From: a virus | Strand: one strand, 5' to 3' | Virus record (IMG/VR): IMGVR_UViG_3300005731_000127 | Coordinates: 1 to 64,000 of that record | Length of the DNA stretch: 64,000 bases | Shown: positions 1 through 64,000 of the stretch, one piece after another | How the letters are laid out: each line of letters starts with the position of its first letter | Numbering within the stretch: the stretch's first letter is position 1 | Translations under genes and position numbers: made by a program | Notes under the pieces: model-generated | Database searches by the model: none | Told to the model about the DNA's origin: nothing | The model's input: the letters and a program-made list of their open reading frames with translations, nothing else

Positions 1-264
1 AAAACTGATCGTCGTTATATATTCGATATCATCGCATTGCTTGAGCGTCAAATTTTCGATGTCGTCATTGATAACTTTTCTTTTATTGTTATCTTGTGCG
101 ATCCTTTTATCTCCGAGTATTTGCATTGCTCGATGCATTATGGTTCCAAGAACAGCTTTTTTATTTGTCTTCCCTTTAAAACCTAAAGTGTACTGAAAGA
201 AATATTGCATTTCGCACATACCTAAAGTCCCTATCGAGGAACTACGGAGATAACATACTATCAT
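1..264 (-). CDS. PD-(D/E)XK (Cas4/RecB-like) nuclease, N-terminal part
   Basis: An open frame of 88 codons runs off the left edge of the window. It starts at ATG 264-262, one base after the stop of the dNMP kinase gene (TAATATG spacing). The N-terminus reads SSSIGTLGMCEMQYFFQYTLGF followed by GTIMHRAMQIL. This is the typical entry of Cas4/RecB-family PD-(D/E)XK nucleases: an S-x-S start, a Cys-containing helix with aromatic residues, then G-T-x-x-H where the His belongs to the active site. The remaining catalytic residues lie outside the window. Its place in the replication/recombination operon fits a DNA-processing exonuclease. Family call is fairly secure; exact role unknown. Confidence 0.7.
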   Translation of the reverse strand, partial: MIVCYLRSSSIGTLGMCEMQYFFQYTLGFKGKTNKKAVLGTIMHRAMQILGDKRIAQDNNKRKVINDDIENLTLKQCDDIEYITTISF

Positions 265-265
265 A

Positions 266-1135
266 TTATAATTCTACCTGTTTTTTGACCATGTTGCCAA
301 TCGGGTCAATGATTTTGTTTTCTATTAATCCGTTTATAAAAGCATCACATGACTCTTGAATCGTCATTTCTCTATTGTCGATAATAAGATCAAACTTTGT
401 ATATTTGTCGCATTCCGTTTCGGAGTTATGATTTTGGTTCAGCGGATTACGCAACAGACGAACCGTAAAAGCGTCTTTGTTTTTTAACGCTTCAACTTCG
501 TTAACAAAACGGCAATCGGTAATTATCGAGATTGGCGACTGCGATGCTTTAATTCTCTTTATACAATTGTTAATCCATACTGAATCATACATTTTTCGCA
601 TAATTTCCGTGCCAAAGAATTGCAATACTTCACGAATTGACATTTTTCCGGGGTTATGATATATAACACCTAACTCATTTTTAAGATAGTCTTTATAGTG
701 ATTAAGGGTAAATCCATTACTACCAACTCCGGCATTAATCATATCTTTTGCACATTGTTCTGGAGTTACTACTGACGGCATATCTTCCCACATAAGATTA
801 GTTATTTTATTCTTGTCATCATTTGTTCCGTATAAATCTTCTATGTTAATTTCAAATAAAACGGAAACAATTTCTTTTAAAGAATCGGCAAAGTTAAATT
901 TCTTAATAAATGGATATATTATATTCTGAGCGTAGTTTTCAAACTCTTCCGTTTTTTGATCAAGATTCAAAATACCCATCTCGTCATTACCAACATCAAC
1001 AACAAGATCGCCGGTTTTAGAAATAAAATACTTTTTGATAACATCGTTTCTAACAAGCTCATACCCATGCAAAAAATTACACATAGTATCCTTACCGGAT
1101 TGCGCTCTTCCTGATAATGCGATAATTTTATTCAT
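266..1135 (-). CDS. Deoxynucleoside monophosphate kinase (T4 gp1-like)
   Basis: 289 aa. A P-loop lies at the extreme N-terminus (GRAQSGKDT, residues 9-17). Further on are GTEIMRKMYDSVWINNC and ITDCRFVNEVEAL, which match the LID/NMP-binding region and the Walker-B-like DxRF of phage dNMP kinases (T4 gp1 family). It phosphorylates dNMPs to dNDPs in the cytoplasm and feeds the class II RNR/dUTPase/ThyX nucleotide pathway also in this window. Its start overlaps the primase stop by 8 bp, so the two are translationally coupled. Confidence 0.85.
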   Translation of the reverse strand: MNKIIALSGRAQSGKDTMCNFLHGYELVRNDVIKKYFISKTGDLVVDVGNDEMGILNLDQKTEEFENYAQNIIYPFIKKFNFADSLKEIVSVLFEINIEDLYGTNDDKNKITNLMWEDMPSVVTPEQCAKDMINAGVGSNGFTLNHYKDYLKNELGVIYHNPGKMSIREVLQFFGTEIMRKMYDSVWINNCIKRIKASQSPISIITDCRFVNEVEALKNKDAFTVRLLRNPLNQNHNSETECDKYTKFDLIIDNREMTIQESCDAFINGLIENKIIDPIGNMVKKQVEL

Positions 1136-2099
1136 TTATTATTTCCTCTATCTCTTTTTTAATTGTTCTTTGTATTTCTTCTATGCTCATGTCTTCTATA
1201 TCGTTTTTAGTTGATCTAATATCATAGATATTTAGTTGCCCTTCAAACCTATCCCTAATATCCTCTCTACATCTCTCTCCCGCCTTATCATTGTCTGTAA
1301 TTATGATGATATTATCGACGCCCATCTTTTGAATTAAAAACTCTTGAGTATCACTCATTCTCGACCCAAATAAGCCGACAACATTTTTTATACCGGATTC
1401 CCATAATCTTAGAACGCCGCCTTGCCCCTCAACGACTATTACTGTTGATGACTCTGTTATTATATCTATCGCTCGACCGTGATTGTACAAATAATTCGTA
1501 ACATTAAAACCTTTTTGGTTTTTCCATCTAAATTCGTGGTCGGTTACTGTCCTGCCAACACAACCGACCATAAATGAATCAGACTCGTCATATACAGGAA
1601 ACACAACGCGATTAACCATTTCCGATCCAGCTATTGAGCACAAACCAACATCAAACTCGTTTATAGTCTCCTCTTTAAATCCTCTATCGATATACTCTTG
1701 TGCTGGAATTGATAAGTATTTTCTTATATGCTCTCTCGTATGAGACTTATTTATTTCTCTTGCTGTTCTTTTTACAATCTTCTGCGTCCTTCTTGGTTTT
1801 TTCTTGTTTTTACAGAATTTCTCTAAAAAAACAACAACATCCTTAAATGAACATTTCTCTTTAGTATTTTTTGACAGAAGAACTTGTATTAATGCCAAAA
1901 TATCTCTTCCACAAGACTCGTGACATTTTTTTGTGTTGCAAAACCATATTCCGTAAAAGTCGCTACTTTCATCAATATTGATATTAAAAGCTGAAAAATT
2001 GTCACCATCATGCACAGGGCATGTAGACACTAGTAATTGACCACTTTGATAAAAATTATGTATTTCAAAAAATTCAAATATATCAAAAATTCTCCCCAT
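1128..2099 (-). CDS. DNA primase, zinc finger plus Toprim
   Basis: About 323 aa from the chosen ATG (2099-2097). The upstream in-frame stretch to 2162 is encoded inside the helicase C-terminus, and a GAAGAAG ribosome site sits just before the ATG/ATGGCGATG cluster. A CHC2-type zinc finger is visible (Cys27, His30, Cys54, Cys59). A Lys/Arg-rich linker follows, then a Toprim domain with VVVEGQGG (Glu metal ligand) and ITDNDKAGE (DxD). It makes RNA primers for lagging-strand synthesis and is paired with the helicase directly upstream, with which it overlaps. The length suits a phage primase lacking its own helicase domain. Confidence 0.88.
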   Translation of the reverse strand: MGRIFDIFEFFEIHNFYQSGQLLVSTCPVHDGDNFSAFNINIDESSDFYGIWFCNTKKCHESCGRDILALIQVLLSKNTKEKCSFKDVVVFLEKFCKNKKKPRRTQKIVKRTAREINKSHTREHIRKYLSIPAQEYIDRGFKEETINEFDVGLCSIAGSEMVNRVVFPVYDESDSFMVGCVGRTVTDHEFRWKNQKGFNVTNYLYNHGRAIDIITESSTVIVVEGQGGVLRLWESGIKNVVGLFGSRMSDTQEFLIQKMGVDNIIIITDNDKAGERCREDIRDRFEGQLNIYDIRSTKNDIEDMSIEEIQRTIKKEIEEIINE

Positions 2100-3549
2100 C
2101 GCCATCTTCTTCAAAAGGGCAATCTTCTTTGTCTGGGAATCCTTGCTGTACATTGTCCGCATTATTTTTTATACTCCTGATTGTACCGATTTCTTTAATT
2201 TTCGCTAATGATCCATGAGATTCAAGACATATATATCCTTCGTCTTCAATGCCCGGACCATGACGGGCGACAATAGGTATTAATTTCTTGTTACCGTTTC
2301 TATGACCGTCCGTATTGATTTCTTCTTGAGTCTTGTCTTTGAATATCGTAAAACTTGTACAAAGCCATACAAGTCTATCAGAGCCAGAAACAACATCTGT
2401 AGACTCTTTGGTAATTCCGTCTCGATTAAGCTGAACAAACGCCACACAAGGACAATCATTCTCGACGCAAAAATTATGCAAAGCGGTAATTTGAAAACCT
2501 AGAACTTGGAATTCAGCAAGATTGTTATTAATATTTGCGGCACTCATTAACTTCAAATAATCAAACACGATCAAACAATCATTAAGAACACCATTTTCAT
2601 CATACCCTACTTCTTTGAGTAGCCATCTTCTAGCTGTAGAGAGTATCTCGTCAAATTGTTTACCGGCGATACTGATATAAGAATACGGGATTTCCTCTAA
2701 CAAGTTTGCCGCCTGTCTCACTCTATCAATATGGTCTGGGTTGTTTTGAAAATTACCATTTGATATATCATTTATTTCTATTCCACTAATATTAGCTAAT
2801 AATCTATTGTGATGATCGACCTTGCTCATTTCGGTATCCAACATTAGAACCGGTATATTTAATTCAGAACTAATATTTAGGGCAAAATTATCAGCTAGAA
2901 TACTTTTCCCGGTTTTGGGTCGAGCAGCTATGAGGTCAACGCATTTTCTTCTGAATCCACCACCAATAGCTTTATCGTATTCGTTGTAACCGCTAGGAAT
3001 ACCAACAGCGGTAGGTTTATTTGACAGTAGATGCTCAATATATTCTTGAATGTCTGAACCAATTAACTGAGGAGTTGTTTCGTCCTCTTTCATATAAGAC
3101 AAAGAAATCTTCTGAATTGGTTCTTCAGCAATAGACAATATTTGACTTAAATTTTCTTCGCCAGAGACTTTTTCTACATTGTCGTATATCGTTTTACATT
3201 CGGACTGAATTTTTCTAGCAAACTCTAGTCGGCAGATTTTTTTAGCGTGCTCTCTAACCGAATCAATACTAACAGACAAATTAAGTAACTGATTCATTTT
3301 TTCTGTTGTTGATTCTTTTACCATAAAGTCATTGAGAGAAAGACTTTGGGCGGAAGACATAATCATAGAGTAATCTACTTTTGCCCTCTCGGATTTTAGA
3401 ACATCCTGCAAACACCTAAAAATAACCCGATTATCATTATTAGTAAATGTCTCCTCTTTAACCAAGCTCTCAATATCTAAATAAGCGTCTGTACCATGCT
3501 CTATTAACCCTATTAAAACAGCATCCTCTGAAGCTAAATTTTTTATCAT
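2083..3549 (-). CDS. Replicative DNA helicase, DnaB-like
   Basis: 488 aa from ATG 3549, which overlaps the previous stop as TAATG. The N-terminal helical domain (about 1-110) opens with the DnaB-like pattern SEDAVLIGLIEHG. The RecA-fold motor has Walker A AARPKTGKSI (residues 208-217), Walker B-like LIVFDYLKLM, and a Gln-containing motif FVQLNRDG. The C-terminus is acidic. It unwinds the fork as a hexamer and is translated just ahead of primase. Phage DnaB/gp41-type helicase; confidence high. Confidence 0.9.
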   Translation of the reverse strand: MIKNLASEDAVLIGLIEHGTDAYLDIESLVKEETFTNNDNRVIFRCLQDVLKSERAKVDYSMIMSSAQSLSLNDFMVKESTTEKMNQLLNLSVSIDSVREHAKKICRLEFARKIQSECKTIYDNVEKVSGEENLSQILSIAEEPIQKISLSYMKEDETTPQLIGSDIQEYIEHLLSNKPTAVGIPSGYNEYDKAIGGGFRRKCVDLIAARPKTGKSILADNFALNISSELNIPVLMLDTEMSKVDHHNRLLANISGIEINDISNGNFQNNPDHIDRVRQAANLLEEIPYSYISIAGKQFDEILSTARRWLLKEVGYDENGVLNDCLIVFDYLKLMSAANINNNLAEFQVLGFQITALHNFCVENDCPCVAFVQLNRDGITKESTDVVSGSDRLVWLCTSFTIFKDKTQEEINTDGHRNGNKKLIPIVARHGPGIEDEGYICLESHGSLAKIKEIGTIRSIKNNADNVQQGFPDKEDCPFEEDGDGENF

Positions 3550-4010
3550 TAAGACACTTCCTTGTAAGCACATCTTTCACATTTGTAAGCATCGCCATCT
3601 TTGATATATCTTAGATAGACCTTATGAGTTTTTTGACACACAGAACAAGTCATCATTTTTGACGGAGATTTCATTCTTTTGCTACGAATTATATAATTAT
3701 CATCAATAGAGTCATAGCCATCTTCTTTATCAACTTTTATTTTTTTAGAATCCTTAAATTTATTTCCGGTAAATTTAACTTGATTTTTGCCTCTTGGGGT
3801 TTTTATTACACCATCATAATCCCGAGGAGTTTCAACGACAACTTCCGGCTTTTTCTTTGGTCTTCCTCTCTTTCTTTTTACTGGTTTTTCTTCAATAACC
3901 TCTTCGTCCTCTCCAAGCATTTCATTGATTAACCTAACAGCTTCTTGTTTATCGTCAATCTTTATCGCGGTTTTGATTTTTCGTAATGCTTTTAATATAT
4001 CACCTAACAT
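3549..4010 (-). CDS. AT-hook plus zinc-ribbon protein
   Basis: 153 aa. A short helical N-terminus is followed by an AT-hook core (KRKRGRPKKKP, about residues 44-54), a long basic low-complexity middle, and a C-terminal four-Cys zinc ribbon (CSVC...CERC, about 122-146). It sits between the helicase and a coiled-coil gene with a TAATG overlap into the helicase. Domain makeup suggests binding to AT-rich DNA or a bridging/loader role in the replisome; this is inference from context. No named family recognised. Confidence 0.7.
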   Translation of the reverse strand: MLGDILKALRKIKTAIKIDDKQEAVRLINEMLGEDEEVIEEKPVKRKRGRPKKKPEVVVETPRDYDGVIKTPRGKNQVKFTGNKFKDSKKIKVDKEDGYDSIDDNYIIRSKRMKSPSKMMTCSVCQKTHKVYLRYIKDGDAYKCERCAYKEVS

Positions 4011-4491
4011 TATAACTCCTACTTTTACCTAAATCTTGAAGTAAAGACACCCGTTTTTTAATATCTTTACATGAATTTTCCAATAAATTTATTCCAGTTT
4101 TCATCTTATGATACGCCTCATCAAGCAATTGCCCATATGAGTTATCAGATAATATTGATTGTTTTCTAACATCGGAAGTTAAAAACTTATCATAATTATT
4201 CCATTGCTCTCTATACAAGCAATTCATTAGCCTGTTGCACCACTCAAATTCGCTCTTAATTGAATCTAACCGGCTTTGTAGTAATGACGCATAATTCATT
4301 AATATTAAAGCGTTCGCGTAACACTCTTCTGAGGTTAATGACATTAATTCATTATATTCCATAACCAAAATATCATCAGCTTCATCATTAAACTTATAAA
4401 AAGGAACATGATGTTCTTTTAAGAAACCATCTATCCATAGACGAAATTCGGCTATTGGATCGGTCTCGCATTCTGTAGTATCTTCTTCCAT
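4000..4491 (-). CDS. Unknown helical protein in replication operon
   Basis: 163 aa, acidic N-terminus, largely predicted helical with heptad-like Leu/Ile spacing in the second half. No catalytic motif seen. It overlaps both neighbours (11 bp into the AT-hook gene, about 40 bp with the nuclease-fold gene). Position between recombinase and helicase genes would suit a helicase-loader or mediator protein, but nothing in the sequence proves it. Confidence 0.6.
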   Translation of the reverse strand: MEEDTTECETDPIAEFRLWIDGFLKEHHVPFYKFNDEADDILVMEYNELMSLTSEECYANALILMNYASLLQSRLDSIKSEFEWCNRLMNCLYREQWNNYDKFLTSDVRKQSILSDNSYGQLLDEAYHKMKTGINLLENSCKDIKKRVSLLQDLGKSRSYNVR

Positions 4492-4883
4492 TCTTTTTTC
4501 CTGTTATATGGTAACTCAACAACATCTATATTATTCAACTCGCACCATTCTATTTTATCTTTGTCTCTTTTTCTACACTTAAAGTAGTGCATCTTAGATT
4601 TATGGAAAAATGGCGTATATTCATAATGCTGTTTTCCATGAACTTCAATAACAAGTGCTAATCTTGGTAAATAAAAATCAGTAAACAATAATGACTCATT
4701 AACGCTTTTTCTTGATCCGGGTAAAGTCACTTCTTCATATACTGAATACTGAGAAAACAATTCTTTTATAATCACCTTTGCCTCTTTGTGCAAGGATGAT
4801 TTGTTCGTATTATTTCTTCTGCTTTCGTTTTTAATGTAATTAAATAGGTGTTCTTTACCGTCAAAACCCGTTGCTCTAGACAA
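4452..4883 (-). CDS. Restriction-endonuclease-fold protein (DUF559/VSR-like)
   Basis: 143 aa starting at TTG 4883, which overlaps the recombinase stop (TTGTCTAG). An AAGGGA ribosome site lies about 6 bases upstream. The core FTDFYLPRLALVIEVHGKQHY then KDKIEWCELNNIDVVELPY matches the DUF559/VSR-like PD-(D/E)XK arrangement: Asp in TDFYLP, then Glu-x-His/Gln on the next strand, then a helix and the V-x-LPY strand. Probably a small DNA nuclease or nicking enzyme acting with the recombinase. Substrate unknown. Confidence 0.65.
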   Translation of the reverse strand: MSRATGFDGKEHLFNYIKNESRRNNTNKSSLHKEAKVIIKELFSQYSVYEEVTLPGSRKSVNESLLFTDFYLPRLALVIEVHGKQHYEYTPFFHKSKMHYFKCRKRDKDKIEWCELNNIDVVELPYNRKKEWKKILQNARPIQ

Positions 4884-5907
4884 AAATTTCCCTTATCTTT
4901 GTTTTCATTATATCATAAATATCCTGATTATTATTAATCAGCTTGTATAATTTTTCCTGCCCTTGAACTTTAGGCGGAGTAGTGTAGTCTAATTCGTTTT
5001 CTAAGAATGTCGCTGTATACCAAGACCCGCCTTTGTCTATCAGGCCGATTAATTCAGCCAATTCTATCATTTCCTGAACTTTATCAAGACCGACTCCATA
5101 TCTCAAGTAGCTAGTTACCTCGTTACCAGAAGCCCCCATAGACGAACATCCTACAGTCCATATTATTTTTTGTCCAATCTTTTTTCCGCCTTCTTCCCAG
5201 TCTTCATTTTTTAATATATCTAGTCTTGTGTCGGCTTGATATTGAATTTGAACACCGCAATCCGGGAGTTTGAATTTTCCATAACCACTTGTATTTGTGA
5301 TGTAATGAGTTATTACTAAAATTATCAACTTGTTTTGAGTTACAGTATGAGCGTTCTTTTTTACCCAATGAGTTAATAGTTTGGGTAAAGTAGCTCTAAG
5401 GCTAGATGACGGTGGTGACTCTAAATCCGCTCTAGTCACTAAAGACGAACAGGAATCAATAACGACAACAGCACCCTTGTTCTTAGGCATTTTCATCATA
5501 GCTTCTGTCGCCTCCAAAAAGTCTTCGGCACACAAAGCGTCACCGTCCTCTTCGCCATGAATGACCTGAAATTTATCTAGATCAAGCCCTGTTACACCAA
5601 CTAAGTTATAATCCTTTAATCTACTTTCGGCATCAAGATAAACAACATTTCTTCCTTCTTCTTGTGCGTTCTTGCATATCTGAAGACAAGTTGAACTTTT
5701 CCCCGTCTTAGGGTTTCCGCTAATCACTGTCCAGCTACCCTCACGAATTCCTCCGTTTAGCCCTAAATCCATATTAGGACTTACGCTTAGAACTTTATAA
5801 TCCTTCATCTTTTTTCTAAGTTCTGTTCCGGTTGAAATTATTTTCCCAAAATGTTTTTTTATAGCAGCTTCCGTACTTAAGTCTGTTTTCTTTTTATCTT
5901 TCGCCAT
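4876..5907 (-). CDS. UvsX/RecA-like recombinase
   Basis: 343 aa. Walker A SGNPKTGKSST lies at residues 63-73, a Walker B strand AVVVIDSCSSL follows, and a later LVITHYITNT replaces the RecA L2/motif region. Overall order and length match the T4 UvsX branch of RecA. It forms filaments on ssDNA for recombination-dependent replication and repair. The stop is TAG. It lies between a small basic protein and a nuclease-fold gene. Family certain, subfamily (UvsX against Sak4/RadA-like) less so. Confidence 0.82.
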   Translation of the reverse strand: MAKDKKKTDLSTEAAIKKHFGKIISTGTELRKKMKDYKVLSVSPNMDLGLNGGIREGSWTVISGNPKTGKSSTCLQICKNAQEEGRNVVYLDAESRLKDYNLVGVTGLDLDKFQVIHGEEDGDALCAEDFLEATEAMMKMPKNKGAVVVIDSCSSLVTRADLESPPSSSLRATLPKLLTHWVKKNAHTVTQNKLIILVITHYITNTSGYGKFKLPDCGVQIQYQADTRLDILKNEDWEEGGKKIGQKIIWTVGCSSMGASGNEVTSYLRYGVGLDKVQEMIELAELIGLIDKGGSWYTATFLENELDYTTPPKVQGQEKLYKLINNNQDIYDIMKTKIREIFV

Positions 5908-6375
5908 CTACAATTCTCCAAACATATTTTTTTTCTTACTTAATGGTTTTCGTGGTTTCTCCATAATCTTTTCTTCTTTTATTAGCTCTTTTTCTTTATG
6001 ATTAGCTTCATACTCTTTTATTAATGGGATTAATTTTGCGTTTTGTAGCTTTAAGATAAAATTAGCCCTGCTGTCTTGCAGGGCTTTAATTATTGACGAA
6101 TCCCTATATGTTTTTAACAATCTATTAGCCGCAATCACTTGACCTTTAAATTGTCCAGTATATTTCTTATCATTCCAAAAATTCTCAGGAAGTTTCCCCG
6201 AATTAAAAGCTATACTACGTTTTTGAAAAATCAATTCAGAGATATACGCTCCTTTAGTGATATACCCTTCTTTATAAATTGATTTATATGGTCTCTTATC
6301 GCTTCTTGATGTAGTGGATGCTTTTTGCGGGTCCGTTTGATTGTTCTTTTTGGGATCTTTTTTTGGCAACGTCAT
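5908..6375 (-). CDS. Small basic protein upstream of recombinase
   Basis: 155 aa, very Lys-rich at both ends, with a helical centre (TYRDSSIIKALQDSRANF). It abuts the recombinase start (no gap). No family recognised. High charge and position suggest nucleic-acid contact, possibly an accessory protein for strand exchange; inferred only. Its first 80 bases overlap the end of the next gene in another frame. Confidence 0.6.
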   Translation of the reverse strand: MTLPKKDPKKNNQTDPQKASTTSRSDKRPYKSIYKEGYITKGAYISELIFQKRSIAFNSGKLPENFWNDKKYTGQFKGQVIAANRLLKTYRDSSIIKALQDSRANFILKLQNAKLIPLIKEYEANHKEKELIKEEKIMEKPRKPLSKKKNMFGEL

Positions 6376-6640
6376 CTCCTAATTGAGCGGCTTCTTTTGT
6401 CATAATAACAACGCCATAATCTTTGTTTTTGACCATCAAATTATCCGCCGTGATCTCGCTTTTTTGCTCTTCGATTTTTTGATAGTTATTAAATACAGCT
6501 TCAATATCAGTAGATTCGCGTTCAAGATCAGAGGCTACAACATCAACGCCTTTACTGATATTATGCTGAATATAAAATTCTTCAGCTTTAGTAATTGGTG
6601 CTGGTTTTTTTGCTCTCGATGTAGTTTTCTTTTCAGACAT
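6296..6640 (-). CDS. Small protein of unknown function
   Basis: 114 aa; basic N-terminus (SEKKTTSRAKKPAP) followed by an acidic/helical body. ATG overlaps the stop of the upstream gene as ATGTCTGA. The long (80 bp) overlap at its 3' end with the next gene is unusual. No recognised domain. Confidence 0.55.
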   Translation of the reverse strand: MSEKKTTSRAKKPAPITKAEEFYIQHNISKGVDVVASDLERESTDIEAVFNNYQKIEEQKSEITADNLMVKNKDYGVVIMTKEAAQLGDDVAKKRSQKEQSNGPAKSIHYIKKR

Positions 6641-6884
6641 CTATAGTTCTCCTAGAGTTGTTAAGATAGTGTTCTTTTTTAGTTTGTAAATATTGCAAAT
6701 AGTAATTGAATGATTTCTTAGAAACCAGTCTTAGTTTGTATGTCGTGTCTTTTTTATTGTATTTTTCTAAATTTATAGGATCAATACCATCACATAGAAC
6801 GTAATAGTTTATACCTATTTTTTTAGCGAACAACAAATCTCCTTCGTCACATTCTTCACCTTTTATATTATATAATTCCTTCAT
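6633..6884 (-). CDS. Small protein of unknown function
   Basis: 83 aa; starts inside the end of the FmdB-like gene and ends inside the start of the next gene, consistent with translational coupling. Contains a short beta-like N-terminal half (EGDLLFAKKIGINYYVLCDG) and a basic tail. No family recognised. Confidence 0.55.
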   Translation of the reverse strand: MKELYNIKGEECDEGDLLFAKKIGINYYVLCDGIDPINLEKYNKKDTTYKLRLVSKKSFNYYLQYLQTKKEHYLNNSRRTIDV

Positions 6885-7209
6885 TTATAAATTTCTCTCG
6901 TTTAGATTCATCGGATTTGCCTATTTTTTTGTAAAGTTCTTTTTGGGCTTTACTCATTGCCTCTTTCTTGCCTTCTTTGTCTTTTAGGTCTCGCTCCTGA
7001 ACTTCATTTTTACCCATTCTTTTTGCGTTTCGTTCAGCTAGTTGACCAACAGTAACAGCGTCTTGTCTAACAAAAGATGCTGGCGCCGATAAGAATATTT
7101 TCTCTAATTTATTTTCTCCGCATTTTGGGCATTTTCTTTTAGTTGTTTTTATTCCATGATCTATTTCATGGATGCTATTACAAGAGGAGCACTGGTAATC
7201 ATATCTCAT
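6868..7209 (-). CDS. FmdB-family zinc-ribbon protein
   Basis: 113 aa. The N-terminal MRYDYQCSSCNSIHEIDH...CPKCG is the FmdB-type zinc ribbon (two CxxC knuckles at about residues 7-10 and 28-31), followed by a charged helical tail. Such proteins are annotated as putative regulators. In phage operons the role is unknown; zinc binding is the only function the sequence supports. Confidence 0.75.
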   Translation of the reverse strand: MRYDYQCSSCNSIHEIDHGIKTTKRKCPKCGENKLEKIFLSAPASFVRQDAVTVGQLAERNAKRMGKNEVQERDLKDKEGKKEAMSKAQKELYKKIGKSDESKREKFINEGII

Positions 7210-7215
7210 AAGCCT

Positions 7216-7890
7216 TTAACCCCTTTCATCTTCTACAGCCTCTAAAAAACTAGCGAGTATTCCATTTCTTTGAATGTCGCTCTTGCCAAATTCTGTTAAA
7301 CTTATTCCGGGAACATCACAAGTTTTTTCTATAACTGATGAGAATCCGCTATTTCTAATATCATACTGTCTAATATCACCATTGATGATAACTTTTGAGT
7401 TCATGCCCATTCTTGTTACTAACATGATGATTTGTTCTTCTGTGCAGTTTTGAGCTTCATCCAATAGGATTATAGATTCATCATAGGTTTCGCCACGCAT
7501 TAATTCAAGAGCCTCAAACACTATTTGTTCGGAATTTAAATATTTACCATACAGCGCGTTTCCTAGAAAAAATCTTAAATTTTTCTTCATAGGTTTTAAG
7601 TATGGGTCAATCTTATCTCCTAGCTCTCCCGGTAAAGCCCCTATACGCTCTCCTGCTGAGACCAATGGTCGTGCGATTATTATGTTACTAATATCACCTC
7701 GATGCAGCATACTGCAAGCTATGCCCGCCGCTATGTACGATTTTCCCGATCCGGCAGGACCGGTACAGTATATAATTTGATTTTCTACAATCGCCCTAAT
7801 ATAGTCTTTTTGGTTTTGTGTTTTTCCTGTTAATGGCTTTACGCTTAAGTTTTCTTGAGTTACTTGTTGTCTTTTTCTTCGTTTAGTCAT
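7216..7890 (-). CDS. PhoH-like ATPase
   Basis: 224 aa. Walker A YCTGPAGSGKSYIAA and Walker B SIILLDEAQNCTEEQI match the PhoH family, with the conserved IIARPLVSAGERIGALPGEL segment between them. The length is that of the bare PhoH ATPase domain, without the RNase (PIN) part of PhoH2. Common in marine and large phages, and proposed to act in RNA metabolism or phosphate stress. Start overlaps the dUTPase stop (ATGA). Confidence 0.9.
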   Translation of the reverse strand: MTKRRKRQQVTQENLSVKPLTGKTQNQKDYIRAIVENQIIYCTGPAGSGKSYIAAGIACSMLHRGDISNIIIARPLVSAGERIGALPGELGDKIDPYLKPMKKNLRFFLGNALYGKYLNSEQIVFEALELMRGETYDESIILLDEAQNCTEEQIIMLVTRMGMNSKVIINGDIRQYDIRNSGFSSVIEKTCDVPGISLTEFGKSDIQRNGILASFLEAVEDERG

Positions 7891-8309
7891 TTACCCGAAC
7901 TCCCAAAACCATTTGCCCCTCTTTCGCTTTTAGAAAGAGTTTTAACTTTTTTTATTTCAACTTCCGGTATTGGAAGTATTACCATTTGTGCTATTTTGTC
8001 ACCTTTTGCTCCACTAAAAACTTCAAACCCTGTATTATGAATGATAACTCCAACTTCTCCAGTGTATCCGTAATCAATCACTCCGCCAAGAATATCGATT
8101 CCATGCTTGTTTGAAAGACCGCTTCTTGATTTTATGATTCCAACATGATTGATAGGAATCCCCATAGCTATATCTGTGTGAACTAATTTTCTTTCATCAA
8201 CACCGACAGAAAAATCTTCAGAAGAATAAATATCCAAACCCGCATCTGTTGTAAAATTTTTGGTTGGTAGTTTTCCTTTTTTACTTAATAGTTGAACTTC
8301 TATTTGCAT
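7887..8309 (-). CDS. dut: dUTP diphosphatase
   Basis: 140 aa trimeric dUTPase. AGLDIYS (motif 1), SRSGLSNKHGI (motif 2), GGVIDYGYTGEVGVI (motif 3, catalytic Asp/Tyr), and GDKIAQMVILPI (motif 4). The C-terminal RGANGFGSSGK is motif 5. It hydrolyses dUTP to dUMP, giving substrate for ThyX at 52.3-53.0 kb. Translationally coupled to phoH. Confidence 0.95.
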   Translation of the reverse strand: MQIEVQLLSKKGKLPTKNFTTDAGLDIYSSEDFSVGVDERKLVHTDIAMGIPINHVGIIKSRSGLSNKHGIDILGGVIDYGYTGEVGVIIHNTGFEVFSGAKGDKIAQMVILPIPEVEIKKVKTLSKSERGANGFGSSGK

Positions 8310-8310
8310 A

Positions 8311-10581
8311 TTAAATCCTTGTTATTTCGCATTGACCGCCAGAACAACTCATTGCACTATATTCTGAAACATCTTTATAAGTAGGCTTTTCTAAAATTGA
8401 TTCAAAATCCACTTCTTTGATTTGCCTTAAAATTGTATTCCATTTATGACAAAGATGAACGTCCTTCAAGCAGTATATTAAATTAGTCATATCGTTTTTA
8501 AAATAATTTTTAGAAAAAGTTTTTGCTCTCTTTATCCAGTATTTTTTTAGAAGCACTTGTTCTTTTGTTCCGTGTAGTTGAACTTCTTTCTTGGACAGGG
8601 CGTCACACGCAGCCCAAAGATTATTATCAAAATAATGTAGAGCGTCAACGATCAACCCGGAAACAAATAATGATCCGTCTCCATACTTTTCATGAATTTT
8701 ATCAACGGATAGCACCGACGTAAAAGGAGCTTGATTAAAATCCTTATCTCCATAATCAGATAGAAAACTAACCGCAGTAAAGTCACTTCTATTCTCCCAT
8801 ATGTAATCTATTATATCCTTCTTATTGTCTATAATGACAGTGCATGAGCAATTGTGAGTAGTTTTTTCGCAAATACCTAGTTCCGGTCTAGTTCCGGGAA
8901 CAACCCAATTCTGCTGAACCATTTTAATAATTTCTAAATGCTTAACACCTTTCATGTCCTTTTTAAACAATCCGTTTTTATCATTGACTATAGGGACGAA
9001 CACAACGTAATCGGAATTACTTGCACTCCATACACTCTCTTCGAGTAAAAATGGCATGTTTTCTGCAACCCATATAGCTACATCAGAATCTTTGTTTAGC
9101 TGCATGACCCTAAAAAACATTTCAGAGTGATCGGGATGAATTCCAGAAGCGGTTCCTAAAACGACACTTGCATTTCCTGATGGCTTGACGCAAGTCGCTC
9201 TAGCTGCGGCGTTTATGCCAATTATCTCTGCTATTTTTTTATTTGTTTCTTTTACTAAATCAGCACCTTCACGTAACCATTCTTCATTAAATAATTTTGG
9301 ATTATTCATCCATCCCGTAATACTTACGCCAAGCAATGCCTCTCTGCGTACTAGGTTCTCTGTGCGTTCTCCTAAGTATGGAAAGTCAGTATAGCCAGCC
9401 TGAAGTGTTCCAACAACAGCAGCATCCTCACAGGCTCTAAGAAATGACGCTTTTGTTTTGCATTTCTCTGCATTAATCTCATTAAGATTACACATTTGAA
9501 CGCCGAATAAATCAATATTGTTTTTTGACCACTCTTCGATTTGATCATATTCTATTTTAGATAAATCATCATGAGTATCTACTGGCGTAAATGAAATTTC
9601 AAAACACGGATTTAATACATCAAAATAAGTATTACCAAAAACAAAGCCAATATCACTATCGCCTTCATTTAATTCAACTATTTTCTTAAAATACTCTTTG
9701 TCATTATCGCTTCTTTGTATCAATACGGAATTATTTGATCTAGCTCTTTGTGGGTTATGTTCTCTCCAATCGCCCATCTTTGCATTAATCATTTCTTCAT
9801 CATTAGAATCAACTATCATAGATAACGCTGAACGCCTGACGCCACCACTAAGAACAGCATCAGAAGCATGACAGATAATATCATACGCAAGAATTGGACG
9901 AACCGTATCGCCTTCTTCGTAAATCCATCTTTCTATAAGCTTCTCTATTCTTTCTAGAGATTGCTGAAGACCATCCGGTCCCGGAGCCTTAAAACCACCA
10001 GAAATTTTTGCCCCTTTTTCTCTTATTAGTGAGTAGTCGAATTTGATTTCATATCCAGAATATTCCGGAAACGGTTGATTTTGATCAAAATAAGACGATA
10101 ATAACACGCCAAGTGAATCAGCCCATCCTTCTATGGTATCTGGAACTACAAAGGTTTTAGTTCCTTTGTCGCGTGTTTTTATTTTTGGTAGAAGCGAGAC
10201 GAATGGTTTTAATAGAGATATACCAACACCACAGCCAGAAAGACCGAGGTAGAGTATTTTTTGAAAAAATTCAGGCTGCGTAAGATGCAAAACTGTACAA
10301 TTGTACATGCGAGAATTATGTGCCATTATTTGTTCATGTCTGAACTGTAAATTACGTTGAGAGGCTAGAACCGTTTGCGTTTGTAAAGAATTTAACGCAC
10401 TCTCAAAAGAATCTTGTAATTTTTTATTGTTATTGTATTTTTTTCTGTGACCATTGATTATGTCCTCACAAGCCTCTTCCCAATTTTCATAACGTTCTTT
10501 TTTTTCATTCCATTTAAAGTAATCAGAATATAATTTTAAATTAGATAGAAACTTTTTACCCAGCAATTGATTTTTATTCAT
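8311..10581 (-). CDS. Adenosylcobalamin-dependent ribonucleoside-triphosphate reductase (class II)
   Basis: 756 aa, the size of the monomeric Lactobacillus leichmannii-type RTPR. Visible: GLSGCGVGISLLKPFVS near the substrate site, VLSGGVRRSALSMI, NPCFEISF and CNLNEIN (active-site Cys/Asn/Glu region), CVKPSGNASVVLGTASGIH, and the C-terminal redox pair Cys746-x4-Cys751 (CSGGQC). It reduces NTPs to dNTPs without oxygen or a second subunit but needs coenzyme B12, so the host must make or take up B12. It abuts the dUTPase gene. Strong call. Confidence 0.93.
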   Translation of the reverse strand: MNKNQLLGKKFLSNLKLYSDYFKWNEKKERYENWEEACEDIINGHRKKYNNNKKLQDSFESALNSLQTQTVLASQRNLQFRHEQIMAHNSRMYNCTVLHLTQPEFFQKILYLGLSGCGVGISLLKPFVSLLPKIKTRDKGTKTFVVPDTIEGWADSLGVLLSSYFDQNQPFPEYSGYEIKFDYSLIREKGAKISGGFKAPGPDGLQQSLERIEKLIERWIYEEGDTVRPILAYDIICHASDAVLSGGVRRSALSMIVDSNDEEMINAKMGDWREHNPQRARSNNSVLIQRSDNDKEYFKKIVELNEGDSDIGFVFGNTYFDVLNPCFEISFTPVDTHDDLSKIEYDQIEEWSKNNIDLFGVQMCNLNEINAEKCKTKASFLRACEDAAVVGTLQAGYTDFPYLGERTENLVRREALLGVSITGWMNNPKLFNEEWLREGADLVKETNKKIAEIIGINAAARATCVKPSGNASVVLGTASGIHPDHSEMFFRVMQLNKDSDVAIWVAENMPFLLEESVWSASNSDYVVFVPIVNDKNGLFKKDMKGVKHLEIIKMVQQNWVVPGTRPELGICEKTTHNCSCTVIIDNKKDIIDYIWENRSDFTAVSFLSDYGDKDFNQAPFTSVLSVDKIHEKYGDGSLFVSGLIVDALHYFDNNLWAACDALSKKEVQLHGTKEQVLLKKYWIKRAKTFSKNYFKNDMTNLIYCLKDVHLCHKWNTILRQIKEVDFESILEKPTYKDVSEYSAMSCSGGQCEITRI

Positions 10582-10618
10582 GTTTTCCTTTTCGTTTTAC
10601 ATTAATGAGACATGAGTA

Positions 10619-10942
10619 TTATACTCCAATTTCTGAATACATCAATGTAAAATCTGGAAATTTTTCAATCAAAAACACGACTCTATCTTTATAAAATGAA
10701 ACACCGATTAATTTTCTAGTTAAGTTCGGTCTCGCTATTACCCTTTTTCCTATTTTGACTTCATGAGTATAATTCACAAAAGGCAGTCCGTTCTTTTCAT
10801 CAAAAATTAACGACAAATCCGACTCTCCAGCCCTGATGAGCATTTGAGTCGGATTCATTATTTTGATATTTATGTTATTATATGTATATCCATTATTTGT
10901 AAAAATTTGTCTAAATAAATCAAACTGCTTGCTAAGGTCCAT
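10619..10942 (-). CDS. Hypothetical protein
   Basis: 107 aa with alternating strands, no Cys clusters or catalytic motif, no signal peptide. Start overlaps the end of the secreted thioredoxin-like gene by 11 bp. Thirty-seven bases separate it from the RNR gene, so it is last in the upstream block. Not recognised. Confidence 0.6.
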   Translation of the reverse strand: MDLSKQFDLFRQIFTNNGYTYNNINIKIMNPTQMLIRAGESDLSLIFDEKNGLPFVNYTHEVKIGKRVIARPNLTRKLIGVSFYKDRVVFLIEKFPDFTLMYSEIGV

Positions 10943-11525
10943 TTGATATCTCCAGTATTTTATTTAACAAAAAATCCGCACTTTGATACCCTTTAGCAAA
11001 CGAGCGAATCTTTCTTTCTTTTGTATCACATATCATGAATGATGGCAAAGAAGTTATTTTGTATTGACTAATAATATTTGGATTTGCGTCAGAATCTATT
11101 TCTGTAATACCAACCCCAGCGTTATTAAGTTTTGCTTCTTCGTTATTTTTCCATGTTTGGCATGGAGCACACCATGACGCAGTAAATTTAATAACATAAT
11201 ACTGCTTATATATCTCGTCTAATAAAGGGTCTTTTTTTTTAAAATCACCCATTGAGCCGGTTCCATCCTTCGGAGTACATTTACAATCATCTCCACATGG
11301 GCATTTTGTTAGATTTCCGTTGTCACCAACGTACTTTGTGCCACCACATGTACATTCAGAGACAACTTCAGGACTAACCTCTGTTGAATTAACAATATAC
11401 GCGACATAACCTTCTGCCGCAAGAAGATCGGTTGTTCTAATTACCGTATCAGATTTAGATTCTGGAATCTGAACAAATAAAAGAAAAACGATAACCAAGA
11501 AGAATAAAGAATAATATTTTTTCAT
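10932..11525 (-). CDS. Exported thioredoxin-fold protein with Cys-rich insert
   Basis: About 197 aa from ATG 11525 (TAATG overlap with the papain-like gene). A signal peptide/TM helix (KKYYSLFFLVIVFLLFVQI) leads to a Cys-rich linker with CTCGG, CPCGDDCKC (about residues 60-85), then a thioredoxin domain with SWCAPCQTW and the cis-Pro strand ITSLPSFMI. The CxxC active site is intact. The location across the membrane suggests disulfide chemistry in the periplasm or envelope. The Cys-rich insert, with six Cys in about 30 residues, is not part of ordinary thioredoxins and may bind metal. Confidence 0.8.
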   Translation of the reverse strand: MKKYYSLFFLVIVFLLFVQIPESKSDTVIRTTDLLAAEGYVAYIVNSTEVSPEVVSECTCGGTKYVGDNGNLTKCPCGDDCKCTPKDGTGSMGDFKKKDPLLDEIYKQYYVIKFTASWCAPCQTWKNNEEAKLNNAGVGITEIDSDANPNIISQYKITSLPSFMICDTKERKIRSFAKGYQSADFLLNKILEISNGP

Positions 11526-12433
11526 TAGAACCACCCCAATTTAAGTTTTTGAGGCTTGAACCCCTCATATCCACTGATTGCCCAACAGTCTCCACTTCGA
11601 AGCACACGTCTTTCTATTTCATCAGCATCAACCCAAAAAGAACCTACAGGTTGATTATGTCTTGTTGGTCCGGCGTTCCACGCCCCCCACGAATTTTGAA
11701 CTAAAACGCCCGGACGACGATATTCATCATCAACGCCCAATATACACATTTGATGCGCCCAACTTCCTTCTGGACGAGCAAACCCCTCAGAGTCTCGTCT
11801 TGACGAGAACCCCTGATTACTAGCTATTGTTACCGCGTATCCGTTATTAACTAAGTCTCTAACTTCTGCATAAGAACGAACCTGCGATGCTGTTAGTATT
11901 GGGTGCTGCTTAGCTTTGTCTATAAAGCTTTGCGGTAGCATAAAACCGCGACGACCCCAACTTCTCGCCTTTGCTCCGGAATAAGTAGTTAGATCAACTT
12001 CTCCGTATTTACCTCTTGGAACCGCCCCGTAATCAATTAGGTACTTAGCCATCCAAGCTCCGATTGAACCGTCAGAATTACCTAACCTGCCTTTACCGAT
12101 GATGTTACGACTACCCCAATAGAGGTCTTCTGTAGCCGTTTCAGCAACCCATTCTTCAAAATCTTTATTTAGGTAAATATCAACAGATTTTGCTGCATCG
12201 ACAGCGTATGCCGCTCCTTGACTAACACAATCTCCGACAGTTTGATGTCTATTAGGAAACAAGCCACTGTTTACCTTACGAATTATTTCATAAAGTAATG
12301 TAACTTTTCCTTTGCCAGTATTTTTTATTGGAGTCCATACGTCAGAAAAAACGGGAAATGGAAGTTTATTCATTACGTCTTCCACGCCCCGCTTATCGTC
12401 TACCCATCCTTGTAGATGTGAGTAATCAGCCAT
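11525..12433 (-). CDS. Papain-like cysteine peptidase (C1 fold)
   Basis: 302 aa. The oxyanion Gln64 and nucleophile Cys69 lie in QTVGDCVSQGAA, the His227 in SWAHQMCILGV, and Asn247 in VQNSWG: the complete papain Gln/Cys/His/Asn set. No signal peptide. Cytoplasmic or virion-associated papain-fold proteins of this kind occur in large phages, sometimes as structural or maturation proteins. The neighbours are membrane and exported proteins, so a role in lysis or virion maturation is possible but unproven. Confidence 0.75.
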   Translation of the reverse strand: MADYSHLQGWVDDKRGVEDVMNKLPFPVFSDVWTPIKNTGKGKVTLLYEIIRKVNSGLFPNRHQTVGDCVSQGAAYAVDAAKSVDIYLNKDFEEWVAETATEDLYWGSRNIIGKGRLGNSDGSIGAWMAKYLIDYGAVPRGKYGEVDLTTYSGAKARSWGRRGFMLPQSFIDKAKQHPILTASQVRSYAEVRDLVNNGYAVTIASNQGFSSRRDSEGFARPEGSWAHQMCILGVDDEYRRPGVLVQNSWGAWNAGPTRHNQPVGSFWVDADEIERRVLRSGDCWAISGYEGFKPQKLKLGWF

Positions 12434-12434
12434 G

Positions 12435-12872
12435 CTATTCCTTTACTTTAATCGCGTTTTTTAAATCCACGAAGATATTACGAAACCAGACACGATTATC
12501 TTCTTCTTTTAATGACCTTGGAACATCAACGCCTTGGCTGATTAGATACTTATCAACAGCCGAATCAAATGCTGGATATTTATCTTGCTGCCACCCAAAA
12601 TCTGATTGAACACGATTAAGTAACGGACCCCATTCCGAGGTCGAATTTAGATTCTTTGCGTGATCTAAAAACTCAACCGCTCCAGCAATTTGCTTATAGA
12701 TATTATCTTGATCATCTTCTGACATTTTATTAAACTCAGTTCTTATGTCAGCGAGATCATTAGTAAGAACAAAATTTTCTGAAGGAATAGAAGCTTCTTC
12801 ATATACGGATTTAGGTTCTGGTCTTTCACAGCCAAAAATCACTAAACATAATAATAGTATATACTTATTCAC
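12435..12872 (-). CDS. Putative lipoprotein
   Basis: 145 aa; N-terminus MNKYILLLCLVIFGCERPEP is a short lipoprotein signal with a plausible lipobox ending at Cys15. The mature part is helical and acidic. Lies in a run of membrane/exported genes (11-14 kb), and overlaps the next gene by 8 bp. Could be a spanin-like or envelope-anchored factor; no family recognised. Confidence 0.6.
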   Translation of the reverse strand: MNKYILLLCLVIFGCERPEPKSVYEEASIPSENFVLTNDLADIRTEFNKMSEDDQDNIYKQIAGAVEFLDHAKNLNSTSEWGPLLNRVQSDFGWQQDKYPAFDSAVDKYLISQGVDVPRSLKEEDNRVWFRNIFVDLKNAIKVKE

Positions 12873-13227
12873 TTTTAATCTCCGCTTTGTACTCTAAATC
12901 GCGACTAAACAAAATAGCATTTAATTGTTTTAACGTATCTAGACCCTCATTAGAGCCAAGAGTATTCATTCTCTTTTTTAGATAAGTTAAAGCTTCAAAG
13001 TCTTTTTGTTCTAACTGAGATGGCGTGAGTTTCTCTTTACTTGTTCTTTTTAAAAAGCCAATCATGGGAAAAAATTCATATCCTAAAACTCCAAGTCCGG
13101 AAAGACCGGATACTGATACTTTTACCCAGAATAACCAATCGGCTACAAAATCCGGATTAAGATACCAATATCCGTACAATCCTGCTGAAATCAACAATAG
13201 AACTAATCCTATTATTTTATTAAGCAT
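12865..13227 (-). CDS. Two-TM membrane protein
   Basis: 120 aa; two hydrophobic segments (about 4-22 and 30-55) then a charged cytoplasmic tail with Lys/Glu. Overlaps its neighbours at both ends. The cluster of small membrane proteins here is where holin and spanin genes would be expected, but the sequence does not decide. Confidence 0.55.
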   Translation of the reverse strand: MLNKIIGLVLLLISAGLYGYWYLNPDFVADWLFWVKVSVSGLSGLGVLGYEFFPMIGFLKRTSKEKLTPSQLEQKDFEALTYLKKRMNTLGSNEGLDTLKQLNAILFSRDLEYKAEIKSE

Positions 13228-13432
13228 TTGTATTATCCTTTGCCCACTTCATAACGGCGTTTATTACTGGAATAGCTACCGCTATGATCATTGGTCCGTA
13301 TACGCCCATATCTAGCGTATGAATGTTTGTTGTTACATACGACAGACCAGCGACAAGAGCTACAAGCCCTGCGTTTTTACCAATGTCTGCCAAATCTGTT
13401 TTGTTTAATTCTTTACTCTTTGAAGTTGCCAT
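13220..13432 (-). CDS. Small two-TM protein, holin-like
   Basis: 70 aa with two hydrophobic helices (NAGLVALVAGLSYVTT and VYGPMIIAVAIPVINAVMKWA), short charged ends. Size and topology match many phage holins; no sequence family recognised. Overlaps the coiled-coil membrane gene by 20 bp. Confidence 0.55.
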   Translation of the reverse strand: MATSKSKELNKTDLADIGKNAGLVALVAGLSYVTTNIHTLDMGVYGPMIIAVAIPVINAVMKWAKDNTNA

Positions 13433-13967
13433 TATTGGCTCCTTTATCTAATTTGTCTATTGAAAGATGGTACTTTAGAATATCGTAAGACTTAGTAGCT
13501 AAAGTAGAATTTTTCTTTATTTCTGCTGAGTTATTCGATATTGCAGACTCAAGCTTATCTCGCTCGTATTTAAAATCATCTTTTGTAAATCTATTATTTC
13601 CAGTTTCAACAAAAAGCAAATGATCTTTTATACTCTTGTCATTTTGTGCGGATATTTCTTTTGCGTGATTTGCTCTTAATTCAGACACATTCGCGTTTGA
13701 TTGCATTATCACCCAAGTTAAAGAAGCACCCATACTTACCAAAAGAACAATAAAACCACACAAGCTTAATAATAGGCTGTAGTTAGGTTTTTTAGCTTCT
13801 TGGTTAGAAGTCACAATAATATCAAGCTTATTATTAAATTTGTCAAGCGATCCTTCAATTGACGAAAATCTCTGATCTGTACTTTTTGCAAATGTTAAAA
13901 ATTCATCCCTATGAACAACATTTTCGTAACCTAAAACTGATTTTGATTTTGATGTTGGTTCAGTCAT
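13413..13967 (-). CDS. Single-TM coiled-coil protein
   Basis: 184 aa; a helical cytoplasmic N-terminal part, one TM segment (NYSLLLSLCGFIVLLVSMGASLTWVIMQ, about 62-88), and a long helical C-terminal part. This N-in, coiled-coil-out topology resembles inner-membrane spanins or phage tethers. It is last before a strong terminator of the gene upstream in the same strand. Confidence 0.55.
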   Translation of the reverse strand: MTEPTSKSKSVLGYENVVHRDEFLTFAKSTDQRFSSIEGSLDKFNNKLDIIVTSNQEAKKPNYSLLLSLCGFIVLLVSMGASLTWVIMQSNANVSELRANHAKEISAQNDKSIKDHLLFVETGNNRFTKDDFKYERDKLESAISNNSAEIKKNSTLATKSYDILKYHLSIDKLDKGANNGNFKE

Positions 13968-13980
13968 TGATCACCTCATT

Positions 13981-14008
13981 TAAAAACCCCCTAAATTAAT
14001 AGGGGGAA
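13981..14008 (-). terminator. Rho-independent terminator
   Basis: On the minus strand a perfect 7-bp stem (CCCCCTA/TAGGGGG) with a 6-base AT loop is followed by TTTTT. It lies 6 bases after the stop of the 14,014-14,634 gene, so that gene ends in a strong terminator. Confidence 0.85.
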
Positions 14009-14013
14009 GAATA

Positions 14014-14634
14014 TTAGCCAGTAATTGCTTTATATTCATCTTGAAGTGGGTCAATAGCCCCATACATGTAAACAAGTTCACCGGGAACTGTTCTGTATGT
14101 ATTAAAGATAGCATGATCATCCGCTTGAGTGGTATTATCTGTTGGTAGGTAATAAGCTCCAGTAGCAGAAGCTGGAGATGTACTCCAGTTGGTTCTTTGT
14201 CCAGAAATCCCAAGCGGATTCCAATATCCAGCAACCATAGCTGTAACTGTTTTTGCACCTTTTTGTTGCAATGCAATTGGTCTTCTAACAATACTATCTT
14301 CATTGCCATTATTAAAGATGGCGAGATTTGCAATATTGTTAATCTTAGTAGCAATACCACGAATCATGAATTGAGATTGATTGTAATTAAACGTTCCGCC
14401 AGAAATTACAGATTGAGCGTTATATGCATGACCAACACCTGTTGCAGAAACTACGCCATTTGGATCATTGATTTGCACAGAATTTTGCGTAAACGGAAAT
14501 GTCTGGGTCAAGGGGCTTCCGTCTGTAACGGTTGTCGCACTTGTGATACCAACAACAACTCCACCAACCTTTTCTGTAGGTGAGCTACTATTGCCAGTTG
14601 TACCATAAATTTTTGTATTAGGAAGTAAAGCCAT
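14014..14634 (-). CDS. Probable abundant virion or surface protein
   Basis: 206 aa, rich in Ser, Thr, Asn, Gly and Ala, poor in Lys and Cys; beta-rich repetitive texture. It has a good ribosome site (GGAG) before ATG and its own strong terminator, both signs of high expression. No enzyme motif. Best guess is a head decoration, fibre or other structural protein; the family was not recognised. Confidence 0.6.
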   Translation of the reverse strand: MALLPNTKIYGTTGNSSSPTEKVGGVVVGITSATTVTDGSPLTQTFPFTQNSVQINDPNGVVSATGVGHAYNAQSVISGGTFNYNQSQFMIRGIATKINNIANLAIFNNGNEDSIVRRPIALQQKGAKTVTAMVAGYWNPLGISGQRTNWSTSPASATGAYYLPTDNTTQADDHAIFNTYRTVPGELVYMYGAIDPLQDEYKAITG

Positions 14635-14636
14635 TT

Positions 14637-14714
14637 TTATTTCTCCAAATAACTTTTACTATTTTCCATTATTTTCCTTAAAGTATTGTCCATTCCTATA
14701 AATATATACGCCAT
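14637..14714 (-). CDS. Possible 25-aa leader peptide
   Basis: A short frame starting TAATG at the stop of the 14,714-15,301 gene and ending just before the GGAG ribosome site of the structural-like gene. Composition is unremarkable. It may merely be leader sequence. Confidence 0.25.
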   Translation of the reverse strand: MAYIFIGMDNTLRKIMENSKSYLEK

Positions 14715-15301
14715 TAAGTGTTATCTGACCTAATAAAACACCCATTAGGTATTTCTTTTAATTTTTTAATTTTTTCTTCAAACTCTTCTTTTGACATTTC
14801 ATCAGCTTTTACGATAGTTTTTCTTTCACCGTCATTACCCAAAAACATAGCCCAAGAACTATTTTTATAATTCAAATGATCAGGTTTTTTACATATTTTT
14901 TTATCAATGTCTATTCTTACGTTTTTGAATTCAAACATTTTAGCAACGCCAATAAAAAACCTATATTTTGACATAACTTTTATCTGTTCAATACCATCAA
15001 TTTCATTTTCTAGAACATTAATATCAGAATCCATAATTCTAAAATTAGTATGACCAATCCAGCAGTCATACATATTACTTGGAGATAACGGTTCGTTTAA
15101 TTCATATACGCCAAGCGGTGTGTTTATTTTTAGAGGCTGATGATTAAATTCAAAGAATTGCTCAAAATTACCTTCTATAAATTCTTCTTCGTTATTAAAC
15201 ATGTCCTTTTCAGAATTATCGTCTCCGTCTAAAATTATACTAGAATTATTCTCTTCTGGAAGAATATCTATCCATTTTTCCCAAGTTATTGACCGCTTCA
15301 T
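14714..15301 (-). CDS. Unknown acidic protein
   Basis: 195 aa, strongly acidic N-terminal third, then a mixed alpha/beta body (GVYELNEPLSPSNMYDCWIGHTNF). ATG overlaps the glycosyltransferase stop by 4 bp. It probably works with that gene, but no family was recognised. Confidence 0.6.
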   Translation of the reverse strand: MKRSITWEKWIDILPEENNSSIILDGDDNSEKDMFNNEEEFIEGNFEQFFEFNHQPLKINTPLGVYELNEPLSPSNMYDCWIGHTNFRIMDSDINVLENEIDGIEQIKVMSKYRFFIGVAKMFEFKNVRIDIDKKICKKPDHLNYKNSSWAMFLGNDGERKTIVKADEMSKEEFEEKIKKLKEIPNGCFIRSDNT

Positions 15302-16389
15302 ATCAACTCCTTAATTTTTAATGCAGAATTATTCCATGTAAATTTTTTAACAGAATCTATAGCTTTAGTATTTTGCTCTAAGTCGTTATCTTTATTGAGT
15401 TTATGAATTTTTCTCATATATTCTATCATCTGTTCTTCTTCATCTTTTCTAATAGAATTCCATTGGTGTGCGCCGTTAAAGAACTTACCATCATAGGCCG
15501 ATTCTTTTGGGGAAACCATATCAACTAACATAGAATTTTCAGAATTACAAAATTCAGTATGACCTGTGCAATTTGTAATAATTAAATATTTACCGCAAGC
15601 CAACAACTCTAAAGCCTCTAAATTCCACCCTTCTGCTCTTGCTGGAAATATACCACAGTGTATATCTTTCATGATATTATACACCATTTTATGCGAACTC
15701 ACTCTATTCACAAACTTAATTTTACCACCAAGTGGTGTATTTATAAAGCTTTTTACCCATCTATTTGTTTCGTTTTGATCAAGAAAAAAATTATGAGGCA
15801 TCATAATTAGCTCAACGTCATCATCTTTTGTGAATGCTTTATTGAATATTTGCGGTAAAACATCATGACCTTTTCGTACTTCGAATTTACCAAAGTTAGC
15901 AAATCTAGTAGTACCGATTGGCATTGGTGCTGGTTTAAATATTTCAGGGTCGTACCCCAAAGGTACAACTTCAACATTATATTTGTTACGATTAGGTATA
16001 TTGTTTATTATAACTTCTTTAGCCCATTGAGAACAAACAAATAAATCATCAGGATGAGCTAAAGATATTTTTTCAATTTCAGAGAATGTCTCTAGTTCAA
16101 ATATCGGAAAACCTACATGCCTATTTCTATCATAATAATCACTGACGCCACCAGAAAATATACTCGCAAGATCATGCTGATGCCATATTTTGATGGATGG
16201 CGATTTAGGATCGAACCCAACAGTATTTTTAAACAAATCAACTTCGAACATATCGTCAGGCATACTATTAGATATACCTAGATGATATATGTCAACGCCG
16301 ATACGTTTTAGTTCACGCAATAGATAAGACGACACATATCCATATGATGTTGTGTTTATCGGGCTATGCAAATTAATCTGAGTCATCAT
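15298..16389 (-). CDS. Glycosyltransferase, GT4-like
   Basis: 363 aa. N-terminal Rossmann start INLHSPINTTSYGYVSS, and a C-terminal domain with FPARAEGWNLEALELLACGKYLIITN, the GT-B/GT4 donor-site signature (E-x7-E). It transfers a sugar from a nucleotide-sugar donor. It is on the strand opposite to the sugar cassette but only about 1.2 kb from it, so may belong to the same modification pathway. ATGATG start overlaps the 48-aa gene; AGGA ribosome site just upstream. Confidence 0.8.
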   Translation of the reverse strand: MMTQINLHSPINTTSYGYVSSYLLRELKRIGVDIYHLGISNSMPDDMFEVDLFKNTVGFDPKSPSIKIWHQHDLASIFSGGVSDYYDRNRHVGFPIFELETFSEIEKISLAHPDDLFVCSQWAKEVIINNIPNRNKYNVEVVPLGYDPEIFKPAPMPIGTTRFANFGKFEVRKGHDVLPQIFNKAFTKDDDVELIMMPHNFFLDQNETNRWVKSFINTPLGGKIKFVNRVSSHKMVYNIMKDIHCGIFPARAEGWNLEALELLACGKYLIITNCTGHTEFCNSENSMLVDMVSPKESAYDGKFFNGAHQWNSIRKDEEEQMIEYMRKIHKLNKDNDLEQNTKAIDSVKKFTWNNSALKIKELI

Positions 16390-16519
16390 TTTCCTGAACT
16401 AATTTTTCGATTTCCTTCTCAAGTTTTTTCGTGACTATCTTGAGTTTTTCTTTTTCAATTCTTTTATCTCTTTTTTGCTTCGCTTTTTTGCGGCGTCGTT
16501 GAGATTCTTTTTTACTCAT
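16373..16519 (-). CDS. 48-aa very basic peptide
   Basis: Starts as ATGAGTAA over the SSB stop and ends 17 bases inside the glycosyltransferase start, so it is coupled on both sides. About half the residues are Lys, Arg or Glu (SKKESQRRRKKAKQKRDKR), likely one charged helix able to contact nucleic acid. No family recognised. Confidence 0.55.
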   Translation of the reverse strand: MSKKESQRRRKKAKQKRDKRIEKEKLKIVTKKLEKEIEKLVQENDDSD

Positions 16520-16868
16520 CATACCAAGTAGTCTCCACATCTTTATTTTGCGTTACTGGCTTTGCTATTTTTCTCACCCATGTTGTGATTATAGCAAATT
16601 TTATAAACGTTGTTCCGTCTTCTTTTTTGTAAGAGTCGTCGACTAATCTACCCTCAATAGATATTCTGTCTCCTTTTTGAATATCGTAATATCTGGCATC
16701 AGCAAGACCCTTTTTAAAGAATTTAACATCAAGATATAACGTCTCCTTGGTTTCTTTGTACCCGTTATCAACCGCTATTCTAGCGACTCCAAACGGGTTC
16801 CCCTTATCTATGATCTTCATATCTGTGACCATATTACCAAAAAACCTACATACGTTATTCTCAAACAT
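16512..16868 (-). CDS. ssb: Single-stranded DNA-binding protein
   Basis: About 118 aa from ATG 16868 (overlaps the upstream stop as ATGTTTGA; the frame upstream lies inside that gene). OB-fold pattern of SSB: CRFFGNMVTD, VARIAVDN, LYLDVKFFKKGLADARYY, KGDRISIEGRLVDDSY. The C-terminus ends acidic (ETTWYDE), as in SSBs that recruit partners. Binds ssDNA at replication forks. Confidence 0.82.
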   Translation of the reverse strand: MFENNVCRFFGNMVTDMKIIDKGNPFGVARIAVDNGYKETKETLYLDVKFFKKGLADARYYDIQKGDRISIEGRLVDDSYKKEDGTTFIKFAIITTWVRKIAKPVTQNKDVETTWYDE

Positions 16869-17160
16869 CGCTACCCAATACGTTAAGCATTTGACCTCTG
16901 ATAATTTGAGCATGTCCTCGATTTGATGTAGACTGCATAGCTTTAACTAACGCATCACTAAGTCCTAGTTGTTCGCCAGCTTCTTCGATTGTATCGTAAC
17001 CTCTTTTTCTGAGGGTACGAGCAACAGCCTGAGCCGGTGTGTAAGATGTTCCTCTTGTCGAGCCATACTTGGCGATTCCAATAAGTTGATTATTTTTGTA
17101 AATCCACTTGTAAGAATCTTGAACTGAGTTAAGTGCTTGTACGAATTGTGTTTGTGTCAT
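16861..17160 (-). CDS. Small protein, first gene of SSB operon
   Basis: 99 aa, N-terminal beta/mixed part and a helical second half (YTPAQAVARTLRKRGYDTIEEAGEQLGL). Strong ribosome site (GGAGGT) 6 bases before ATG; a TATAAT -10-like box lies at 17208-17203. First gene of the minus-strand block from the divergent region. Family not recognised. Confidence 0.6.
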   Translation of the reverse strand: MTQTQFVQALNSVQDSYKWIYKNNQLIGIAKYGSTRGTSYTPAQAVARTLRKRGYDTIEEAGEQLGLSDALVKAMQSTSNRGHAQIIRGQMLNVLGSDV

Positions 17161-17552
17161 TGTAGACCTCCGTTAAAGTAATAAAAAATGTACTGTCGAA
17201 ATATTATATCCATCTTTTTACTCGGTTTTGACAAAAAAACGTTCGGTTTTACAAAAAAGGCAGATATTATCAAAATAGTCGGTTGCTGTTCATCCGGCTT
17301 ACATAGTCAATTATTCGACACTAAAAAACAGAGTCAGCTAGTCGTAGGCGAAATATATTAGGTAAAGAACCTCCAACGATAGTTAATCCCTTTTAGGTTG
17401 TGTGCAGGCACGTAATGATAGCTATCACGCTAGTTGATAAAAAAATTTTTTTGAACAAAGTGCATCCTTTCTGATCCTTTAAAACTAAAAACAAATAAAA
17501 GAAAAGGTATAATAAGTTTCTTAGTAACCTTTCTTTTTTAATTGGAGAAAAC
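17161..17552. promoter_or_regulatory. Divergent intergenic control region
   Basis: 392 bases without a gene, between minus-strand replication genes and the plus-strand sugar cassette. Minus strand: TATAAT at 17208-17203, about 45 bases before the 17,160 start; no good -35 at 17 bp. Plus strand: TATAAT at 17508-17513 upstream of 17,553. An inverted repeat AAAGGT...ACCTTT (17504-17532) is followed by CTTTTTT and overlaps the plus -10 box. The rest is AT-rich with no other clear motif. Confidence 0.6.
17503..17539 (+). terminator. Hairpin plus U-run in cassette leader
   Basis: An imperfect stem (AAAGGT with ACCTTT, extendable through a bulge to TAATAAG/CTTAGTA) followed by CTTTTTT just 14 bases before the ATG at 17553. 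It could block upstream read-through, act as an attenuator, or protect the 5' end; no data to choose. Confidence 0.4.
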
Positions 17553-18419
17553 ATGAACTTTCTTTTTATTAGTGACTATTCCCTACAGCATACAATTGGT
17601 GGAGCGCAACGTAGTAATGACATAATACTTCGGGAAGGAAAAAACCGTAATCACGATATTACTGTATTACATATTGATACTGACGAAGGTGATATACTAC
17701 AAAAGGACTATGATATAGTTATATCTTCTAACTTAGAAGCGTTCTATAGACATAAGCCTCATGTAATAAAGTACCTTCAAAGTTTGACAAACCATGTACG
17801 GCTAGAACACGACATGTGTAGGTATCTATCTACGGAAGATAGAACTTTGCTATATGGTAATTGTATCAAAAGTTTCTTCTTAACACAATACCACTATGAC
17901 CGTTTTAAGGAAGAATATGGAAATATCTTTAAAAATGTAGAAATAGTTCCGGACCCTATTGACACTTCTGTATTTTATGATAAAAACATGGAACGTATCG
18001 ACAGAGTTTTGTATGCGGGATTTTTACACCCACTAAAGGGTTCCGATCATTTTGCGAAGTTCGCAGAAGATCATCCGGAAATGGGGTTTGATATTATTGG
18101 ATGGGGCGACCCTAAATACAAGGCATTTTTTGATAAGTTAGAGAACGTAAATTATCTTGGCGGCGTTAGATATGAGGATATGCCGTTGGTCTTTAATTCC
18201 TATCTTTCTTTTTATTGTTGCCCTATTATCAGTGAGCCGTTTTGCAGAACTTTTGCAGAAGCACACTTATGTGGAATCAAAAATTTGTATTGTAATGATA
18301 TGATCGGAAGTCTGCACGACATAAAGACTTATGGAAATGAAGAGTTTAAATCACGGTGCGGAAAAGCACAAGAAACATTTTGGGAGAAAATAGAAAATGA
18401 AATCAATAAAATTAAATAA
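17553..18419 (+). CDS. Glycosyltransferase, GT4-like
   Basis: 288 aa. N-terminal HTIGGAQRSNDIIL (G-G-A-x-R/E typical of GT4 acceptor loop), VLYAGFLHPLKGSDHFAKFA opening the C-terminal Rossmann domain, and PIISEPFCRTFAEAHLCGI as the E-x7-E donor motif. First gene of the plus-strand cassette; ribosome site TTGGAG. Transfers a sugar in building the cassette's glycan. Overlaps the next gene by 23 bp. Confidence 0.8.
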   Translation: MNFLFISDYSLQHTIGGAQRSNDIILREGKNRNHDITVLHIDTDEGDILQKDYDIVISSNLEAFYRHKPHVIKYLQSLTNHVRLEHDMCRYLSTEDRTLLYGNCIKSFFLTQYHYDRFKEEYGNIFKNVEIVPDPIDTSVFYDKNMERIDRVLYAGFLHPLKGSDHFAKFAEDHPEMGFDIIGWGDPKYKAFFDKLENVNYLGGVRYEDMPLVFNSYLSFYCCPIISEPFCRTFAEAHLCGIKNLYCNDMIGSLHDIKTYGNEEFKSRCGKAQETFWEKIENEINKIK

Positions 18420-19212
18420 TGGTATGGACTTTTATTATTATGACAGAGAAGACCCCGTAATAAATGCTCTAAAAAACGGTAATTTATTTGGTTTGCAAAA
18501 TTGGAACACGTTATCATCACTGGTTGATTTATTCGATAGAAGCGGATGTATTGTAGATGCAGGTGCTCATATTGGAACTTTTGCTGCCGCGTCTTTGTTT
18601 TGTGACGTGGAATTCGTCTTAATAGAAGCCGACGAAGAAAATATTGAATGTTTACAAAAAACATTTGGTAGCAGAAAAAATGTGGATATTGTTAACACTA
18701 TCATTCATAACAAGAATGGTCGAGCCGACTTTTCCGAAAGAAGAGGTCCATTCGGCTGGATAGTTGAGAACGAAGAAGGAAAGTATCAAACACTCACTCT
18801 TGATTTTATACTTAAAGACAGAGAAGTCGCTGCGATAAAATTAGACATCGAAGGGAATGAAATAGCTGCTATTGATGGATGCTCTGATACTCTTAAACAA
18901 AAACCTGTTATGATGGTAGAGGTTAATGGTTATTGTCTCATGCAGCAAAATAAAACATCAAATGATCTTTTGAGAAAATTGTATTCTATAGGGTATGATT
19001 GCTTTATTCAGCTTGGCGAATCTGTATTAAAGATCAACCCAAATGAATTCTTTCCGTTTTGTGTAATAGATGTTATCGCTATCCATAATAGTCAATCGAG
19101 TGTAATCGATTCAATTGACATGACAGGTGATATAGCTAATAATATTTACTCAAAAATTAAAGACCAAATGAATGGTGATTGTAAAAGTTATTTTGATTGG
19201 ATTGAGTCATAA
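18397..19212 (+). CDS. FkbM-family methyltransferase
   Basis: 271 aa. SAM-binding motif I IVDAGAHIGTFAAAS (about residues 47-61), acidic loop EFVLIEADEENIE, and VAAIKLDIEGNE, the K-x-D-I-E-G motif of FkbM O-methyltransferases. Likely methylates a hydroxyl of the glycan or its precursor. Nested between two glycosyltransferases with overlaps. Confidence 0.82.
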   Translation: MKSIKLNNGMDFYYYDREDPVINALKNGNLFGLQNWNTLSSLVDLFDRSGCIVDAGAHIGTFAAASLFCDVEFVLIEADEENIECLQKTFGSRKNVDIVNTIIHNKNGRADFSERRGPFGWIVENEEGKYQTLTLDFILKDREVAAIKLDIEGNEIAAIDGCSDTLKQKPVMMVEVNGYCLMQQNKTSNDLLRKLYSIGYDCFIQLGESVLKINPNEFFPFCVIDVIAIHNSQSSVIDSIDMTGDIANNIYSKIKDQMNGDCKSYFDWIES

Positions 19213-19907
19213 TGATTAGCCTACTTTGTCCAACAAGAAATAGAGTTGATATGTTGCGTAGGATGTGGACTTCCGCATGTGATACGGCTGATAATCCGGA
19301 TTCTCTAGAACTTGTTCTGTATGTCGATAAAGATGATACTGAAACGTTGACGCTTAATCCTATGCAGCATCGTGGATCAATTAAACATATCATGGAAGAC
19401 AAGAAAGAACTTTACGGAAACCTTCATAACATATGCGCTGCGAACGCAAGTTATGATATACTAATGGGTTGTGCCGATGATGTCATTTTTAGAACTAAAG
19501 GATGGGATACTAAAATACTTGCGGAATTTAACAAGATTCCCGATAAAATCGGGTATGTTTATCCGAACGACGGTCATCACGGAGAAAAACTTGGAACGCA
19601 TGGATTTTTTCATCGAAATTGGTTTGATGTTCTTGGTTATTTAGTTCCTCCTATATTTTCTGTTGATTACTCCGATAATTATGTTATGGATGTATCTAAA
19701 GGTATTGATAGAGCTATTTACTTAGGTGATGTTCTTGTAGAGCATATGCATTGGACATTCGGAAAATCCGAGTTCGATAAAACATCTCAAGAGGCTCATG
19801 TTCGCAGAGGCAGGGATGATAATGGTAAAGTGTACAGAGAATCACAAGAACAAATAAAAGAAGATATAAGGAAATTGAATGATTATACACTTACATATAT
19901 ACGATAA
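19212..19907 (+). CDS. GT-A fold glycosyltransferase (GT2-like)
   Basis: 231 aa. LLCPTRNRVDMLRRMW start, a strand ELVLYVDKDD, then GCADDVIFRTKGWD, the DxD-like donor/metal site. Short for GT2 but complete in core. Paralogous in style to the gene at 22,742-23,407 (also CPTRNR/VSKNRH start and xDDV centre). Confidence 0.75.
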   Translation: MISLLCPTRNRVDMLRRMWTSACDTADNPDSLELVLYVDKDDTETLTLNPMQHRGSIKHIMEDKKELYGNLHNICAANASYDILMGCADDVIFRTKGWDTKILAEFNKIPDKIGYVYPNDGHHGEKLGTHGFFHRNWFDVLGYLVPPIFSVDYSDNYVMDVSKGIDRAIYLGDVLVEHMHWTFGKSEFDKTSQEAHVRRGRDDNGKVYRESQEQIKEDIRKLNDYTLTYIR

Positions 19908-20775
19908 TGCAGTGATGCCTGTTCATGACAATGATCGAGTTTATAGGAATACTGTGCCTTTTTGCTTTGATGGTCTTTACCAGCATACGGTTAATACGCC
20001 AATACTTAATGACGTTGATTATTATATGGGGCAGTTTAATGATAGCTCTAAACTAAGTCTAGATTATTTAGAAACTAATTTTAAGAATTTTAATAAATGT
20101 CCAGAAAGACATATTCTAGATATAGAAGGTGATTGGGCGTATCGTGATGTTCCAGAAGAGATATTTAAAACTGGATGTAAATTTATAATGAATGGCGTTA
20201 AGTCTAATTATAGTGAATACTTGCATAATATTTTTGTTCGCCCGACCTTTTCTAAGAATCTAATGAGCCTTGTTAAGAAAAAAGCGTTTTATCATCCTAA
20301 TTACAATCGCGTTTTTTCGTTTCGAGGACTGCCAGACCCACACGGAGTTAGAAATGAAATGAAGTGTTTTTTTGATGATAATGGTTTTGATAATAATATT
20401 CAATTTACTCATTCATGGAAAGGGTCGTCAAATGATAAAAAGGATCATTATAAATTTGCCGAAAATATTTTAGGCGGAACATTCAGTTTATGTCCGAGGG
20501 GAACAGGTGTTGATTCGGTTAGATTTTTGGAATCATGTTTTTATGGCAGGATTCCTATTGTAATTTCTGATAATATATGTTTTGGTCATGATTTTAATAA
20601 GCCATTTTACTTTCAAATGGATAGAATAGATAGTGCTGCAATAAACGAAATATCAAAATTGCCAATTAATGTAATTAATGAATACTCTAGAAACGCTGTT
20701 GAATTTTTCAATACTTATGTTAAAGAGTATTTTGCGGACCCAACATTACAATTTATAAAATGGAATAGTCGATGA
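19879..20775 (+). CDS. Exostosin-like glycosyltransferase (GT47-type)
   Basis: 298 aa. The C-terminal half GGTFSLCPRGTGVDSVRFLESCFYGRIPIVISD matches the exostosin family signature (F-x-L-C-P-R-G, then R-x-x-E-x-x-x-x-G-x-I-P-V-I). The N-terminal half is not recognised. Overlaps its upstream neighbour by 29 bp. Transfers a sugar in glycan assembly. Confidence 0.75.
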   Translation: MIIHLHIYDNAVMPVHDNDRVYRNTVPFCFDGLYQHTVNTPILNDVDYYMGQFNDSSKLSLDYLETNFKNFNKCPERHILDIEGDWAYRDVPEEIFKTGCKFIMNGVKSNYSEYLHNIFVRPTFSKNLMSLVKKKAFYHPNYNRVFSFRGLPDPHGVRNEMKCFFDDNGFDNNIQFTHSWKGSSNDKKDHYKFAENILGGTFSLCPRGTGVDSVRFLESCFYGRIPIVISDNICFGHDFNKPFYFQMDRIDSAAINEISKLPINVINEYSRNAVEFFNTYVKEYFADPTLQFIKWNSR

Positions 20776-21380
20776 AAAATATCCTTTATAATGCTATGGA
20801 TAAAGAAGCTTCAAAACTACCGAATGGTGGCAAAATAAGCGATGGTGACCTGACTGGTCACGACATTAGAAATATAGTTAATAATATTTGTTCTAATTTT
20901 AAAATAAGGTATTTGGAGATAGGTCTTTATCGCGGTGGAATATTCTCCGCAGCTTTGTATAAAAATAAGATTGAAGCGGTTGGAATAGATAACTGGAGCC
21001 AAAACTGGTCATCACAAGATTCTAGATTAGTATTTATGGACCGCCTTAATGAGAATAGGGGTGAGAATACTGTTGAGATAATTGAAAGTGATTGCTGGGT
21101 TCCTAATCTTCTTGGCGACAAAAAATTCAACGTATATACATTTGACGGACCTCATGGTTGGCAGGACCAGTATGACGCTTTAGTTAAGTATATTGATAAT
21201 ATGGATGATAGATTTATTTACATAGTTGACGACTATGATATAGAAAAGTCTCCCGAAGTTGTTGATGCTGTGCAGCAGTCTATTAAAGACTTGAATTTAA
21301 AAATAACAGATGATTATACCTTTAGAGCCGGATACGGTTATCACGAAGGTGTCTATTTTGCAAGCTTGGAGAAAGAATGA
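20772..21380 (+). CDS. Class I SAM methyltransferase-like protein
   Basis: 202 aa. RYLEIGLYRGGIFSAALY is motif I, EAVGIDNWS is the acidic motif II, and NVYTFDGPHGW plus IYIVDDYDIE correspond to later strands with catalytic/metal Asp. Resembles the Methyltransf_24/macrocin O-methyltransferase group. ATGA coupling to both neighbours. Probably a sugar or glycan O-methyltransferase. Confidence 0.7.
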   Translation: MKNILYNAMDKEASKLPNGGKISDGDLTGHDIRNIVNNICSNFKIRYLEIGLYRGGIFSAALYKNKIEAVGIDNWSQNWSSQDSRLVFMDRLNENRGENTVEIIESDCWVPNLLGDKKFNVYTFDGPHGWQDQYDALVKYIDNMDDRFIYIVDDYDIEKSPEVVDAVQQSIKDLNLKITDDYTFRAGYGYHEGVYFASLEKE

Positions 21381-22291
21381 AAATTTTAACAGTATATAAT
21401 ACATGCGGAATTAATGGCGATAAAATTGATTGGTATATTCAGTGTATTGAAAGTATTTTAAGACAAGATTATAAAAACCAAAAAGTTGTTGTTTCTTCGT
21501 GTCTTAATTCGGAAGACTGTATGCGAAGATTAAAGAAGAAATTTGGCGATAAGATTATTGTTTGTTTATATAGAGATAGGTATATAGTTAATACCACTTT
21601 TAATAAGACGGTTCTTGAGTTTGGTAAAGATTGTGATGCTTACTTTTTCTTGGATTCTGGAGTTGATTTAGGTGATGACACTTCCGTCCTAAGTCAAATG
21701 GTAGAAAGGCTTTCTGACAGTTCTATGGTTTCTGTTCAAACAGATACTGATACTGGTTTTGAGTCTATTGGGTTAAAGCAAGATAGTGACATAAGTCAGG
21801 TAAAAGAAGATATAGAGATTCCTGTTGGAAAAGGCATCAATCTTCATTGTCAGCTATTTTCTAGAGATATATTAGATACTTTTGGTCTAGTCATTCCTGA
21901 TGTTTTTGCCGCTTATTGTACTGAAAGCACTTTTTCGTTTCTTAATGCCTGCGTGGAGAAAAAATGGAAAATAATTAAGGACGTAATTGTTCATCACAAT
22001 AAAGCCGTTGACGGTCCATCATCGTCACAACCCCATTGGTCGCCAGTACATAGAACTCCTTGGAATAATTTACTTTATGGCAGGGATGCTAGAGATTTTA
22101 TTCATGATCCGCAGGCTATTAGCGCCGGATTAGGTTACGAAGAATGTGGCAAAATAATGCTTCATGATGATTCGGCTTATTCTAACGGAATACCAAAACA
22201 CAAACAAGAATTAATAGACTCAGTTAAAAAGTATTTTTATTCAAACAAAGAAGAACTTAATTATGCCATCATCAACACGACAATATTCTAA
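21377..22291 (+). CDS. Glycosyltransferase-like protein (GT-A)
   Basis: 304 aa. YIQCIESILRQDYKNQKVVVSSC is the GT2-style N-terminus, with a central DAYFFLDSGVDL in place of DxD. C-terminal region has His/Asp clusters (DVIVHHNKAVDG). Coupled as ATGA to the methyltransferase before it; the end overlaps the RmlC-like gene by 29 bp. Weak DxD makes activity less certain. Confidence 0.65.
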   Translation: MKILTVYNTCGINGDKIDWYIQCIESILRQDYKNQKVVVSSCLNSEDCMRRLKKKFGDKIIVCLYRDRYIVNTTFNKTVLEFGKDCDAYFFLDSGVDLGDDTSVLSQMVERLSDSSMVSVQTDTDTGFESIGLKQDSDISQVKEDIEIPVGKGINLHCQLFSRDILDTFGLVIPDVFAAYCTESTFSFLNACVEKKWKIIKDVIVHHNKAVDGPSSSQPHWSPVHRTPWNNLLYGRDARDFIHDPQAISAGLGYEECGKIMLHDDSAYSNGIPKHKQELIDSVKKYFYSNKEELNYAIINTTIF

Positions 22292-22742
22292 ACATATAGA
22301 AAATCGCGGATCAATATATACGACTTATAATGAATCTGATTTTCCGACGATCAAATTTGTTCAGGATAAGGTGTCCGTTTCTAAAAAAGGCGTGATTCGC
22401 GGATTTCATGGTGACGACAAAACTTATAAACTAATAACATGTCTTCATGGAGTGTTTGATTTAGTAGTATTTGACATGGATAAACAAATAACTCAAAAGT
22501 ACCATTTGAATTCAGAAGATGATTTTTGTAACTCCATTCTTGTTCCGCCGCGACATCTTAATGGTCATCAGTGTTTATCAGAAGAATGTGTGCTACATTA
22601 TAAATGGAGCGAGTATTATAATCTCGGAGGACAATATAGCGTGTATTATAATGATGAAACAATAAATCCACAATGGAGGCGTCTTAACAAAACGCTTGTT
22701 TCTGAACGAGACATGTCAGCACCTAGTTTTTTGGATTTATAA
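22263..22742 (+). CDS. RmlC-like sugar epimerase (cupin)
   Basis: 159 aa. KGVIRGFHGDDKTYKLITCLHGVFDLVVFDM matches dTDP-4-dehydrorhamnose 3,5-epimerase: GVxRGxH with catalytic His, then KL-x3-x-G-x3-DV-x-D. VPPRHLNGHQCLSE covers the second half of the cupin barrel. Probably epimerises a nucleotide-linked 4-keto-6-deoxysugar. Shorter than RmlC (about 180) but core present. Confidence 0.82.
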   Translation: MPSSTRQYSKHIENRGSIYTTYNESDFPTIKFVQDKVSVSKKGVIRGFHGDDKTYKLITCLHGVFDLVVFDMDKQITQKYHLNSEDDFCNSILVPPRHLNGHQCLSEECVLHYKWSEYYNLGGQYSVYYNDETINPQWRRLNKTLVSERDMSAPSFLDL

Positions 22743-23407
22743 TGTTATCAGTAATAGTTGTGAGTAAAAACCGGCACTCTATCTTACAAAGATGCTTAAA
22801 ATCAATAGTTGATAATAGCACAAATATAGATTTATGGGTTGGTTATGACAATGATGACGAACTAACAAATGAAATAGGATTATTTTTTGGAGCTAAAACA
22901 GCCTCGTCAAAAGAATCAGGAAATAGGCATAAGTATCTATTAAACCCAATATCTAATGCGTGTAGTGGTGACTATGTTATTTCTATAAATGACGATGTCG
23001 AGGTAATGACGAAAGATTTTGACATCATTATAAATGATACGATGCATAGTAATTTCTGTAAAGGTATTGGTTATGGTATTTGTAAAGAGTCTTGGTCTAT
23101 AGGAAATGCAAAAAAAGACTGGGAAGAATCTTTAGGTCATCCATATGCGTGTTATCCGGTTTTAACAAGATCGTTAATTAACGCACTTGGATATTTTATG
23201 CCTCCACAGATATCTGGTCCCGGAGCCGATATAGCTTTGTCATCAGTTATTTTTGGTGCTGACAATCCACAGTTTTGCAATATTAGTGTCGATATTTTTG
23301 ATCACGCTTATGTGTCTGATAAAAACCAATCCAGACATTATAATAATTATACAAATCAAGACCTAAATAAAGATATTGAGAAAATAAATGCACATACTAA
23401 TAATTAA
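22742..23407 (+). CDS. GT2-like glycosyltransferase
   Basis: 221 aa. VIVVSKNRHSILQRCLKSIVDN start, strand IDLWVGYDNDDE, SINDDVEVMTKDFD as the DxD-like centre. Similar size and layout to the gene at 19,212. TAATG overlap with the RmlC-like gene. Confidence 0.75.
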   Translation: MLSVIVVSKNRHSILQRCLKSIVDNSTNIDLWVGYDNDDELTNEIGLFFGAKTASSKESGNRHKYLLNPISNACSGDYVISINDDVEVMTKDFDIIINDTMHSNFCKGIGYGICKESWSIGNAKKDWEESLGHPYACYPVLTRSLINALGYFMPPQISGPGADIALSSVIFGADNPQFCNISVDIFDHAYVSDKNQSRHYNNYTNQDLNKDIEKINAHTNN

Positions 23408-24896
23408 TCCTAGTTCAGCAAGTTTGTATCAGGATTTAAAAAAAGATTTTTCAGCAAAAGAGCCGAATATATGGGCTGGTCTTTTAGCAAACGCGGTACG
23501 GTCTCGGCATAAAGTTACAATCTACGATATGGAGATAGAGAAGCCCTCCGCTCATAAGTTTGCATGTGATATTAAGTCGATTGATCCTGCTTTTCTTTTA
23601 TTTGTTGCTACGGGGCAGAATCCAAATGCTTCGACAGCAGCAATGCACGGAGCTACTTTAGCTGCTAAAAGTTTACGTGATTATGGGGTTCGAGAAAAGA
23701 TAGCATTTATCGGTCCTCACGTTAATGCCCTGCCTTACGAAACTTTAGAAAAACATGAAGATATTGATATCGTTTTTTGTAATGAAGGAATTTATGCTCT
23801 CAAAAATTTACTTAATACAGATTTGTCCGATGAGTCGCTAAAAAGCGTTAATGGTATTTATTGGAAAAATGAGGAACGGGAAATAGTAATGAATCCTCCG
23901 GAGATGATCGTTCCTCAAGATATGTTAGAACAAGATATGCCGGGTATAGCTTATGACTTAATGCCTTCTCTTGATAAGTACAGAACTAGTCCGTGGCATA
24001 CTAATTTTAAAGGCGGGACTTCTCCGTTTGCCAGTATTTATACTAGTCTTGGGTGTTTTTCAAGATGTTCGTTTTGTATGATTAATTCAATCAATAGAAT
24101 ATCAAATGACACAAAAGATAAAAAGTATTCCGCTGCTGACTTTAATATCTTTAGATATTGGAATCCAGAGTTTACAATTAAACAACTAGAGTATTTATCC
24201 GAGAATGGCGTTTATAATCTAAAAATTGCTGATGAAATGTTTGTTTATAGACCAAAGCATTTTATGAGATTATGCGAATTAATAAAAGAAAGGGGTCTTG
24301 ATTTTAATATTTGGGCTTATAGTCGTGTCGATACAGCAAAGCCTCATTATCTTGAAACTCTAAGAGAAGCTGGTGTTAGGCATTTGGCTTTAGGTATAGA
24401 GTCTGCAAATCAAACAGTAAGACAGGAGATAGACAAAGGCAGATTCAAGGAAATAAACATTAGGGATATTGTTGATGAAATAAATAAAAGCGATATAGGG
24501 GTTGGTGGAAATTTTATAGTAGGATTGCAAGGTGATTCGTATGAAACAATGCAGCAAACAATGAATTTAGCATTTGAATTGGATTTAGCGAATATGAACG
24601 TTTACTGTTCTACAGCGTTGCCGGGGAGTCCTTTGTATTTGCAGGCTAAACAAGAGGGGAGATTTTTGCCAGAAAAATATTCTGAGTTTGGTTTCTTAAG
24701 TTATGATCATATTCCTGATAGTACAGAATTTTTAACTTCAAAAGAAGTTTTACAATTTCGTGATTATTTCTTTGATTCGTACTTTACAAATCCCGGCGTT
24801 CTTAATAGAATGAATAAGAAGTATGGTGAAAAATCCGTAGAAAACATAAACAAGATGACATCAATAAAACTCAAAAGAAAATTGTTAGGTGATTAA
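23388..24896 (+). CDS. B12-binding-domain radical SAM enzyme
   Basis: 502 aa. N-terminal Rossmann-like B12-binding domain (ILIINPSSASL; KIAFIGPHVNALPYE), then the [4Fe-4S] radical SAM cysteines Cys223-x3-Cys227-x2-Cys230 in LGCFSRCSFCM. HLALGIESANQTVRQEI is the SAM-site strand. Such enzymes methylate unreactive carbons or rearrange substrates. Within this cassette it may C-methylate or otherwise remodel a sugar; substrate unknown. The host must supply B12, as for the RNR. Confidence 0.88.
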   Translation: MHILIINPSSASLYQDLKKDFSAKEPNIWAGLLANAVRSRHKVTIYDMEIEKPSAHKFACDIKSIDPAFLLFVATGQNPNASTAAMHGATLAAKSLRDYGVREKIAFIGPHVNALPYETLEKHEDIDIVFCNEGIYALKNLLNTDLSDESLKSVNGIYWKNEEREIVMNPPEMIVPQDMLEQDMPGIAYDLMPSLDKYRTSPWHTNFKGGTSPFASIYTSLGCFSRCSFCMINSINRISNDTKDKKYSAADFNIFRYWNPEFTIKQLEYLSENGVYNLKIADEMFVYRPKHFMRLCELIKERGLDFNIWAYSRVDTAKPHYLETLREAGVRHLALGIESANQTVRQEIDKGRFKEINIRDIVDEINKSDIGVGGNFIVGLQGDSYETMQQTMNLAFELDLANMNVYCSTALPGSPLYLQAKQEGRFLPEKYSEFGFLSYDHIPDSTEFLTSKEVLQFRDYFFDSYFTNPGVLNRMNKKYGEKSVENINKMTSIKLKRKLLGD

Positions 24897-25415
24897 ATGA
24901 AAAAATGTTTGATTATTACGTGGGAAAAATTTCAGGACCATGAGGTTATTTACCCATATTATTCTGCTAAAGAGCATGGGTACGAAGTAACTGTAGCAGC
25001 AAATAAACCCGGAAAAATTTTTGGAATACTAGGCTGTCATATCAATTGTGATATTCCATGCGATTCGCTTTACAATAAGAGTGTAGATGATTACGATTTA
25101 GTAATTATTCCCGGAGGCGTTAAAGCTCTTGAAAAATTAAGATTGAATAATCCAGCGGTTGAGTTTGTTAAAAAATGGATGAATGCCGATAAGCCGACTT
25201 TTGTCCTGTGTAATGGTCCTCAACTGCTGATTACGGCAGATGTTCTTAAAGGAAGAACTATAACCGGGTATTATGCTATCGAAAAAGATATAGAAAATGC
25301 CGGTGCTACATATAGTCATGACGATGTTGTTGTTGATGGTAATTTAGTTTCTTGCCCTCATTACGATTTTATGGGCGAATGGCTACTAGCTGGGTATGAG
25401 TCAATTGATAGTTAA
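24897..25415 (+). CDS. DJ-1/PfpI-family protein
   Basis: 172 aa. The nucleophile elbow is FVLCNGPQLL, with Cys in the DJ-1/PfpI position but Asn where PfpI peptidases have His (CHG). Strand YDLVIIPGGVKALEKL supplies the Glu/Gly region. Family members include deglycases, glyoxalases and hydratases. It starts immediately after the radical SAM stop. Function in the pathway unknown. Confidence 0.8.
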   Translation: MKKCLIITWEKFQDHEVIYPYYSAKEHGYEVTVAANKPGKIFGILGCHINCDIPCDSLYNKSVDDYDLVIIPGGVKALEKLRLNNPAVEFVKKWMNADKPTFVLCNGPQLLITADVLKGRTITGYYAIEKDIENAGATYSHDDVVVDGNLVSCPHYDFMGEWLLAGYESIDS

Positions 25416-25995
25416 AAAACCTTGGGGTTACGAGTATCCTGCTTTCGAGAATGATGAAGTAGGAATATGGATTCTTCGTATTAAGAGCGGGGAATCTACA
25501 TCCTTACACTGTCATCCAAATAAAGAAACGGGGTTGATTGTGTTGCAAGGTATTGTGGCTATTGACTTTATGAATCACAGGATTATTAAATATAGTGAAG
25601 AAAAAACGATGCTTCGTCGTGGATTATTTCATAAATCTACTGCAATGAATGGTGATGCCGTATTGTTAGAAATAGAAGCTCCTAATAATAAGACGGATTT
25701 AGTAAGGCTTGAGGATAAGTATAATAGGAATTCAGACTACGAAGAATCATCGGAAGAACCTTCTGAGTTAGACCTTTCAAGACCTTGCAAATTTAATTTG
25801 TCGGAGTTTAACTATCACAAAGTAACAAATAAAAAAGAAATAGGATGGGCTAAGTTATTCATATTTACTAAAGGAGGGCTTAAGTGTGGTGACGATATGA
25901 TTGTCAAAGCTGGTGATGTTCTAGAATTTAACACACTCAAAAGACTCCTTGACAAGTTTGATTTAATTGACACGGAGTATATTACAATATGCTAA
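25396..25995 (+). CDS. Cupin sugar isomerase-like protein
   Basis: 199 aa. KKPWGYEYPAFENDEVGIWILRIKSGESTSLHCHPNKETGLIVLQG is the type II mannose-6-phosphate isomerase/cupin pattern (KPWG, HxH with Glu). The second half is a degenerate cupin repeat. A second KxWGYE cupin occurs at 29,838. Probably isomerises or epimerises a sugar phosphate. Starts inside the DJ-1 gene's last codons. Confidence 0.75.
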   Translation: MSQLIVKKPWGYEYPAFENDEVGIWILRIKSGESTSLHCHPNKETGLIVLQGIVAIDFMNHRIIKYSEEKTMLRRGLFHKSTAMNGDAVLLEIEAPNNKTDLVRLEDKYNRNSDYEESSEEPSELDLSRPCKFNLSEFNYHKVTNKKEIGWAKLFIFTKGGLKCGDDMIVKAGDVLEFNTLKRLLDKFDLIDTEYITIC

Positions 25996-26792
25996 AAATT
26001 GATAAAAATAAAATTATAAAAAGGGCTTTATTTTGTAGGTCTTTTGAGGACTGTTTGTATGATCAGATTAAAAAAGGTAATATAAATATTCCGGTTTATC
26101 TTTCTGCTGGACAAGAAATAATTCCCGCAGTGATAAGTAGCATCTGTGAAAAAATGAATATCAAACCTATGATATTTGCTCAACATAGGTGTCACTCTAC
26201 TTATATATCTTTTGGCGGCGATTATATACGTCTCATTCATGAGTTGTTAGGTCTACCAACTGGATGCTCTAATGGTATGGGTGGATCGGCATCTATTCAT
26301 GATCAGAAAATAAAGATGTTTGGTCACGATGGTATGATGGGCAGCAATATCCCAATAGGTACAGGGGCGTGCCATGCCTCTAAGCAGCCAACGATTGTTT
26401 TTGCCGGTGATGCCGCAGCCGAAGAGGATTATGCATTGTCGTCATATGGATGGGCGGCGACTCACAACCTTCCTATTTTATTCGTTGTCGAGGATAATAA
26501 TCTTTCTATCTTAACAGAAAAATCCGTTAGGCGAAATTGGGAAATAGCACCGGTATCTCAGGCTATGGGTGTAGAGTCTTATTCTATAATAGATACACAA
26601 GAGCAGATAATTAAGTATTCACAAAATTTCTTTAAAGGTCCGGTTCTTCTCAATATTGAGACGGTTAGAAAGTATTGGCATTCTGGAGCCGGAACTGATG
26701 GAGATCAATATGATCATCTAAGAGATTACGACTTAACTCCATTTAAGAATGTTATTAATCAACAATGGGAAAAGGCTTTAAGGTTACTATGA
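25989..26792 (+). CDS. TPP-dependent dehydrogenase E1 alpha-like subunit
   Basis: 267 aa. The thiamine-diphosphate motif reads FAGDAAAEEDYALSSYGWAA...VVEDNNLS (GDx...NN), and QHRCHSTYISFGGD plus MGGSASIHD match the E1-alpha active-site loops of pyruvate/2-oxoacid dehydrogenases. Shorter than usual E1 alpha (about 330 aa). Coupled (ATGA) to the beta subunit. No E2 or E3 gene is present, so it does not look like part of a dehydrogenase complex; two-carbon transfer to a sugar is a plausible role. Confidence 0.85.
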   Translation: MLKIDKNKIIKRALFCRSFEDCLYDQIKKGNINIPVYLSAGQEIIPAVISSICEKMNIKPMIFAQHRCHSTYISFGGDYIRLIHELLGLPTGCSNGMGGSASIHDQKIKMFGHDGMMGSNIPIGTGACHASKQPTIVFAGDAAAEEDYALSSYGWAATHNLPILFVVEDNNLSILTEKSVRRNWEIAPVSQAMGVESYSIIDTQEQIIKYSQNFFKGPVLLNIETVRKYWHSGAGTDGDQYDHLRDYDLTPFKNVINQQWEKALRLL

Positions 26793-27682
26793 AACTAAAA
26801 GACAAAATATCTGAGATAACAAAGAAGCATTTACTTGACGGTAATTTGCTGTATGGTCAATGCCTCACTGCTGTTGGGAATGTTGGTGGAACAGTTCCGG
26901 ATATGGAGGATAACCACGGAATAGTTGAGCTATCAATGGCTGATGTTGCTGGTGGCGCTTTTGTTGTTGGTGGCGGTCTTATGGGGAAAAGACCGATCTA
27001 CGTCATTAGGTATCAGGGGTTTTCTTGGTACAATATGATTAGTATAGTTAATTATGCCGCAAAAAGCAAAGAGATGTGGGGTGTCCCTTGTCCTATTTTA
27101 GTGCGGTCTATTGCGATGGAAGGTGCTATCGGTCCTGTTGCCGGAAGTTCTCATCATAGTGCGTTTTATAGAATGCCGGGGATCAAGATATATTCGCCAA
27201 TGACTCCGGGCGAATATCAGTCTATGTATGATGATTTTATGCAGGATGATTCTGTCTACTATGTTTCAGAGCATCGCGGAGCATATGACGTGGATTATGA
27301 ATTAAATAACATTACATTTGAAAAACCGGACGTGTGTTTGTATCCTGTTTCTATAACTAGACTTGCGGCGATGGAGGTGTCGAAGAGATTACAAGACGAA
27401 GGTATCAATGTCGCCGTATATCATCAAAGAAAACTTACAGATCACGCTCAAGACGAGGAAGTTCAAGCTGCGGCACAAGCTAAAGTATCACTTGTTTTAG
27501 ATGATGACTATTCTCAGGGTGTTGCTACTAATATAGCTTATAACATACAAAAAGAAAGTGATATCAAATTAAACATATTCCCACTAGGACTAGAGAAAAA
27601 ATCGGCGGGATTTGCTAAACATTTAGATAATCTTCCTCCGGACGCTAATAAGATTTATGATTATATAAAGGGGTTGCTATGA
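26789..27682 (+). CDS. TPP-dependent dehydrogenase E1 beta-like subunit
   Basis: About 297 aa from ATG 26789, overlapping the alpha stop as ATGA. VELSMADVAGGAFVVGGGLMGKRPIYVIRYQGF and PVAGSSHHSAFYRMPGIKIYSPMTPGEY match the pyrimidine domain of E1 beta/transketolase, and the C-terminal half matches the transketolase C domain (VAVYHQRKL...LVLDDDYSQG). With the alpha subunit it forms a two-chain TPP enzyme. See the alpha subunit for role. Confidence 0.85.
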   Translation: MKLKDKISEITKKHLLDGNLLYGQCLTAVGNVGGTVPDMEDNHGIVELSMADVAGGAFVVGGGLMGKRPIYVIRYQGFSWYNMISIVNYAAKSKEMWGVPCPILVRSIAMEGAIGPVAGSSHHSAFYRMPGIKIYSPMTPGEYQSMYDDFMQDDSVYYVSEHRGAYDVDYELNNITFEKPDVCLYPVSITRLAAMEVSKRLQDEGINVAVYHQRKLTDHAQDEEVQAAAQAKVSLVLDDDYSQGVATNIAYNIQKESDIKLNIFPLGLEKKSAGFAKHLDNLPPDANKIYDYIKGLL

Positions 27683-28260
27683 AATATTTTTGTGTGCTTT
27701 TTCTTTTACTTGTTAGCACCGTAGGTGCATATGCCGAATCACCATATGTCCAAATATTAGATGAAAATTGGAATAATCATTCCGGGGTAGTAATTAAGTC
27801 CGGAAAAATTATTGAAGTTCTAACGTGTTCGCACATGGTTATGCTTAACGAGTCAAAACGTATTAATGTTAAGTTTTTTAACGGTGAAGAATACATAAGC
27901 CTTCCGGCTAAAATTAAAAAAATAGATCATTCTAGGGATTTAATGCTGCTATCCGTTGAGAACAGGGCTACTATAATAGTAGATTCTGTTAAAATAAGTG
28001 ATTCTGTTGAGAATGTCAACTGTATTATATATGGGTATTCTTTTAAGGATAGAAAAATTATTCAGGCTACATACAGTCCGGTGGTTGCTACAGCGGATGG
28101 TCACGAACTGTATTCATTTAAGGGGTTTGGTGTTTCTGGAATGTCGGGGTCGGCTATATTATCAAACAATAAAATTATTTCAATTCAATCCGCTGGAAAA
28201 AACGGTAGTATTATTGGAGCAAGTATTAAAGAGATTAAGGAATTTTTAAAGGAAAAATAA
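27679..28260 (+). CDS. Exported trypsin-like serine protease
   Basis: 193 aa with a cleavable signal peptide (MKYFCVLFLLLVSTVGAYA). Chymotrypsin-fold catalytic triad: His in LTCSHMVM, Asp in DHSRDLMLLSV, Ser in GVSGMSGSAIL. No PDZ domain. Secreted to the periplasm or medium; a target is not evident. It is an outlier in the sugar cassette, though coupled by ATGA to its neighbour. Confidence 0.82.
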   Translation: MKYFCVLFLLLVSTVGAYAESPYVQILDENWNNHSGVVIKSGKIIEVLTCSHMVMLNESKRINVKFFNGEEYISLPAKIKKIDHSRDLMLLSVENRATIIVDSVKISDSVENVNCIIYGYSFKDRKIIQATYSPVVATADGHELYSFKGFGVSGMSGSAILSNNKIISIQSAGKNGSIIGASIKEIKEFLKEK

Positions 28261-28727
28261 TGTTAACACAAGAACAAGAATCTACAAATTATCATACTTT
28301 TAGGCATATTGAAAGAGTTCGTAATCTTTTGGGTCGAACTATATCTAAACTATTAGTGCGTGCTGAAAAACATGATCAGTCTAAACTAGAATCGCCGGAA
28401 GTTGAATTATTTACAGAGTTTACAGATAAATTAAAGGATTGTGAATATGGAAGTGATGAATACAATGGTTATCTAAAAAAGATGCAAGTCGCATTAAATC
28501 ATCATTATGCAAATAATTCTCATCATCCGGAGCATTACGAAAAAGGAATTAATGATATGAGTTTGATGGACTTGATTGAAATGTTTGTGGACTGGAAAGC
28601 TGCTAGTGAAAGACATAATACCGGAAATATTCTTAAGTCAATTAAGGTTAACGCCGACAGATTTGGCATGAGTCCTCAGTTAGTAAAAATATTTGAAAAC
28701 ACAGCAAAGGAATTTGATGGTGAATAG
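28260..28727 (+). CDS. DUF5662-like protein
   Basis: 155 aa with His-rich pattern: YHTFRHIERVRNLL, RAEKHDQSKL, NHHYANNSHHPEHYE, matching the phage family DUF5662. The His/Asp spacing looks like a metal site of HD-type, but function is unknown. Stop is TAG. Overlaps the start of the DegT-fold gene. Confidence 0.75.
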   Translation: MLTQEQESTNYHTFRHIERVRNLLGRTISKLLVRAEKHDQSKLESPEVELFTEFTDKLKDCEYGSDEYNGYLKKMQVALNHHYANNSHHPEHYEKGINDMSLMDLIEMFVDWKAASERHNTGNILKSIKVNADRFGMSPQLVKIFENTAKEFDGE

Positions 28728-29850
28728 AATAGAATTCGGTGAAGTCAGAATAGGCGAAAAAGCATTAGATAACCTAAAACATTGCTGTGAAACCAATTGG
28801 GTATCTGGTGGGCCAAAAGTTAAAGAGTTTGAAAGAAAGTGGAATGATCTTTTTGATTACGAGGATAGTGTCGCCGTAAGTTCTGGTACGGATGCTGTAA
28901 TAAATGCATGTTTAGCATTATACGATTTTGGTGCAAAACGTGGTGATGAAATTATTGTGCCAGCACTTTCTTTTATAGCAACTTCTAATGCTGTACGTGC
29001 TGCCGGATTTACTCCTGTATTTGTTGATGTAGATATTGAGACTCTCAACATTGATGTGTCTAAAATTAAATCCGCTATCACAGATAAGACTGTGGCTATT
29101 ATTGCCGTTCATACAATGGGTAAAATGTGTGAAATGGATGTTATCTGTGGAATTGCGGAAGATTATGGCTTTAAAGTCATAGAGGATGCCGCAGAAGCTC
29201 ATGGTGCGTCCTATCAGGGCATTAGGGTAGGCAAATGGGGTGATGCATCAACATATTCATTCTACGTTGCTCATCTCGTTTGCTGTGGTGAGGGCGGAAT
29301 GGTTTCGTGCAATACTCAAGAATACGCCAACATAATAAAATCAACACGATCTCATGGAAGACCTCATGACTCAATTTATTTTAATCATTTAAGAACTGGT
29401 ATTAATTCTAAGATGAATGACTTGGAGGCTTCTATTGGTCTTGAGGCGATAGATGTTTTTTGGAAAACTTTTAATACTCGACATAAAACAATGCTAGATA
29501 TTAGAGAAGCATGTCGCGGATTTGAGGATGTGGCAATTTTCTCTGAACAGGAAAGTGGCGATGTTAATTGTCCTCATGGTTTTAGCGTCACATGTGTAGA
29601 TACTGGAAGAATTAATATTATAAAAACCACTTTGGATAAATACAATATTCATCATAAGAGAAATTTTGGATGTATTCCAACTCAACATAAAGCGTTCTCA
29701 GATATGGGATATTCTTTGGGTGATTTTCCCGCTGCCGAGTGGATTGGCGATAATGGTATTCATATAGGTTGCCATCAATATTTGACTGAAGAAAATATAG
29801 ATAGAATTAAAATAGCACTTAAAGAAGGACTATCTCAATGCACACTGTAA
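28717..29850 (+). CDS. DegT/DnrJ/EryC1-fold sugar enzyme with His for PLP-Lys (3-dehydratase type)
   Basis: About 377 aa from ATG 28717 (overlaps the previous TAG stop). AVSSGTDAVINAC and IEDAAEAHGA (PLP ring contacts) are intact. At the Schiff-base position, where aminotransferases have Lys, the sequence is SFYVAHLVCCGEGG with His186. The same replacement defines GDP-4-keto-6-deoxymannose 3-dehydratase (ColD) and CDP-sugar 3-dehydrases (RfbH/E1), so this enzyme probably removes a 3-OH to make a 3-deoxysugar rather than an amino sugar. Assignment of chemistry is by this residue and is inferential. Confidence 0.82.
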   Translation: MVNRIEFGEVRIGEKALDNLKHCCETNWVSGGPKVKEFERKWNDLFDYEDSVAVSSGTDAVINACLALYDFGAKRGDEIIVPALSFIATSNAVRAAGFTPVFVDVDIETLNIDVSKIKSAITDKTVAIIAVHTMGKMCEMDVICGIAEDYGFKVIEDAAEAHGASYQGIRVGKWGDASTYSFYVAHLVCCGEGGMVSCNTQEYANIIKSTRSHGRPHDSIYFNHLRTGINSKMNDLEASIGLEAIDVFWKTFNTRHKTMLDIREACRGFEDVAIFSEQESGDVNCPHGFSVTCVDTGRINIIKTTLDKYNIHHKRNFGCIPTQHKAFSDMGYSLGDFPAAEWIGDNGIHIGCHQYLTEENIDRIKIALKEGLSQCTL

Positions 29851-30260
29851 TGAAAACTTGGGGGTATGAGAAATGGATAGAGAACAATTCGGAATATTGT
29901 TGTAAGCTATTGCATGTGCTGCCGAAAAAGTTTTGCTCAGTTCATTTTCACAAAAAAAAGAAAGAAACATTCTATATTACAAAAGGTTCGTTTTTTTTAA
30001 AAGTTTTTGTGCCAGATAAAAAAGATATTGAAGTATTAAAAAATTTTGACGGCATAAACCTTAATGATGAACTTACTGCTATTTTGTATAAATTTGATAA
30101 CAGTCCTTGGAACTATACTTTAACTGAAGGTGAGTCATTTTCTATAGATAGATATACATTACATACATTTTCGTCGGCATCAAAAATGCACTGTGAATTT
30201 ATTGAAGCATCAACGTATCACGAAGATTCGGATTCATACAGATTAAGGAAAAGTACGTGA
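29838..30260 (+). CDS. Cupin, mannose-6-phosphate isomerase-like
   Basis: 140 aa. KTWGYEKWIENNSEYCCKLLHVLPKK then SVHFHKKKKETFYITKG: single cupin with HxH...E metal site, then GESFSIDRYTLHTF carrying the fourth His. Likely sugar(-phosphate) isomerase or epimerase. GTG start of the next gene overlaps its stop. Confidence 0.75.
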   Translation: MHTVMKTWGYEKWIENNSEYCCKLLHVLPKKFCSVHFHKKKKETFYITKGSFFLKVFVPDKKDIEVLKNFDGINLNDELTAILYKFDNSPWNYTLTEGESFSIDRYTLHTFSSASKMHCEFIEASTYHEDSDSYRLRKST

Positions 30261-31231
30261 ACATTTTAATAACTGGTGGAGCCGGATATATCGGCACGAA
30301 ATTAATATCACATATTAGTGATGTACATAATATTGTAGTATTTGATAACTTGTACTATGATCAAGACAATATACAATATAAAAATAACTCAATTGCAAGT
30401 ATTAGTAAATTATTTTCTAGAAAGCGAGTTAAGTTTTATCAGGAGGACGTTACTGAATGGTCTGATAATCTAATAAAAGAAGTTATAAGAGCAGATGTAA
30501 TTATTCCTTTAGCCGCTTTAGTTGGTGCTCCACTTTGTGACAAGAACAAAGAACAAGCTTTAGTCTTGAATCAGATTTTTATAGAAGAACTAACTGGCTC
30601 CGTTAGAGATGATCAATTGATCATTTACCCAAATACTAATTCCGGATATGGCTCAGTAGAAGGTATTTGCACAGAAGAGACTCCGACTAAACCATTATCT
30701 CTTTATGGGGAAACTAAACAACGTGCGGAAGAGTATCTATTAGCAAATCACAAAAATTCTATCGTGTTTAGATTAGCGACCGTTTTTGGAATATCTCATA
30801 GAACCAGAGTTGATTTGCTTGTGAATGATATGGTCCACCGATCTATGAATGGTCCGGTTGAATTATTTGATGGTCATTATAGACGTAATTATGTTTACGT
30901 ATCAGATGTCGCTAGAGCGTTTTTGTTTGCTATTGATAATAAAGATAAGATGGTCGGGCAGGTGTTTAATTTAGGTGCGGACAATCTTAATATGACAAAG
31001 AAAGAATTGGTCTCAACTATTTGTGATGTTACTAATGGAAGCTTTACGGAGGTTAGCGACAGAACAGACCCCGATAAAAGAGATTATATGGTCAGTAGTA
31101 AAAAGCTTTATGATATTGGTTTTTATCCTTTGTGCAATAATGAATTAATATTTCCACAACTTATAGCACAGCTTGAATATTTTTATGAGGAAGTTTGTCC
31201 GGATGATAAGACTCAATTGAGGAATTACTAA
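30257..31231 (+). CDS. NAD-dependent sugar epimerase/dehydratase (extended SDR)
   Basis: 324 aa from GTG. NAD-binding ITGGAGYIGTKLISH (GGxGxxG), catalytic Tyr/Lys in SLYGETKQRAEE, and RRNYVYVSDVARAF typical of UDP/GDP-sugar epimerases and dehydratases. It probably works on the nucleotide sugar before the RmlC-like and DegT-fold enzymes act. Overlaps both neighbours by 1-4 bp. Confidence 0.88.
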   Translation: MNILITGGAGYIGTKLISHISDVHNIVVFDNLYYDQDNIQYKNNSIASISKLFSRKRVKFYQEDVTEWSDNLIKEVIRADVIIPLAALVGAPLCDKNKEQALVLNQIFIEELTGSVRDDQLIIYPNTNSGYGSVEGICTEETPTKPLSLYGETKQRAEEYLLANHKNSIVFRLATVFGISHRTRVDLLVNDMVHRSMNGPVELFDGHYRRNYVYVSDVARAFLFAIDNKDKMVGQVFNLGADNLNMTKKELVSTICDVTNGSFTEVSDRTDPDKRDYMVSSKKLYDIGFYPLCNNELIFPQLIAQLEYFYEEVCPDDKTQLRNY

Positions 31232-32214
31232 TGATTTTTTCAAAAACTCCATTTAGGATTTCTTTGTTTGGTGGTGGAACTGATTACAAGGAGTATTATT
31301 CTAAGTATGAATCTACTCTGATTGGTTTTACTATTAATAAGTACGCTTATTTAGGGGTAAGGGAAACTCCAAGTATGTTTAATTATCATACTAAGGTCAC
31401 ATACTCAAAAACAGAACAGGTTGATGACAATAGTAAAATTCAACATAATGGAGTAAGGGGGGTTCTTGATCATTATAATATTAAGGACGCTATGGAGATA
31501 AGCCATTTCAGTGATCTTCCAGCACAAACAGGGATTGGCTCATCTTCTTCTTTTATTGTAGGTTTAATCAATAGTATTTGTGCTATGAGTGATAAAAAAA
31601 TAAGTAAAGAATATCTAGCGTTAACAGCTATTAATATAGAAAGAGAACTGCTAAACGAAGCTGGTGGAATTCAAGATCAAATTTGGGCGGCTTATGGCGG
31701 ATTCAATGCTATACAGATTTATAATAGCGGTCGATTTGAAGTCATTCCTTTGCTTACTCACGAGAGGCGTAAGAAGTTTTTGTCTCGCATGTTTATGATC
31801 TACACTGGTAAGACAAGACAATCCTACGAGATATCAAAAACATATAAAAAAGAAAGCAACGAAAATTACCTTAACGAGATTCAGGGGATAGCGGAAGAGG
31901 CTTACCATTGGATTAATAAAATAAAAGATATTGATAAGATAATAGATCGTTTGGCGTTATTGTTAAAGCTCTCATGGGAAGAAAAAATGAAACTTTCTCC
32001 TCTTATCTGTTCTGATCATGTTGGTAATCTAATGAACGAGTTATATTCAGACGGAATGATTGGCGGTAAGTTGATAGGTGCTGGCGGATCGGGCTTTATA
32101 GTCGGAATAACAAATACTAATTTACAAAAACAATTAATAGAACAAAAATTCAAAAAACAATACATACCAATTGATTTTTCATTTGGTGGATCGGAGATTA
32201 TACATGTCAGTTAA
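31231..32214 (+). CDS. GHMP sugar kinase (HddA-like)
   Basis: 327 aa. KTPFRISLFGGGTDYKEYY at the N-terminus, ATP-loop QTGIGSSSSFIVGL, and KLIGAGGSGFIVG near the C-terminus are the three GHMP motifs in the arrangement of heptose-7-phosphate kinase HddA/fucokinase-type enzymes. It phosphorylates the anomeric or another OH of a sugar phosphate to prime it for nucleotidyl transfer. Followed directly by a HAD phosphatase, as in heptose pathways. Confidence 0.87.
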   Translation: MIFSKTPFRISLFGGGTDYKEYYSKYESTLIGFTINKYAYLGVRETPSMFNYHTKVTYSKTEQVDDNSKIQHNGVRGVLDHYNIKDAMEISHFSDLPAQTGIGSSSSFIVGLINSICAMSDKKISKEYLALTAINIERELLNEAGGIQDQIWAAYGGFNAIQIYNSGRFEVIPLLTHERRKKFLSRMFMIYTGKTRQSYEISKTYKKESNENYLNEIQGIAEEAYHWINKIKDIDKIIDRLALLLKLSWEEKMKLSPLICSDHVGNLMNELYSDGMIGGKLIGAGGSGFIVGITNTNLQKQLIEQKFKKQYIPIDFSFGGSEIIHVS

Positions 32215-32560
32215 AAGAAAAACTATTTTTATGGATATTGATGGCACTATAGCTAAACATCAGGAGACACTTTCTTCGATGCTTGATAATCCTATTGAGC
32301 TTAATGATGGTGTTCTCGATAAGATTATAGAATGGAGATCAAAGGATTACTACCTCGTCATCACTACGGCACGTCCAGAAGGCACGAGATCGACCACGGT
32401 GCGTCAATTGGCTGAAGCTGGTATATTCTATGATCAGTTGGTTATGGGGCTTCCTACGGGCAAGAGGATAATCCTTAACGACAAAAAGCCAAACGGTAGT
32501 TTAACCGCTGGCTCAGTGAATTTAGAAAGAAACGAAGGATTTTCATCTCTTAAGTTTTAA
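32204..32560 (+). CDS. HAD-family phosphatase
   Basis: About 118 aa from ATG 32204 (overlaps the kinase stop). FMDIDGTIAKH (HAD motif I DxDGT), VITTARPEGTRSTT (motif II), ILNDKKPNG (Lys and acidic motif). A minimal HAD enzyme, possibly removing a phosphate from a bisphosphorylated sugar after the kinase. Last gene of the plus-strand cassette. Confidence 0.8.
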   Translation: MSVKRKTIFMDIDGTIAKHQETLSSMLDNPIELNDGVLDKIIEWRSKDYYLVITTARPEGTRSTTVRQLAEAGIFYDQLVMGLPTGKRIILNDKKPNGSLTAGSVNLERNEGFSSLKF

Positions 32561-32665
32561 TTTAATCCAGTCTATAAGTAGACACGAATAGAATACTATT
32601 GCCGAGAATAATATGAATGGGGAAAACAGAATAAGAATTGCGGCAGTTTGAATTTTTTCAAGCAT
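32543..32665 (-). CDS. 40-aa single-TM protein
   Basis: ATGCTTGA overlap with the upstream gene's stop; one hydrophobic helix (AAILILFSPFILFSAIVFYSCLLIDW) and a basic tail. It converges on and overlaps the HAD gene end by 18 bases on the opposite strand. Unknown role. Confidence 0.5.
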   Translation of the reverse strand: MLEKIQTAAILILFSPFILFSAIVFYSCLLIDWIKLKLKR

Positions 32666-33008
32666 TGATTGTTCTTTCTAAGATTTTTGCGATTACCCAT
32701 TTAACGATAGAGCTAACAATCCAACTAAGAACCCACCCTTGTATAAAACCAACTGGTTCGCCATCGTTGAATTTGGTTTCGTCGATGTTGTTGTAGATAT
32801 AGTCGTTGAGTCGGCGTTTTAGCTCTTTTCTTTTATTTGTTCTTTTGCTCCTAGAATATGCTTTGATTACCTCTGGATGCAGGTGATTGATGCACTCAAC
32901 ACCCTTAGATAGAGTTTCCTCTAAGATAATCCTCTTTAGATTTGATTGTGATCCGCTAACTACGTTTTCGATTTTGGATTCCGCTAGTATTTCGTCATAT
33001 AAATTCAT
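32658..33008 (-). CDS. C-terminally membrane-anchored protein
   Basis: 116 aa; helical, basic middle (RSKRTNKRKELKRRLND) and a C-terminal hydrophobic stretch (GWVLSWIVSSIVKWVIAKIL). Overlaps the deaminase gene end by 14 bp. No family recognised. Confidence 0.6.
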   Translation of the reverse strand: MNLYDEILAESKIENVVSGSQSNLKRIILEETLSKGVECINHLHPEVIKAYSRSKRTNKRKELKRRLNDYIYNNIDETKFNDGEPVGFIQGWVLSWIVSSIVKWVIAKILERTINA

Positions 33009-33438
33009 CTTGATCTACCTCTATGAGTTGAATGTGTGCTTCTTTTAGTAATTTTCGTGATTTTTCAAATGACTCATCCCATTTTCCACCAGTATATTTT
33101 GGTGAAATGATTTTTGTAATTCCGGTTTGAATAATTTTAGGGCAGCATTTATGGCATGGCATCATAGGGTAAGTGTATAGTGTGCAAAAGGTTAGGTCTT
33201 TTTTAGCCTCAAGTAACGCATTCTCTTCCGCATGAATAGTTAGTTCTAGCTTGACTTCTCTATCGAGAAGCCTTTCTGTACTATCCTCAATTCCTGCTGG
33301 AAAACCGTTATATCCAATAGAGACTAATCTCTTCTCGAACGGTTCCGCTATAACTGCACCAACTTGAGTTGATGGGTCTTTTGACCAAGTGCTGACTTCC
33401 TTAGCTAATCTTAGCCATCTCTTATCCCATTTATTCAT
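32995..33438 (-). CDS. dCMP deaminase
   Basis: 147 aa. Zinc site: His in TIHAEENALLEA (with catalytic Glu) and MMPCHKCCPKII (PCxxC). The N-terminal WSKDPSTQVGAVI is typical of dCMP deaminases. It converts dCMP to dUMP for ThyX. Coupled ATGA to the nucleotidyltransferase gene upstream. Confidence 0.9.
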   Translation of the reverse strand: MNKWDKRWLRLAKEVSTWSKDPSTQVGAVIAEPFEKRLVSIGYNGFPAGIEDSTERLLDREVKLELTIHAEENALLEAKKDLTFCTLYTYPMMPCHKCCPKIIQTGITKIISPKYTGGKWDESFEKSRKLLKEAHIQLIEVDQDEFI

Positions 33439-33881
33439 ATGTTTTCCAATAACTTGCTTGATGATTGTGTTTTTTTGCCACCTACGTTAAATACTTGTTT
33501 AATGCCGTACTTCTCGCAGACTTTGTTTTCTTTTGAGTTTTTGTTGTCCGGGTTTCTGTCTCCGCCGTTAGCAAATATAAAATTTAAAGTTTGGTACTTA
33601 TTAGAATAAATATCAAATACAAACTCTATAGTTGAATCGACGCCCACCCCTTTATCATACGCCACAATAGCCTCGTTTACACACCGTAATGCTTTTACGA
33701 TTCGCATTCTTTCAAATTCATCCATAAAAGCCTTTGATCCTTTAAGTTTTACTTGGTGGTCGCTATTAATAATTACCACAAGATAATCACCTAGAGACTT
33801 TGCTGCTTCTAGATAATCAACATGTCCAGAGTGGAGCGGGTTAAAATAGCCACTACACACCACTATTGTCTTGCTGTTCAT
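33435..33881 (-). CDS. Cytidylyltransferase-like nucleotidyltransferase
   Basis: About 148 aa from ATG 33881 (an upstream in-frame start at 33905 is possible). VVCSGYFNPLHSGHVDYLEAAK is the HxGH nucleotidyltransferase motif, with DEFERMRIVKAL in the K/R-x-x-R region. Similar to GCT/RfaE-C-type enzymes. It may activate a sugar or alditol phosphate for the cassette on the other strand. It is unlike NMNAT in its C-terminal part, but a nicotinamide role cannot be fully excluded. Confidence 0.75.
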   Translation of the reverse strand: MNSKTIVVCSGYFNPLHSGHVDYLEAAKSLGDYLVVIINSDHQVKLKGSKAFMDEFERMRIVKALRCVNEAIVAYDKGVGVDSTIEFVFDIYSNKYQTLNFIFANGGDRNPDNKNSKENKVCEKYGIKQVFNVGGKKTQSSSKLLENI

Positions 33882-34080
33882 AATACTTGTCCATAAATCT
33901 ATCAAATGTATTTGCGTGTCGCAGTTCTTTCCTGATCATAATTAATAGTTCTTTTGGAAGACATATCATACCGTCTTCTTCGAATTTTGCAATAGAGATT
34001 TTCTTTTTCTTCTTGTCATTTTTTGCAAGAACCCCGCCTTTTTGCAAAGACAGGGTCCAGTTCTCAAATTTTACCTGCAT
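33853..34080 (-). CDS. Small protein of unknown function
   Basis: 75 aa; Lys-rich patch in the middle and helical C-terminal half. Abuts the membrane protein gene at its 5' side. No family recognised. Confidence 0.55.
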   Translation of the reverse strand: MQVKFENWTLSLQKGGVLAKNDKKKKKISIAKFEEDGMICLPKELLIMIRKELRHANTFDRFMDKYYEQQDNSGV

Positions 34081-34081
34081 A

Positions 34082-34426
34082 TCATTCTGATTCCTCTTCC
34101 TGCATAAGCTTGTTAATTGATTTCTCTACAGTAGAATATATTTTCCACATAATCAATAGTATAATACCAAGAGGCACAAAAAACCCCGACGCTAAACAAA
34201 AGATTAAGCAGGCGAATAGCATAACGACAAGCATAAGAAACACTTCAATTGGTAGAGTAGCCGTGCTTGAAGCGAAAATGAGAAAATTGTATTTATCTAA
34301 TATTTTAGTAATATTATTATCGTTTCTAGCATGATACACGTTAACAAAAGCGAATAACACATAAATAGGAGTCAAAATAATTAATGACAGTATAAAAGTA
34401 AACTCAATATATTGATTAATAGACAT
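34082..34426 (-). CDS. Multi-TM membrane protein
   Basis: 114 aa; three hydrophobic segments (about 9-26, 46-80, 86-96) and a polar tail. Style resembles the other small membrane proteins at 36.1, 57.6 and 58.3 kb (short loop with Asn, C-terminal E-K-x-I-N-K). Starts inside the HNH gene's last codons. Confidence 0.6.
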   Translation of the reverse strand: MSINQYIEFTFILSLIILTPIYVLFAFVNVYHARNDNNITKILDKYNFLIFASSTATLPIEVFLMLVVMLFACLIFCLASGFFVPLGIILLIMWKIYSTVEKSINKLMQEEESE

Positions 34427-34913
34427 ACTCTTTCCATTCTTTAGGGGGGTTATGGATATTTAACAAAGAAATAGGCTCTCTTGGTTTACTCTGTAAATGT
34501 AAACCGCATTTAGCTAGGGACTTGTCTCCCTTCTTGGCGTTGCATGATCTACAGCAAGCTACCATGTTTTCCCATGTGTTTGCTTCTTTTTTGTTATCAA
34601 ACTTACTTACGGGCGTTATGTGGTCAATGGTAGCGTCCGCTCTAGTTAGTTCGGCGTTACAGTATTGACACGTATACTTATCTCTTGACAAGATAGTTTT
34701 CTTAGTAGGTTGTCTGTTCTTGTGGGGATTGATGAACTTCGGATAAACCATTACTGCTGGTAGAGCGAAGCTCTGAGTTTCCGACCAAATACTTTCTTCG
34801 TAATAAGACAGGACTCTCATTCCATTATCTTTAAAAGATAACAGCAAACCTCTTCTTACATTGATGACTGTTAAAGGCTGATACGCCACGTTTAAAATTA
34901 ATGTCCTTTTCAT
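34416..34913 (-). CDS. HNH endonuclease
   Basis: 165 aa. ILSRDKYTCQYCNAELTRADATIDHITPVSKFD...NMVACCRSCNAKKG has CxxC...DH...N...CxxCN-x-K, the classic HNH/zinc fold. The N-terminal ILNVAYQPLTVINVRRGLLL is typical of the stand-alone phage HNH family. Free-standing; it may cut DNA in recombination, packaging or as a mobile element. Confidence 0.88.
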   Translation of the reverse strand: MKRTLILNVAYQPLTVINVRRGLLLSFKDNGMRVLSYYEESIWSETQSFALPAVMVYPKFINPHKNRQPTKKTILSRDKYTCQYCNAELTRADATIDHITPVSKFDNKKEANTWENMVACCRSCNAKKGDKSLAKCGLHLQSKPREPISLLNIHNPPKEWKEYVY

Positions 34914-35206
34914 GAGTATAGCTGGTACTTTCCTAGTTTGTCCCTAGTCGCTTGATCCAGTATAGGTTCTGTTGCTATGGATGTTAGTTGATGTCCGATG
35001 TCAGGTTCCCGGAATTCCGAAAATCCTATGTTTTCTTCTTTTAGGTGTTGTTGTATTCTAAGCAGCCTAGCTTCGCTCCTAGAGGCGATCAGTATAACAG
35101 ACGGGTGTTCAGTCAAATTATACTTCTGAGACATCTCAATGGCTGCGTGGCACGATTGTACCGCTATCTGTGGTGTTGTCAAGTCTTTTCGTGTAAAAAT
35201 ATACAC
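34910..35206 (-). CDS. Peptidyl-tRNA hydrolase 2-like protein
   Basis: 98 aa from GTG 35206. RKDLTTPQIAVQSCHAAIE and FREPDIGHQLTSIATEP match PTH2 (K/H-x-G/Q-C-H and F-x-E-P-D-x-G-x-x-x-T-x-I-A). PTH2 frees peptides from peptidyl-tRNA dropped by ribosomes. It lies directly downstream of the terminator that ends the tRNA array, and within 11 kb of the phage tmRNA. Confidence 0.78.
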   Translation of the reverse strand: MYIFTRKDLTTPQIAVQSCHAAIEMSQKYNLTEHPSVILIASRSEARLLRIQQHLKEENIGFSEFREPDIGHQLTSIATEPILDQATRDKLGKYQLYS

Positions 35207-35258
35207 ATACGGGTGAGTCTAGAACATTGCTTCTTTCCTTAATTTCATTAAACATACG

Positions 35259-35282
35259 AAAAAAGCCACATTGCTGCGGCTT
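35259..35282 (-). terminator. Rho-independent terminator of tRNA array
   Basis: Minus strand: AAGCCGCA/TGTGGCTT stem with a GCAA-type tetraloop followed by TTTT. It ends transcription coming from the tRNA array just before the peptidyl-tRNA hydrolase gene. Confidence 0.85.
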
Positions 35283-35313
35283 AAAAAATACTGGTGTGCT
35301 GTCCAGTTAAAGT

Positions 35314-35387
35314 TGAGACCGGAGCTATCGAGACTCCATACGTTCCGTGATCATCGGATGCTTTACCAATACTTAAGCTAGGTCTCA
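35314..35387 (-). tRNA. tRNA-Ile(GAT), probable
   Basis: Acceptor TGAGACC/GGTCTCA, D stem GCTT/AAGC, anticodon loop ATGATCA (GAT), T arm GGAGT-CTCGATA-GCTCC. The T loop lacks TTC and position 37 is C, both unusual; the anticodon stem has an A-A mismatch at its base. Confidence 0.6.
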
Positions 35388-35389
35388 TT

Positions 35390-35583
35390 GTGAACAGTAG
35401 GATTCGAACCTACATTGTCAGTCTCGCATTTACAGGTCAAACTCTTGACTCGTCGCAAATTTCCCGTCAAGGAAGGGTCTAAGGCGTCGTTTCGCAACCC
35501 GTGGGGGTCAAAATAACTGTGCTGAAGTACATAATATCTAACAATCATCAGCCGTGTGCGTCTGCCAGTTTCGCCATGTTCAC
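35390..35583 (-). tRNA. Interrupted tRNA, Leu-type 5' half
   Basis: Perfect 7-bp acceptor (GTGAACA/TGTTCAC) whose strands are 194 bases apart. A class-II D arm (GCG...ACTGGCAGACGC) follows the 5' strand and a normal T arm (GTAGG-TTCGAAT-CCTAC) precedes the 3' strand. Between them are about 110 extra bases with their own hairpins (TTCC/GGAA, GTCAA/TTGAC, GGGT/ACCC). No complete anticodon arm can be drawn. It is too short for a normal group I intron. Isotype not certain. Confidence 0.6.
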
Positions 35584-35600
35584 ATAAAAAATACAAGTAG

Positions 35601-35683
35601 GTATACGACGGGAATTGAACCCGCATGTCCGAAGACCCCTGATTCACAGTCAGGTATGGCAAACCAATATCCATCTCGTATAC
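35601..35683 (-). tRNA. tRNA-His(GTG) anticodon, long variable arm
   Basis: Acceptor GTATACG/CGTATAC, anticodon arm CCTGA-CTGTGAA-TCAGG, variable arm GTC-TTCG-GAC, T arm GCGGG-TTCAATT-CCCGT. A GTG anticodon combined with a class II variable arm is unusual; Tyr tRNAs (GTA) normally look like this. Confidence 0.75.
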
Positions 35684-35686
35684 AGT

Positions 35687-35753
35687 GGAGAGTACGGGTA
35701 ATGCTCCCGTTAGTCAATATTGCAAGTATTAACACCAACCTTTTGGACTCCCC
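35687..35753 (-). tRNA. tRNA-Ala(TGC)-like, atypical
   Basis: Acceptor GGGGAGT/ACTCTCC, anticodon arm TAATA-CTTGCAA-TATTG, T stem ACGGG/CCCGT but T loop AGCATTA instead of TTCRANN. Only 67 bases; D arm weak. Confidence 0.45.
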
Positions 35754-35757
35754 TCAT

Positions 35758-36036
35758 TCATGAGCTAATTAATGTTTTCCCACCATTTACATCGTCTGCA
35801 ATTACTGCACCGGGAACAAAAGTTAATGCTTCCGCTATATTATCTCCTTGCTGAGTAGTGACTTGAACTACACACCCCATAGGAGTTTCCATTGCCTTTG
35901 CTGATTTCATCCATCCTTGTGACTTTGAAGATGCTTTGCATAGTAACTGGAACATATCCCCGTTACCAACTACTTCAATATCGTTGATTTTTTCTTTAGC
36001 GTCTTGAACAGTTCTAACATCTAGTGTTTTTTTCAT
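35758..36036 (-). CDS. Small protein in tRNA array
   Basis: 92 aa; KKTLDVRTVQDAKEKINDIEVVGNGDMFQLLCKASSKSQGWMKSAKAMET, mixed alpha/beta with one conserved-looking GCVVQVTTQQG strand pair. AGGAAAA ribosome site before the ATG. No family recognised; several phages carry small proteins of this kind. Confidence 0.6.
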   Translation of the reverse strand: MKKTLDVRTVQDAKEKINDIEVVGNGDMFQLLCKASSKSQGWMKSAKAMETPMGCVVQVTTQQGDNIAEALTFVPGAVIADDVNGGKTLISS

Positions 36037-36092
36037 TTTGTTTTTCCTCTTTTTTCATTATAGTTTATTATAAACAATTTCACCATAGCCCC

Positions 36093-36326
36093 CTATTTTC
36101 TTCCGTATTTTACTAATTTATTGATTTTATCTTCTACTTTAAAAATCAAAGATAATTCAGCTATAAATATAAAGCAAAGAATTAAATTTACAACTGGAAT
36201 AATTGCAAGAAAAACAACCCATAAAAAAGTATCAAAGTAAAAGTCAATCTTACCGTACCTCACCGTCAATAAGTATAAAAATAAACTCAATATTAACAAT
36301 GAGATCATAATGATCATCCAGTCCAT
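36093..36326 (-). CDS. Small membrane protein
   Basis: 77 aa with two or three hydrophobic helices and a Lys-rich C-terminus (VEDKINKLVKYGRK). Similar layout to the proteins at 57.6 and 58.3 kb (hydrophobic - IIPVV/LLPVF-like turn - D-K-I-x-x). Unknown function. Confidence 0.6.
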   Translation of the reverse strand: MDWMIIMISLLILSLFLYLLTVRYGKIDFYFDTFLWVVFLAIIPVVNLILCFIFIAELSLIFKVEDKINKLVKYGRK

Positions 36327-36356
36327 ATTTTGCTCCTAGTGTTGCAGAATAAAGTC

Positions 36357-36428
36357 GGCGTAGAGGGACTCGAACCCCCGAACTCTTCCTTGTAAGGGAA
36401 GCACCATAGCCGCTAGGTATTATACGCC
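36357..36428 (-). tRNA. tRNA-Val(TAC)
   Basis: Acceptor GGCGTAT/ATACGCC-type pairing, anticodon arm CTTCC-CTTACAA-GGAAG, T arm with GTTCGAGTC. Its 5' end overlaps the stop of the 36,420-36,710 gene. Confidence 0.85.
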
Positions 36429-36710
36429 GTTAATTTCATCCCATACTCTGTCAAGATTCTCAACTAAATTTTGAATAATTACAGAATGCAGATGAGGATT
36501 TTTACGAATTCTAGAACGTAACTCTTTGTAGTCCTCCTTATTACCATCAAAGTTTCTAATTTCTTCGGAAAATCGACCGTCTAGTATTCGTATTCCACCC
36601 GGAGTATAGAAGGCTTGTACAAAGCCGTTGTTGTCTCTTTGTTGGTCTACATAAATATTATCAATTCCTCCAAAATCATCAATAGTGAATGGTAATGTGT
36701 TTTGAGTCAT
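36420..36710 (-). CDS. Hypothetical protein
   Basis: 96 aa; acidic, mixed structure (TLPFTIDDFGGIDNIYVDQQRDNNGF; SEEIRNFDGNKEDYKELRSRIRK). Its TAA stop lies inside the tRNA-Val 5' end. No family recognised. Confidence 0.6.
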   Translation of the reverse strand: MTQNTLPFTIDDFGGIDNIYVDQQRDNNGFVQAFYTPGGIRILDGRFSEEIRNFDGNKEDYKELRSRIRKNPHLHSVIIQNLVENLDRVWDEINGV

Positions 36711-36750
36711 TGAATTTTCTTTTTGAAAAATTTAAAGAATTACCTTAAGT

Positions 36751-36824
36751 GCGGGATAACGGATTTGGACCGTTGTTTCTTGGATGGAAACCAAGCGTCG
36801 TAGACCGGACTAGACCAATCCCGC
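36751..36824 (-). tRNA. tRNA-Gly(TCC)
   Basis: Acceptor GCGGGAT/ATCCCGC, anticodon arm CTTGG-TTTCCAT-CCAAG, T arm AACGG-TCCAAAT-CCGTT. Confidence 0.85.
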
Positions 36825-36836
36825 TAAAAACTCCGA

Positions 36837-37298
36837 TTACCCACAATACGACATTTTGATTGTTTCGAAGTGTGAAGACCAAGACCATTCATCTTCGATA
36901 TAACAAACAAATTCTGGTTGAGTTAGTTCTATCTCTTTACGAGTATCCCATTCAATAATATTAATAATTGAATCATATTCTTTTGAATAATTTTTTGGAA
37001 CAGGGTTTCGGAATTCAATTGCACTAACTAAGTTAACATATTCTGGAAACTTTTCAAGTTCTTTATCAGAGCTTTCAGAAATTTTACTTTCCATTTTCTT
37101 ATAGTTTTTGGCTAGTGTTTCTTCTGCTGTGATTTTTGCTTTTTCTAAATTAGACATCAATGTTGAACGATATCCTTTTACAGCTTCTTTGTATTCACCG
37201 ATATGGTTTTCTTTGTTGTAACGCAGTTTTTCTAAAAGCTTATCTTTTTCAACAATGACTGTACGATTTTCCATGTGTGCTTGTGCAATTCTCGCCAT
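36837..37298 (-). CDS. Coiled-coil protein of unknown function
   Basis: 153 aa, mostly helical with Lys/Glu heptads (KLLEKLRYNKENHIGEYKEAVKGY), ending in a more mixed region with Trp (EDEWSWSSHFE). Good ribosome site (AGGAG). Lies between tRNA genes. Not recognised. Confidence 0.6.
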   Translation of the reverse strand: MARIAQAHMENRTVIVEKDKLLEKLRYNKENHIGEYKEAVKGYRSTLMSNLEKAKITAEETLAKNYKKMESKISESSDKELEKFPEYVNLVSAIEFRNPVPKNYSKEYDSIINIIEWDTRKEIELTQPEFVCYIEDEWSWSSHFETIKMSYCG

Positions 37299-37330
37299 AA
37301 TATTCTCCTTTTAAAATCCTAAATTAAAAA

Positions 37331-37400
37331 TACCCATAAAAGATTTGCACTTTTTCTTCAAAAACCAAAATTTTGCGTGCTGCTGTTACACTAATGGGTA
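37331..37400 (-). tRNA. tRNA-Gln(TTG)
   Basis: Acceptor TACCCAT/ATGGGTA, anticodon arm CAAAA-TTTTGGT-TTTTG, T arm AAAAG-TGCAAAT-CTTTT. Confidence 0.75.
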
Positions 37401-37401
37401 A

Positions 37402-37470
37402 GACTACGGAGAGAATCGAACTCTCAGAAACTGATTTTGCAGATCAATCTTCCGTCCACGAATCATAGTC
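37402..37470 (-). tRNA. tRNA-Cys(GCA)
   Basis: Acceptor GACTATG/CGTAGTC, anticodon arm TTGAT-CTGCAAA-ATCAG, T arm GAGAG-TTCGATT-CTCTC. Confidence 0.8.
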
Positions 37471-37476
37471 ATAAAT

Positions 37477-37546
37477 GCAGTATAGGAGAATCGAACTCCT
37501 GTTTCTTGCTTGGCAAGCAAATGTAATACCATTATACCAATACTGC
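37477..37546 (-). tRNA. tRNA-Gly(GCC)
   Basis: Acceptor GCAGTAT/ATACTGC, anticodon arm TTTGC-TTGCCAA-GCAAG, T arm AGGAG-TTCGATT-CTCCT. Confidence 0.85.
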
Positions 37547-37552
37547 TAAAAC

Positions 37553-37682
37553 TAGCCACTTTTTTTTGCGTTGCTATGCTACCGTTACATCACACCCCCG
37601 TAGTTTTTAATGGGGGCGGAAGGATTCGAACCTCCACAAGTTCTTTTACAGAGAATTGCTAATAATTTGCTGTAAGTGGCTA
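37553..37682 (-). ncRNA. Y-RNA-like element 1 / permuted tRNA-Tyr(GTA) module
   Basis: Closed by a perfect TAGCCAC/GTGGCTA stem. Just inside is TTACAGCAAATTATTA. Then come, in this order, the 3' part of a tRNA (anticodon loop CTGTAAA, T arm GGAGG-TTCGAAT-CCTTC, acceptor 3' strand CGCCCCC+A; 37655-37611), an 11-base linker, and the 5' part (acceptor GGGGGTG, D arm; 37599-37574), then GCAACGC plus A-run. The acceptor strands pair 7/7 with one G-U. Joining the halves gives a full anticodon stem GTTCT/AGAAC and a 71-base tRNA. Either a YrlA-type Y RNA with closed tRNA module or a permuted tRNA gene; next to the Ro-like gene. Confidence 0.7.
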
Positions 37683-37685
37683 TAT

Positions 37686-37760
37686 GTGATTGGTAGGGCT
37701 TGATCCTACATTACGAGAGGCTCTATAACCAATATTGCGTTTTCATTAAACTACAATCAC
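37686..37760 (-). tRNA. tRNA, isotype undetermined
   Basis: Acceptor GTGATTG/CAATCAC, short D arm GTTT/AAAC, T arm GTAGG-ATCAAGC-CCTAC. The 29 bases between D and T arms do not fold into a standard anticodon arm; a GAG/CTC variable hairpin is possible. Confidence 0.55.
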
Positions 37761-37765
37761 AAAAT

Positions 37766-37838
37766 GCCGCTGGTGGGAATCGAACCGCACACATCTCCCA
37801 GTAAAACGTGGGAGGCTCTACCGTTGAGCTACAGCGAC
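37766..37838 (-). tRNA. tRNA-Lys(TTT)-like with 8-base anticodon loop
   Basis: Acceptor GTCGCTG/CAGCGGC, D arm GCTC/GAGC, anticodon stem TCCCA/TGGGA closing an 8-base loop CGTTTTAC, and a T stem that pairs only if one C is bulged. Could be a real variant or a locally inaccurate/decayed gene. Confidence 0.5.
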
Positions 37839-37939
37839 TTGTGATAGTCTCTCCTATCAGTCACGTCCTATCACTTTTGGGTTGCATACCCCGCTATCCC
37901 TGCCGGGAAACATGACTTCGACGTTCAAGGGTCCGTTTC
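37839..37939 (-). other. Intergenic spacer with GTGATAG/CTATCAC hairpin
   Basis: About 100 bases after the Ro-like gene. A perfect 7-bp inverted repeat (37841-37847 and 37868-37874) closes a 20-base loop, reminiscent of the closing stems of the nearby RNA elements but without their internal motif. No poly-U follows. Confidence 0.4.
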
Positions 37940-39589
37940 TTATACTTCTACAAGATGCAGAAGCTCTTGATCCATTGCTGCATTGAACAAGTCCGCAGCA
38001 GTTTCAATTTTTCCGTCCATGATGAATTTCACGTTCGAGGCTGAGTATCCAGACATGTAGAATACGTTTCGTGTATTTCCGAATGTCTCGAATTTAGTTC
38101 CACTTCTTCCTCCATAAAACGAATTAGGGATATTCCATAGTACGATCTTAAACGAGTTAACATAGTCGTCTGAAAATCCCGCGTTTCTTAGCTTTCGCAA
38201 TGCAGACTCTACATTAGTCTTTCCTAAATCTGCCGGATTAAATTCTCCGTCACTGATACACAGAATTCCTTCTGGAAAATCAGCTTCTGGAGTTCCGGAG
38301 TTTAACAAGTCGCAGAAAAGACTGATAACACTTTGGAAGTTTGTTCCGCCATAAGAATTACCTCTGTCGTTATGCCATTTTTCTGATGGCGTTCCGCCTC
38401 TCCATTTTTTCATTGCCGCTTTATTTGCAAATTCAATATAGTGATCAGTAAAATCACCAGTCAAGAATTCGTTGAAGTATAAAGCAATCGCCTTAGAAAC
38501 ATCGTATGATGAATACTTAGTTCCGGTTGCTGTACATTCCATTGATGACGAAGTATCGCGAACAACAATAAATCGAGTTAAGTTTTCGCTATCCTTAGCT
38601 TTATTAACAATTTCGTAAAACTGCTTATCGACAGTCTTTGTGAAATTCGCATCATGGTTAAAATTTAGCTCACAAAGTAGTTCGTGAACATAACCAGTAT
38701 ACTTAACTGTTTCTTCTTTGTCAACCCATCCTGAGTATTTATCTGACAATCCTTGGTTTTTCAAGAATTTGCTTCTAACAAGAAGATTTAATGCACGACC
38801 ATGAATTTTAGCAAAGTCGATCTTGTCAAATTTTGACTGAGAAATCAACTGCTGCCACTCATGAGCGGTTCCGCTAGACTTAAGTTTGCGGTATTTTTTG
38901 TAAGTTCTGCCATCGTTTTTCTTTCCGAATAGCCTAGAACAAATCCACTTAGCAATTTGGTTATTTGCTTCAGCTTCAATTGTTGTAACTTGTGAGTTAG
39001 AACGGATTTGCGGCAAATACTTCTTCATCAAGTTGACTGTTTTGTCATTCTCAAGTAAAGAAAGAAGCAGATCACCGAACCTTGACCAGTTCAAAATACT
39101 ACCAGACCAGTCATGGTAAACCAAGTCAGCACGCAACATCACAATCAGGTCTTTACAAGACCCAGCCGATAAGAAGAGTCCAATGTTTTTCCAGAAAAGA
39201 CTTTCATCTTTTTGGTGCAACCAGATCATTCTCATGATTGATTCGTGCTTGAGTTCCGCACCAGACTGAGCCTCTTTAGTCTTAATGCCCATCCCGATAA
39301 TGTCAGTCTTACGACTAATCATTCTCATGTAGATAGTAAACTTAACAAAAAGTTCCGGATTATCCGCGAACAATACAGAACAATCTTTAGCGATATCGGA
39401 ATATCTACGTGGAGATTTGTATTCTCCAAGCTTACCAAACTGGTCTACATATTCGTTTCCAGTCGTCGAAAATTTTTCCGCACCGTTACCACTTAGTGTA
39501 CGAGCGGAGTTTTTCATTCCGGCGTTGACGAATGAGTTGTTCGAAGTTTGCGTGCTTTTTCTTTTAATTGTTCTCTTTGTGTCAAACAT
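37940..39589 (-). CDS. Ro-like (DUF2828/TROVE-type) RNA-binding protein with vWA domain
   Basis: 549 aa. A helical-repeat N-terminal part (FADNPELFVKFTIYMRM; DESLFWKNIGLFLSAGSCKDLI; YRKLKSSGTAHEWQQLISQSKFDKIDFAKIHGRAL) leads to a C-terminal vWA domain with the metal site DTSSSM (DxSxS), Thr in YGGTNFQS and Asp in LCISDGEF. This HEAT-ring plus vWA plan is that of Ro60/Rsr and DUF2828 proteins, which bind misfolded RNAs and Y RNAs. AAGGAG ribosome site. It is embedded in the tRNA array and flanked by four structurally related small RNA elements, supporting an RNA quality-control role. Confidence 0.78.
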   Translation of the reverse strand: MFDTKRTIKRKSTQTSNNSFVNAGMKNSARTLSGNGAEKFSTTGNEYVDQFGKLGEYKSPRRYSDIAKDCSVLFADNPELFVKFTIYMRMISRKTDIIGMGIKTKEAQSGAELKHESIMRMIWLHQKDESLFWKNIGLFLSAGSCKDLIVMLRADLVYHDWSGSILNWSRFGDLLLSLLENDKTVNLMKKYLPQIRSNSQVTTIEAEANNQIAKWICSRLFGKKNDGRTYKKYRKLKSSGTAHEWQQLISQSKFDKIDFAKIHGRALNLLVRSKFLKNQGLSDKYSGWVDKEETVKYTGYVHELLCELNFNHDANFTKTVDKQFYEIVNKAKDSENLTRFIVVRDTSSSMECTATGTKYSSYDVSKAIALYFNEFLTGDFTDHYIEFANKAAMKKWRGGTPSEKWHNDRGNSYGGTNFQSVISLFCDLLNSGTPEADFPEGILCISDGEFNPADLGKTNVESALRKLRNAGFSDDYVNSFKIVLWNIPNSFYGGRSGTKFETFGNTRNVFYMSGYSASNVKFIMDGKIETAADLFNAAMDQELLHLVEV

Positions 39590-39620
39590 TTTGTTCTCCT
39601 TGTGAGGTTCCTAAAAAATC

Positions 39621-39674
39621 AGATTACGTTTTATTTTTACCAAAAAAATTTTTATAATTTGCTGATTGTAATCT
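39621..39674 (-). ncRNA. Y-RNA-like element 4 (no tRNA module)
   Basis: Closed by AGATTAC/GTAATCT. Inside the 5' strand is AATCAGCAAATTATAAAA, matching the motif of elements 1-3; the rest is an A/T-rich loop. Lies between the Ro-like gene and element 2. May be a minimal Ro-binding RNA; function inferred from shared motif only. Confidence 0.5.
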
Positions 39675-39679
39675 TATAC

Positions 39680-39801
39680 GGATTTCGTTTTTCGTTGCTC
39701 TACCAATTGAGCTACCTCACCTTGAAAGCAAAAGCGATGAGGATTGGACTCGAACCAATAACCTACGGCGTGAAATGCAAATAAATTGCTGTATGAAATC
39801 C
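39680..39801 (-). ncRNA. Y-RNA-like element 2 / permuted tRNA-Glu(TTC) module
   Basis: Closed by GGATTTC/GAAATCC. After ATACAGCAATTTATTT come the tRNA 3' part (loop ATTTCAC, T arm ATTGG-TTCGAGT-CCAAT, acceptor CCTCATC + G; 39778-39735), a 13-base linker, then the 5' part (acceptor GGTGAGG, D arm GCTC/GAGC; 39721-39693) and AACGAAAAAC. Joining the halves makes anticodon stem ACGGC/GCCGT, a 73-base tRNA-Glu with G73. As for element 1, either a Y RNA with tRNA-like domain or a permuted tRNA. Confidence 0.72.
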
Positions 39802-39808
39802 TTTAATA

Positions 39809-39890
39809 CTTCTGGAGGGAGTTGCACCCATTGATATCTACCCCACTGTTTTATATCGCTGGCTTCGTAGACCAGTGTGGGAACCAGAAG
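39809..39890 (-). tRNA. tRNA-Arg(ACG)-like, no standard D arm
   Basis: Acceptor CTTCTGG/CCAGAAG. The anticodon arm CTGGT-CTACGAA-GCCAG follows after only 8 bases, so there is no D arm in the usual place. A separate arm GATAT/ATATC with a 15-base loop sits between anticodon and T arms (T loop TGCAACT on a 3-bp GGG/CCC stem). Same plan as the Arg(TCT) gene at 44.3 kb. Confidence 0.5.
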
Positions 39891-39899
39891 CAAAAAAAC

Positions 39900-39960
39900 A
39901 AGTCTCATTATTAAAAAATTTTACAGATTTTCTTTTTAAATAATTTGCTGTATGAGACTT
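39900..39960 (-). ncRNA. Y-RNA-like element 3 (no tRNA module)
   Basis: Closed by a 9-bp stem AAGTCTCAT/ATGAGACTT. Directly inside is ACAGCAAATTATTT, the shared motif, and then a small AAAAT-CTGTAAA-ATTTT hairpin. No T or D arm. Lies between tRNA-Glu and the Arg-like gene. Confidence 0.5.
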
Positions 39961-39983
39961 TATGCATAGCTAAAGCTACGAGT

Positions 39984-40057
39984 GACACATACGGGAATCG
40001 AACCCGTGAACTTCAGATTGAAAGTCTGAGATTTCTGCCAGCAGAAACTAATGTGCC
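39984..40057 (-). tRNA. tRNA-Glu(TTC)
   Basis: Acceptor GGCACAT/ATGTGTC, extended D arm TTTCT/AGAAA, anticodon arm TCAGA-CTTTCAA-TCTGA, T arm ACGGG-TTCGATT-CCCGT. Its 5' end overlaps the stop of the PAS protein gene. Confidence 0.88.
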
Positions 40058-40845
40058 TCATTGTTCTTCTCTAAAAAAATCTTAATCGCCTCAATATCTT
40101 CTACTGAATACGATTTTTGTGGTAATATTCCCATATCTTGTAAAGGAGATATCAAGTCTAAACCAAAGTATTTATTGAGTATTAGTATAATCAATACCCC
40201 CCAAAATGGGTACATGTATTTTTTATTCTCTGTAGTGAATGTTTTTATAGTGTATCCGAAACTGTAGATTAAGTCAACAATTGTTTTTCTATTTACTTGT
40301 TTTTCTGAAATACTTTTTACCGCATCTACTGTTTCGTGAACAAGTTTTAATGATTCGCTCACCTTGTTGTTTGTTTCTATTTGTGTTTTTAGTAGATGGT
40401 AGTTCTTTTCATTTATCTTGTTTACTTCCTCGATCATAGAAAAGTGGGTACTGTCTGAAGGATGAAAACTTACTAAAAAACACTCAAATTCTTCTTCTCC
40501 GCCTTTTGATGGAAATCTTTGCACAAAAATGAATCCAGAAACCGGATAATGTTCTTTATGTCTATAAGTTTTTGAAAACTGATAGGACTGTCTTTCACCC
40601 TTCATGGTCTCTATCGCTAGAGCTGAATCCAGCTTTAGATCATTACTGTTTATAGTTATTTCACTCCACTTGACACCATTTTGATATTCGATATCTGTAT
40701 ATCCAAGCGTACTTTGCCAAGATTTATTACAATAAAGAACCCTTCCGTCAGGTAAAGTTGCAGCCATTGGATGCGTTGTATTGTTTATCCATTCTTCTAA
40801 TAGTTGTCTTTCAGAATTTGATAACCATTTTTTCATTATGTTCAC
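40048..40845 (-). CDS. PAS-domain membrane protein
   Basis: 265 aa. Residues about 12-125 read as a PAS domain (MAATLPDGRVLYCNKSWQSTLGYTDIEYQNG...W..I). A helical linker follows, then one TM segment near the C-terminus (YMYPFWGVLIILILNKYFG). No kinase or output domain. Signal-sensing PAS proteins are rare in phages; ligand unknown. The stop lies inside tRNA-Glu. Confidence 0.7.
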   Translation of the reverse strand: MNIMKKWLSNSERQLLEEWINNTTHPMAATLPDGRVLYCNKSWQSTLGYTDIEYQNGVKWSEITINSNDLKLDSALAIETMKGERQSYQFSKTYRHKEHYPVSGFIFVQRFPSKGGEEEFECFLVSFHPSDSTHFSMIEEVNKINEKNYHLLKTQIETNNKVSESLKLVHETVDAVKSISEKQVNRKTIVDLIYSFGYTIKTFTTENKKYMYPFWGVLIILILNKYFGLDLISPLQDMGILPQKSYSVEDIEAIKIFLEKNNEAH

Positions 40846-40995
40846 CTATTTATGTAAAATGTTTCTACATATATAGATACGCCATTTTTGGTAGCTTGCT
40901 TTTTAATAATTTTTCAAGCTTTTGAGTTTTTTGTCCTTTCAAAAATTTGCTCAAGGTTATTATATCTAGCCTGACGTAGTGGCTCACTGAGTTCG
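40846..40995 (-). promoter_or_regulatory. Intergenic region with possible promoter
   Basis: 150 bases upstream of the PAS gene. Minus strand carries TATAAT at 40964-40959; no convincing -35. The rest shows no hairpin or frame of note. Confidence 0.35.
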
Positions 40996-41505
40996 TTAGC
41001 TAACTGGGAATAAATTTCCGCGACATATCGAATTGGTGTCTAAAATTGCGATCCCCTTTTTATCCCCTCGAACAACTACTATAATTGAATCACGCGAATT
41101 GTCAATACCAATTATATGATTTTTAGGAATATCACATTTTACTTCTTTATATATTGAGTCCATTTTGGTCTCGTTGTGCAAAATTGTAGATAACTCTCTA
41201 CGTACTGAATTACGTCTAAATCTCAAATTCATTTTTGCTATTAAGTTATTTAAATTTGTAGAATTCTCTTTATGTAATTCTGATGCCAATAATACTACGT
41301 CAAGTAATTTTGTCTCAATATCGTCTATTTTTAACAATGGGACAGTAAAATAATAGCCCGGAGTTGCTATTTTTGCTTCTCCGTCCTCATCAATATACGC
41401 AACTGAATTTTTCTTTTTATGTCCGGGAGCTAACAAATCCAAAGGAAATTCGGGGGTAATAGATTCCTGTATCCTAAGAATTTCAGCAATGTTTAGTATG
41501 CTCAT
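40996..41505 (-). CDS. Hypothetical protein
   Basis: 169 aa; N-terminal helical, then basic segment (MNLRFRRNSVRRELSTIL) and a beta-rich C-terminal part (HIIGIDNSRDSIIVVVRGDKKGIAILD). No catalytic motif recognised. Lies between tRNA blocks. Confidence 0.6.
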   Translation of the reverse strand: MSILNIAEILRIQESITPEFPLDLLAPGHKKKNSVAYIDEDGEAKIATPGYYFTVPLLKIDDIETKLLDVVLLASELHKENSTNLNNLIAKMNLRFRRNSVRRELSTILHNETKMDSIYKEVKCDIPKNHIIGIDNSRDSIIVVVRGDKKGIAILDTNSICRGNLFPVS

Positions 41506-41537
41506 TTTGTTCCTAATTTTGTTAAATTTTTATAAGT

Positions 41538-41633
41538 GTGAACGGCTGGATTCGAACCAACATCTACTTGCCAACTTTAGAGTCAACTTTCGTAGGATGC
41601 CTCCCTAGCGTTTGCCAATTTCGCCACGCTCAC
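41538..41633 (-). tRNA. Leu-type tRNA lacking an intact anticodon arm
   Basis: Acceptor GTGAGCG/CGTTCAC, class II D arm GCG...ACGC as in the interrupted tRNA at 35.4 kb, T arm GTTGG-TTCGAAT-CCAGC. The 46 bases between contain no 5-bp stem with a 7-base loop; only TAGG-GAGGCAT-CCTA can form. 96 bases in total. Confidence 0.5.
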
Positions 41634-41638
41634 TTAAT

Positions 41639-41722
41639 ACCGGAGGCGAGATTCGAACTCGCAAGCCTATTACGGCACTGGTTTCTAAGACCAGCGTGTA
41701 TTTCCATTTCCACCACTCCGGC
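41639..41722 (-). tRNA. tRNA-Leu(TAG)
   Basis: Acceptor GCCGGAG/CTCCGGT, anticodon arm CTGGT-CTTAGAA-ACCAG, long variable arm, T arm GCGAG-TTCGAAT-CTCGC. Confidence 0.88.
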
Positions 41723-41729
41723 GTATAAT

Positions 41730-41812
41730 GTCTACGGAGAGACTCGAACTCTCAATCCTCGAAGGCACGAAATTTTAAGTTTCGCGTGTATTGCCATTTC
41801 CACCACGTAGAC
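41730..41812 (-). tRNA. tRNA-Leu(TAA)
   Basis: Acceptor GTCTACG/CGTAGAC, anticodon arm CGAAA-CTTAAAA-TTTCG, long variable arm, T arm GAGAG-TTCGAGT-CTCTC. Confidence 0.9.
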
Positions 41813-41840
41813 GTTCAAAAAACCCTCTTTATCTGATAGT

Positions 41841-41913
41841 CGGGGTGACAGGACTCGAACCTGCAACCTCTGGTATCCAAGACCAGCCCTCTTCCAATTG
41901 AGACTACACCCCG
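41841..41913 (-). tRNA. tRNA-Pro(TGG)
   Basis: Acceptor CGGGGTG/CACCCCG, anticodon arm CTGGT-CTTGGAT-ACCAG, T arm GCAGG-TTCGAGT-CCTGT. Confidence 0.9.
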
Positions 41914-41928
41914 TTATTTAAAAAATGT

Positions 41929-42312
41929 TTATTCTATTATTTTGTTTCTACTATTATAAGTTTCAATTCTATGACAATTAGAGCAAAGCACGATACATTT
42001 TTCAATTTCTTTTTTTATTTTTTCTATAGAATGTCCAGCATTAGCCATTTCCGATACATTAAAAAGTTTTTTAGTTGAGTCCATATGATGAAAATCTAAT
42101 ACTCTGTAATCATCATTTTTGCATTGTGAGCATTCTAAATTTTCTTTATATTTTATATACCAATCTTGTAAAGATTTTTTGCGTTTTTGTTTTTGACTAT
42201 AATAACATTTTTTACAGTAATGCCTCCAATATTTCACACCTTTAATCTTTCCTGCATTAGCAAAATATTCTATATCTTTTGTTTGTTGGCACTTTCTACA
42301 AATTCTTTTCAT
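41929..42312 (-). CDS. HNH endonuclease with zinc fingers
   Basis: 127 aa. Two N-terminal CxxC pairs (CRKCQQT, CKKCYYS), then CSQCKNDDYRVLDFHHMD and CIVLCSNCHRIE, the HNH core (DFHH...CxxCH). Small HNH enzymes of this type are often mobile (homing) nucleases, and insertion within a tRNA array fits that. Starts MKRICRKCQQTK. Confidence 0.82.
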   Translation of the reverse strand: MKRICRKCQQTKDIEYFANAGKIKGVKYWRHYCKKCYYSQKQKRKKSLQDWYIKYKENLECSQCKNDDYRVLDFHHMDSTKKLFNVSEMANAGHSIEKIKKEIEKCIVLCSNCHRIETYNSRNKIIE

Positions 42313-42347
42313 AATTCAGCCCTTACCAAATTAGCCTACACCCAAGC

Positions 42348-42421
42348 ACCCCCGACGAGATTTGAACTCGCAATCTCTACATTGACAATGTAGCGTGTTA
42401 GCCTGATTACACTACGAGAGT
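42348..42421 (-). tRNA. tRNA-Asp(GTC)
   Basis: Acceptor ACTCTCG/CGGGGGT (G-U rich), D arm GTGT/ACAC, anticodon arm CTACA-TTGTCAA-TGTAG, T arm GCGAG-TTCAAAT-CTCGT. Confidence 0.85.
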
Positions 42422-42425
42422 ATAT

Positions 42426-42480
42426 TTAATGGACCCGACTCCACCGAAATGACTAGTTAAGGGTTAACGTAATCCATTAA
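42426..42480 (-). other. 55-base structured spacer
   Basis: An 8-bp inverted repeat TTAATGGA/TCCATTAA closes a loop that itself contains GTTAACCCTTAAC. Not a tRNA; could be a processing signal or small RNA. Confidence 0.35.
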
Positions 42481-42505
42481 TTTAAATTCTAATTTTTAAG
42501 TAAGA

Positions 42506-42576
42506 GGCTGATACAGGATTTGCACCTGTATAACTAATTTACAAGATTAGCATGTTTCTAATTACATCAATCAGCC
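42506..42576 (-). tRNA. tRNA-Thr(TGT)
   Basis: Acceptor GGCTGAT/ATCAGCC, anticodon arm CTAAT-CTTGTAA-ATTAG, T arm ACAGG-TGCAAAT-CCTGT. The D loop lacks the usual GG. Confidence 0.82.
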
Positions 42577-42588
42577 AGTATTATTAAT

Positions 42589-42659
42589 GCTCCCGCCCGG
42601 ATTCGAACCGGGATCGAAGGTTTAAAAGACCCATGTGTTAGCCGTTACACCACAAGAGC
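42589..42659 (-). tRNA. tRNA-Lys(TTT)
   Basis: Acceptor GCTCTTG/CGGGAGC, anticodon loop CTTTTAA on GGGT/ACCT, T arm CCCGG-TTCGAAT-CCGGG. Confidence 0.85.
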
Positions 42660-42848
42660 GTGTATCGCTATATATTTCCTTCCCCTAGCGATCAAGGGGT
42701 GTTATAAAAACAAAGAATACAGTCGTTTCCGATATTTATAGGCTACGTCGCACTTTTTATCACCAGTACCTCACTTTCGTGTCTGGTGTTTATTTGTGTG
42801 TGATGGCTACGGTATTTAGCTTCCTATTACATTAACCTTTGTCTGAGC
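42660..42848 (-). other. Spacer with hairpins, no gene seen
   Basis: About 190 bases between tRNAs. A CACCAG/CTGGTG stem and a CGTAGCC repeat are present, but no T arm or open frame. Could hold a small structured RNA; nothing firm. Confidence 0.3.
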
Positions 42849-42921
42849 GAAGTGTACGGGATTTGAACCCGCAATCTCTTGATCGACAATCAAGCGTGTT
42901 ACCAGATTACACCAACACTCC
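42849..42921 (-). tRNA. tRNA-Asp(GTC), second copy
   Basis: Acceptor GGAGTGT/ACACTTC, anticodon arm CTTGA-TTGTCGA-TCAAG, T arm GCGGG-TTCAAAT-CCCGT. Clearly different in sequence from the first tRNA-Asp. Confidence 0.87.
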
Positions 42922-42941
42922 GTGCGGGATAAAACCCGAAG

Positions 42942-43013
42942 CACCTTAACCCCGATTCGAACGAGGAATTACTGGTTAACAGCCAGTCGTGATACCATTT
43001 CACTACAAAGGTG
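42942..43013 (-). tRNA. tRNA-Asn(GTT)
   Basis: Acceptor CACCTTT/TAAGGTG (one mismatch), anticodon arm ACTGG-CTGTTAA-CCAGT, T arm CCTCG-TTCGAAT-CGGGG. Confidence 0.85.
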
Positions 43014-43028
43014 TAAAAAATATTGTAT

Positions 43029-43099
43029 GACTCGTATGGGATTCGAACCCATTTCTTTAAGTTGAAAGCCTAAATGTCCTTCCAGTAGACGAACGAGCC
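43029..43099 (-). tRNA. tRNA-Glu(TTC), second copy
   Basis: Acceptor GGCTCGT/ACGAGTC, anticodon arm TTAGG-CTTTCAA-CTTAA, T arm ATGGG-TTCGAAT-CCCAT. Confidence 0.82.
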
Positions 43100-43102
43100 G
43101 TG

Positions 43103-43185
43103 GCAGATGTCGGTACTGCCCCGACCAACTACTTTCGTAGTAACCAGCTTATGAGGCTGGCGAGAACTCTATGCCTCCCATCTGC
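43103..43185 (-). tRNA. CAT-anticodon tRNA with long variable arm and odd T loop
   Basis: Acceptor GCAGATG/CATCTGC, anticodon arm CCAGC-CTCATAA-GCTGG, variable hairpin CTAC-GAAA-GTAG, T stem GTCGG/CCGAC with loop GGCAGTA rather than TTCRANN. Met or lysidine-type Ile; class II shape is unusual for either. Confidence 0.6.
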
Positions 43186-43216
43186 GTTGTATCATACTTG
43201 CTATCGCAAGTTAAGT

Positions 43217-43287
43217 AGGAATAACGAGAATCGAACTCGTATAGTCAGCTTATGAAACTGATGGATTTGCCATTATCCTATATTCCC
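43217..43287 (-). tRNA. tRNA-Met(CAT)
   Basis: Acceptor GGGAATA/TATTCCT, anticodon arm TCAGT-TTCATAA-GCTGA, T arm ACGAG-TTCGATT-CTCGT. Confidence 0.85.
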
Positions 43288-43291
43288 ATGC

Positions 43292-43362
43292 ACCAACGGC
43301 AGGAGTTGCACCCGCCCACCTTGATTTGGAGTCAAAGTCGCCTCTACGGAACATTCGCTGGT
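43292..43362 (-). tRNA. tRNA-Trp(CCA)
   Basis: Acceptor ACCAGCG/CGTTGGT, anticodon arm TTTGA-CTCCAAA-TCAAG, T arm GCGGG-TGCAACT-CCTGC. Confidence 0.78.
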
Positions 43363-43370
43363 ATAAAAGC

Positions 43371-43436
43371 GGCCCCACAGGGAGTTGCACCCCGACCATC
43401 CCCGCCGGGACGCTCTATCTATTAAGCTATAGGACC
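43371..43436 (-). tRNA. tRNA-like gene with shortened anticodon loop
   Basis: Acceptor GGTCCTA/TGGGGCC, D stem GCT/AGC, T arm CGGGG-TGCAACT-CCCTG. Anticodon stem CGTCC/GGATG leaves only a 6-base loop CGGCGG without U33. 66 bases. Isotype unclear. Confidence 0.45.
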
Positions 43437-43459
43437 AATACTTGCCAAAAGGCAAGAGT

Positions 43460-43529
43460 CGCCGCACATGGAATTGAACCACAATCTTGCTCCCCTCTGG
43501 AGCATGTCCTAACATTGGACGATACAGCG
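43460..43529 (-). tRNA. tRNA-like gene, anticodon loop without U33
   Basis: Acceptor CGCTGTA/TGCGGCG, D arm GTCC/GGAC, T arm TGTGG-TTCAATT-CCATG. Anticodon stem TGCTC/GAGCA with loop CAGAGGG (A33) or a 6-bp stem with a 5-base loop. Isotype unclear. Confidence 0.5.
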
Positions 43530-43634
43530 TAATAGATATGATCATTGATACTTGTTTCCCGTTAGCTTCTTTTGTCGTCACAAAATACTAATTCTAACAT
43601 TGTCTTCCCGCAGAGAAATAATCACACCTACGAT

Positions 43635-43711
43635 ACCCGATTGTGGATTCGAACCACCCCTTATAGGATTTGCCTTATCAGAGCAAACTCGCCGCCAGAC
43701 GAACATCGGGT
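43635..43711 (-). tRNA. tRNA-Ile(GAT)
   Basis: Acceptor ACCCGAT/ATCGGGT, anticodon arm TTGCT-CTGATAA-GGCAA, T arm with GTTCGAATCC. Variable region about 11 bases. Confidence 0.75.
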
Positions 43712-43716
43712 TTAAC

Positions 43717-43806
43717 ACTGACGGGATTCCATACCCGCATTACCACCTTTTGCGGTGGCGTCCTTGTCTGGCGACCAAACCAGCGGTCAGGATATTAGAC
43801 GACAGT
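43717..43806 (-). tRNA. tRNA-like gene with long variable arm and abnormal T loop
   Basis: Acceptor ACTGTCG/CGTCAGT (one mismatch), CTGG-TTTGGTCG-CCAG anticodon hairpin (TGG possible), strong variable hairpin CCACC/GGTGG, and a T stem GCGGG/CCCGT closing an 8-base loop with no TTC. Related in style to the CAT gene at 43.1 kb. Confidence 0.4.
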
Positions 43807-43810
43807 GAGT

Positions 43811-43890
43811 GGTAGGAGAGGGATTTGCACCCCCACAGTCTTAGACGCTTGATTTACAGTCAAGGGAACTCGCTAATGTTCAGTCCTACC
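43811..43890 (-). tRNA. tRNA-Tyr(GTA)
   Basis: Acceptor GGTAGGA/TCCTACC, anticodon arm CTTGA-CTGTAAA-TCAAG, long variable arm with GTCT/AGAC, T arm GGGGG-TGCAAAT-CCCTC. A normal bacterial-type (class II) Tyr tRNA. Confidence 0.88.
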
Positions 43891-43913
43891 GTTGATTAGT
43901 TGTTATATAGTTA

Positions 43914-44315
43914 TTATAGCCTAATATTTTCTTCCGTCAACTCTTTTTTATTTAATTTTTTGCGAATCATGTTTGCTTTTAATTGGTATAAGTGGAGTAA
44001 AGGCTTGTAGTACATATATTTCTGAAATTCAGTAATGCATTCTATTAGAGCTTTTTCCTCACACCCAATATGAAAATGAAACTTATCATTGTTATTAAAA
44101 AAATCATATCGGTCGATATTATCAGTGATCTTTATCTCACTAAAATAAGGCTCAATCATAGCTGTTTCATGAATTTCATAAATGGTACGCCTACAATCAT
44201 CATCAGTAAGTTTTTCCCCACAATAATCGCATATTGTGTAGTCGTACGCTTGATGTTTGCCTTCTTTTTTACCTGTAGACTTGTTGTATAGGTCTGCTAA
44301 TTTAAAAATATCCAT
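43914..44315 (-). CDS. Zinc-binding hypothetical protein
   Basis: 133 aa. ICDYCGEKLTDDDC and FHIGCEEK supply a likely Cys/His zinc site; the rest is helical. Seen among tRNA genes; no family recognised. Confidence 0.6.
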   Translation of the reverse strand: MDIFKLADLYNKSTGKKEGKHQAYDYTICDYCGEKLTDDDCRRTIYEIHETAMIEPYFSEIKITDNIDRYDFFNNNDKFHFHIGCEEKALIECITEFQKYMYYKPLLHLYQLKANMIRKKLNKKELTEENIRL

Positions 44316-44342
44316 TAATTAGTCCTCGTCTTTTCCTAAAGT

Positions 44343-44426
44343 GCGGGGCGTGGGAATCGAACCCTAGACCTCCAGATGACACGTTAAGGTCGATAGCTTA
44401 GAAGGCTATTGCCACTGACGCCCCGC
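44343..44426 (-). tRNA. tRNA-Arg(TCT)-like, no standard D arm
   Basis: Acceptor GCGGGGC/GCCCCGC. The anticodon arm ATAGC-CTTCTAA-GCTAT begins after 10 bases. An extra arm GACCT/AGGTC with a 15-base loop precedes a T loop TTCGATT on a 3-bp GGG/CCC stem. Matches the plan of the Arg(ACG) gene at 39.8 kb. Confidence 0.6.
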
Positions 44427-44495
44427 TTGTCTCATTATTATATGATGTTAATCCTGAATGTCAACCACTTTTCCATAAATTTTATCTTCCGAGTT

Positions 44496-44702
44496 TTATT
44501 TTTTGGGGTACATCAATAACCCGCCGTATGGTCCACTATTACAAACTGGGCATTTGTTCCAAGAAAAACTTCCTCCTTCTCTTATGTCGTGTTGAATATC
44601 GTTCATTTCACTTTCAGTCCCTTCCACTATAGATTTACACGATCTACATTCACCTGTCCAAATTCTTTCTGAGGCGGTCTGTCCTCTTTTAATTATTTTC
44701 AT
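44496..44702 (-). CDS. Zinc-ribbon small protein
   Basis: 68 aa; CRSCKSIVE and KCPVCNSG give two CxxC pairs with a helix-rich linker. Ends GGLLMYPKK. Probable small zinc ribbon; unknown function. Confidence 0.65.
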   Translation of the reverse strand: MKIIKRGQTASERIWTGECRSCKSIVEGTESEMNDIQHDIREGGSFSWNKCPVCNSGPYGGLLMYPKK

Positions 44703-44731
44703 TTTGTTCCTTTGTAGTGAGCATATTAAGC

Positions 44732-44813
44732 GGCAGGGACAGGAATCGAACCTGCTACCCGTATTTCAGAGCGACGGTTTTCAAGACCGTTTGTCACCAT
44801 TGACCTCCCTGCC
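44732..44813 (-). tRNA. tRNA-Ser(TGA)
   Basis: Acceptor GGCAGGG/CCCTGCC, anticodon arm ACGGT-CTTGAAA-ACCGT, long variable arm, T arm GCAGG-TTCGATT-CCTGT. Confidence 0.9.
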
Positions 44814-44824
44814 GAATTGTAAGC

Positions 44825-44907
44825 GGAAGTAGAGGAATTCGAATCCCCAAGACATTTCTGCCCTACTTAGTTAGCAACCAAGCTCCTCATCCAACCGGAT
44901 TACTTCC
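44825..44907 (-). tRNA. tRNA-Ser(GCT)
   Basis: Acceptor GGAAGTA/TACTTCC, anticodon arm CTTGG-TTGCTAA-CTAAG, long variable arm, T arm GGGGA-TTCGAAT-TCCTC. Confidence 0.9.
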
Positions 44908-44934
44908 GTGTGATCTTTTACGGGAATTATCCCG

Positions 44935-45411
44935 TTAATACAATTTAATCCTAGTGTTTCTAATTTGCTTTAGCAAGTATTTGAGTCCTATGTCTTTATT
45001 GTACCACCAAGTGACTTTAGTTCCAAGAATTTTACGCCATATATAACCATATTTGATAATTCCGTTAATCTCTACTGCGTAACGCGGATCACCAAAAAAT
45101 CTGCCCACTTCTACAAATTCACGAACAATAATGTCTTCAGTAGTAAAAGGGATTTTGTTTTCCTCAAAATACTCAGTTAAGTACCATTCGTTTAAGTATT
45201 TGTATTCTAGTATAATTGAACGCTTTGTAAAGTCTTTTTCACGACAATATTGTGTTTTCCTTTTGTTTTTCCAACAGTTATCATGATGGACAGCAGGAAA
45301 TTCCCAATAAATATCGGACATAAGATTTTTACCTCTTTTTGCCCTGTGCCAATTTTCTTGGTTAGCACGTAACTCTTGTGTTGTTTTTGGACTACGATAG
45401 TAGTGTTTCAT
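44935..45411 (-). CDS. Hypothetical protein
   Basis: 158 aa, basic and aromatic-rich (NLMSDIYWEFPAVHHDNCWKN; YLNEWYLTEYFEENKIPFTTEDI). AGGAGA ribosome site before the ATG. No family recognised. It follows a terminator, so it probably has its own promoter. Confidence 0.6.
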   Translation of the reverse strand: MKHYYRSPKTTQELRANQENWHRAKRGKNLMSDIYWEFPAVHHDNCWKNKRKTQYCREKDFTKRSIILEYKYLNEWYLTEYFEENKIPFTTEDIIVREFVEVGRFFGDPRYAVEINGIIKYGYIWRKILGTKVTWWYNKDIGLKYLLKQIRNTRIKLY

Positions 45412-45498
45412 CTTTCTCTCCTAAGTTAAGTAATAAACTAGACTGGAGAGTCCTTGTAATAATTTTTCATAATATTTCCTGTATCGCACAAAGTGCGT

Positions 45499-45522
45499 AA
45501 AAAAAGGAGACCTAAAGTCTCC
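45499..45522 (-). terminator. Rho-independent terminator
   Basis: Minus strand: GGAGAC-TTTAG-GTCTCC hairpin followed by seven T. Ends the transcript of the tmRNA/tRNA-Phe block. Confidence 0.85.
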
Positions 45523-45637
45523 CGATATGAACATATATACATACCGGGGTAGCTACCATCTTAACGGGCTATTAGTATAATCGGATTTTAGTGTTTGTTC
45601 AATCATTGTTTTGCTTTTCTTTTTAATTGTTTAGCGC

Positions 45638-45720
45638 CCCAATCAGGATTCGAACCTGAATAGCAACTTTTTCAGAGTTGTGACTTTCCTATCGTCCATT
45701 GAGGCAGTCGCCAGATTGGG
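45638..45720 (-). tRNA. tRNA-Phe(GAA) with extended D arm
   Basis: Anticodon arm CAACT-CTGAAAA-AGTTG (GAA), T loop TTCGAAT, acceptor CCCAATC/GATTGGG. The 5' side holds about 16 extra bases: the D stem CCT/AGG is extended through a bulge by GACT/AGTC. Acceptor and T stem share bases, so one of the two must be shortened. Confidence 0.65.
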
Positions 45721-45721
45721 T

Positions 45722-46262
45722 AATAAGGTTCTGACAAACCCCATGACTACTTACGCAGCCAAACTAACATTTCTGTTTGCATTTACGTTTTGATACGTTT
45801 TTAGGTAGCCTCATATCATCTACCGCATGCAGTTATCACCTACGTGACCAGTCGATACCATTCGTTCCCGTATATGTACTGGCTTCTTTTTAACTTTTAT
45901 ACCTAGTACGAACCCTATTTGCACTTCTTTATGTGTTTTACAACAGGGGAAATGGAAACGGCGAGAATTGAACTCGCGTGTTGTATCATTTCAACAATAA
46001 CCTCTACATGCTTATCCTACTTCAAGCAGGAAAAGTCTGGTTATGTGTCCAGAGACGTGATTTCGTTACGCCCACTTAATCCTAAGACCCGTAGTCACGC
46101 TGTTGTTAGGCAACAGCACCTTTGATACCGGCACGCTGTTTCGCATTGATTTATACGGCAACAATCGCTTGTTGGACTTCCCGTAATCTCCACACCCTAT
46201 GCTTTATCCGTTTAACTTAAGCCATCACAGGCAGTCAACCTATTCTGGATGCTGTTAAACTT
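45722..46262 (-). ncRNA. ssrA: Circularly permuted tmRNA (ssrA)
   Basis: Transcribed order is 3' piece then 5' piece. The 3' piece (about 46262-45953) ends ATAAGCATGTAG...GCGAG-TTCAATT-CTCGC, acceptor CGTTTCC, A73, a close match to the tmRNA 3' end. After an 83-base linker the 5' piece starts at 45869: GGGAACG (pairs 7/7 with CGTTTCC, one G-U), then GGTATCGACTGG (tmRNA GGATTCGAC motif). Helix P2 forms between CTGCATGC (45832-45825) and GCATGTAG (46011-46004). The tag frame at 45780-45751 reads ANRNVSLAA stop. It frees stalled ribosomes. Confidence 0.85.
45751..45780 (-). CDS. tmRNA proteolysis tag ANRNVSLAA
   Basis: Resume codon GCA followed by eight codons and TAA inside the tmRNA 5' piece. 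The tag ends Leu-Ala-Ala, as do bacterial ssrA tags recognised by ClpXP. Not an independent gene. Confidence 0.8.
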   Translation of the reverse strand, partial: ANRNVSLAA

Positions 46263-46268
46263 CAGTAT

Positions 46269-46493
46269 CTACTTTGCATAACGATTTGCATCAGCCATGC
46301 CATTGTCTATACGCCATTTATCAGTAATATAGTTAAATTTTCTGTCAGGATCATAACAAATTACTTGATTTTCGCTTATTTTATCACGATCTGGATGATT
46401 TTCAAGTTCTTCTTCTGAAATTATCATACTTTTGTGACTACCATAAGCTGAAGGCGTCGTAATTATTGTACCCGTTTGATTTTTTTTTGCCAT
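46269..46493 (-). CDS. Small protein next to vWA gene
   Basis: 74 aa; no hydrophobic segment or Cys cluster. Its start overlaps the vWA stop by 1 base and it ends 7 bases before the tmRNA. Probably co-transcribed with the vWA gene. Not recognised. Confidence 0.55.
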   Translation of the reverse strand: MAKKNQTGTIITTPSAYGSHKSMIISEEELENHPDRDKISENQVICYDPDRKFNYITDKWRIDNGMADANRYAK

Positions 46494-47491
46494 TATTTTA
46501 TTACCCTTTTTGAATATTTTGTTAAAACTTCTTCAGTTGTTGAATAATCTGCACTTCTCAAGAGCCTCTTTCCAGATTTAATTTCTTCATCAACTCTTCT
46601 TTTATAATTTTCGAATTGCTCCTCACCAGCAGAGGCGTATGTTATCGCTTCAAGTGTATTAGAGCTATCACTAAAATCATTTAACTGTATAAGAGGAGTT
46701 TTTGATATTTCGGACAGACTTTCCCAAAAATCATTTGCGGCTTTATAATATCCTTTTCTTAAACACTGAACGCCCATTACTGTGATATTCTTTGCAAGCA
46801 ATGACCGTAACTCTTTTTTCCAGTCAAGCTCTTTCTGGGATGATCGCTGATCATGTGGATTCGCGTCACCAATCATGATAAAGGTTCCTTCCCCTTTCCA
46901 ATTCATATACCCAACTTGATTAAGGACATACTCATAACACTCAGGTGTGTCACCACCATATGTTTCTGGCGTAGTTCGAACAAAAGTAGTAATCTCATCA
47001 ACATCCTTTGTAAAATTAAGAATATTAATACAGTCACGACCATCACAATAATCGCCATGAGCAACAATCCCGATTTCAAGATTCGGAATGTCCTTCATAT
47101 ACTGTTTCACTTGAGTTTGAATTCTTTTTCTAACGTCCTTAATACAACTATGCATTGAACCAGTAGTGTCAAAACTAAAAACAATTTGAGAAAGCTTAGC
47201 GGTCGAGCAGTCTTGCTTGGGAGCTTCAACCGGCTTATCTAGGAATTTAAGCTTTTGCCTTCCTTTGTAGACAGGATCAAAATAAACCTGAACCCATTTA
47301 CCATCTTGAACTTTCCATAATGTGCAGTCCGTATTAATCTTTCTATCGTTAAAACCGTCCCCAAAATATTCAGAATGAGCCTTAAGTCTTGCCGTAGCAC
47401 GACCTTGCGACTCATGAACAATAAAACTTGGGCTTGCTGCTGGAATGTAAGTCGCCCACTGACCATCTTGTAATTCGTTTGGATTAAACAT
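46493..47491 (-). CDS. von Willebrand A-domain protein
   Basis: 332 aa. Residues about 105-290 are a vWA domain: IVFSFDTTGSMHSCI (MIDAS DxTxS), a Thr in TPETYGGDTPE, Asp in FIMIGDANPHD. The N-terminal 100 residues are beta-rich (DGQWATYIPAASPSFIVHES). No membrane segment. A second vWA protein in the window besides the Ro-like one; located directly upstream of tmRNA. May be a metal-dependent scaffold; partner unknown. Confidence 0.78.
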   Translation of the reverse strand: MFNPNELQDGQWATYIPAASPSFIVHESQGRATARLKAHSEYFGDGFNDRKINTDCTLWKVQDGKWVQVYFDPVYKGRQKLKFLDKPVEAPKQDCSTAKLSQIVFSFDTTGSMHSCIKDVRKRIQTQVKQYMKDIPNLEIGIVAHGDYCDGRDCINILNFTKDVDEITTFVRTTPETYGGDTPECYEYVLNQVGYMNWKGEGTFIMIGDANPHDQRSSQKELDWKKELRSLLAKNITVMGVQCLRKGYYKAANDFWESLSEISKTPLIQLNDFSDSSNTLEAITYASAGEEQFENYKRRVDEEIKSGKRLLRSADYSTTEEVLTKYSKRVIK

Positions 47492-47501
47492 AATTTTTCC
47501 T

Positions 47502-47885
47502 TTATAATGTTTTGATTTGAACTTCTACTTCTGTTACTAGAATGTTTATGAAATTGTTTTTTGTGTCGTGAATGTAATAAGCGTGTAATGAGTCACTCTT
47601 TAAGATATGACCGGAAGCATCCAATATCCGGCGTTTAATCCTGCTAAAGTCTTTCGGGTCTCCCGCCTCTAAAGGGATAGGAAACATCGTATCTCCATTA
47701 TGATAGTAGGGTGACCCAGATTTAAACTCAAATTTATGCGTCGTTACTGTGATCCATCGTCGTCTTGACTTATTGTAGTATAATTCTTGGTCGGTGTCAA
47801 TATCTACTTTTTCTTTTATTTGTGTTTTTGCAAAAAGACCCGTTGGTGCTAGGAGGGATAGTGCTAGAAATAATCTTCTATTCAT
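47502..47885 (-). CDS. Exported hypothetical protein
   Basis: 127 aa with a signal peptide (MNRRLFLALSLLAPTGLFAK) and a beta-rich mature part. Its start follows the neighbour's stop (TAAATG). Periplasmic or secreted; not recognised. Confidence 0.6.
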   Translation of the reverse strand: MNRRLFLALSLLAPTGLFAKTQIKEKVDIDTDQELYYNKSRRRWITVTTHKFEFKSGSPYYHNGDTMFPIPLEAGDPKDFSRIKRRILDASGHILKSDSLHAYYIHDTKNNFINILVTEVEVQIKTL

Positions 47886-48083
47886 TTAAAACCCTTCATA
47901 ATCGGTTAAGTCTATTCCTTGTTTGGTTATACAGTCTTCAACTATAACAATCATACCAATGCTTGTAGGGGTAAAACTATATGTAAATCTCCCACCAATA
48001 GCCCCGGTATATTTATCCGGAATATTCTCTTTAATCCATTTATCTAATTTTTTCTGTTGATTGTCGTCTAGTTTAAAGTTCAT
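47886..48083 (-). CDS. Small protein
   Basis: 65 aa; helical basic start (NFKLDDNQQKKLDKWIKEN) then beta strands (GGRFTYSFTPTSIGMIVIVED). Small and plausible; unknown function. Confidence 0.55.
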   Translation of the reverse strand: MNFKLDDNQQKKLDKWIKENIPDKYTGAIGGRFTYSFTPTSIGMIVIVEDCITKQGIDLTDYEGF

Positions 48084-48133
48084 GTTTTAATCTTTTCAAT
48101 TTGTGGCAAATCATTATTCCCAGTTTCAATCAT
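48080..48133 (-). CDS. Possible 17-aa peptide
   Basis: Coupled as ATGA to the stop of the gene before and the start of the gene after. Too short to judge by composition. Confidence 0.25.
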   Translation of the reverse strand: MIETGNNDLPQIEKIKT

Positions 48134-48546
48134 AATCTTCCCGCCAGTTCTTCAACAATTATTTTTTCTAGTTCTTCTTCTTTTATATCTATATCTATAA
48201 AATATTCTTTATGTCTTTTGTAATCATAAACCCTTATCACGTCTTCTCTTCTTGGACTTTGATCAAAATGTCTAGAGTCTGGTTTTACAAGAATTGTATC
48301 ATACATAAGTTTATACATCGATTCTTTTTTATAAGATAAATCGCAAATTAATTTACCATCATGTTTTGTAATTTCAAAATCTTTATCCTCACCAACAACA
48401 TTTTTTAATGTATCCATAAATCTTAAAAATATATTTTCTTTGTGTATTTTCTTTTGGTTTTCTATTTCTGCGATTTCTCTCAATCTCTTTTCTTCTTTTT
48501 CTTTTTCTGACTTTTTGAATTCTTTTGCTTTGTCTGTAAGACTCAT
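48130..48546 (-). CDS. Hypothetical protein with charged helix
   Basis: 138 aa; N-terminal third is an almost pure Lys/Glu helix, the rest alpha/beta ending in an acidic helix. ATGA overlap with the thioesterase-like gene. Not recognised. Confidence 0.55.
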   Translation of the reverse strand: MSLTDKAKEFKKSEKEKEEKRLREIAEIENQKKIHKENIFLRFMDTLKNVVGEDKDFEITKHDGKLICDLSYKKESMYKLMYDTILVKPDSRHFDQSPRREDVIRVYDYKRHKEYFIDIDIKEEELEKIIVEELAGRL

Positions 48547-49064
48547 TTTTTCTCCAAAGTTAAACCATGTGGCACACTTTTATTATTATACATAGACACA
48601 AACACAAATTTACCTTCACAAATCTTCTCTCGTTCACCTTTAGAGTTTTCTCGCTCGCCGGTGATCTGTATATCGATTCGTTTATTGCCGAGTTTAACTA
48701 CTTCAGCATTTAGAAAGATAATATCTCCAAGCATAGCACCGACGAAGAAAGTTACATCTGTTACGTTTACGGTAACGGCTGAGTTTGCCGTAAGAGAAAA
48801 TTTGTTAATAGTATTTTGATACATACGTTCAAATTCTACATCAGTTAAATTACTTTCAAGTTTTATTGCTTGTGTATATCCTTCTTCTTCTTTTGTGGGT
48901 TTATATTTTTGTGATACAGCATCATACAGCAATCTTCGACTACATTCCGCCGCACATCTATCCATCATCATTAAAGCATATCCACCGTGAAGCATTTTAC
49001 CTTCTTCGTAGAAGTTGCACATTTCTGGATAGACTGTAAATGAAGTTGAGTGTTTAAGATTCAT
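48543..49064 (-). CDS. Hotdog-fold acyl-CoA thioesterase-like protein
   Basis: 173 aa. MLHGGYALMMMDRCAAECSRR matches the central hotdog helix (H-G-G-x-x-x-x-x-x-D), followed by SAVTVNVTDVTFFVGAMLGDIIFLNAEVVKLG and a final VFVSMYN strand, the acyl-CoA thioesterase/PaaI arrangement. Substrate unknown; unusual gene for a phage. Confidence 0.75.
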   Translation of the reverse strand: MNLKHSTSFTVYPEMCNFYEEGKMLHGGYALMMMDRCAAECSRRLLYDAVSQKYKPTKEEEGYTQAIKLESNLTDVEFERMYQNTINKFSLTANSAVTVNVTDVTFFVGAMLGDIIFLNAEVVKLGNKRIDIQITGERENSKGEREKICEGKFVFVSMYNNKSVPHGLTLEKK

Positions 49065-49081
49065 AGCTCATCCTTCGCGTT

Positions 49082-49642
49082 TTAATGCCCATAGAAACTT
49101 TTCCATTCTGAATAATTTTTAAATTTAGAATAATATTTCTTACCATCTAGTAATAAACACCATTTACCCCAAGGAACGCATGAATTTTCAGTTGAGTAAG
49201 CACTAACCTGAAAAGTGTTACAATTTAATGAATTACCCAAGTATAATGTACCAAAGAAACATTGCAAGTTATTTTCGGAAAGAATTTTGAATCCATGTTC
49301 TAATATTTCTATAACTTCTTGTTTTGATTTTTCTTTACCTAAAATATGTGCTAGTCTGCCCGAATGTATAAAGTTATGACAATAATGACATAGTGGAACT
49401 ATAGATTTAACTTCACAGACTCCTGTTTGATAGTTAATATCGAAATTTTCATGCCCTTCTAGCCACTTATGCTTTTTAGCTTCTTCTTTTTTAATTCCAC
49501 AAGCGTAGCATGTATAATTAGTCTGTGCTTGAGCGGCAAATCTTTCTTTATCCCACCATTCTTTACCTAAAATAGTTCTAGGGTTTAGACCGTGTAGAGG
49601 TTTTGGTATATTAGGATGAGTTAATATTTGCGGATTCATCAT
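49082..49642 (-). CDS. HNH-type nuclease, zinc-binding
   Basis: 186 aa. YTCYACGIKKEEAKKHKWLEGHENFDIN...VPLCHYCHNFIHSGR gives CxxC...H-x-N...CxxCHxxxH, an HNH-fold core. The C-terminal 70 residues are extra. The third HNH-like gene in the window. Confidence 0.7.
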   Translation of the reverse strand: MMNPQILTHPNIPKPLHGLNPRTILGKEWWDKERFAAQAQTNYTCYACGIKKEEAKKHKWLEGHENFDINYQTGVCEVKSIVPLCHYCHNFIHSGRLAHILGKEKSKQEVIEILEHGFKILSENNLQCFFGTLYLGNSLNCNTFQVSAYSTENSCVPWGKWCLLLDGKKYYSKFKNYSEWKSFYGH

Positions 49643-49691
49643 ATGTTAATTCGATACCTAAAATCATTTTTTGTTTAACATTAATTCCCAT
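49611..49691 (-). CDS. Possible 26-aa peptide
   Basis: AGGAT ribosome site 7 bases before ATG; overlaps the start of the HNH gene by about 31 bases. Might be a leader or a remnant. Weak. Confidence 0.3.
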   Translation of the reverse strand: MGINVKQKMILGIELTYDESANINSS

Positions 49692-49703
49692 TGTTTAATC
49701 CTT

Positions 49704-50078
49704 TCACGGAAGCTCTCGTTCCACTCTAACGCCGAAAACTGAAAAATATGAACCATAAGAAATATCTCCATAGTTATACGACGCATCACACTCTAAACGT
49801 ATTTCATATAGAGCTTGTTCATAATCAATAGGTGATAACGTAATGCTCTTAACTCCACTGCGGCTTAGATTATGGAAGAATTCTTTCGAATATTTATGTG
49901 GAGATGTTGATGGAAAATAGAGAGTTACCTTGTTCTTGTTTGTTGGATACTCCCATCGGTCTTTGATTTTCTTAATTTTTCCATCTGGCATTTTTCTTAG
50001 CACATGAGTTGCTCCATATACTTTTTTGTCTGCACCATCGTCCTCATGTTCTAATACTAATACTTTATATTCTTGCAT
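49704..50078 (-). CDS. Hypothetical protein
   Basis: 124 aa, beta-rich (YKVLVLEHEDDGADKKVYGATHVLRK; NKVTLYFPSTSPHKYS). Abuts the next gene by 1-base overlap. No family recognised. Confidence 0.55.
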   Translation of the reverse strand: MQEYKVLVLEHEDDGADKKVYGATHVLRKMPDGKIKKIKDRWEYPTNKNKVTLYFPSTSPHKYSKEFFHNLSRSGVKSITLSPIDYEQALYEIRLECDASYNYGDISYGSYFSVFGVRVERELP

Positions 50079-50425
50079 TATTTACCTTTCAAGTATTCGA
50101 CTATATCTCTCAAGTCTTTAATATTTTGTTCTTTTTGACCTATCTCAAATAATAAACTATCATGAATATGATTTAGGGTTTTTATACATTCTTCTTCTGA
50201 AAAATCGGACAGCTTTTTGTTTTTTGGATAGTAGGAATCGTCAGCACCTGCACTGTCTGTCCATGCATTACCAGCTAACTCCATTCCGAATAAATCTTGC
50301 GTGTTACCTAATAATGTAGCGAATTTAGACGTAAGGTTTTGTAAGTCACGAAGCGTATCTGGAGTATTTATTACCACACATCCGTCGTCTATTTTGTATT
50401 TATTGTTCCGTTTAGTTATCCACAT
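50078..50425 (-). CDS. Hypothetical protein
   Basis: 115 aa from ATG 50425, which overlaps the previous gene's end; the longer frame upstream lies within that gene. Central acidic region and a C-terminal helix with heptads (LFEIGQKEQNIKDLRDIVEYL). Unknown. Confidence 0.55.
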   Translation of the reverse strand: MWITKRNNKYKIDDGCVVINTPDTLRDLQNLTSKFATLLGNTQDLFGMELAGNAWTDSAGADDSYYPKNKKLSDFSEEECIKTLNHIHDSLLFEIGQKEQNIKDLRDIVEYLKGK

Positions 50426-50747
50426 TTTTAAAATATTCCTCCATCGACTTGTATGAACAACAATATATGTTGTAGTCACTAAATTCTACCGATACAGTAT
50501 ACTGATCTTGATCCACAACCACGTATCTATGACCTTTCTTGAAATTCATATCATTGTCAACAGATAGGTTCTTGATACAAATAACATCTCCAATGAGTCG
50601 TTTACCGCAATATGGACAGTATATAATATCTAATATAAGATTTTCAACATCTAAATCTAATTCTGCGGAACTTCTATCTTCTTCGTATGTTATTTTGCAG
50701 TTATTTACTGCTTTGCAGTTATGTTTCTTCATTTTTAGCTCGTTCAT
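50412..50747 (-). CDS. Zinc-binding hypothetical protein
   Basis: 111 aa (a second start at 50732 is possible). IIYCPYCGKRLIGDVIC gives one clear zinc knuckle, followed by a beta-rich SH3-like half (GHRYVVVDQDQYTVSVEFSD). Unknown. Confidence 0.55.
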   Translation of the reverse strand: MNELKMKKHNCKAVNNCKITYEEDRSSAELDLDVENLILDIIYCPYCGKRLIGDVICIKNLSVDNDMNFKKGHRYVVVDQDQYTVSVEFSDYNIYCCSYKSMEEYFKNVDN

Positions 50748-50976
50748 AAATTTCTTTCAATAGCTTTCTATGTTCTTCTGTAGAGCAAAATGGTAAAAGA
50801 TTATTATACCAAATGTCGGGCGATGAATAAAATTTACTCTGCTCTTCGTAATAATCACAGTCTTCGCATGGATAAGATTGTTTTTTAAGACCAAGCTCTA
50901 CCGGGCAATTATCATCACAATATTTGCAGCCATGATCTACACAACAATGTTCAGTATGAACGTCTTTATATTTCAT
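50719..50976 (-). CDS. Cys-rich small protein
   Basis: 85 aa; eight Cys in the first 45 residues (HCCVDHGCKYCDDNC, CEDCDYYEE), then a helical tail. Likely binds zinc. ATG overlaps the stop of the 58-aa gene. Confidence 0.6.
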   Translation of the reverse strand: MKYKDVHTEHCCVDHGCKYCDDNCPVELGLKKQSYPCEDCDYYEEQSKFYSSPDIWYNNLLPFCSTEEHRKLLKEIYERAKNEET

Positions 50977-51142
50977 ATTTATTTATACGCCCTTCCCAAT
51001 AAACTTTACATGCTTCACATTTATGCGAGATCAATCCCGGCAAGCATTTGATTACACTACATTCTTTAACTTGCTTTGTATCTCTACATACAGGGCAGAG
51101 TGGCAAGTTCGAGCTAATTTTTAACCATTTATATTCACTCAT
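50966..51142 (-). CDS. 58-aa zinc-ribbon protein
   Basis: Starts ATGAGTGA over the previous stop. LCPVCRD and CEACKVYW supply two CxxC pairs with two more Cys between. Ends inside the next gene's start, a tightly coupled arrangement. Confidence 0.6.
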   Translation of the reverse strand: MSEYKWLKISSNLPLCPVCRDTKQVKECSVIKCLPGLISHKCEACKVYWEGRINKYEI

Positions 51143-51353
51143 CTAATATCTCGAATTCACTATAACAGCAAACTTCTTGATCATCTCTTTCTGATCCAAT
51201 TGGAAAGTTTGCTTCGGCTGGTGGATGTTCGCATACTCTTATGCCTTGAAATAATCCAACTTGATCTCCATCGTCGGCAGTATAGTAATAATCGATCAAC
51301 TTAGCTTCCGTTCCTTCTTTAAACCATGTGTCTTTTTTTGCTATAAATTTCAT
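51135..51353 (-). CDS. Small protein
   Basis: 72 aa; beta-rich, acidic C-terminus (CCYSEFEILDE). N-terminal MKFIAKKDTWFKEGTEAKLID resembles small phage proteins of unknown function. Confidence 0.55.
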   Translation of the reverse strand: MKFIAKKDTWFKEGTEAKLIDYYYTADDGDQVGLFQGIRVCEHPPAEANFPIGSERDDQEVCCYSEFEILDE

Positions 51354-51406
51354 TCACTGGTTCCAATTAAAGTAAAAATATCATCATCCGTTGGCACAGT
51401 ATACAT
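51350..51406 (-). CDS. Possible 18-aa peptide
   Basis: ATGA-coupled to the 51,353 start and 5 bases after the previous stop. No ribosome site seen. Weak. Confidence 0.25.
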   Translation of the reverse strand: MYTVPTDDDIFTLIGTSE

Positions 51407-51407
51407 T

Positions 51408-51674
51408 TTAACACCATTTATTCTTTCCTGTGCCATCGCACCATCCACACATAACGCTTGCATCTTTTGCTGCTAGACCGGATTCATATCCTGAGCCAAA
51501 CCCCCCATTGCCGTAGCAATGAAGACAGGACTGTTTCATATATCTTCTTATTGCCGCGATGCATATGTCTTCTGGATGAACACAGTCCCATGCTCCAAAA
51601 TGAGACTCGACATCTATACACACATCCATAACAAAGTCTCTATCAACTACTTGTTTTACAATATCATTACTCAT
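51408..51674 (-). CDS. DnaJ-type zinc-finger protein
   Basis: 88 aa. CLHCYGNGGFGSG and CGWCDGTGKN are two CxxCxGxG repeats of the DnaJ cysteine-rich kind; N-terminal half helical. Probably a small zinc adaptor; function unknown. Confidence 0.65.
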   Translation of the reverse strand: MSNDIVKQVVDRDFVMDVCIDVESHFGAWDCVHPEDICIAAIRRYMKQSCLHCYGNGGFGSGYESGLAAKDASVMCGWCDGTGKNKWC

Positions 51675-51874
51675 TCTTTTATTAAATCCTCTGTAGATAG
51701 TAAACTATAAAAAAGAGAAGGAATATCCGGGTCTTGATCTTCTTCCTCAAGTACAAACTGAAATTTCAATCCTGCATCATATAACGCTTGGTTAACTGAA
51801 TTTAAAATATCTAATGCTTGATCTTCATAAGATACTTCTACTGTGTAGTCTACTCCGTATGATTTTTCACTCAT
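51671..51874 (-). CDS. Small protein
   Basis: 67 aa, acidic, short alpha/beta (VDYTVEVSYEDQALDILNSVNQAL). ATGA overlaps on both sides. Unknown. Confidence 0.5.
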   Translation of the reverse strand: MSEKSYGVDYTVEVSYEDQALDILNSVNQALYDAGLKFQFVLEEEDQDPDIPSLFYSLLSTEDLIKE

Positions 51875-52125
51875 ATTTTACCTGATATTGTTATCATTTT
51901 CTTGGGAACGTTAATTATTGTTTCAATCGATCCACCATCAAACACGCCTATCGTTGTGTTAAAAGTAATAATATCATAGTGATGCTTATACTCAACATAA
52001 TCATAAATAGGAAAATCAACATCAACTTTTGGAGCGATAATTCTTCTTTTGATAGAGCCACCGGTAAAATCAATTTCATTTAATTCGACTATAAAATGAC
52101 TCTCTACTTTAAATCTAGCTGTCAT
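51871..52125 (-). CDS. Small beta-rich protein
   Basis: 84 aa, nearly all strands (FKVESHFIVELNEIDFTGG; YDIITFNTTIGVFDGG; IETIINVPKKMITIS). Coupled to neighbours. Unknown. Confidence 0.5.
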   Translation of the reverse strand: MTARFKVESHFIVELNEIDFTGGSIKRRIIAPKVDVDFPIYDYVEYKHHYDIITFNTTIGVFDGGSIETIINVPKKMITISGKI

Positions 52126-52337
52126 GCGTTATCCAATTGTTTTTGTAGTTTATCTATTGACTCTTTCAAAAATTGTGTACGACCATCTTTAGCTGACTGT
52201 AAAAGTTCTATCACTTTATCTACGTCTTCATAGGATATAGATATGGATTTATCACATGATATATCAGGATGATATTGATACTGCAAGTTAATCATGTCAG
52301 AATAGTAATTTATTTTCCAATTTTCTTCTTCATTCAT
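52122..52337 (-). CDS. Small protein
   Basis: 71 aa; second half a helix with Leu heptads (DVDKVIELLQSAKDGRTQFL). Begins 2 bases after the ThyX stop. Unknown. Confidence 0.5.
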   Translation of the reverse strand: MNEEENWKINYYSDMINLQYQYHPDISCDKSISISYEDVDKVIELLQSAKDGRTQFLKESIDKLQKQLDNA

Positions 52338-52339
52338 AC

Positions 52340-53002
52340 TTAAAAACCAAACGCTTCTAGAGTATATTTGAATGGGTTTCCTTCGATATTTTTAATTTCT
52401 TCGAGCATCATGTTGGCTATACCTTGAATCTCTAATTGAGCGGCATCATCCGACCTAAGATTATAAAAATTATGAAAACAACTCATATTCATCATTACAG
52501 ATAAAGTAATTTGGCTATTGAATGTTTTAAAGAATCTTGCTGACTCTTTTGCTCTCTTTCGTCCCAGTATTGGAGTTAAATCTTCTAGACATTTATGATA
52601 TAATTTATTACTATCTTGAGAAAACATATCTAGCTCTCTAGCCCAATAATCTAATTCTATATTACTTGGAGATATACTAGAATCCCAATCTTCCGGAAGC
52701 AAGTATTTATCTCCCTTTAACTCTTTATATCTGGCGCTCTCTCCATTGATATTTGCCAGCCTGTGTTTTAGTAAGTGAATATGACTAGCTTGGTCTACTG
52801 TGACATTGAACTCTACAATACCACGTTCAAATGGCGTTTTATGTGCTTTTCCTGTCCCGTTATTCCATAATTTATTGACGATTAAATCTTGGATTTGTTC
52901 GTCTGTCTTTTTCTCTACATCTATTTGCGTGGAGGTCCAAGCCGCTCTCGCTATAGCAATATCTCCACCATACCATCCTATTAATTCTGCTTTATTATTC
53001 AT
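52340..53002 (-). CDS. thyX: FAD-dependent thymidylate synthase ThyX
   Basis: 220 aa. The ThyX signature is Lys79-His80-Arg81-x7-Ser89 (KHRLANINGES then ARY), i.e. RHRx7S with a conservative first residue. The C-terminal QITLSVMMNMSCFHNFYNLR is the second conserved block. Converts dUMP to dTMP using FAD and methylenetetrahydrofolate. Complements dUTPase and dCMP deaminase of this phage. Confidence 0.9.
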   Translation of the reverse strand: MNNKAELIGWYGGDIAIARAAWTSTQIDVEKKTDEQIQDLIVNKLWNNGTGKAHKTPFERGIVEFNVTVDQASHIHLLKHRLANINGESARYKELKGDKYLLPEDWDSSISPSNIELDYWARELDMFSQDSNKLYHKCLEDLTPILGRKRAKESARFFKTFNSQITLSVMMNMSCFHNFYNLRSDDAAQLEIQGIANMMLEEIKNIEGNPFKYTLEAFGF

Positions 53003-53007
53003 TAATC

Positions 53008-53481
53008 CTAACCTATCTTATGCTCGTATATGTTTCCAATAACTTTGCAGTGATCTATAGTAAATCCGCGAATACCATAGTTCTTTCTCTCTGGATAATC
53101 TCCAATATTTGTTATAGTATTTTTACCATCCAGAGTTCTAGCAGCAAAACCATTAAAAGGGAATGAGTATTCGCCGCTCGTTCCACAGTCGCTTTCTCCA
53201 GCATGGTATATTACCTCTACGTCCTCATAGTAATCTTCAAGAGTCCAGTGTTTTCTTAAAATATCACCTTCATAGATTTCAACCCCGTTTTGATCTTTTA
53301 ATCCGGTATATTGCTGAATTATTTGTCGGTCGCTAGGATGAGGCTTTCCTAATAAGTAGAACGTAATACCCTCTATTCTTTTTTGTCTATTTATTTCCGT
53401 AGGGACGCAATAGCAAATTTCCTCATTTGATAAGAACTTTCTTACGTCCAAGGCCCAAATTCTAAATTTAATTTCTCTCAT
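53008..53481 (-). CDS. YopX-family protein
   Basis: 157 aa. IKFRIWALDVRKF at the start and IIQQYTGLKDQNGVEIYEGDIL in the centre define the YopX fold. The C-terminal GFTIDHCKVIGNIYEH is also typical. Family function unknown. Tandem with a second YopX gene. Confidence 0.82.
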   Translation of the reverse strand: MREIKFRIWALDVRKFLSNEEICYCVPTEINRQKRIEGITFYLLGKPHPSDRQIIQQYTGLKDQNGVEIYEGDILRKHWTLEDYYEDVEVIYHAGESDCGTSGEYSFPFNGFAARTLDGKNTITNIGDYPERKNYGIRGFTIDHCKVIGNIYEHKIG

Positions 53482-53930
53482 TATTCGTCCTTCATCGATC
53501 TCTGATCGTGTATGTTCCCAATCACTGTAAACCTCTTCTGCGTGCCTTTACTTAGCTGAAAACCCGACGCTGGACGATCATGTTCAACATAAGGATCAAA
53601 TAGAGACAGGCTGCAAGTGTTCTTGCATCGCCTTACCTCTCTACGAGTCTTACTTGCATTAGAATAGGATGACTGTCCTGTGTTTTTACATTCTAATATA
53701 TCACCCTCGTAAATTTCTACACCTTCTTTATCGGCAAATCCGGTGAATTGTTCTATAGTAATATGTTCTGGTGGACCATTCTCGTTTGTATAATCTCCAG
53801 TTTTTCTACTATATCTGTACACCTCGCAGCCATCACCGTAATCCTTTAAACACAACATAGGGTCTTCTTCTGCCCAAGCGTCAAGATATCTTTTTTCTAT
53901 TTTGTGCCATACCCTAAATTTAATTTTCAT
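53481..53930 (-). CDS. YopX-family protein
   Basis: 149 aa. IKFRVWHKIEKRYLDAWA, ITIEQFTGFADKEGVEIYEGDILE and FTVIGNIHDQ. Paralogue of the next gene (1-base overlap), suggesting tandem duplication. Confidence 0.8.
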   Translation of the reverse strand: MKIKFRVWHKIEKRYLDAWAEEDPMLCLKDYGDGCEVYRYSRKTGDYTNENGPPEHITIEQFTGFADKEGVEIYEGDILECKNTGQSSYSNASKTRREVRRCKNTCSLSLFDPYVEHDRPASGFQLSKGTQKRFTVIGNIHDQRSMKDE

Positions 53931-53932
53931 AC

Positions 53933-54184
53933 TTACAGACCCACATTATCTTTTGGGGTTCCTTGTTGTTCGTATAGATTATAGACAAACAAATCATTAG
54001 AATGCATCCTTAGATCAGTAGCTATTTGTTTGGTCGTTAATTGTTTTTTAATTTCTAGTATACCTTCAGAGTACGACTCCATAGAATTACTTAAATTTTT
54101 TATTTTGTAGAGTCTAACACCTAGACATTTGTATAACAAAAGACCTGTATCTCTATAACAAGCAGTGGTTACTAATTTATCCAT
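53933..54184 (-). CDS. Small protein
   Basis: 83 aa; mixed alpha/beta with a helix that could be DNA-binding (TTKQIATDLRMHSNDL). Unknown. Confidence 0.5.
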   Translation of the reverse strand: MDKLVTTACYRDTGLLLYKCLGVRLYKIKNLSNSMESYSEGILEIKKQLTTKQIATDLRMHSNDLFVYNLYEQQGTPKDNVGL

Positions 54185-54365
54185 CTTTATTCCTTGTGTT
54201 CCAAGTATCTATAGCTTCTTTGTCGGTTTTTGCAGTTAATAATAATGTGATACCACACTCGCAATCAATCCATCTAGGCTCCGATCCACAACAATATTCG
54301 TCGCAATAAATGATTTTTATATTCGATCCGCCACAGAATGGGCATGGCTTTGCATTAAGCGTCAT
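54177..54365 (-). CDS. Lar-like zinc-ribbon protein
   Basis: 62 aa. AKPCPFCGGSNIKI...CECG...KEAIDTWNTR matches the restriction-alleviation Lar family layout (CPFCGG at start, C-x-C mid, A-x-x-x-W-N-x-R end). Anti-restriction activity is family inference only. Confidence 0.7.
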   Translation of the reverse strand: MTLNAKPCPFCGGSNIKIIYCDEYCCGSEPRWIDCECGITLLLTAKTDKEAIDTWNTRNKDG

Positions 54366-54781
54366 TCTACCACTTTCCTTTTATGTGTCAAGATCGTGAT
54401 CTTGTTATTTTTAGGATTAAATTCTCTCCAAGTATCTTCCCACGGACCACGAAAAGTTAAAGCGTAAGTCGTTTTGTGGGCGACCACTTTATGAAAGCAT
54501 TTCCGTTTAGTGATCTTAGGCTTGATTGATGGCTTAAAATCCTTTTCTTCGCCGGAAATCATTTTCTCCGTCACTGATCCCCATAACCACCAAGTAATGG
54601 CATTAAATGCGTGAGAGTGGTAATTCTCTCTTGACCCCTTGTTGAATCTCAAAACACATAAAGAGAAAACAGGTTTCCATTCTAGTAGACAATAACCGGT
54701 TACGCCGGAGTTTGGTCCACCGTCTTGTTTTTTGAAGAATAATCGCGGGAACCATTTACTGTGGTAAATTTTCATCTTCAT
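54362..54781 (-). CDS. Cupin-like protein
   Basis: 139 aa. LRFNKGSRENYHSHAFNAITWWLWG carries a HxH cupin site, and FHKVVAHKTTYALTFRGPWEDTW the second half. Found in various phages with unknown role; metal binding likely. Confidence 0.7.
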   Translation of the reverse strand: MKMKIYHSKWFPRLFFKKQDGGPNSGVTGYCLLEWKPVFSLCVLRFNKGSRENYHSHAFNAITWWLWGSVTEKMISGEEKDFKPSIKPKITKRKCFHKVVAHKTTYALTFRGPWEDTWREFNPKNNKITILTHKRKVVE

Positions 54782-54947
54782 TCTCTTTTCTAAAAGTGAT
54801 ATTTGCTATATATGGCACTTTTATCTCATTGCTCTCATGATCATCCATAATGTAATCAGTCCACCCTAATTCCAGCGACTCTACATTGTCTGGATAATTT
54901 AATTCCCAAGCCATTTCATCCCGAATAAATAAACTTAAATTTGCCAT
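54756..54947 (-). CDS. Small acidic protein
   Basis: 63 aa, acidic with two short strands. Overlaps the cupin start by 26 bases. Unknown. Confidence 0.5.
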   Translation of the reverse strand: MANLSLFIRDEMAWELNYPDNVESLELGWTDYIMDDHESNEIKVPYIANITFRKENEDENLPQ

Positions 54948-54952
54948 ATTTT

Positions 54953-55249
54953 TTATATCCTTTCAAGATATTCTTTTATTACATCACCATGACAAGCAAG
55001 AGGTTTACAAAAACACCCTAAAGTTTTACCTTTAAGATCATCTACCGCTTTCTTAAATTCTGGATCAGTTTTAATTCTATTGTAAAAATACTCTCGGAAT
55101 TTTTCTATACAACCTTCTCTCCCATATTTGCCGACAAAAAACGGATTACCTAAAAATCCAAATGCAGGAGGATCGGGAATAGAATGGTCTGGTTTTCGAG
55201 TAATTTTAAAATCACATTTTTCTTTGGTCAAATTTACAATTTTAGTCAC
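54953..55249 (-). CDS. DUF4326 protein
   Basis: 98 aa. LGNPFFVGKYGREGCIEKFREYF and GKTLGCFCKPLACHGDVI match DUF4326 (G-C-F-C-x-P-x-x-C-H-G-D). Common in phages; function unknown, Cys/His suggest metal or redox. Confidence 0.85.
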   Translation of the reverse strand: MTKIVNLTKEKCDFKITRKPDHSIPDPPAFGFLGNPFFVGKYGREGCIEKFREYFYNRIKTDPEFKKAVDDLKGKTLGCFCKPLACHGDVIKEYLERI

Positions 55250-55477
55250 TTAATTCTCCTGCGTTCTGTTGTCTTGATTGTATTTGACAATTTGCTTTCC
55301 TCTTTTGTTTAATTTTTTCCACTTAATCTTAAATGAGGTCGATTCGATACCTCCGAACATTTTTGCGTTAGCATGAAGCTCACAGAGAGCAGCAACAAGT
55401 AAAGAAAAAGCATGTTCACTACTCCACTCAGACAGCTTCGTCGCCAGTTGATCCGCCGTGCAGGTGTGCAACACCAT
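55250..55477 (-). CDS. Small helical protein
   Basis: 75 aa; helix ADQLATKLSEWSSEHAFSLLVAALCEL then basic tail. Abuts DUF4326. Unknown; start codon choice uncertain. Confidence 0.45.
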   Translation of the reverse strand: MVLHTCTADQLATKLSEWSSEHAFSLLVAALCELHANAKMFGGIESTSFKIKWKKLNKRGKQIVKYNQDNRTQEN

Positions 55478-55570
55478 ATCATTCTAATAATTATAATGTT
55501 AGAGATATTCATGCCTTTTTTCTTTTTTCCCGATTATTCGCTGTCTCTATTGATTTTTTAATTCTTAATT

Positions 55571-55858
55571 CTATTTTCCTGATTTAAAACCATGTTCAGA
55601 AAGTTGAGAAAGCCATTCTTCGTATTTTTCTTTTCCTAGTTTTTTCCCATATTTGTCGACTAAAACGTCCTTGAATTTTTTCCCGGTTCGACCATTTTTT
55701 AAACCTTTGTTTTTGTCAGGCTCTTTTTCATACTGCTTCTTGGTTGTACATGATCGACAAAACTTATTGTTTTTTACCGCGTTTTTATAACTATGTTTAT
55801 GTTTGTAGGATAATTCTTTTTTACAGGCAGGACATTTTCTTTTGTATTCTGTTTTCAT
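55571..55858 (-). CDS. Zinc-finger protein with NUMOD-like basic segment
   Basis: About 95 aa from ATG 55858 (the frame upstream lies in the tRNA at 55.9 kb). CPACKKEL and CRSCTTKK give a four-Cys zinc finger; the following KNGRTGKKFKDVLVDKYGKKLGKEKYEEW resembles DNA-binding modules of homing nucleases. Adjacent to a lone tRNA. No nuclease core seen. Confidence 0.6.
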   Translation of the reverse strand: MKTEYKRKCPACKKELSYKHKHSYKNAVKNNKFCRSCTTKKQYEKEPDKNKGLKNGRTGKKFKDVLVDKYGKKLGKEKYEEWLSQLSEHGFKSGK

Positions 55859-55892
55859 GTCTGGTCTTTTCGTTACAAAAAAATACAATAAT

Positions 55893-55964
55893 GCTCCCAC
55901 AGGGACTCGAACCCTGAACATTCCGTTTTAGAGGCGGCTACTCTACCAATTGAGTTATAGGAGC
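55893..55964 (-). tRNA. tRNA with possible CTA (amber) anticodon
   Basis: Acceptor GCTCCTA/TGGGAGC, D arm ACTC/GAGT, T arm TCAGG-GTTCGAG-type (CAGGG-TTCGAGT-CCCTG). Middle region GCCGC-CTCTAAA-ACGGA has three central pairs and mismatches at both stem ends; read as drawn the anticodon is CTA. The only tRNA outside the main array. Confidence 0.55.
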
Positions 55965-55973
55965 AAGAGCATA

Positions 55974-56492
55974 TTACTCTACATTTCTAATTAGTTCTGG
56001 AGGCGTAGACAGCTTAAGCGGTTTATCAGCAAGCATATATTCTCCTGCCCATTCTACATAAGTGCCATCTGTTGTAAAGAAGAAAATCGCATCACCGTTG
56101 GTTCCGTAACTACCGTCTTCTGCCGGACTTGGAATTACTCCAGAAACATAATCATAACCTGCACTTCGCCTTACAGTACGTCCAGATATCTGACTGGGGT
56201 TCGTAATTTGAGAATTTACAGAACTAACTTTTCCTTTTACTGTATAGAAAGCCATAACTTTTCCATAAGAAACAAGATAGATGTAGCTTACTTTTGCGGA
56301 ATCATTCCACAAGTTTGTTCTTTTATTGATATTTTCTCTCTCTAAGGAAAAATCGAGAGACACAGGTGGCTGCCTTTTTAGTAATTTTGATTGATTAGCT
56401 TCTGTTTTTTCTTGTTCTAGTTGAGCGGTTCCCGGCTTATAGTCACATCCAGTAACTAATAGCAAACATGCGATAATTGTAAAGTTTTTCAT
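55974..56492 (-). CDS. Lipoprotein
   Basis: 172 aa; lipobox LLLVTGC (Cys16) after a short signal. Mature part beta-rich. Begins over the previous gene's stop (ATGA). Envelope-anchored; unknown function. Confidence 0.7.
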   Translation of the reverse strand: MKNFTIIACLLLVTGCDYKPGTAQLEQEKTEANQSKLLKRQPPVSLDFSLERENINKRTNLWNDSAKVSYIYLVSYGKVMAFYTVKGKVSSVNSQITNPSQISGRTVRRSAGYDYVSGVIPSPAEDGSYGTNGDAIFFFTTDGTYVEWAGEYMLADKPLKLSTPPELIRNVE

Positions 56493-56947
56493 AGTTTGAT
56501 CCTTTCGGGTAGTTCTACATCACCCATTTTGAAAATTTTCCTGTTTACCATACGTGATTTTGCGTTATATTCTCCGGCTAAGTCAGATTTTTGCTGTTTT
56601 AGACCTAGCAGGATTGATTGTAGCCTAGCATATTCTTCTTTATCTGCCCAGTCCCAATTTTTCCTTTCTCCTAATTCTTCGGAAAAAGACTCTACGGACA
56701 TTTTAGCTCCGGCAATTTTATTGTCAAGAGCATTAATGCTTTCATGGCGTAACTTAAACCATTCATAGTTGTAAATCATATTATCAGCATCAATCGTCTT
56801 ATTAACAACTCTTCCGGCTTGACGCAATGGGTTCATTACAAACGAACAACCTCCTATAGCAACAACTCCAACAAACACAATAAACCCTACAGCAAACATT
56901 GCCGAAAATGGTCCTCGATCAAATTTTCTCTCTAAACTTTCCCAACT
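56489..56947 (-). CDS. Single-TM coiled-coil protein
   Basis: About 152 aa from GTG 56947, which has AGGA upstream and lies 4 bases after the 53-aa gene's TAG; a TTG at 56992 is the alternative. TM segment SAMFAVGFIVFVGVVAIGGCSFVM then a long helical part. Followed directly by the lipoprotein gene; the pair resembles a membrane complex. Confidence 0.65.
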   Translation of the reverse strand, partial: SWESLERKFDRGPFSAMFAVGFIVFVGVVAIGGCSFVMNPLRQAGRVVNKTIDADNMIYNYEWFKLRHESINALDNKIAGAKMSVESFSEELGERKNWDWADKEEYARLQSILLGLKQQKSDLAGEYNAKSRMVNRKIFKMGDVELPERIKL

Positions 56948-56951
56948 CACA

Positions 56952-57113
56952 CTAGTTTCCTTTTTTAAATTTTCCAATTCCAGTTTCCGCAATGATCTCT
57001 GCTACTGCTTTTTCTTTATCTGTCATGTCTTCTAAATTTGTTCCAGCAAGTATACCAGCTATTCGAATTAATGCAAGAGCAAACTCGCTTCTTTCTTTAC
57101 AACACTGTTTCAT
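56952..57113 (-). CDS. 53-aa helical protein
   Basis: AGGA ribosome site; overlaps the previous stop by 4 bases. MKQCCKERSEFALALIRIAG start, then acidic helix. TAG stop. Unknown. Confidence 0.6.
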   Translation of the reverse strand: MKQCCKERSEFALALIRIAGILAGTNLEDMTDKEKAVAEIIAETGIGKFKKGN

Positions 57114-57592
57114 AAATTTTCCTCAATTGGATGAAGGTCTTGTATCTTTATATTATAGCAATTTGCCTTTACTGTAAACCAATTATCTCCCTGCCGTTGC
57201 CCCTTTCTCAAATATTCCGCATCATTAAAATAATCCTCTTTCGGATAACACCCTAAAACCCATCCAACGGAAAGATCATTTTGTATACGAACGAATACAT
57301 AATAATCACACTTCTGGATCGTATTGTATGCGGCAACACTACAGTCGTAATAATCCTCTGGTTTTCCTTTGCATTTTTTGGTTTTTACGTCACAGGTTCC
57401 CCATTCAGTTACTATATCATAATCATACGTATTTTCAATACGTCCTTTTATAACGGTGTTTGCAAGTATTTCTCCTAAAAAACCTACAACATTACCTTTT
57501 CCTTTGGTAATAGACTTTTTAAGTTTTCCCATCTCCTGAGACTTTTCTTCCGCTTCGCGGATCATATCTTGTGTTACCTTGACTTCAATCAT
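57110..57592 (-). CDS. PD-(D/E)XK-type nuclease-fold protein
   Basis: 160 aa. VVGFLGEILANTVIKG (Glu), YDYDIVTEWGTCDVKTKKCKGK (Asp...D-x-K) give the E...D...DxK set of restriction-like nucleases. Similar to phage homologues of unknown target. Coupled ATGA to the membrane gene upstream. Confidence 0.65.
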   Translation of the reverse strand: MIEVKVTQDMIREAEEKSQEMGKLKKSITKGKGNVVGFLGEILANTVIKGRIENTYDYDIVTEWGTCDVKTKKCKGKPEDYYDCSVAAYNTIQKCDYYVFVRIQNDLSVGWVLGCYPKEDYFNDAEYLRKGQRQGDNWFTVKANCYNIKIQDLHPIEENL

Positions 57593-57848
57593 TCTTCATT
57601 CCACTAAAACCGCGAATCTTAGTTGTTATATAGTTGTTAATTTTATCTCTTGACCTATCAAGTAAAGTACATGCCATGGCAATCGTTCCAACAATAGGCA
57701 AAAATGCTATAAAACAAGCAAAGACAGTATCGGAAATATCAAACTTTCTATGACCACATACAACATCATATACTTCCATAGTTATTGCGATGGCAATATA
57801 AAATAATGATGACAACACATACAACGCTACGCAAATCCAAAATAACAT
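57585..57848 (-). CDS. Small membrane protein, paralogue A
   Basis: 87 aa; two hydrophobic segments and a D-K-I-N-N-x-I-T-x-K-I C-terminal amphipathic helix. Aligns along its length with the gene at 58,287 (LYVLSSLFYIAIAI versus LYILSVLFYWFLFI; LPIVGTI versus LPVFGTI). AAGGAG ribosome site. Unknown. Confidence 0.65.
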   Translation of the reverse strand: MLFWICVALYVLSSLFYIAIAITMEVYDVVCGHRKFDISDTVFACFIAFLPIVGTIAMACTLLDRSRDKINNYITTKIRGFSGMKND

Positions 57849-57850
57849 AA

Positions 57851-57910
57851 TTACTCCTTAACGTCTAGTGAAAAATTAATATCAGCTTCTGCTTCATTTA
57901 ACATAGCCAT
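57851..57910 (-). CDS. Possible 19-aa peptide
   Basis: Starts inside the previous gene's last codons and ends at the ribosome site of the next. Weak. Confidence 0.25.
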   Translation of the reverse strand: MAMLNEAEADINFSLDVKE

Positions 57911-58286
57911 CCAATTTATAAGAAATTTCTCTTAGCTGATTAGAATCTAAATTACCATCTCTTGCACAAAAATGGTTTTTTAATTTTCTTTCGTCTAAAT
58001 AAATATCACCAATATAATTCCCATCCATATACACTTCCTCAAGAACAGAATCTTCCCTATCTTTTTTATATGTGATAGTACCTGTCTTTTTTGACTTGGG
58101 GTGCATGTAACCCCATATATGACCACATATATATCCTACAACAAAAACAATTGTTGGAGCAGACGATCCAGAGTCCTGCATAAAACGACTTATAGAACTT
58201 TCAACTCCACCAGTTGATACTGCGTAAAGATCATAAATACCTAAAGCTATTACACAAGCGGTTATAATTTTTGCTGTTAAAGTCAT
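57894..58286 (-). CDS. Membrane protein with cytoplasmic tail
   Basis: 130 aa; two N-terminal hydrophobic helices (about 5-22 and 45-62) then a soluble tail. Lies between the two paralogous small membrane genes. Unknown. Confidence 0.6.
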   Translation of the reverse strand: MTLTAKIITACVIALGIYDLYAVSTGGVESSISRFMQDSGSSAPTIVFVVGYICGHIWGYMHPKSKKTGTITYKKDREDSVLEEVYMDGNYIGDIYLDERKLKNHFCARDGNLDSNQLREISYKLDGYVK

Positions 58287-58559
58287 TTATGACACCTCCT
58301 TATCTTTTACGCCAGCAAAATCATAGATTTTTTTTGTTAAAAAATTCGAAATATCAAATTTGAATATGTAAAAACAAAAACTAATAAATCCAATCGTTCC
58401 AAACACAGGTAGTAATGAGCATACTATTCCACAAGAAATATTATTGAAATCGATATCGCGTTTACTTGATATTACACCGTAGATTTCAGCCGCAATAAAC
58501 AAAAACCAGTAAAACAAAACCGATAGGATATACAATCCAAGACAAAGATAAGATAACAT
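58287..58559 (-). CDS. Small membrane protein, paralogue B
   Basis: About 90 aa from ATG 58559 (AGGAG 5-6 bases upstream; the earlier ATG has none). Same architecture as 57,585-57,848, indicating duplication. Confidence 0.65.
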   Translation of the reverse strand: MLSYLCLGLYILSVLFYWFLFIAAEIYGVISSKRDIDFNNISCGIVCSLLPVFGTIGFISFCFYIFKFDISNFLTKKIYDFAGVKDKEVS

Positions 58560-58567
58560 AATTTCTC

Positions 58568-58717
58568 CTATTTTCTTAATTCGTACCATATTAAGGCACA
58601 GTTCGCAGTAAAGTATGACAAGTACATTATACCCATTGGGTAGTCTTTAGTCCTCAAATTATTTACGCCAGCTAATAAATAACAGAAAGCGGCAACAAGT
58701 AAAGGAAAAACACTCAC
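58568..58717 (-). CDS. 49-aa small membrane protein
   Basis: GTG start overlapping the macro-domain stop (GTGA); two hydrophobic helices with an N-x-L-x-x-x-D-Y-P-M-G turn (AAFCYLLAGVNNLRTKDYPMGIMYLSYFTANCAL). This pattern is common among short phage inner-membrane proteins. TAG stop. Confidence 0.65.
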   Translation of the reverse strand: MSVFPLLVAAFCYLLAGVNNLRTKDYPMGIMYLSYFTANCALIWYELRK

Positions 58718-59211
58718 GGGTATTCACAAACGATTACGTCAAACGACGGACACCAAATTTCCTCAATCAGTTCTTCAATGAACTGCCAATTACCACCGGC
58801 ACGTAGAGAGCCAAACTTTGGAGCTACTACAGTATCAGCTTCTGATAGAGAGTCCCTTATGGAAGTCATACAGGAAACAAGATGCTCGTACCTAATAGGT
58901 TTTTGAGTGACCTTAGAGCGATCTCCTGTGCTGATAGATCGTATTCCAGTTTGAGCGTACATATTTACAACAGTGATCAGTATTGATGTATCATTGTGTA
59001 TGTTTATATAATCACATTGCCCTAGTTTTTTACTAGAATTCCTGAATTGTTTTTCTGGCTCTCCCCATTCTTTTGACAGAGCCATCACGAATCCGCTCCC
59101 CCAAGCTTTTATGTCGTTTACGATATGCGGGATGATAACCCAATTGTCGTCACTTGCTAGGTATTTTGCCGTTTTAATGGCATCGCCTTTAACGTATTGT
59201 AATTTTGACAC
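58714..59211 (-). CDS. Macro-domain protein (ADP-ribose binding)
   Basis: 165 aa. LQYVKGDAIKTA, WVIIPHIVNDIKAWGSGFVMALSKEWGEPEKQFR (macro-domain loop 1 with N-x...G-x-G), and a late VVAPKFGSLRAGGNW (loop 2 G-x-x-G). TARG1/phage Appr-1''-p-type layout. It would bind or hydrolyse ADP-ribose derivatives. Lies near NAD+ salvage genes at 60-63 kb, suggesting a shared theme of NAD+/ADP-ribose handling. Confidence 0.82.
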   Translation of the reverse strand: MSKLQYVKGDAIKTAKYLASDDNWVIIPHIVNDIKAWGSGFVMALSKEWGEPEKQFRNSSKKLGQCDYINIHNDTSILITVVNMYAQTGIRSISTGDRSKVTQKPIRYEHLVSCMTSIRDSLSEADTVVAPKFGSLRAGGNWQFIEELIEEIWCPSFDVIVCEYP

Positions 59212-59449
59212 TAGCTTTTACCTCTTTAAATTTTGTATCTGCGTCAACTCTTGTATATTCTAAGTCATTATTTTCTGTATTGTTTTTTAGCATAAAAACA
59301 GCATCATCAAAGAGTCCTCTAAGGGAACAGACTAAACTGCCTATAAACTTTTTATTTTCGCAATATACAACTTCATAAACAACCCCCCGTTCTAATTCAT
59401 CGCATGTTAAAATTTTTTTATCTTTTATCTTCACTTTTACTTTTGTCAT
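59189..59449 (-). CDS. Small protein
   Basis: 86 aa; basic beta N-terminus (KVKVKIKDKKILTCDELERGVVYEVVYCE). Overlaps the macro-domain start by 23 bases. Unknown. Confidence 0.5.
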   Translation of the reverse strand: MTKVKVKIKDKKILTCDELERGVVYEVVYCENKKFIGSLVCSLRGLFDDAVFMLKNNTENNDLEYTRVDADTKFKEVKASVKITIR

Positions 59450-59687
59450 TTTTTTTTCTCCTTCTAGATGATTCGATTTTACCTACAAAACAATAATAAC
59501 ATAAAGGCGGCGGAAGGAAATCAAATTTTCGCTTAAAATGCCGGATTCTTCCATTTTTATCCCGCAGGAGATAATGTTTGATATTCCGTCCTTTTGGTCC
59601 CGGCTCAGAACCCATAGTGAACACGTCTCCGCCGTAAAATACTCGCAGAGTATAAGCCCAAATGTAACAATTACCTATAAAATACAT
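59418..59687 (-). CDS. Small basic protein
   Basis: 89 aa; start is coupled as TAATG to the 51-aa gene. One Cys pair (CYYC) and a very basic tail (SSRRRKKNDKSKSEDKR). Unknown. Confidence 0.5.
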   Translation of the reverse strand: MYFIGNCYIWAYTLRVFYGGDVFTMGSEPGPKGRNIKHYLLRDKNGRIRHFKRKFDFLPPPLCYYCFVGKIESSRRRKKNDKSKSEDKR

Positions 59688-59842
59688 TATTCTGTCCTAG
59701 TTTTAACTTTTCCACATTTAATGCAATATCGTTCTTGATGATAATACACTTTTCCAACTGTGGTCCATTTACCCCATTTATGATTACATATTTTAAAACC
59801 AATGATGTACTTGATTATTACGTAGAGGATATATCCGATCAT
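59687..59842 (-). CDS. 51-aa TM/zinc-ribbon protein
   Basis: ATGA overlap with the previous stop. One TM helix (MIGYILYVIIKYIIGFKI) then CNHKWGKWTT and CIKCGKVKT forming a zinc ribbon. Confidence 0.6.
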   Translation of the reverse strand: MIGYILYVIIKYIIGFKICNHKWGKWTTVGKVYYHQERYCIKCGKVKTRTE

Positions 59843-60039
59843 TTTTTAGCCTTGGTTAATCCTAAATCTATCATTTTGTCAGTACAGGAGTTACATAAAG
59901 TTCTTCTTTGCATTAGTCCGGCAGAAGCGGTTCCTTGTGCGTATGGGTTTAACTTTTCTTCAGTATAACACCAAAGCTCATAAACCGCCTCAACTTTTTC
60001 TTTATTTGTTGAGCATCTATCACAAAACGGTTCACGCAT
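59839..60039 (-). CDS. Zinc-binding small protein
   Basis: 66 aa; FCDRCSTNKE and RTLCNSCTDK give two CxxC pairs. Starts inside the end of the NAMPT-like gene. Unknown function. Confidence 0.6.
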   Translation of the reverse strand: MREPFCDRCSTNKEKVEAVYELWCYTEEKLNPYAQGTASAGLMQRRTLCNSCTDKMIDLGLTKAKK

Positions 60040-61747
60040 TAACTCTCCCCCTAATTTCGCTCAGTGAAGTCTCTCGTAAGAGAGTACCATCTTCGAACAC
60101 AGTTGTCAATAGTCCTTCCTCCTCTTCTTCCCATGTGCATTCGTCCATAAATGTTAGGTCTTCGTTAACCCGGAGTAGACCGCGAGCAGAATTCTTCATG
60201 CCTGAATCAGTTTTTGGTTGTTTAAAGATCGGTCGTGATTCGACTTTTCCTTCAATAGTAACTTCGCCATAAGTCGCTTTAACCGCAAGACCTAGCGTGT
60301 CTCTAGTGTTCATATTGTATGTAAAGCTACCAATACCTAACACGATATTATCAGAAGCGAACCCTTTAGCCTTTAATCGCCTTAGAATCTCTTCTTGGCG
60401 ATCAAGTGTGATAGCGTCACCATAGATCAACCCAATGTGAGAGTCAAGAGTTTTGTATCCCTTTTCGTTTGCTGTTCCTCCAAACATATCCCATAGAATC
60501 TCGATAGAGCCTTTTTGTTCTGGAGTGAGTTCAATTTCTTTTAACTCTTTCTTCCAGATACCATCAATGTAATAATACTGTTTATCATAACGATTCCAAT
60601 CTGGCTCAATATAGCATTCGTAGTATTTATCTCGGAATTTAAATTTCATCGTTAAATCACCACCGTATTCTCCATGTGGCGTATCTTCTCTGATTTTTTC
60701 TTCCATAATCTCCGCACACCAATCCTTTAGTGCAGCATTATCTTTGTGGTATTTACTATACTCTTCCGTTATATCTGTAATTTCTTCACCACAGATGATT
60801 TCTACAGGGTCTCCACTGTCGGGCCTAACCACGTACTTACCATCTCTCGCCGTAATTCGATCTTTAAATTTTGGGAGTGTCTCGGTGATCATCTTCCAGT
60901 AATCAAATCCATCACTGACAACAGATACAATACCTTCAGGATAAATGTTAAGCATAGTTTCGACGTAAAGGTCTTCATCAATATGACCCTTTACCAAAGA
61001 ATTGAGGCACTGCACTGAATGCTCTGTAGCGGCGACTGAATACGCTACATCATCGATAGGGGCATTATAGTATTCTTCGGCAAACATCAATACAGGAACC
61101 GTGTCAGACCCCTTAAATGCAGTAACGTGACCCAAGGCACTTAAGCACGCACCTTCTACACCAACCATTCCCCGCATAGAGAAGTCATGACCTTGAAAAT
61201 CGATAAACTCTTTGTTCGCACCGGTTTCTTCCGCATACTTTTCAAACTTTTGACGATACAGGTCAGCAATTGTAGCAGAAACAATTGGCTTCCAAACAAT
61301 ATCACTCAATAAAGTTTCTAAAGAGTTGGTCAACCATCCAAAATCTGGATGTGTATTATAGATCGTCATACTTGGCGTTCGGATTGGGACGCGAGACCCT
61401 TCCGGCAGAGCTTTGATTTTAATAGGAAGGTATCCGAGATCATGTAACGCAGCGATGTGTTCAGTCTCCATAGGAGAACCAAAATGTGCTGCTGTCACAC
61501 GTTTGACTTCTGCGATGACTTCTTCTTTATCTCTATCAAAAAAGTTTTCATTGAATTGATCAATTAGGTACTCTTTAATAAAATACTGCAAACCGCAAAA
61601 AACATGAGAATCGACATCATAACAACGCTTGCTTGATCTTGCTGTTAAATTTGAATAAACCAAGCTGATACCGGCAGGGTATTGTTTGTAGTGCGATAAC
61701 TTATAGCTATCCAAAAGAAGAACGGTGATAAAATCTTTAATTCTCAT
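60032..61747 (-). CDS. Nicotinamide phosphoribosyltransferase-like protein (NAMPT/Namat)
   Basis: 571 aa, type II PRTase fold. DSYKLSHYKQYP at the start, DFQGHDFSMRGMVGVEGACL, VAATEHSVQ (the catalytic His region), VVRPDSGDPVEII (phosphate/PRPP site) and GIGSFTYNMNTRDTLGLAVKAT (C-terminal substrate site). It is longer than human NAMPT by about 80 residues, mainly in the DITEEYSKYHKDN-YECYIEPDW insertion. It makes NMN from nicotinamide and PRPP, or in phage NARP1 systems attaches ADP-ribose pyrophosphate to nicotinamide. Two genes upstream is a Prs-like gene. Confidence 0.88.
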   Translation of the reverse strand: MRIKDFITVLLLDSYKLSHYKQYPAGISLVYSNLTARSSKRCYDVDSHVFCGLQYFIKEYLIDQFNENFFDRDKEEVIAEVKRVTAAHFGSPMETEHIAALHDLGYLPIKIKALPEGSRVPIRTPSMTIYNTHPDFGWLTNSLETLLSDIVWKPIVSATIADLYRQKFEKYAEETGANKEFIDFQGHDFSMRGMVGVEGACLSALGHVTAFKGSDTVPVLMFAEEYYNAPIDDVAYSVAATEHSVQCLNSLVKGHIDEDLYVETMLNIYPEGIVSVVSDGFDYWKMITETLPKFKDRITARDGKYVVRPDSGDPVEIICGEEITDITEEYSKYHKDNAALKDWCAEIMEEKIREDTPHGEYGGDLTMKFKFRDKYYECYIEPDWNRYDKQYYYIDGIWKKELKEIELTPEQKGSIEILWDMFGGTANEKGYKTLDSHIGLIYGDAITLDRQEEILRRLKAKGFASDNIVLGIGSFTYNMNTRDTLGLAVKATYGEVTIEGKVESRPIFKQPKTDSGMKNSARGLLRVNEDLTFMDECTWEEEEEGLLTTVFEDGTLLRETSLSEIRGRVNA

Positions 61748-61795
61748 GAGTTAATCCTAAATTTGTTATTTTGTTAATTTCAATCATATTCTTAC

Positions 61796-61921
61796 CTATT
61801 CATACGGTAACTGCATATCTGTTATATAACCACAGTTCGTACAAAACTCAATCCAACCGTCTTCGAAAAGACGGTATAGCTGACGAAATTCATCCGGGTG
61901 CTTGCACCTATTTTGCGACAT
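61796..61921 (-). CDS. 41-aa Cys-containing peptide
   Basis: Overlaps the stop of the 61,908 gene; contains RCKHPDEF and CTNCGY, so probably binds zinc. TAG stop. Lies between the two NAD+-related genes. Confidence 0.55.
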   Translation of the reverse strand: MSQNRCKHPDEFRQLYRLFEDGWIEFCTNCGYITDMQLPYE

Positions 61922-62345
61922 ACTTAGTGCCTTCAACGATCAAGTATTTAATCGTCCTGTGATCGACCTGTCGCAAACTCTTCTCAACCCTCTTAGGGTC
62001 ATCCTTAAGTGATGCTAAAAGGTCAAGGTCTTCACAATAACTACGACCCATCAATGGTTCGTGACTCATCAATCGTCCACGAAGGACTCTTTCGTTACCA
62101 TTCGCTTTAACGAAACATACTGTAAAGACGACATTGTAGCACTTAATGAATCGTTCTGCAAGTGCGGTCTTTGTCACTTTCTTTTCTTTTTCGAAATCAT
62201 CTGACGAATTCAATTCTTTAATGAGTGCATCACCTTCGATTTCGAATTTAAGTTTTGTGTGAATATTTTCTACAATTACCGAGTCTTTTTTGGCTGAAAT
62301 AACTTTGCAGAATTCTACTGTTGAAACCAAATCATCTTTTTTCAT
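61908..62345 (-). CDS. Hypothetical protein between NAD+ genes
   Basis: 145 aa; small beta N-terminal part (STVEFCKVISAKKDSVIVENIHTK) and NERVLRGRLMSHEPLMGRSYCEDLD in the centre. Conserved-looking but no family recognised. Co-transcribed with the Prs-like and NAMPT-like genes. Confidence 0.55.
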   Translation of the reverse strand: MKKDDLVSTVEFCKVISAKKDSVIVENIHTKLKFEIEGDALIKELNSSDDFEKEKKVTKTALAERFIKCYNVVFTVCFVKANGNERVLRGRLMSHEPLMGRSYCEDLDLLASLKDDPKRVEKSLRQVDHRTIKYLIVEGTKYVAK

Positions 62346-62389
62346 TTTTTTCTCCGTGTTAAGTTTATAAGTATTCGTCTATTTGTAGA

Positions 62390-63214
62390 TCAAACCACTC
62401 GCTTAATAATCATTTTGGTTGTTGGTTTTAAATCATCTCGGTACGAGTTGGTCGTATAAATTTTGTCGACCCCCTCTAATTCTGTTCCTTTAGAGAATAT
62501 ACCGTGGTAAACCACTAAGTCAACCCTTTTTGCTCCACTTTCGCGAAGTTTTCCTGCTAATCCTGAGAAAGTTCCTCCACCATCACAGAGGTCATCAATG
62601 ATAATACAGTGTTCTGGCACTTCCGCAGGACAAGAAAACCCAGATAAACTACCGTCCTTCATATTTCTATGCTTAGAGCATTCCATAACAATAGGACTAA
62701 CAGACATATATTTATGATGATCATTCCAGTACCGCTTTACAGCACCAGCGTCCGGCAGACAAATACACCATGACTTCTCTTTAGTCGATTCTGGTATTGC
62801 ATTTTGTTGATGAACATCCAGTAATAACTTTAAAGCGGAATTTATAAAAGCCCCCTCAACCGCAGTATGCGAATAAGCATCAAGTCTATCGTTAGTTGAT
62901 TGAGAATGAGACCATACGGTGGAAATCTCACTAAACCCCATTCCATTAATGATATCACAAACAACCTTGAGTGTATTTGGGGATTGCATGTCAATAGCAC
63001 GATCCATTCTTGACCCAACCAGATAATGCAGTACAAGTGAAATATTCTTAATACCTTTTCTTTTTTGAACGTCAACGAGTTGCCCCAACTCGATTAAGTC
63101 CTGAAAAGATCGAATTGACGCAATTACTGAGTTGTCTAGACCAAGATCGCCACTTCTGAACGACATTCCGTCAGGAAAACTTTTTCGTTCAAGTTTATTA
63201 AATAGTATTGTCAT
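62390..63214 (-). CDS. Ribose-phosphate pyrophosphokinase-like (Prs/Adps)
   Basis: 274 aa, shorter than Prs (about 315). ERKSFPDGMSF (substrate region), LVLHYLVGSRMDRAID (flexible loop R-x-D-R), and IIIDDLCDGGGTFSGLAGKL (the PRPP-binding loop with DD-x-C/G-G-G-T). It pyrophosphorylates ribose 5-phosphate, or ADP-ribose if it is the Adps enzyme of NARP1. Paired with the NAMPT-like gene in one operon. Confidence 0.85.
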   Translation of the reverse strand: MTILFNKLERKSFPDGMSFRSGDLGLDNSVIASIRSFQDLIELGQLVDVQKRKGIKNISLVLHYLVGSRMDRAIDMQSPNTLKVVCDIINGMGFSEISTVWSHSQSTNDRLDAYSHTAVEGAFINSALKLLLDVHQQNAIPESTKEKSWCICLPDAGAVKRYWNDHHKYMSVSPIVMECSKHRNMKDGSLSGFSCPAEVPEHCIIIDDLCDGGGTFSGLAGKLRESGAKRVDLVVYHGIFSKGTELEGVDKIYTTNSYRDDLKPTTKMIIKRVV

Positions 63215-63223
63215 GAGAATTCC

Positions 63224-63385
63224 TTAAAATTTGTTAAGCCAATGTGATCTTTTTTTAGCCGTTTGTCTTTTTCTTTTTATAGCGTTTTCTAAACGAGATT
63301 TATCACGACAGTCTACAAAGTCAATACAAATCTTAGAAACAATATAAAGAAAAATGTACGAAACTATAATGAGGACAACAAGCAT
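63224..63385 (-). CDS. 53-aa single-TM protein
   Basis: From ATG 63385 (AGGA upstream, start right after the previous TAA); the longer frame upstream is within the neighbour. LVVLIIVSYIFLYIVSKICID is one TM helix; tail very basic. Confidence 0.55.
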   Translation of the reverse strand: MLVVLIIVSYIFLYIVSKICIDFVDCRDKSRLENAIKRKRQTAKKRSHWLNKF

Positions 63386-63386
63386 A

Positions 63387-63941
63387 TTATTCCTTTTTCT
63401 CGTTAAATTCCTTGATAGTAACTGGAGGGCAATTATCTTCATACAGATTTGAAATAGTATCAACTACAATTGAATAGAATCCGTTAGATTTTTCAATCGT
63501 ATATTTTGATGCTGAGCCAATAATATCAAAAAACTTAAAAATATGATCTTTAGGAAACGACTTTATGACGACGAATCCAATTCCAGTACCAATAATTACT
63601 AACCCAACGACTTTAATGGCGAAGAATGCAGCGTTGATAACATCAGTAGCCTGTATTGCAAGAGAATATTGCGTAATATATTGCGACACATAAAAAACAA
63701 CACCAGCAAACCACCATACAACAAACAGACTGGCGACCCCTAAGACCACATAGAACGCATAGAGAAACAGATACATTAGAGACTGAGCGTAGCTGATTAG
63801 TCTGTAAATTCTGTTCTTTAGCTGTTCGTTAACTTCCTTTTTGACAATAACAACATCTTCAGTAAATTTTTCTTTTTCGGGCTTCGCTCTATAAGCCGAC
63901 TCAAGCTCACGCCAAAGCGAATAGTAATCAAAATCACTCAT
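63387..63941 (-). CDS. Membrane protein
   Basis: 184 aa; soluble N-terminal 55 residues, then two or three TM segments (LFLYAFYVVLGVASLFVVWWFAGVVF, AAFFAIKVVGLVIIGTGIGFVVI) and an amphipathic C-terminus. No family recognised. Confidence 0.6.
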   Translation of the reverse strand: MSDFDYYSLWRELESAYRAKPEKEKFTEDVVIVKKEVNEQLKNRIYRLISYAQSLMYLFLYAFYVVLGVASLFVVWWFAGVVFYVSQYITQYSLAIQATDVINAAFFAIKVVGLVIIGTGIGFVVIKSFPKDHIFKFFDIIGSASKYTIEKSNGFYSIVVDTISNLYEDNCPPVTIKEFNEKKE

Positions 63942-64000
63942 TAGTAGATTATCGTAATAACCTAAAAAACTAGCGCAACTACAATTACGACGAATGTCTT
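63942..64000. other. Right edge, no gene seen
   Basis: Fifty-nine bases before the window end without a convincing frame; the next minus-strand gene would begin outside. Confidence 0.4.

What the first reader, a model, noticed from the sequence alone, without database searches (positions are those of the whole stretch)
37553..39960. Ro-like protein gene surrounded by four related small RNA elements
Seen: the 549-aa TROVE/DUF2828-vWA gene has element 1 on one side and elements 4, 2 and 3 on the other. All four are on the minus strand, closed by a 7-9 bp stem of different sequence, and carry CAGCAAATTAT or a near match (CAGCAATTTAT in element 2) immediately inside the 5' strand. Known: Ro60/Rsr binds Y RNAs through such terminal stems, and bacterial YrlA RNAs carry a tRNA-like module. 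Inference: a phage-borne Ro-Y RNA set with two full and two minimal RNAs.
Basis: partly seen in the sequence, partly recalled or inferred. Interest (0 to 1): 0.93.

Follow-up and report, generated by a model that had tools for sequence, protein, structure and literature searches.

The report
Phage Ro-like protein with docking RNAs
This phage carries a relative of the human Ro60 autoantigen next to four small RNA elements that share one docking motif, two of them carrying a tRNA look-alike; the same motif recurs beside this gene in many phages and bacteria and matches a class of amoeba RNAs reported as unique to social amoebae.

Summary
The 549-aa protein has the full Ro60 fold (AlphaFold2 pLDDT 90; six best PDB matches all TROVE/Ro60) but by sequence belongs to the DUF2828/DUF7788 branch. 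The four minus-strand elements belong to a large family: a stem of at least 7 bp with variable sequence, starting 10 nt before CAGCAA, whose 3' strand is followed by G. It lies beside this gene in most of 94 phage loci (including relatives of Felix O1, A511, CP8 and mycobacteriophages) and in 33 of 40 independent bacterial loci, but in 1 of 31 classical TROVE loci. Stems co-vary massively (213 self-matches versus 3 permuted). Elements often form arrays with 4-nt GATA spacers; payloads vary from none to a YrlA-like permuted tRNA. In 16 loci an element encloses the gene's own start codon, suggesting autoregulation. The docking end is not the classical Y RNA stem; it resembles Dictyostelium Class I RNAs (RF01414, E 2.3e-5 here, 2.8e-7 in a relative), described as unique to dictyostelids. 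The Ro/Y-RNA reading is supported as 'works like', with a different docking code. Transcription and binding are not shown; whether Dictyostelium encodes DUF2828 was not testable here.

The parts
37940..39589 (-). Ro-like protein gene (549 aa): HEAT ring about 20-335, vWA domain about 336-549 with MIDAS residues D345/S347/S349/T416/D447
   Evidence: Pfam DUF7788 31.6 bits, PHROG 850 5e-29, AF2 pLDDT 90.2 pTM 0.89, Foldseek best hits TROVE/Ro60, MIDAS residues invariant in 48 relatives
39900..39960 (-). Element 4: minimal docking RNA, 61 nt, 9-bp terminal stem
   Evidence: position 8 pair A-U here, U-A in the relative L008
39680..39801 (-). Element 2: docking stem plus permuted tRNA-like module, 122 nt
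   Evidence: (YrlA 37.2 bits, E 1e-4); two compensatory pair changes in relative L009 (GAGTTTC/GAAACTC)
39692..39764 (-). tRNA-like module of element 2 (T-arm, acceptor-like helix, D-arm in permuted order)
39621..39674 (-). Element 3: minimal docking RNA, 54 nt, in the leader of the Ro-like gene
   Evidence: RF01414 31.0 bits, E 2.3e-5 for this genome
37553..37682 (-). Element 1: docking stem plus permuted tRNA-like module, 130 nt, 2 nt from one tRNA and 6 nt from the next
   Evidence: in relative L008 the same docking stem is present without the payload (L008:4843)
37571..37640 (-). tRNA-like module of element 1
39940..39950 (-). docking motif CAGCAAATTAT of element 4
39781..39791 (-). docking motif CAGCAATTTAT of element 2
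39654..39664 (-). docking motif CAGCAAATTAT of element 3
37662..37672 (-). docking motif CAGCAAATTAT of element 1

Best explanation
The locus encodes a Ro-type ribonucleoprotein of the DUF2828/DUF7788 branch. Shown by sequence and model: a Ro60-fold protein (HEAT ring plus vWA with complete MIDAS), and a family of small RNA elements with a common docking end (stem of variable sequence, 10-nt ruler, CAGCAA, 3' flanking G) that co-occurs with this protein branch. Inferred: each element is released as a discrete small RNA and held by the protein through the docking end. The variable interior acts as an interchangeable adaptor: minimal RNAs occupy or gate the ring, and permuted tRNA-like RNAs present a tRNA surface that brings tRNA-handling proteins (processing, modification or decay enzymes) to the ring, as proposed for YrlA/Rsr. 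Elements placed in the leader or around the start codon let the protein shut down its own translation when free RNA partners run out.
For: Fold: six best PDB matches are TROVE/Ro60, E 1e-7 to 6e-6 over about 540-595 columns, including Ro60 of Thermus phage phiLo. Co-occurrence: docking elements (ruler exactly 10 plus G) in 53/62 close, 11/23 distant and 7/9 GenBank phage loci; with ruler 9-11 in 33/40 bacterial loci found afterwards and 1/31 classical TROVE loci. Stem covariation: the heptamer upstream of CAGCAA finds its own complement followed by G in 213 of 666 sites versus 3.0 after permutation, 126 distinct stems; repeated in GenBank phages 22 vs 0.8 and bacteria 55 vs 2.3. tRNA module: 98.4% of cells paired, 14 of 16 pairs with changes on both sides, covariation 0.915 vs 0.229 shuffled. 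Tandem arrays: 90 neighbouring pairs exactly 4 nt apart, 70 of them GATA. Payload swap: element 1 docking stem without payload in L008. Start-codon element: 16 of 16 AG-ATG loci have the partner, 0 of 23 others; one of them is an RF01414 hit (L014:3000).
Against: No transcript or binding data. The sequence profile reaches Ro60 only at E 0.063 and TM-scores are moderate (0.42-0.57). About 15% of relatives have no recognisable element near the gene (16 of 106). Rfam YrlA and Class I matches are below their gathering scores. Autoregulation rests on element position only, and the window's own start codon lacks the enclosing element. Plain folding of the four elements is only moderately better than shuffles (z -1.6 to -3.0).
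Confidence: 0.82

Rival explanations
1. The elements are cis-acting parts of the mRNA or tRNA precursor (processing signals or operators), not free RNAs; the tRNA-like interiors are decaying tRNA genes captured in the array.
For: They sit in tRNA arrays and in gene leaders, on the same strand as the gene; 4-nt GATA spacers look like processing joints; one subset encloses the start codon.
Against: tRNA modules are in permuted order with a seven-pair acceptor-like helix that co-varies at every pair, which decay would not maintain; payloads lie inside an intact docking stem; phage 7t3 has elements about 160-170 kb from the gene.
Confidence: 0.1
2. Same RNP, different purpose: the tRNA-like RNAs are decoys or sponges for host anticodon nucleases or other tRNA-targeting defences, with the Ro-like protein only stabilising them.
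For: Phages here carry tRNA arrays; competitive inhibition of an anticodon nuclease by YrlA was suggested in PMC7790460; the YrlA-type module has no anticodon arm.
Against: More than half of the elements carry no tRNA part; the YrlA tRNA-like domain was reported not to be cut by the nuclease (PMC7790460); a full protein ring and MIDAS are conserved.
Confidence: 0.2
3. The resemblance to Dictyostelium Class I RNAs is convergence on a short AU-rich stem plus CAGCAA, with no shared partner protein.
For: The motif is short, all RF01414 scores are below the gathering score, and the known Class I binder is the RRM protein Rnp1A.
Against: All nine RF01414 hits with E<1e-3 in 12 whole phage genomes fall beside the gene on docking elements; shared CUUACAGCAA, 10-nt spacing, variable stem, AG start and CUG end.
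Confidence: 0.35
4. Chance hairpins beside a common motif.
For: The window is AT-rich (35.7% G+C) and short stems are frequent.
Against: 243/786 versus 41/14,440 in control hexamers; permutation test; independent bacterial set.
Confidence: 0.01

Closest known systems
Bacterial Rsr (Ro60 ortholog, TROVE) with YrlA/YrlB Y RNAs
   Same: Ring plus vWA protein encoded beside small RNAs; one RNA type carries a permuted tRNA-like module matching RF02553 (E 1e-4 for element 2); a terminal stem closes the RNA.
   Different: Protein is DUF2828/DUF7788, not PF05731 by sequence; docking end is stem+CAGCAA instead of the YrlA stem; up to 9 elements per locus, in arrays with GATA spacers; varied payloads; start-codon elements.
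Dictyostelium Class I RNAs (RF01414)
   Same: Size 42-65 nt for the minimal form, terminal stem of variable sequence, CUUACAGCAA next to the 5' strand, AG start and CUG end.
   Different: Phage and bacterial genomes, next to a Ro-like gene, in arrays, and with tRNA-like versions; no DUSE promoter expected; no known Ro-type partner in Dictyostelium.
Ro60 of Thermus phage phiLo (PDB 9l5y) and the 'Ro-like RNA binding protein' of mycobacteriophages
   Same: Phage-encoded Ro-fold proteins; the mycobacteriophage Zakai protein is in the same family as the window protein and has three docking elements.
   Different: I found no report of associated RNAs for the DUF2828 phages in the held literature.

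Membership tests
Ro60/TROVE protein | HEAT-repeat ring plus vWA fold | tested here: met
   AF2 model pLDDT 90; Foldseek top six hits all TROVE/Ro60
Ro60/TROVE protein | Match to Pfam TROVE PF05731 above cut-off | tested here: not met
   Only DUF7788 found; 50 relatives match DUF7788/DUF2828, none TROVE
Ro60/TROVE protein | Binds Y RNA | not testable with these tools
   needs pull-down or EMSA
DUF2828/DUF7788 family | Pfam models above cut-off | tested here: met
   DUF7788 31.6 vs 27.1 bits; DUF2828 in 30 of 50 family members, not in the window protein itself
YrlA (RF02553) | Gathering score 69 | tested here: not met
   Element 2 37.2 bits; best in a DUF2828 locus 47.8
YrlA (RF02553) | Permuted tRNA-like module: T-arm, closed acceptor-like helix, D-arm | tested here: met
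   20-sequence alignment with covariation in all three helices
YrlA (RF02553) | YrlA-type terminal (Ro-binding) stem | tested here: not met
   Lower-stem positions mismatch in the RF02553 alignment; the window hit covers only the tRNA module, positions 23-87; DUF2828 elements have stem+CAGCAA, which classical TROVE loci lack
Dictyostelium Class I RNA (RF01414) | Gathering score 41.5 | tested here: not met
   31.0 for element 3, best relative 39.3
Dictyostelium Class I RNA (RF01414) | Terminal stem conserved in pairing, not sequence; 11-nt motif inside the 5' strand; 42-65 nt | tested here: met
   Elements 3 and 4 are 54 and 61 nt; motif logo; definition from PMC7919456. Element 3 itself has AAUCAGCAA rather than CUUACAGCAA
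Dictyostelium Class I RNA (RF01414) | DUSE promoter and Rnp1A binding | not testable with these tools
   eukaryote-specific features

The most novel reading that the evidence does not exclude
Dictyostelium Class I RNAs, described as unique to social amoebae, are eukaryotic members of a widespread family of docking RNAs for DUF2828-type Ro proteins that is common in phages and bacteria. Their unexplained terminal stem and 11-nt motif would be the protein-docking end, and a DUF2828/DUF7788 protein would be their missing core partner.
Probability: 0.5. Interest if true: 0.93.

Novelty: new variant of a known kind. Interest (0 to 1): 0.86.

Why it matters
It would extend the Ro/Y-RNA principle to a second protein branch found in at least 681 sequenced phages, give that branch a readable RNA docking code, and provide simple laboratory phages for studying RNA adaptors that mimic tRNA. 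It also offers a direct test of what Dictyostelium Class I RNAs are and what they bind, and predicts a simple autoregulatory switch on the start codon.

Tried and rejected
Rfam at gathering thresholds gave only tRNAs and a permuted tmRNA. PDB search by sequence gave no relative for the single protein and only the RO60 vWA at E 0.063 with the profile. Promoter and terminator scans found little more than shuffles. No paper linking DUF2828, or Class I RNAs, with Ro/Y RNAs was found; the main reviews and the 2014 Y RNA survey are not held, so a prior mention cannot be excluded. Aeromonas Aeh1 showed no element by the scan of its neighbourhood; Salmonella phage 7t3 looked negative next to the gene but has elements elsewhere. 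A covariance model of the docking end was not built, because Rfam RF01414, made independently, already served as one. The classical-TROVE comparison used only about 1.5 kb flanks, so its negative result is somewhat weaker than the positive ones.

Full report
WHAT WAS CHECKED. The window is 64 kb of an 83,659-base IMG/VR virus record with DnaB-like helicase, UvsX and ribonucleotide reductase genes and a long tRNA array. Their exact limits are 39900-39960, 39680-39801, 39621-39674 and 37553-37682.

PROTEIN. The protein matches PHROG 850 'RNA-binding protein' (5e-29) and Pfam DUF7788; its family matches DUF7788 in 49 and DUF2828 in 30 of 50 members. An AlphaFold2 model from 48 window and locus sequences has pLDDT 90.2 and pTM 0.89. 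The six best PDB matches are all TROVE/Ro60, including Ro60 of Thermus phage phiLo, over the whole length. The MIDAS residues D345, S347, S349, T416 and D447 are invariant. By fold it is a Ro60-type protein; by sequence it is a separate branch.

RNA FAMILY. From 85 further phage loci the element resolves into a rule: a stem of 7-10 bp whose outer end lies 10 nt before CAGCAA, usually C(U/A)(U/A)ACAGCAA(A)U, and a 3' strand followed by G in 93%. In 94 loci 243 of 786 CAGCAA sites obey the full rule, against 41 of 14,440 for control hexamers. A permutation test that keeps the heptamers but breaks their pairing to the downstream sequence gives 213 observed against 3.0 expected, with 126 different stems, so the stem is kept by compensatory change. 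Orthologous examples: element 2 GGATTTC/GAAATCC here and GAGTTTC/GAAACTC in L009; element 4 position 8 A-U here and U-A in L008. The rule then predicted elements in 33 of 40 bacterial loci not used to derive it and in Listeria A511, Enterococcus EFGrNG, mycobacteriophage Zakai, a Felix O1-like phage, Campylobacter CP8, a staphylococcal phage and Bacillus PJN02. Classical TROVE loci have it in 1 of 31 cases, although several have YrlA.

ARRAYS AND PAYLOADS. Elements often stand in tandem, up to 7 in a row, with 4-nt spacers that are GATA in 70 of 90 cases. Of 260 confident elements most are minimal; many carry a T-arm; over 20 carry T-arm, acceptor-like helix and D-arm in permuted order, and four carry a tRNA in normal order. 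The permuted module shows 14 of 16 pairs with changes on both sides and matches YrlA. In relative L008 the docking stem of element 1 is present with the payload missing, so dock and payload evolve separately.

START-CODON ELEMENT. In 16 of 39 close relatives the gene starts AG-ATG-TT and the 5' strand of a docking element includes the start codon. In all 16 a partner RRCATCT (with one G-U variant AATATCT), followed by G in 15, lies 33-63 nt inside the gene; none of the other 23 has one. The conserved N-terminal MFxSK codons spell the CAGCAA motif in most of them, although the first 15 residues of the window protein are predicted disordered. This is best read as feedback control by the protein on its own message. 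Only position supports it, and the window gene itself has element 3 in its leader instead.

LINK TO DICTYOSTELIUM. Rfam's Class I RNA model, built from amoeba sequences, finds the minimal elements: element 3 here with E 2.3e-5 and an element of Leptolyngbya phage Lbo-JY46 with E 2.8e-7 for a whole-genome search; all hits below 1e-3 in 12 phage genomes lie at these arrays. The alignment shares CUUACAGCAA, the spacing, the AG start and the CUG end. Class I RNAs are described as 42-65 nt, with a stem conserved in pairing only and an 11-nt motif, and as unique to dictyostelids (PMC7919456). Scores are below the gathering score. Homology or recognition by related proteins is therefore plausible but not proven, and I could not search a Dictyostelium genome for DUF2828.

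VERDICT. As a family statement it needs correction: a DUF2828 Ro-like protein with its own docking code, sharing the tRNA-mimic module with YrlA and the docking end with Class I RNAs. Shown: fold (by model), element family, covariation, co-occurrence, arrays. Inferred: transcription as free RNAs, binding, adaptor function, autoregulation. From memory, a 2014 survey reported Y RNAs near Ro60 in more than 250 bacterial and phage species; it was not held, so how far DUF2828 loci were covered there is unknown to me. A mycobacteriophage protein of the same annotation, LeBron gp53 'Ro-like RNA-binding protein', was reported toxic when overexpressed (PMC13148394); I did not verify that gp53 belongs to this family.

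Noticed in passing
window 45751-46011 (-): Permuted tmRNA gene in a phage (Rfam RF04321, 68.9 bits).
   Followed up: no
window 37765-37838 (-): tRNA with an enlarged anticodon loop read as UUUU by ARAGORN; possible frameshift-type tRNA.
   Followed up: no
window 55891-55965 (-): tRNA with CUA anticodon called tRNA-Pyl by ARAGORN; possible amber suppressor.
   Followed up: no
window 39807-39893 (-): A further tRNA-like hairpin (CTTCTGG/CCAGAAG) without CAGCAA between elements 4 and 2; no counterpart seen at that place in relative L008.
   Followed up: partly
window 34910-35206 (-): Short PTH2-like peptidyl-tRNA hydrolase next to the tRNA array.
   Followed up: no
window 60032-61747 and 62390-63214 (-): Nicotinamide phosphoribosyltransferase and ribose-phosphate pyrophosphokinase genes close together; looks like a phage NAD+ rebuilding pathway.
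   Followed up: no
L020:2868-2955: Near-threshold RAGATH-1 hammerhead ribozyme (49.0 bits, gathering 56.3) just upstream of the Ro-like gene.
   Followed up: no
L141:2576-2641 and 2716-2781: Two near-threshold matches to the nematode sRNA family RF01656 beside a classical TROVE gene from the cyanobacterial phylum search.
   Followed up: no
L091:2498-3049: ROOL-like RNA (87.5 bits, gathering 99.1) upstream of the docking elements in Listeria phage A511.
   Followed up: no
L038:4528-4642, L050:5989-6102, L069:5763-5880, L070:4137-4252: Docking elements that enclose a tRNA-like domain in normal, unpermuted order.
   Followed up: partly
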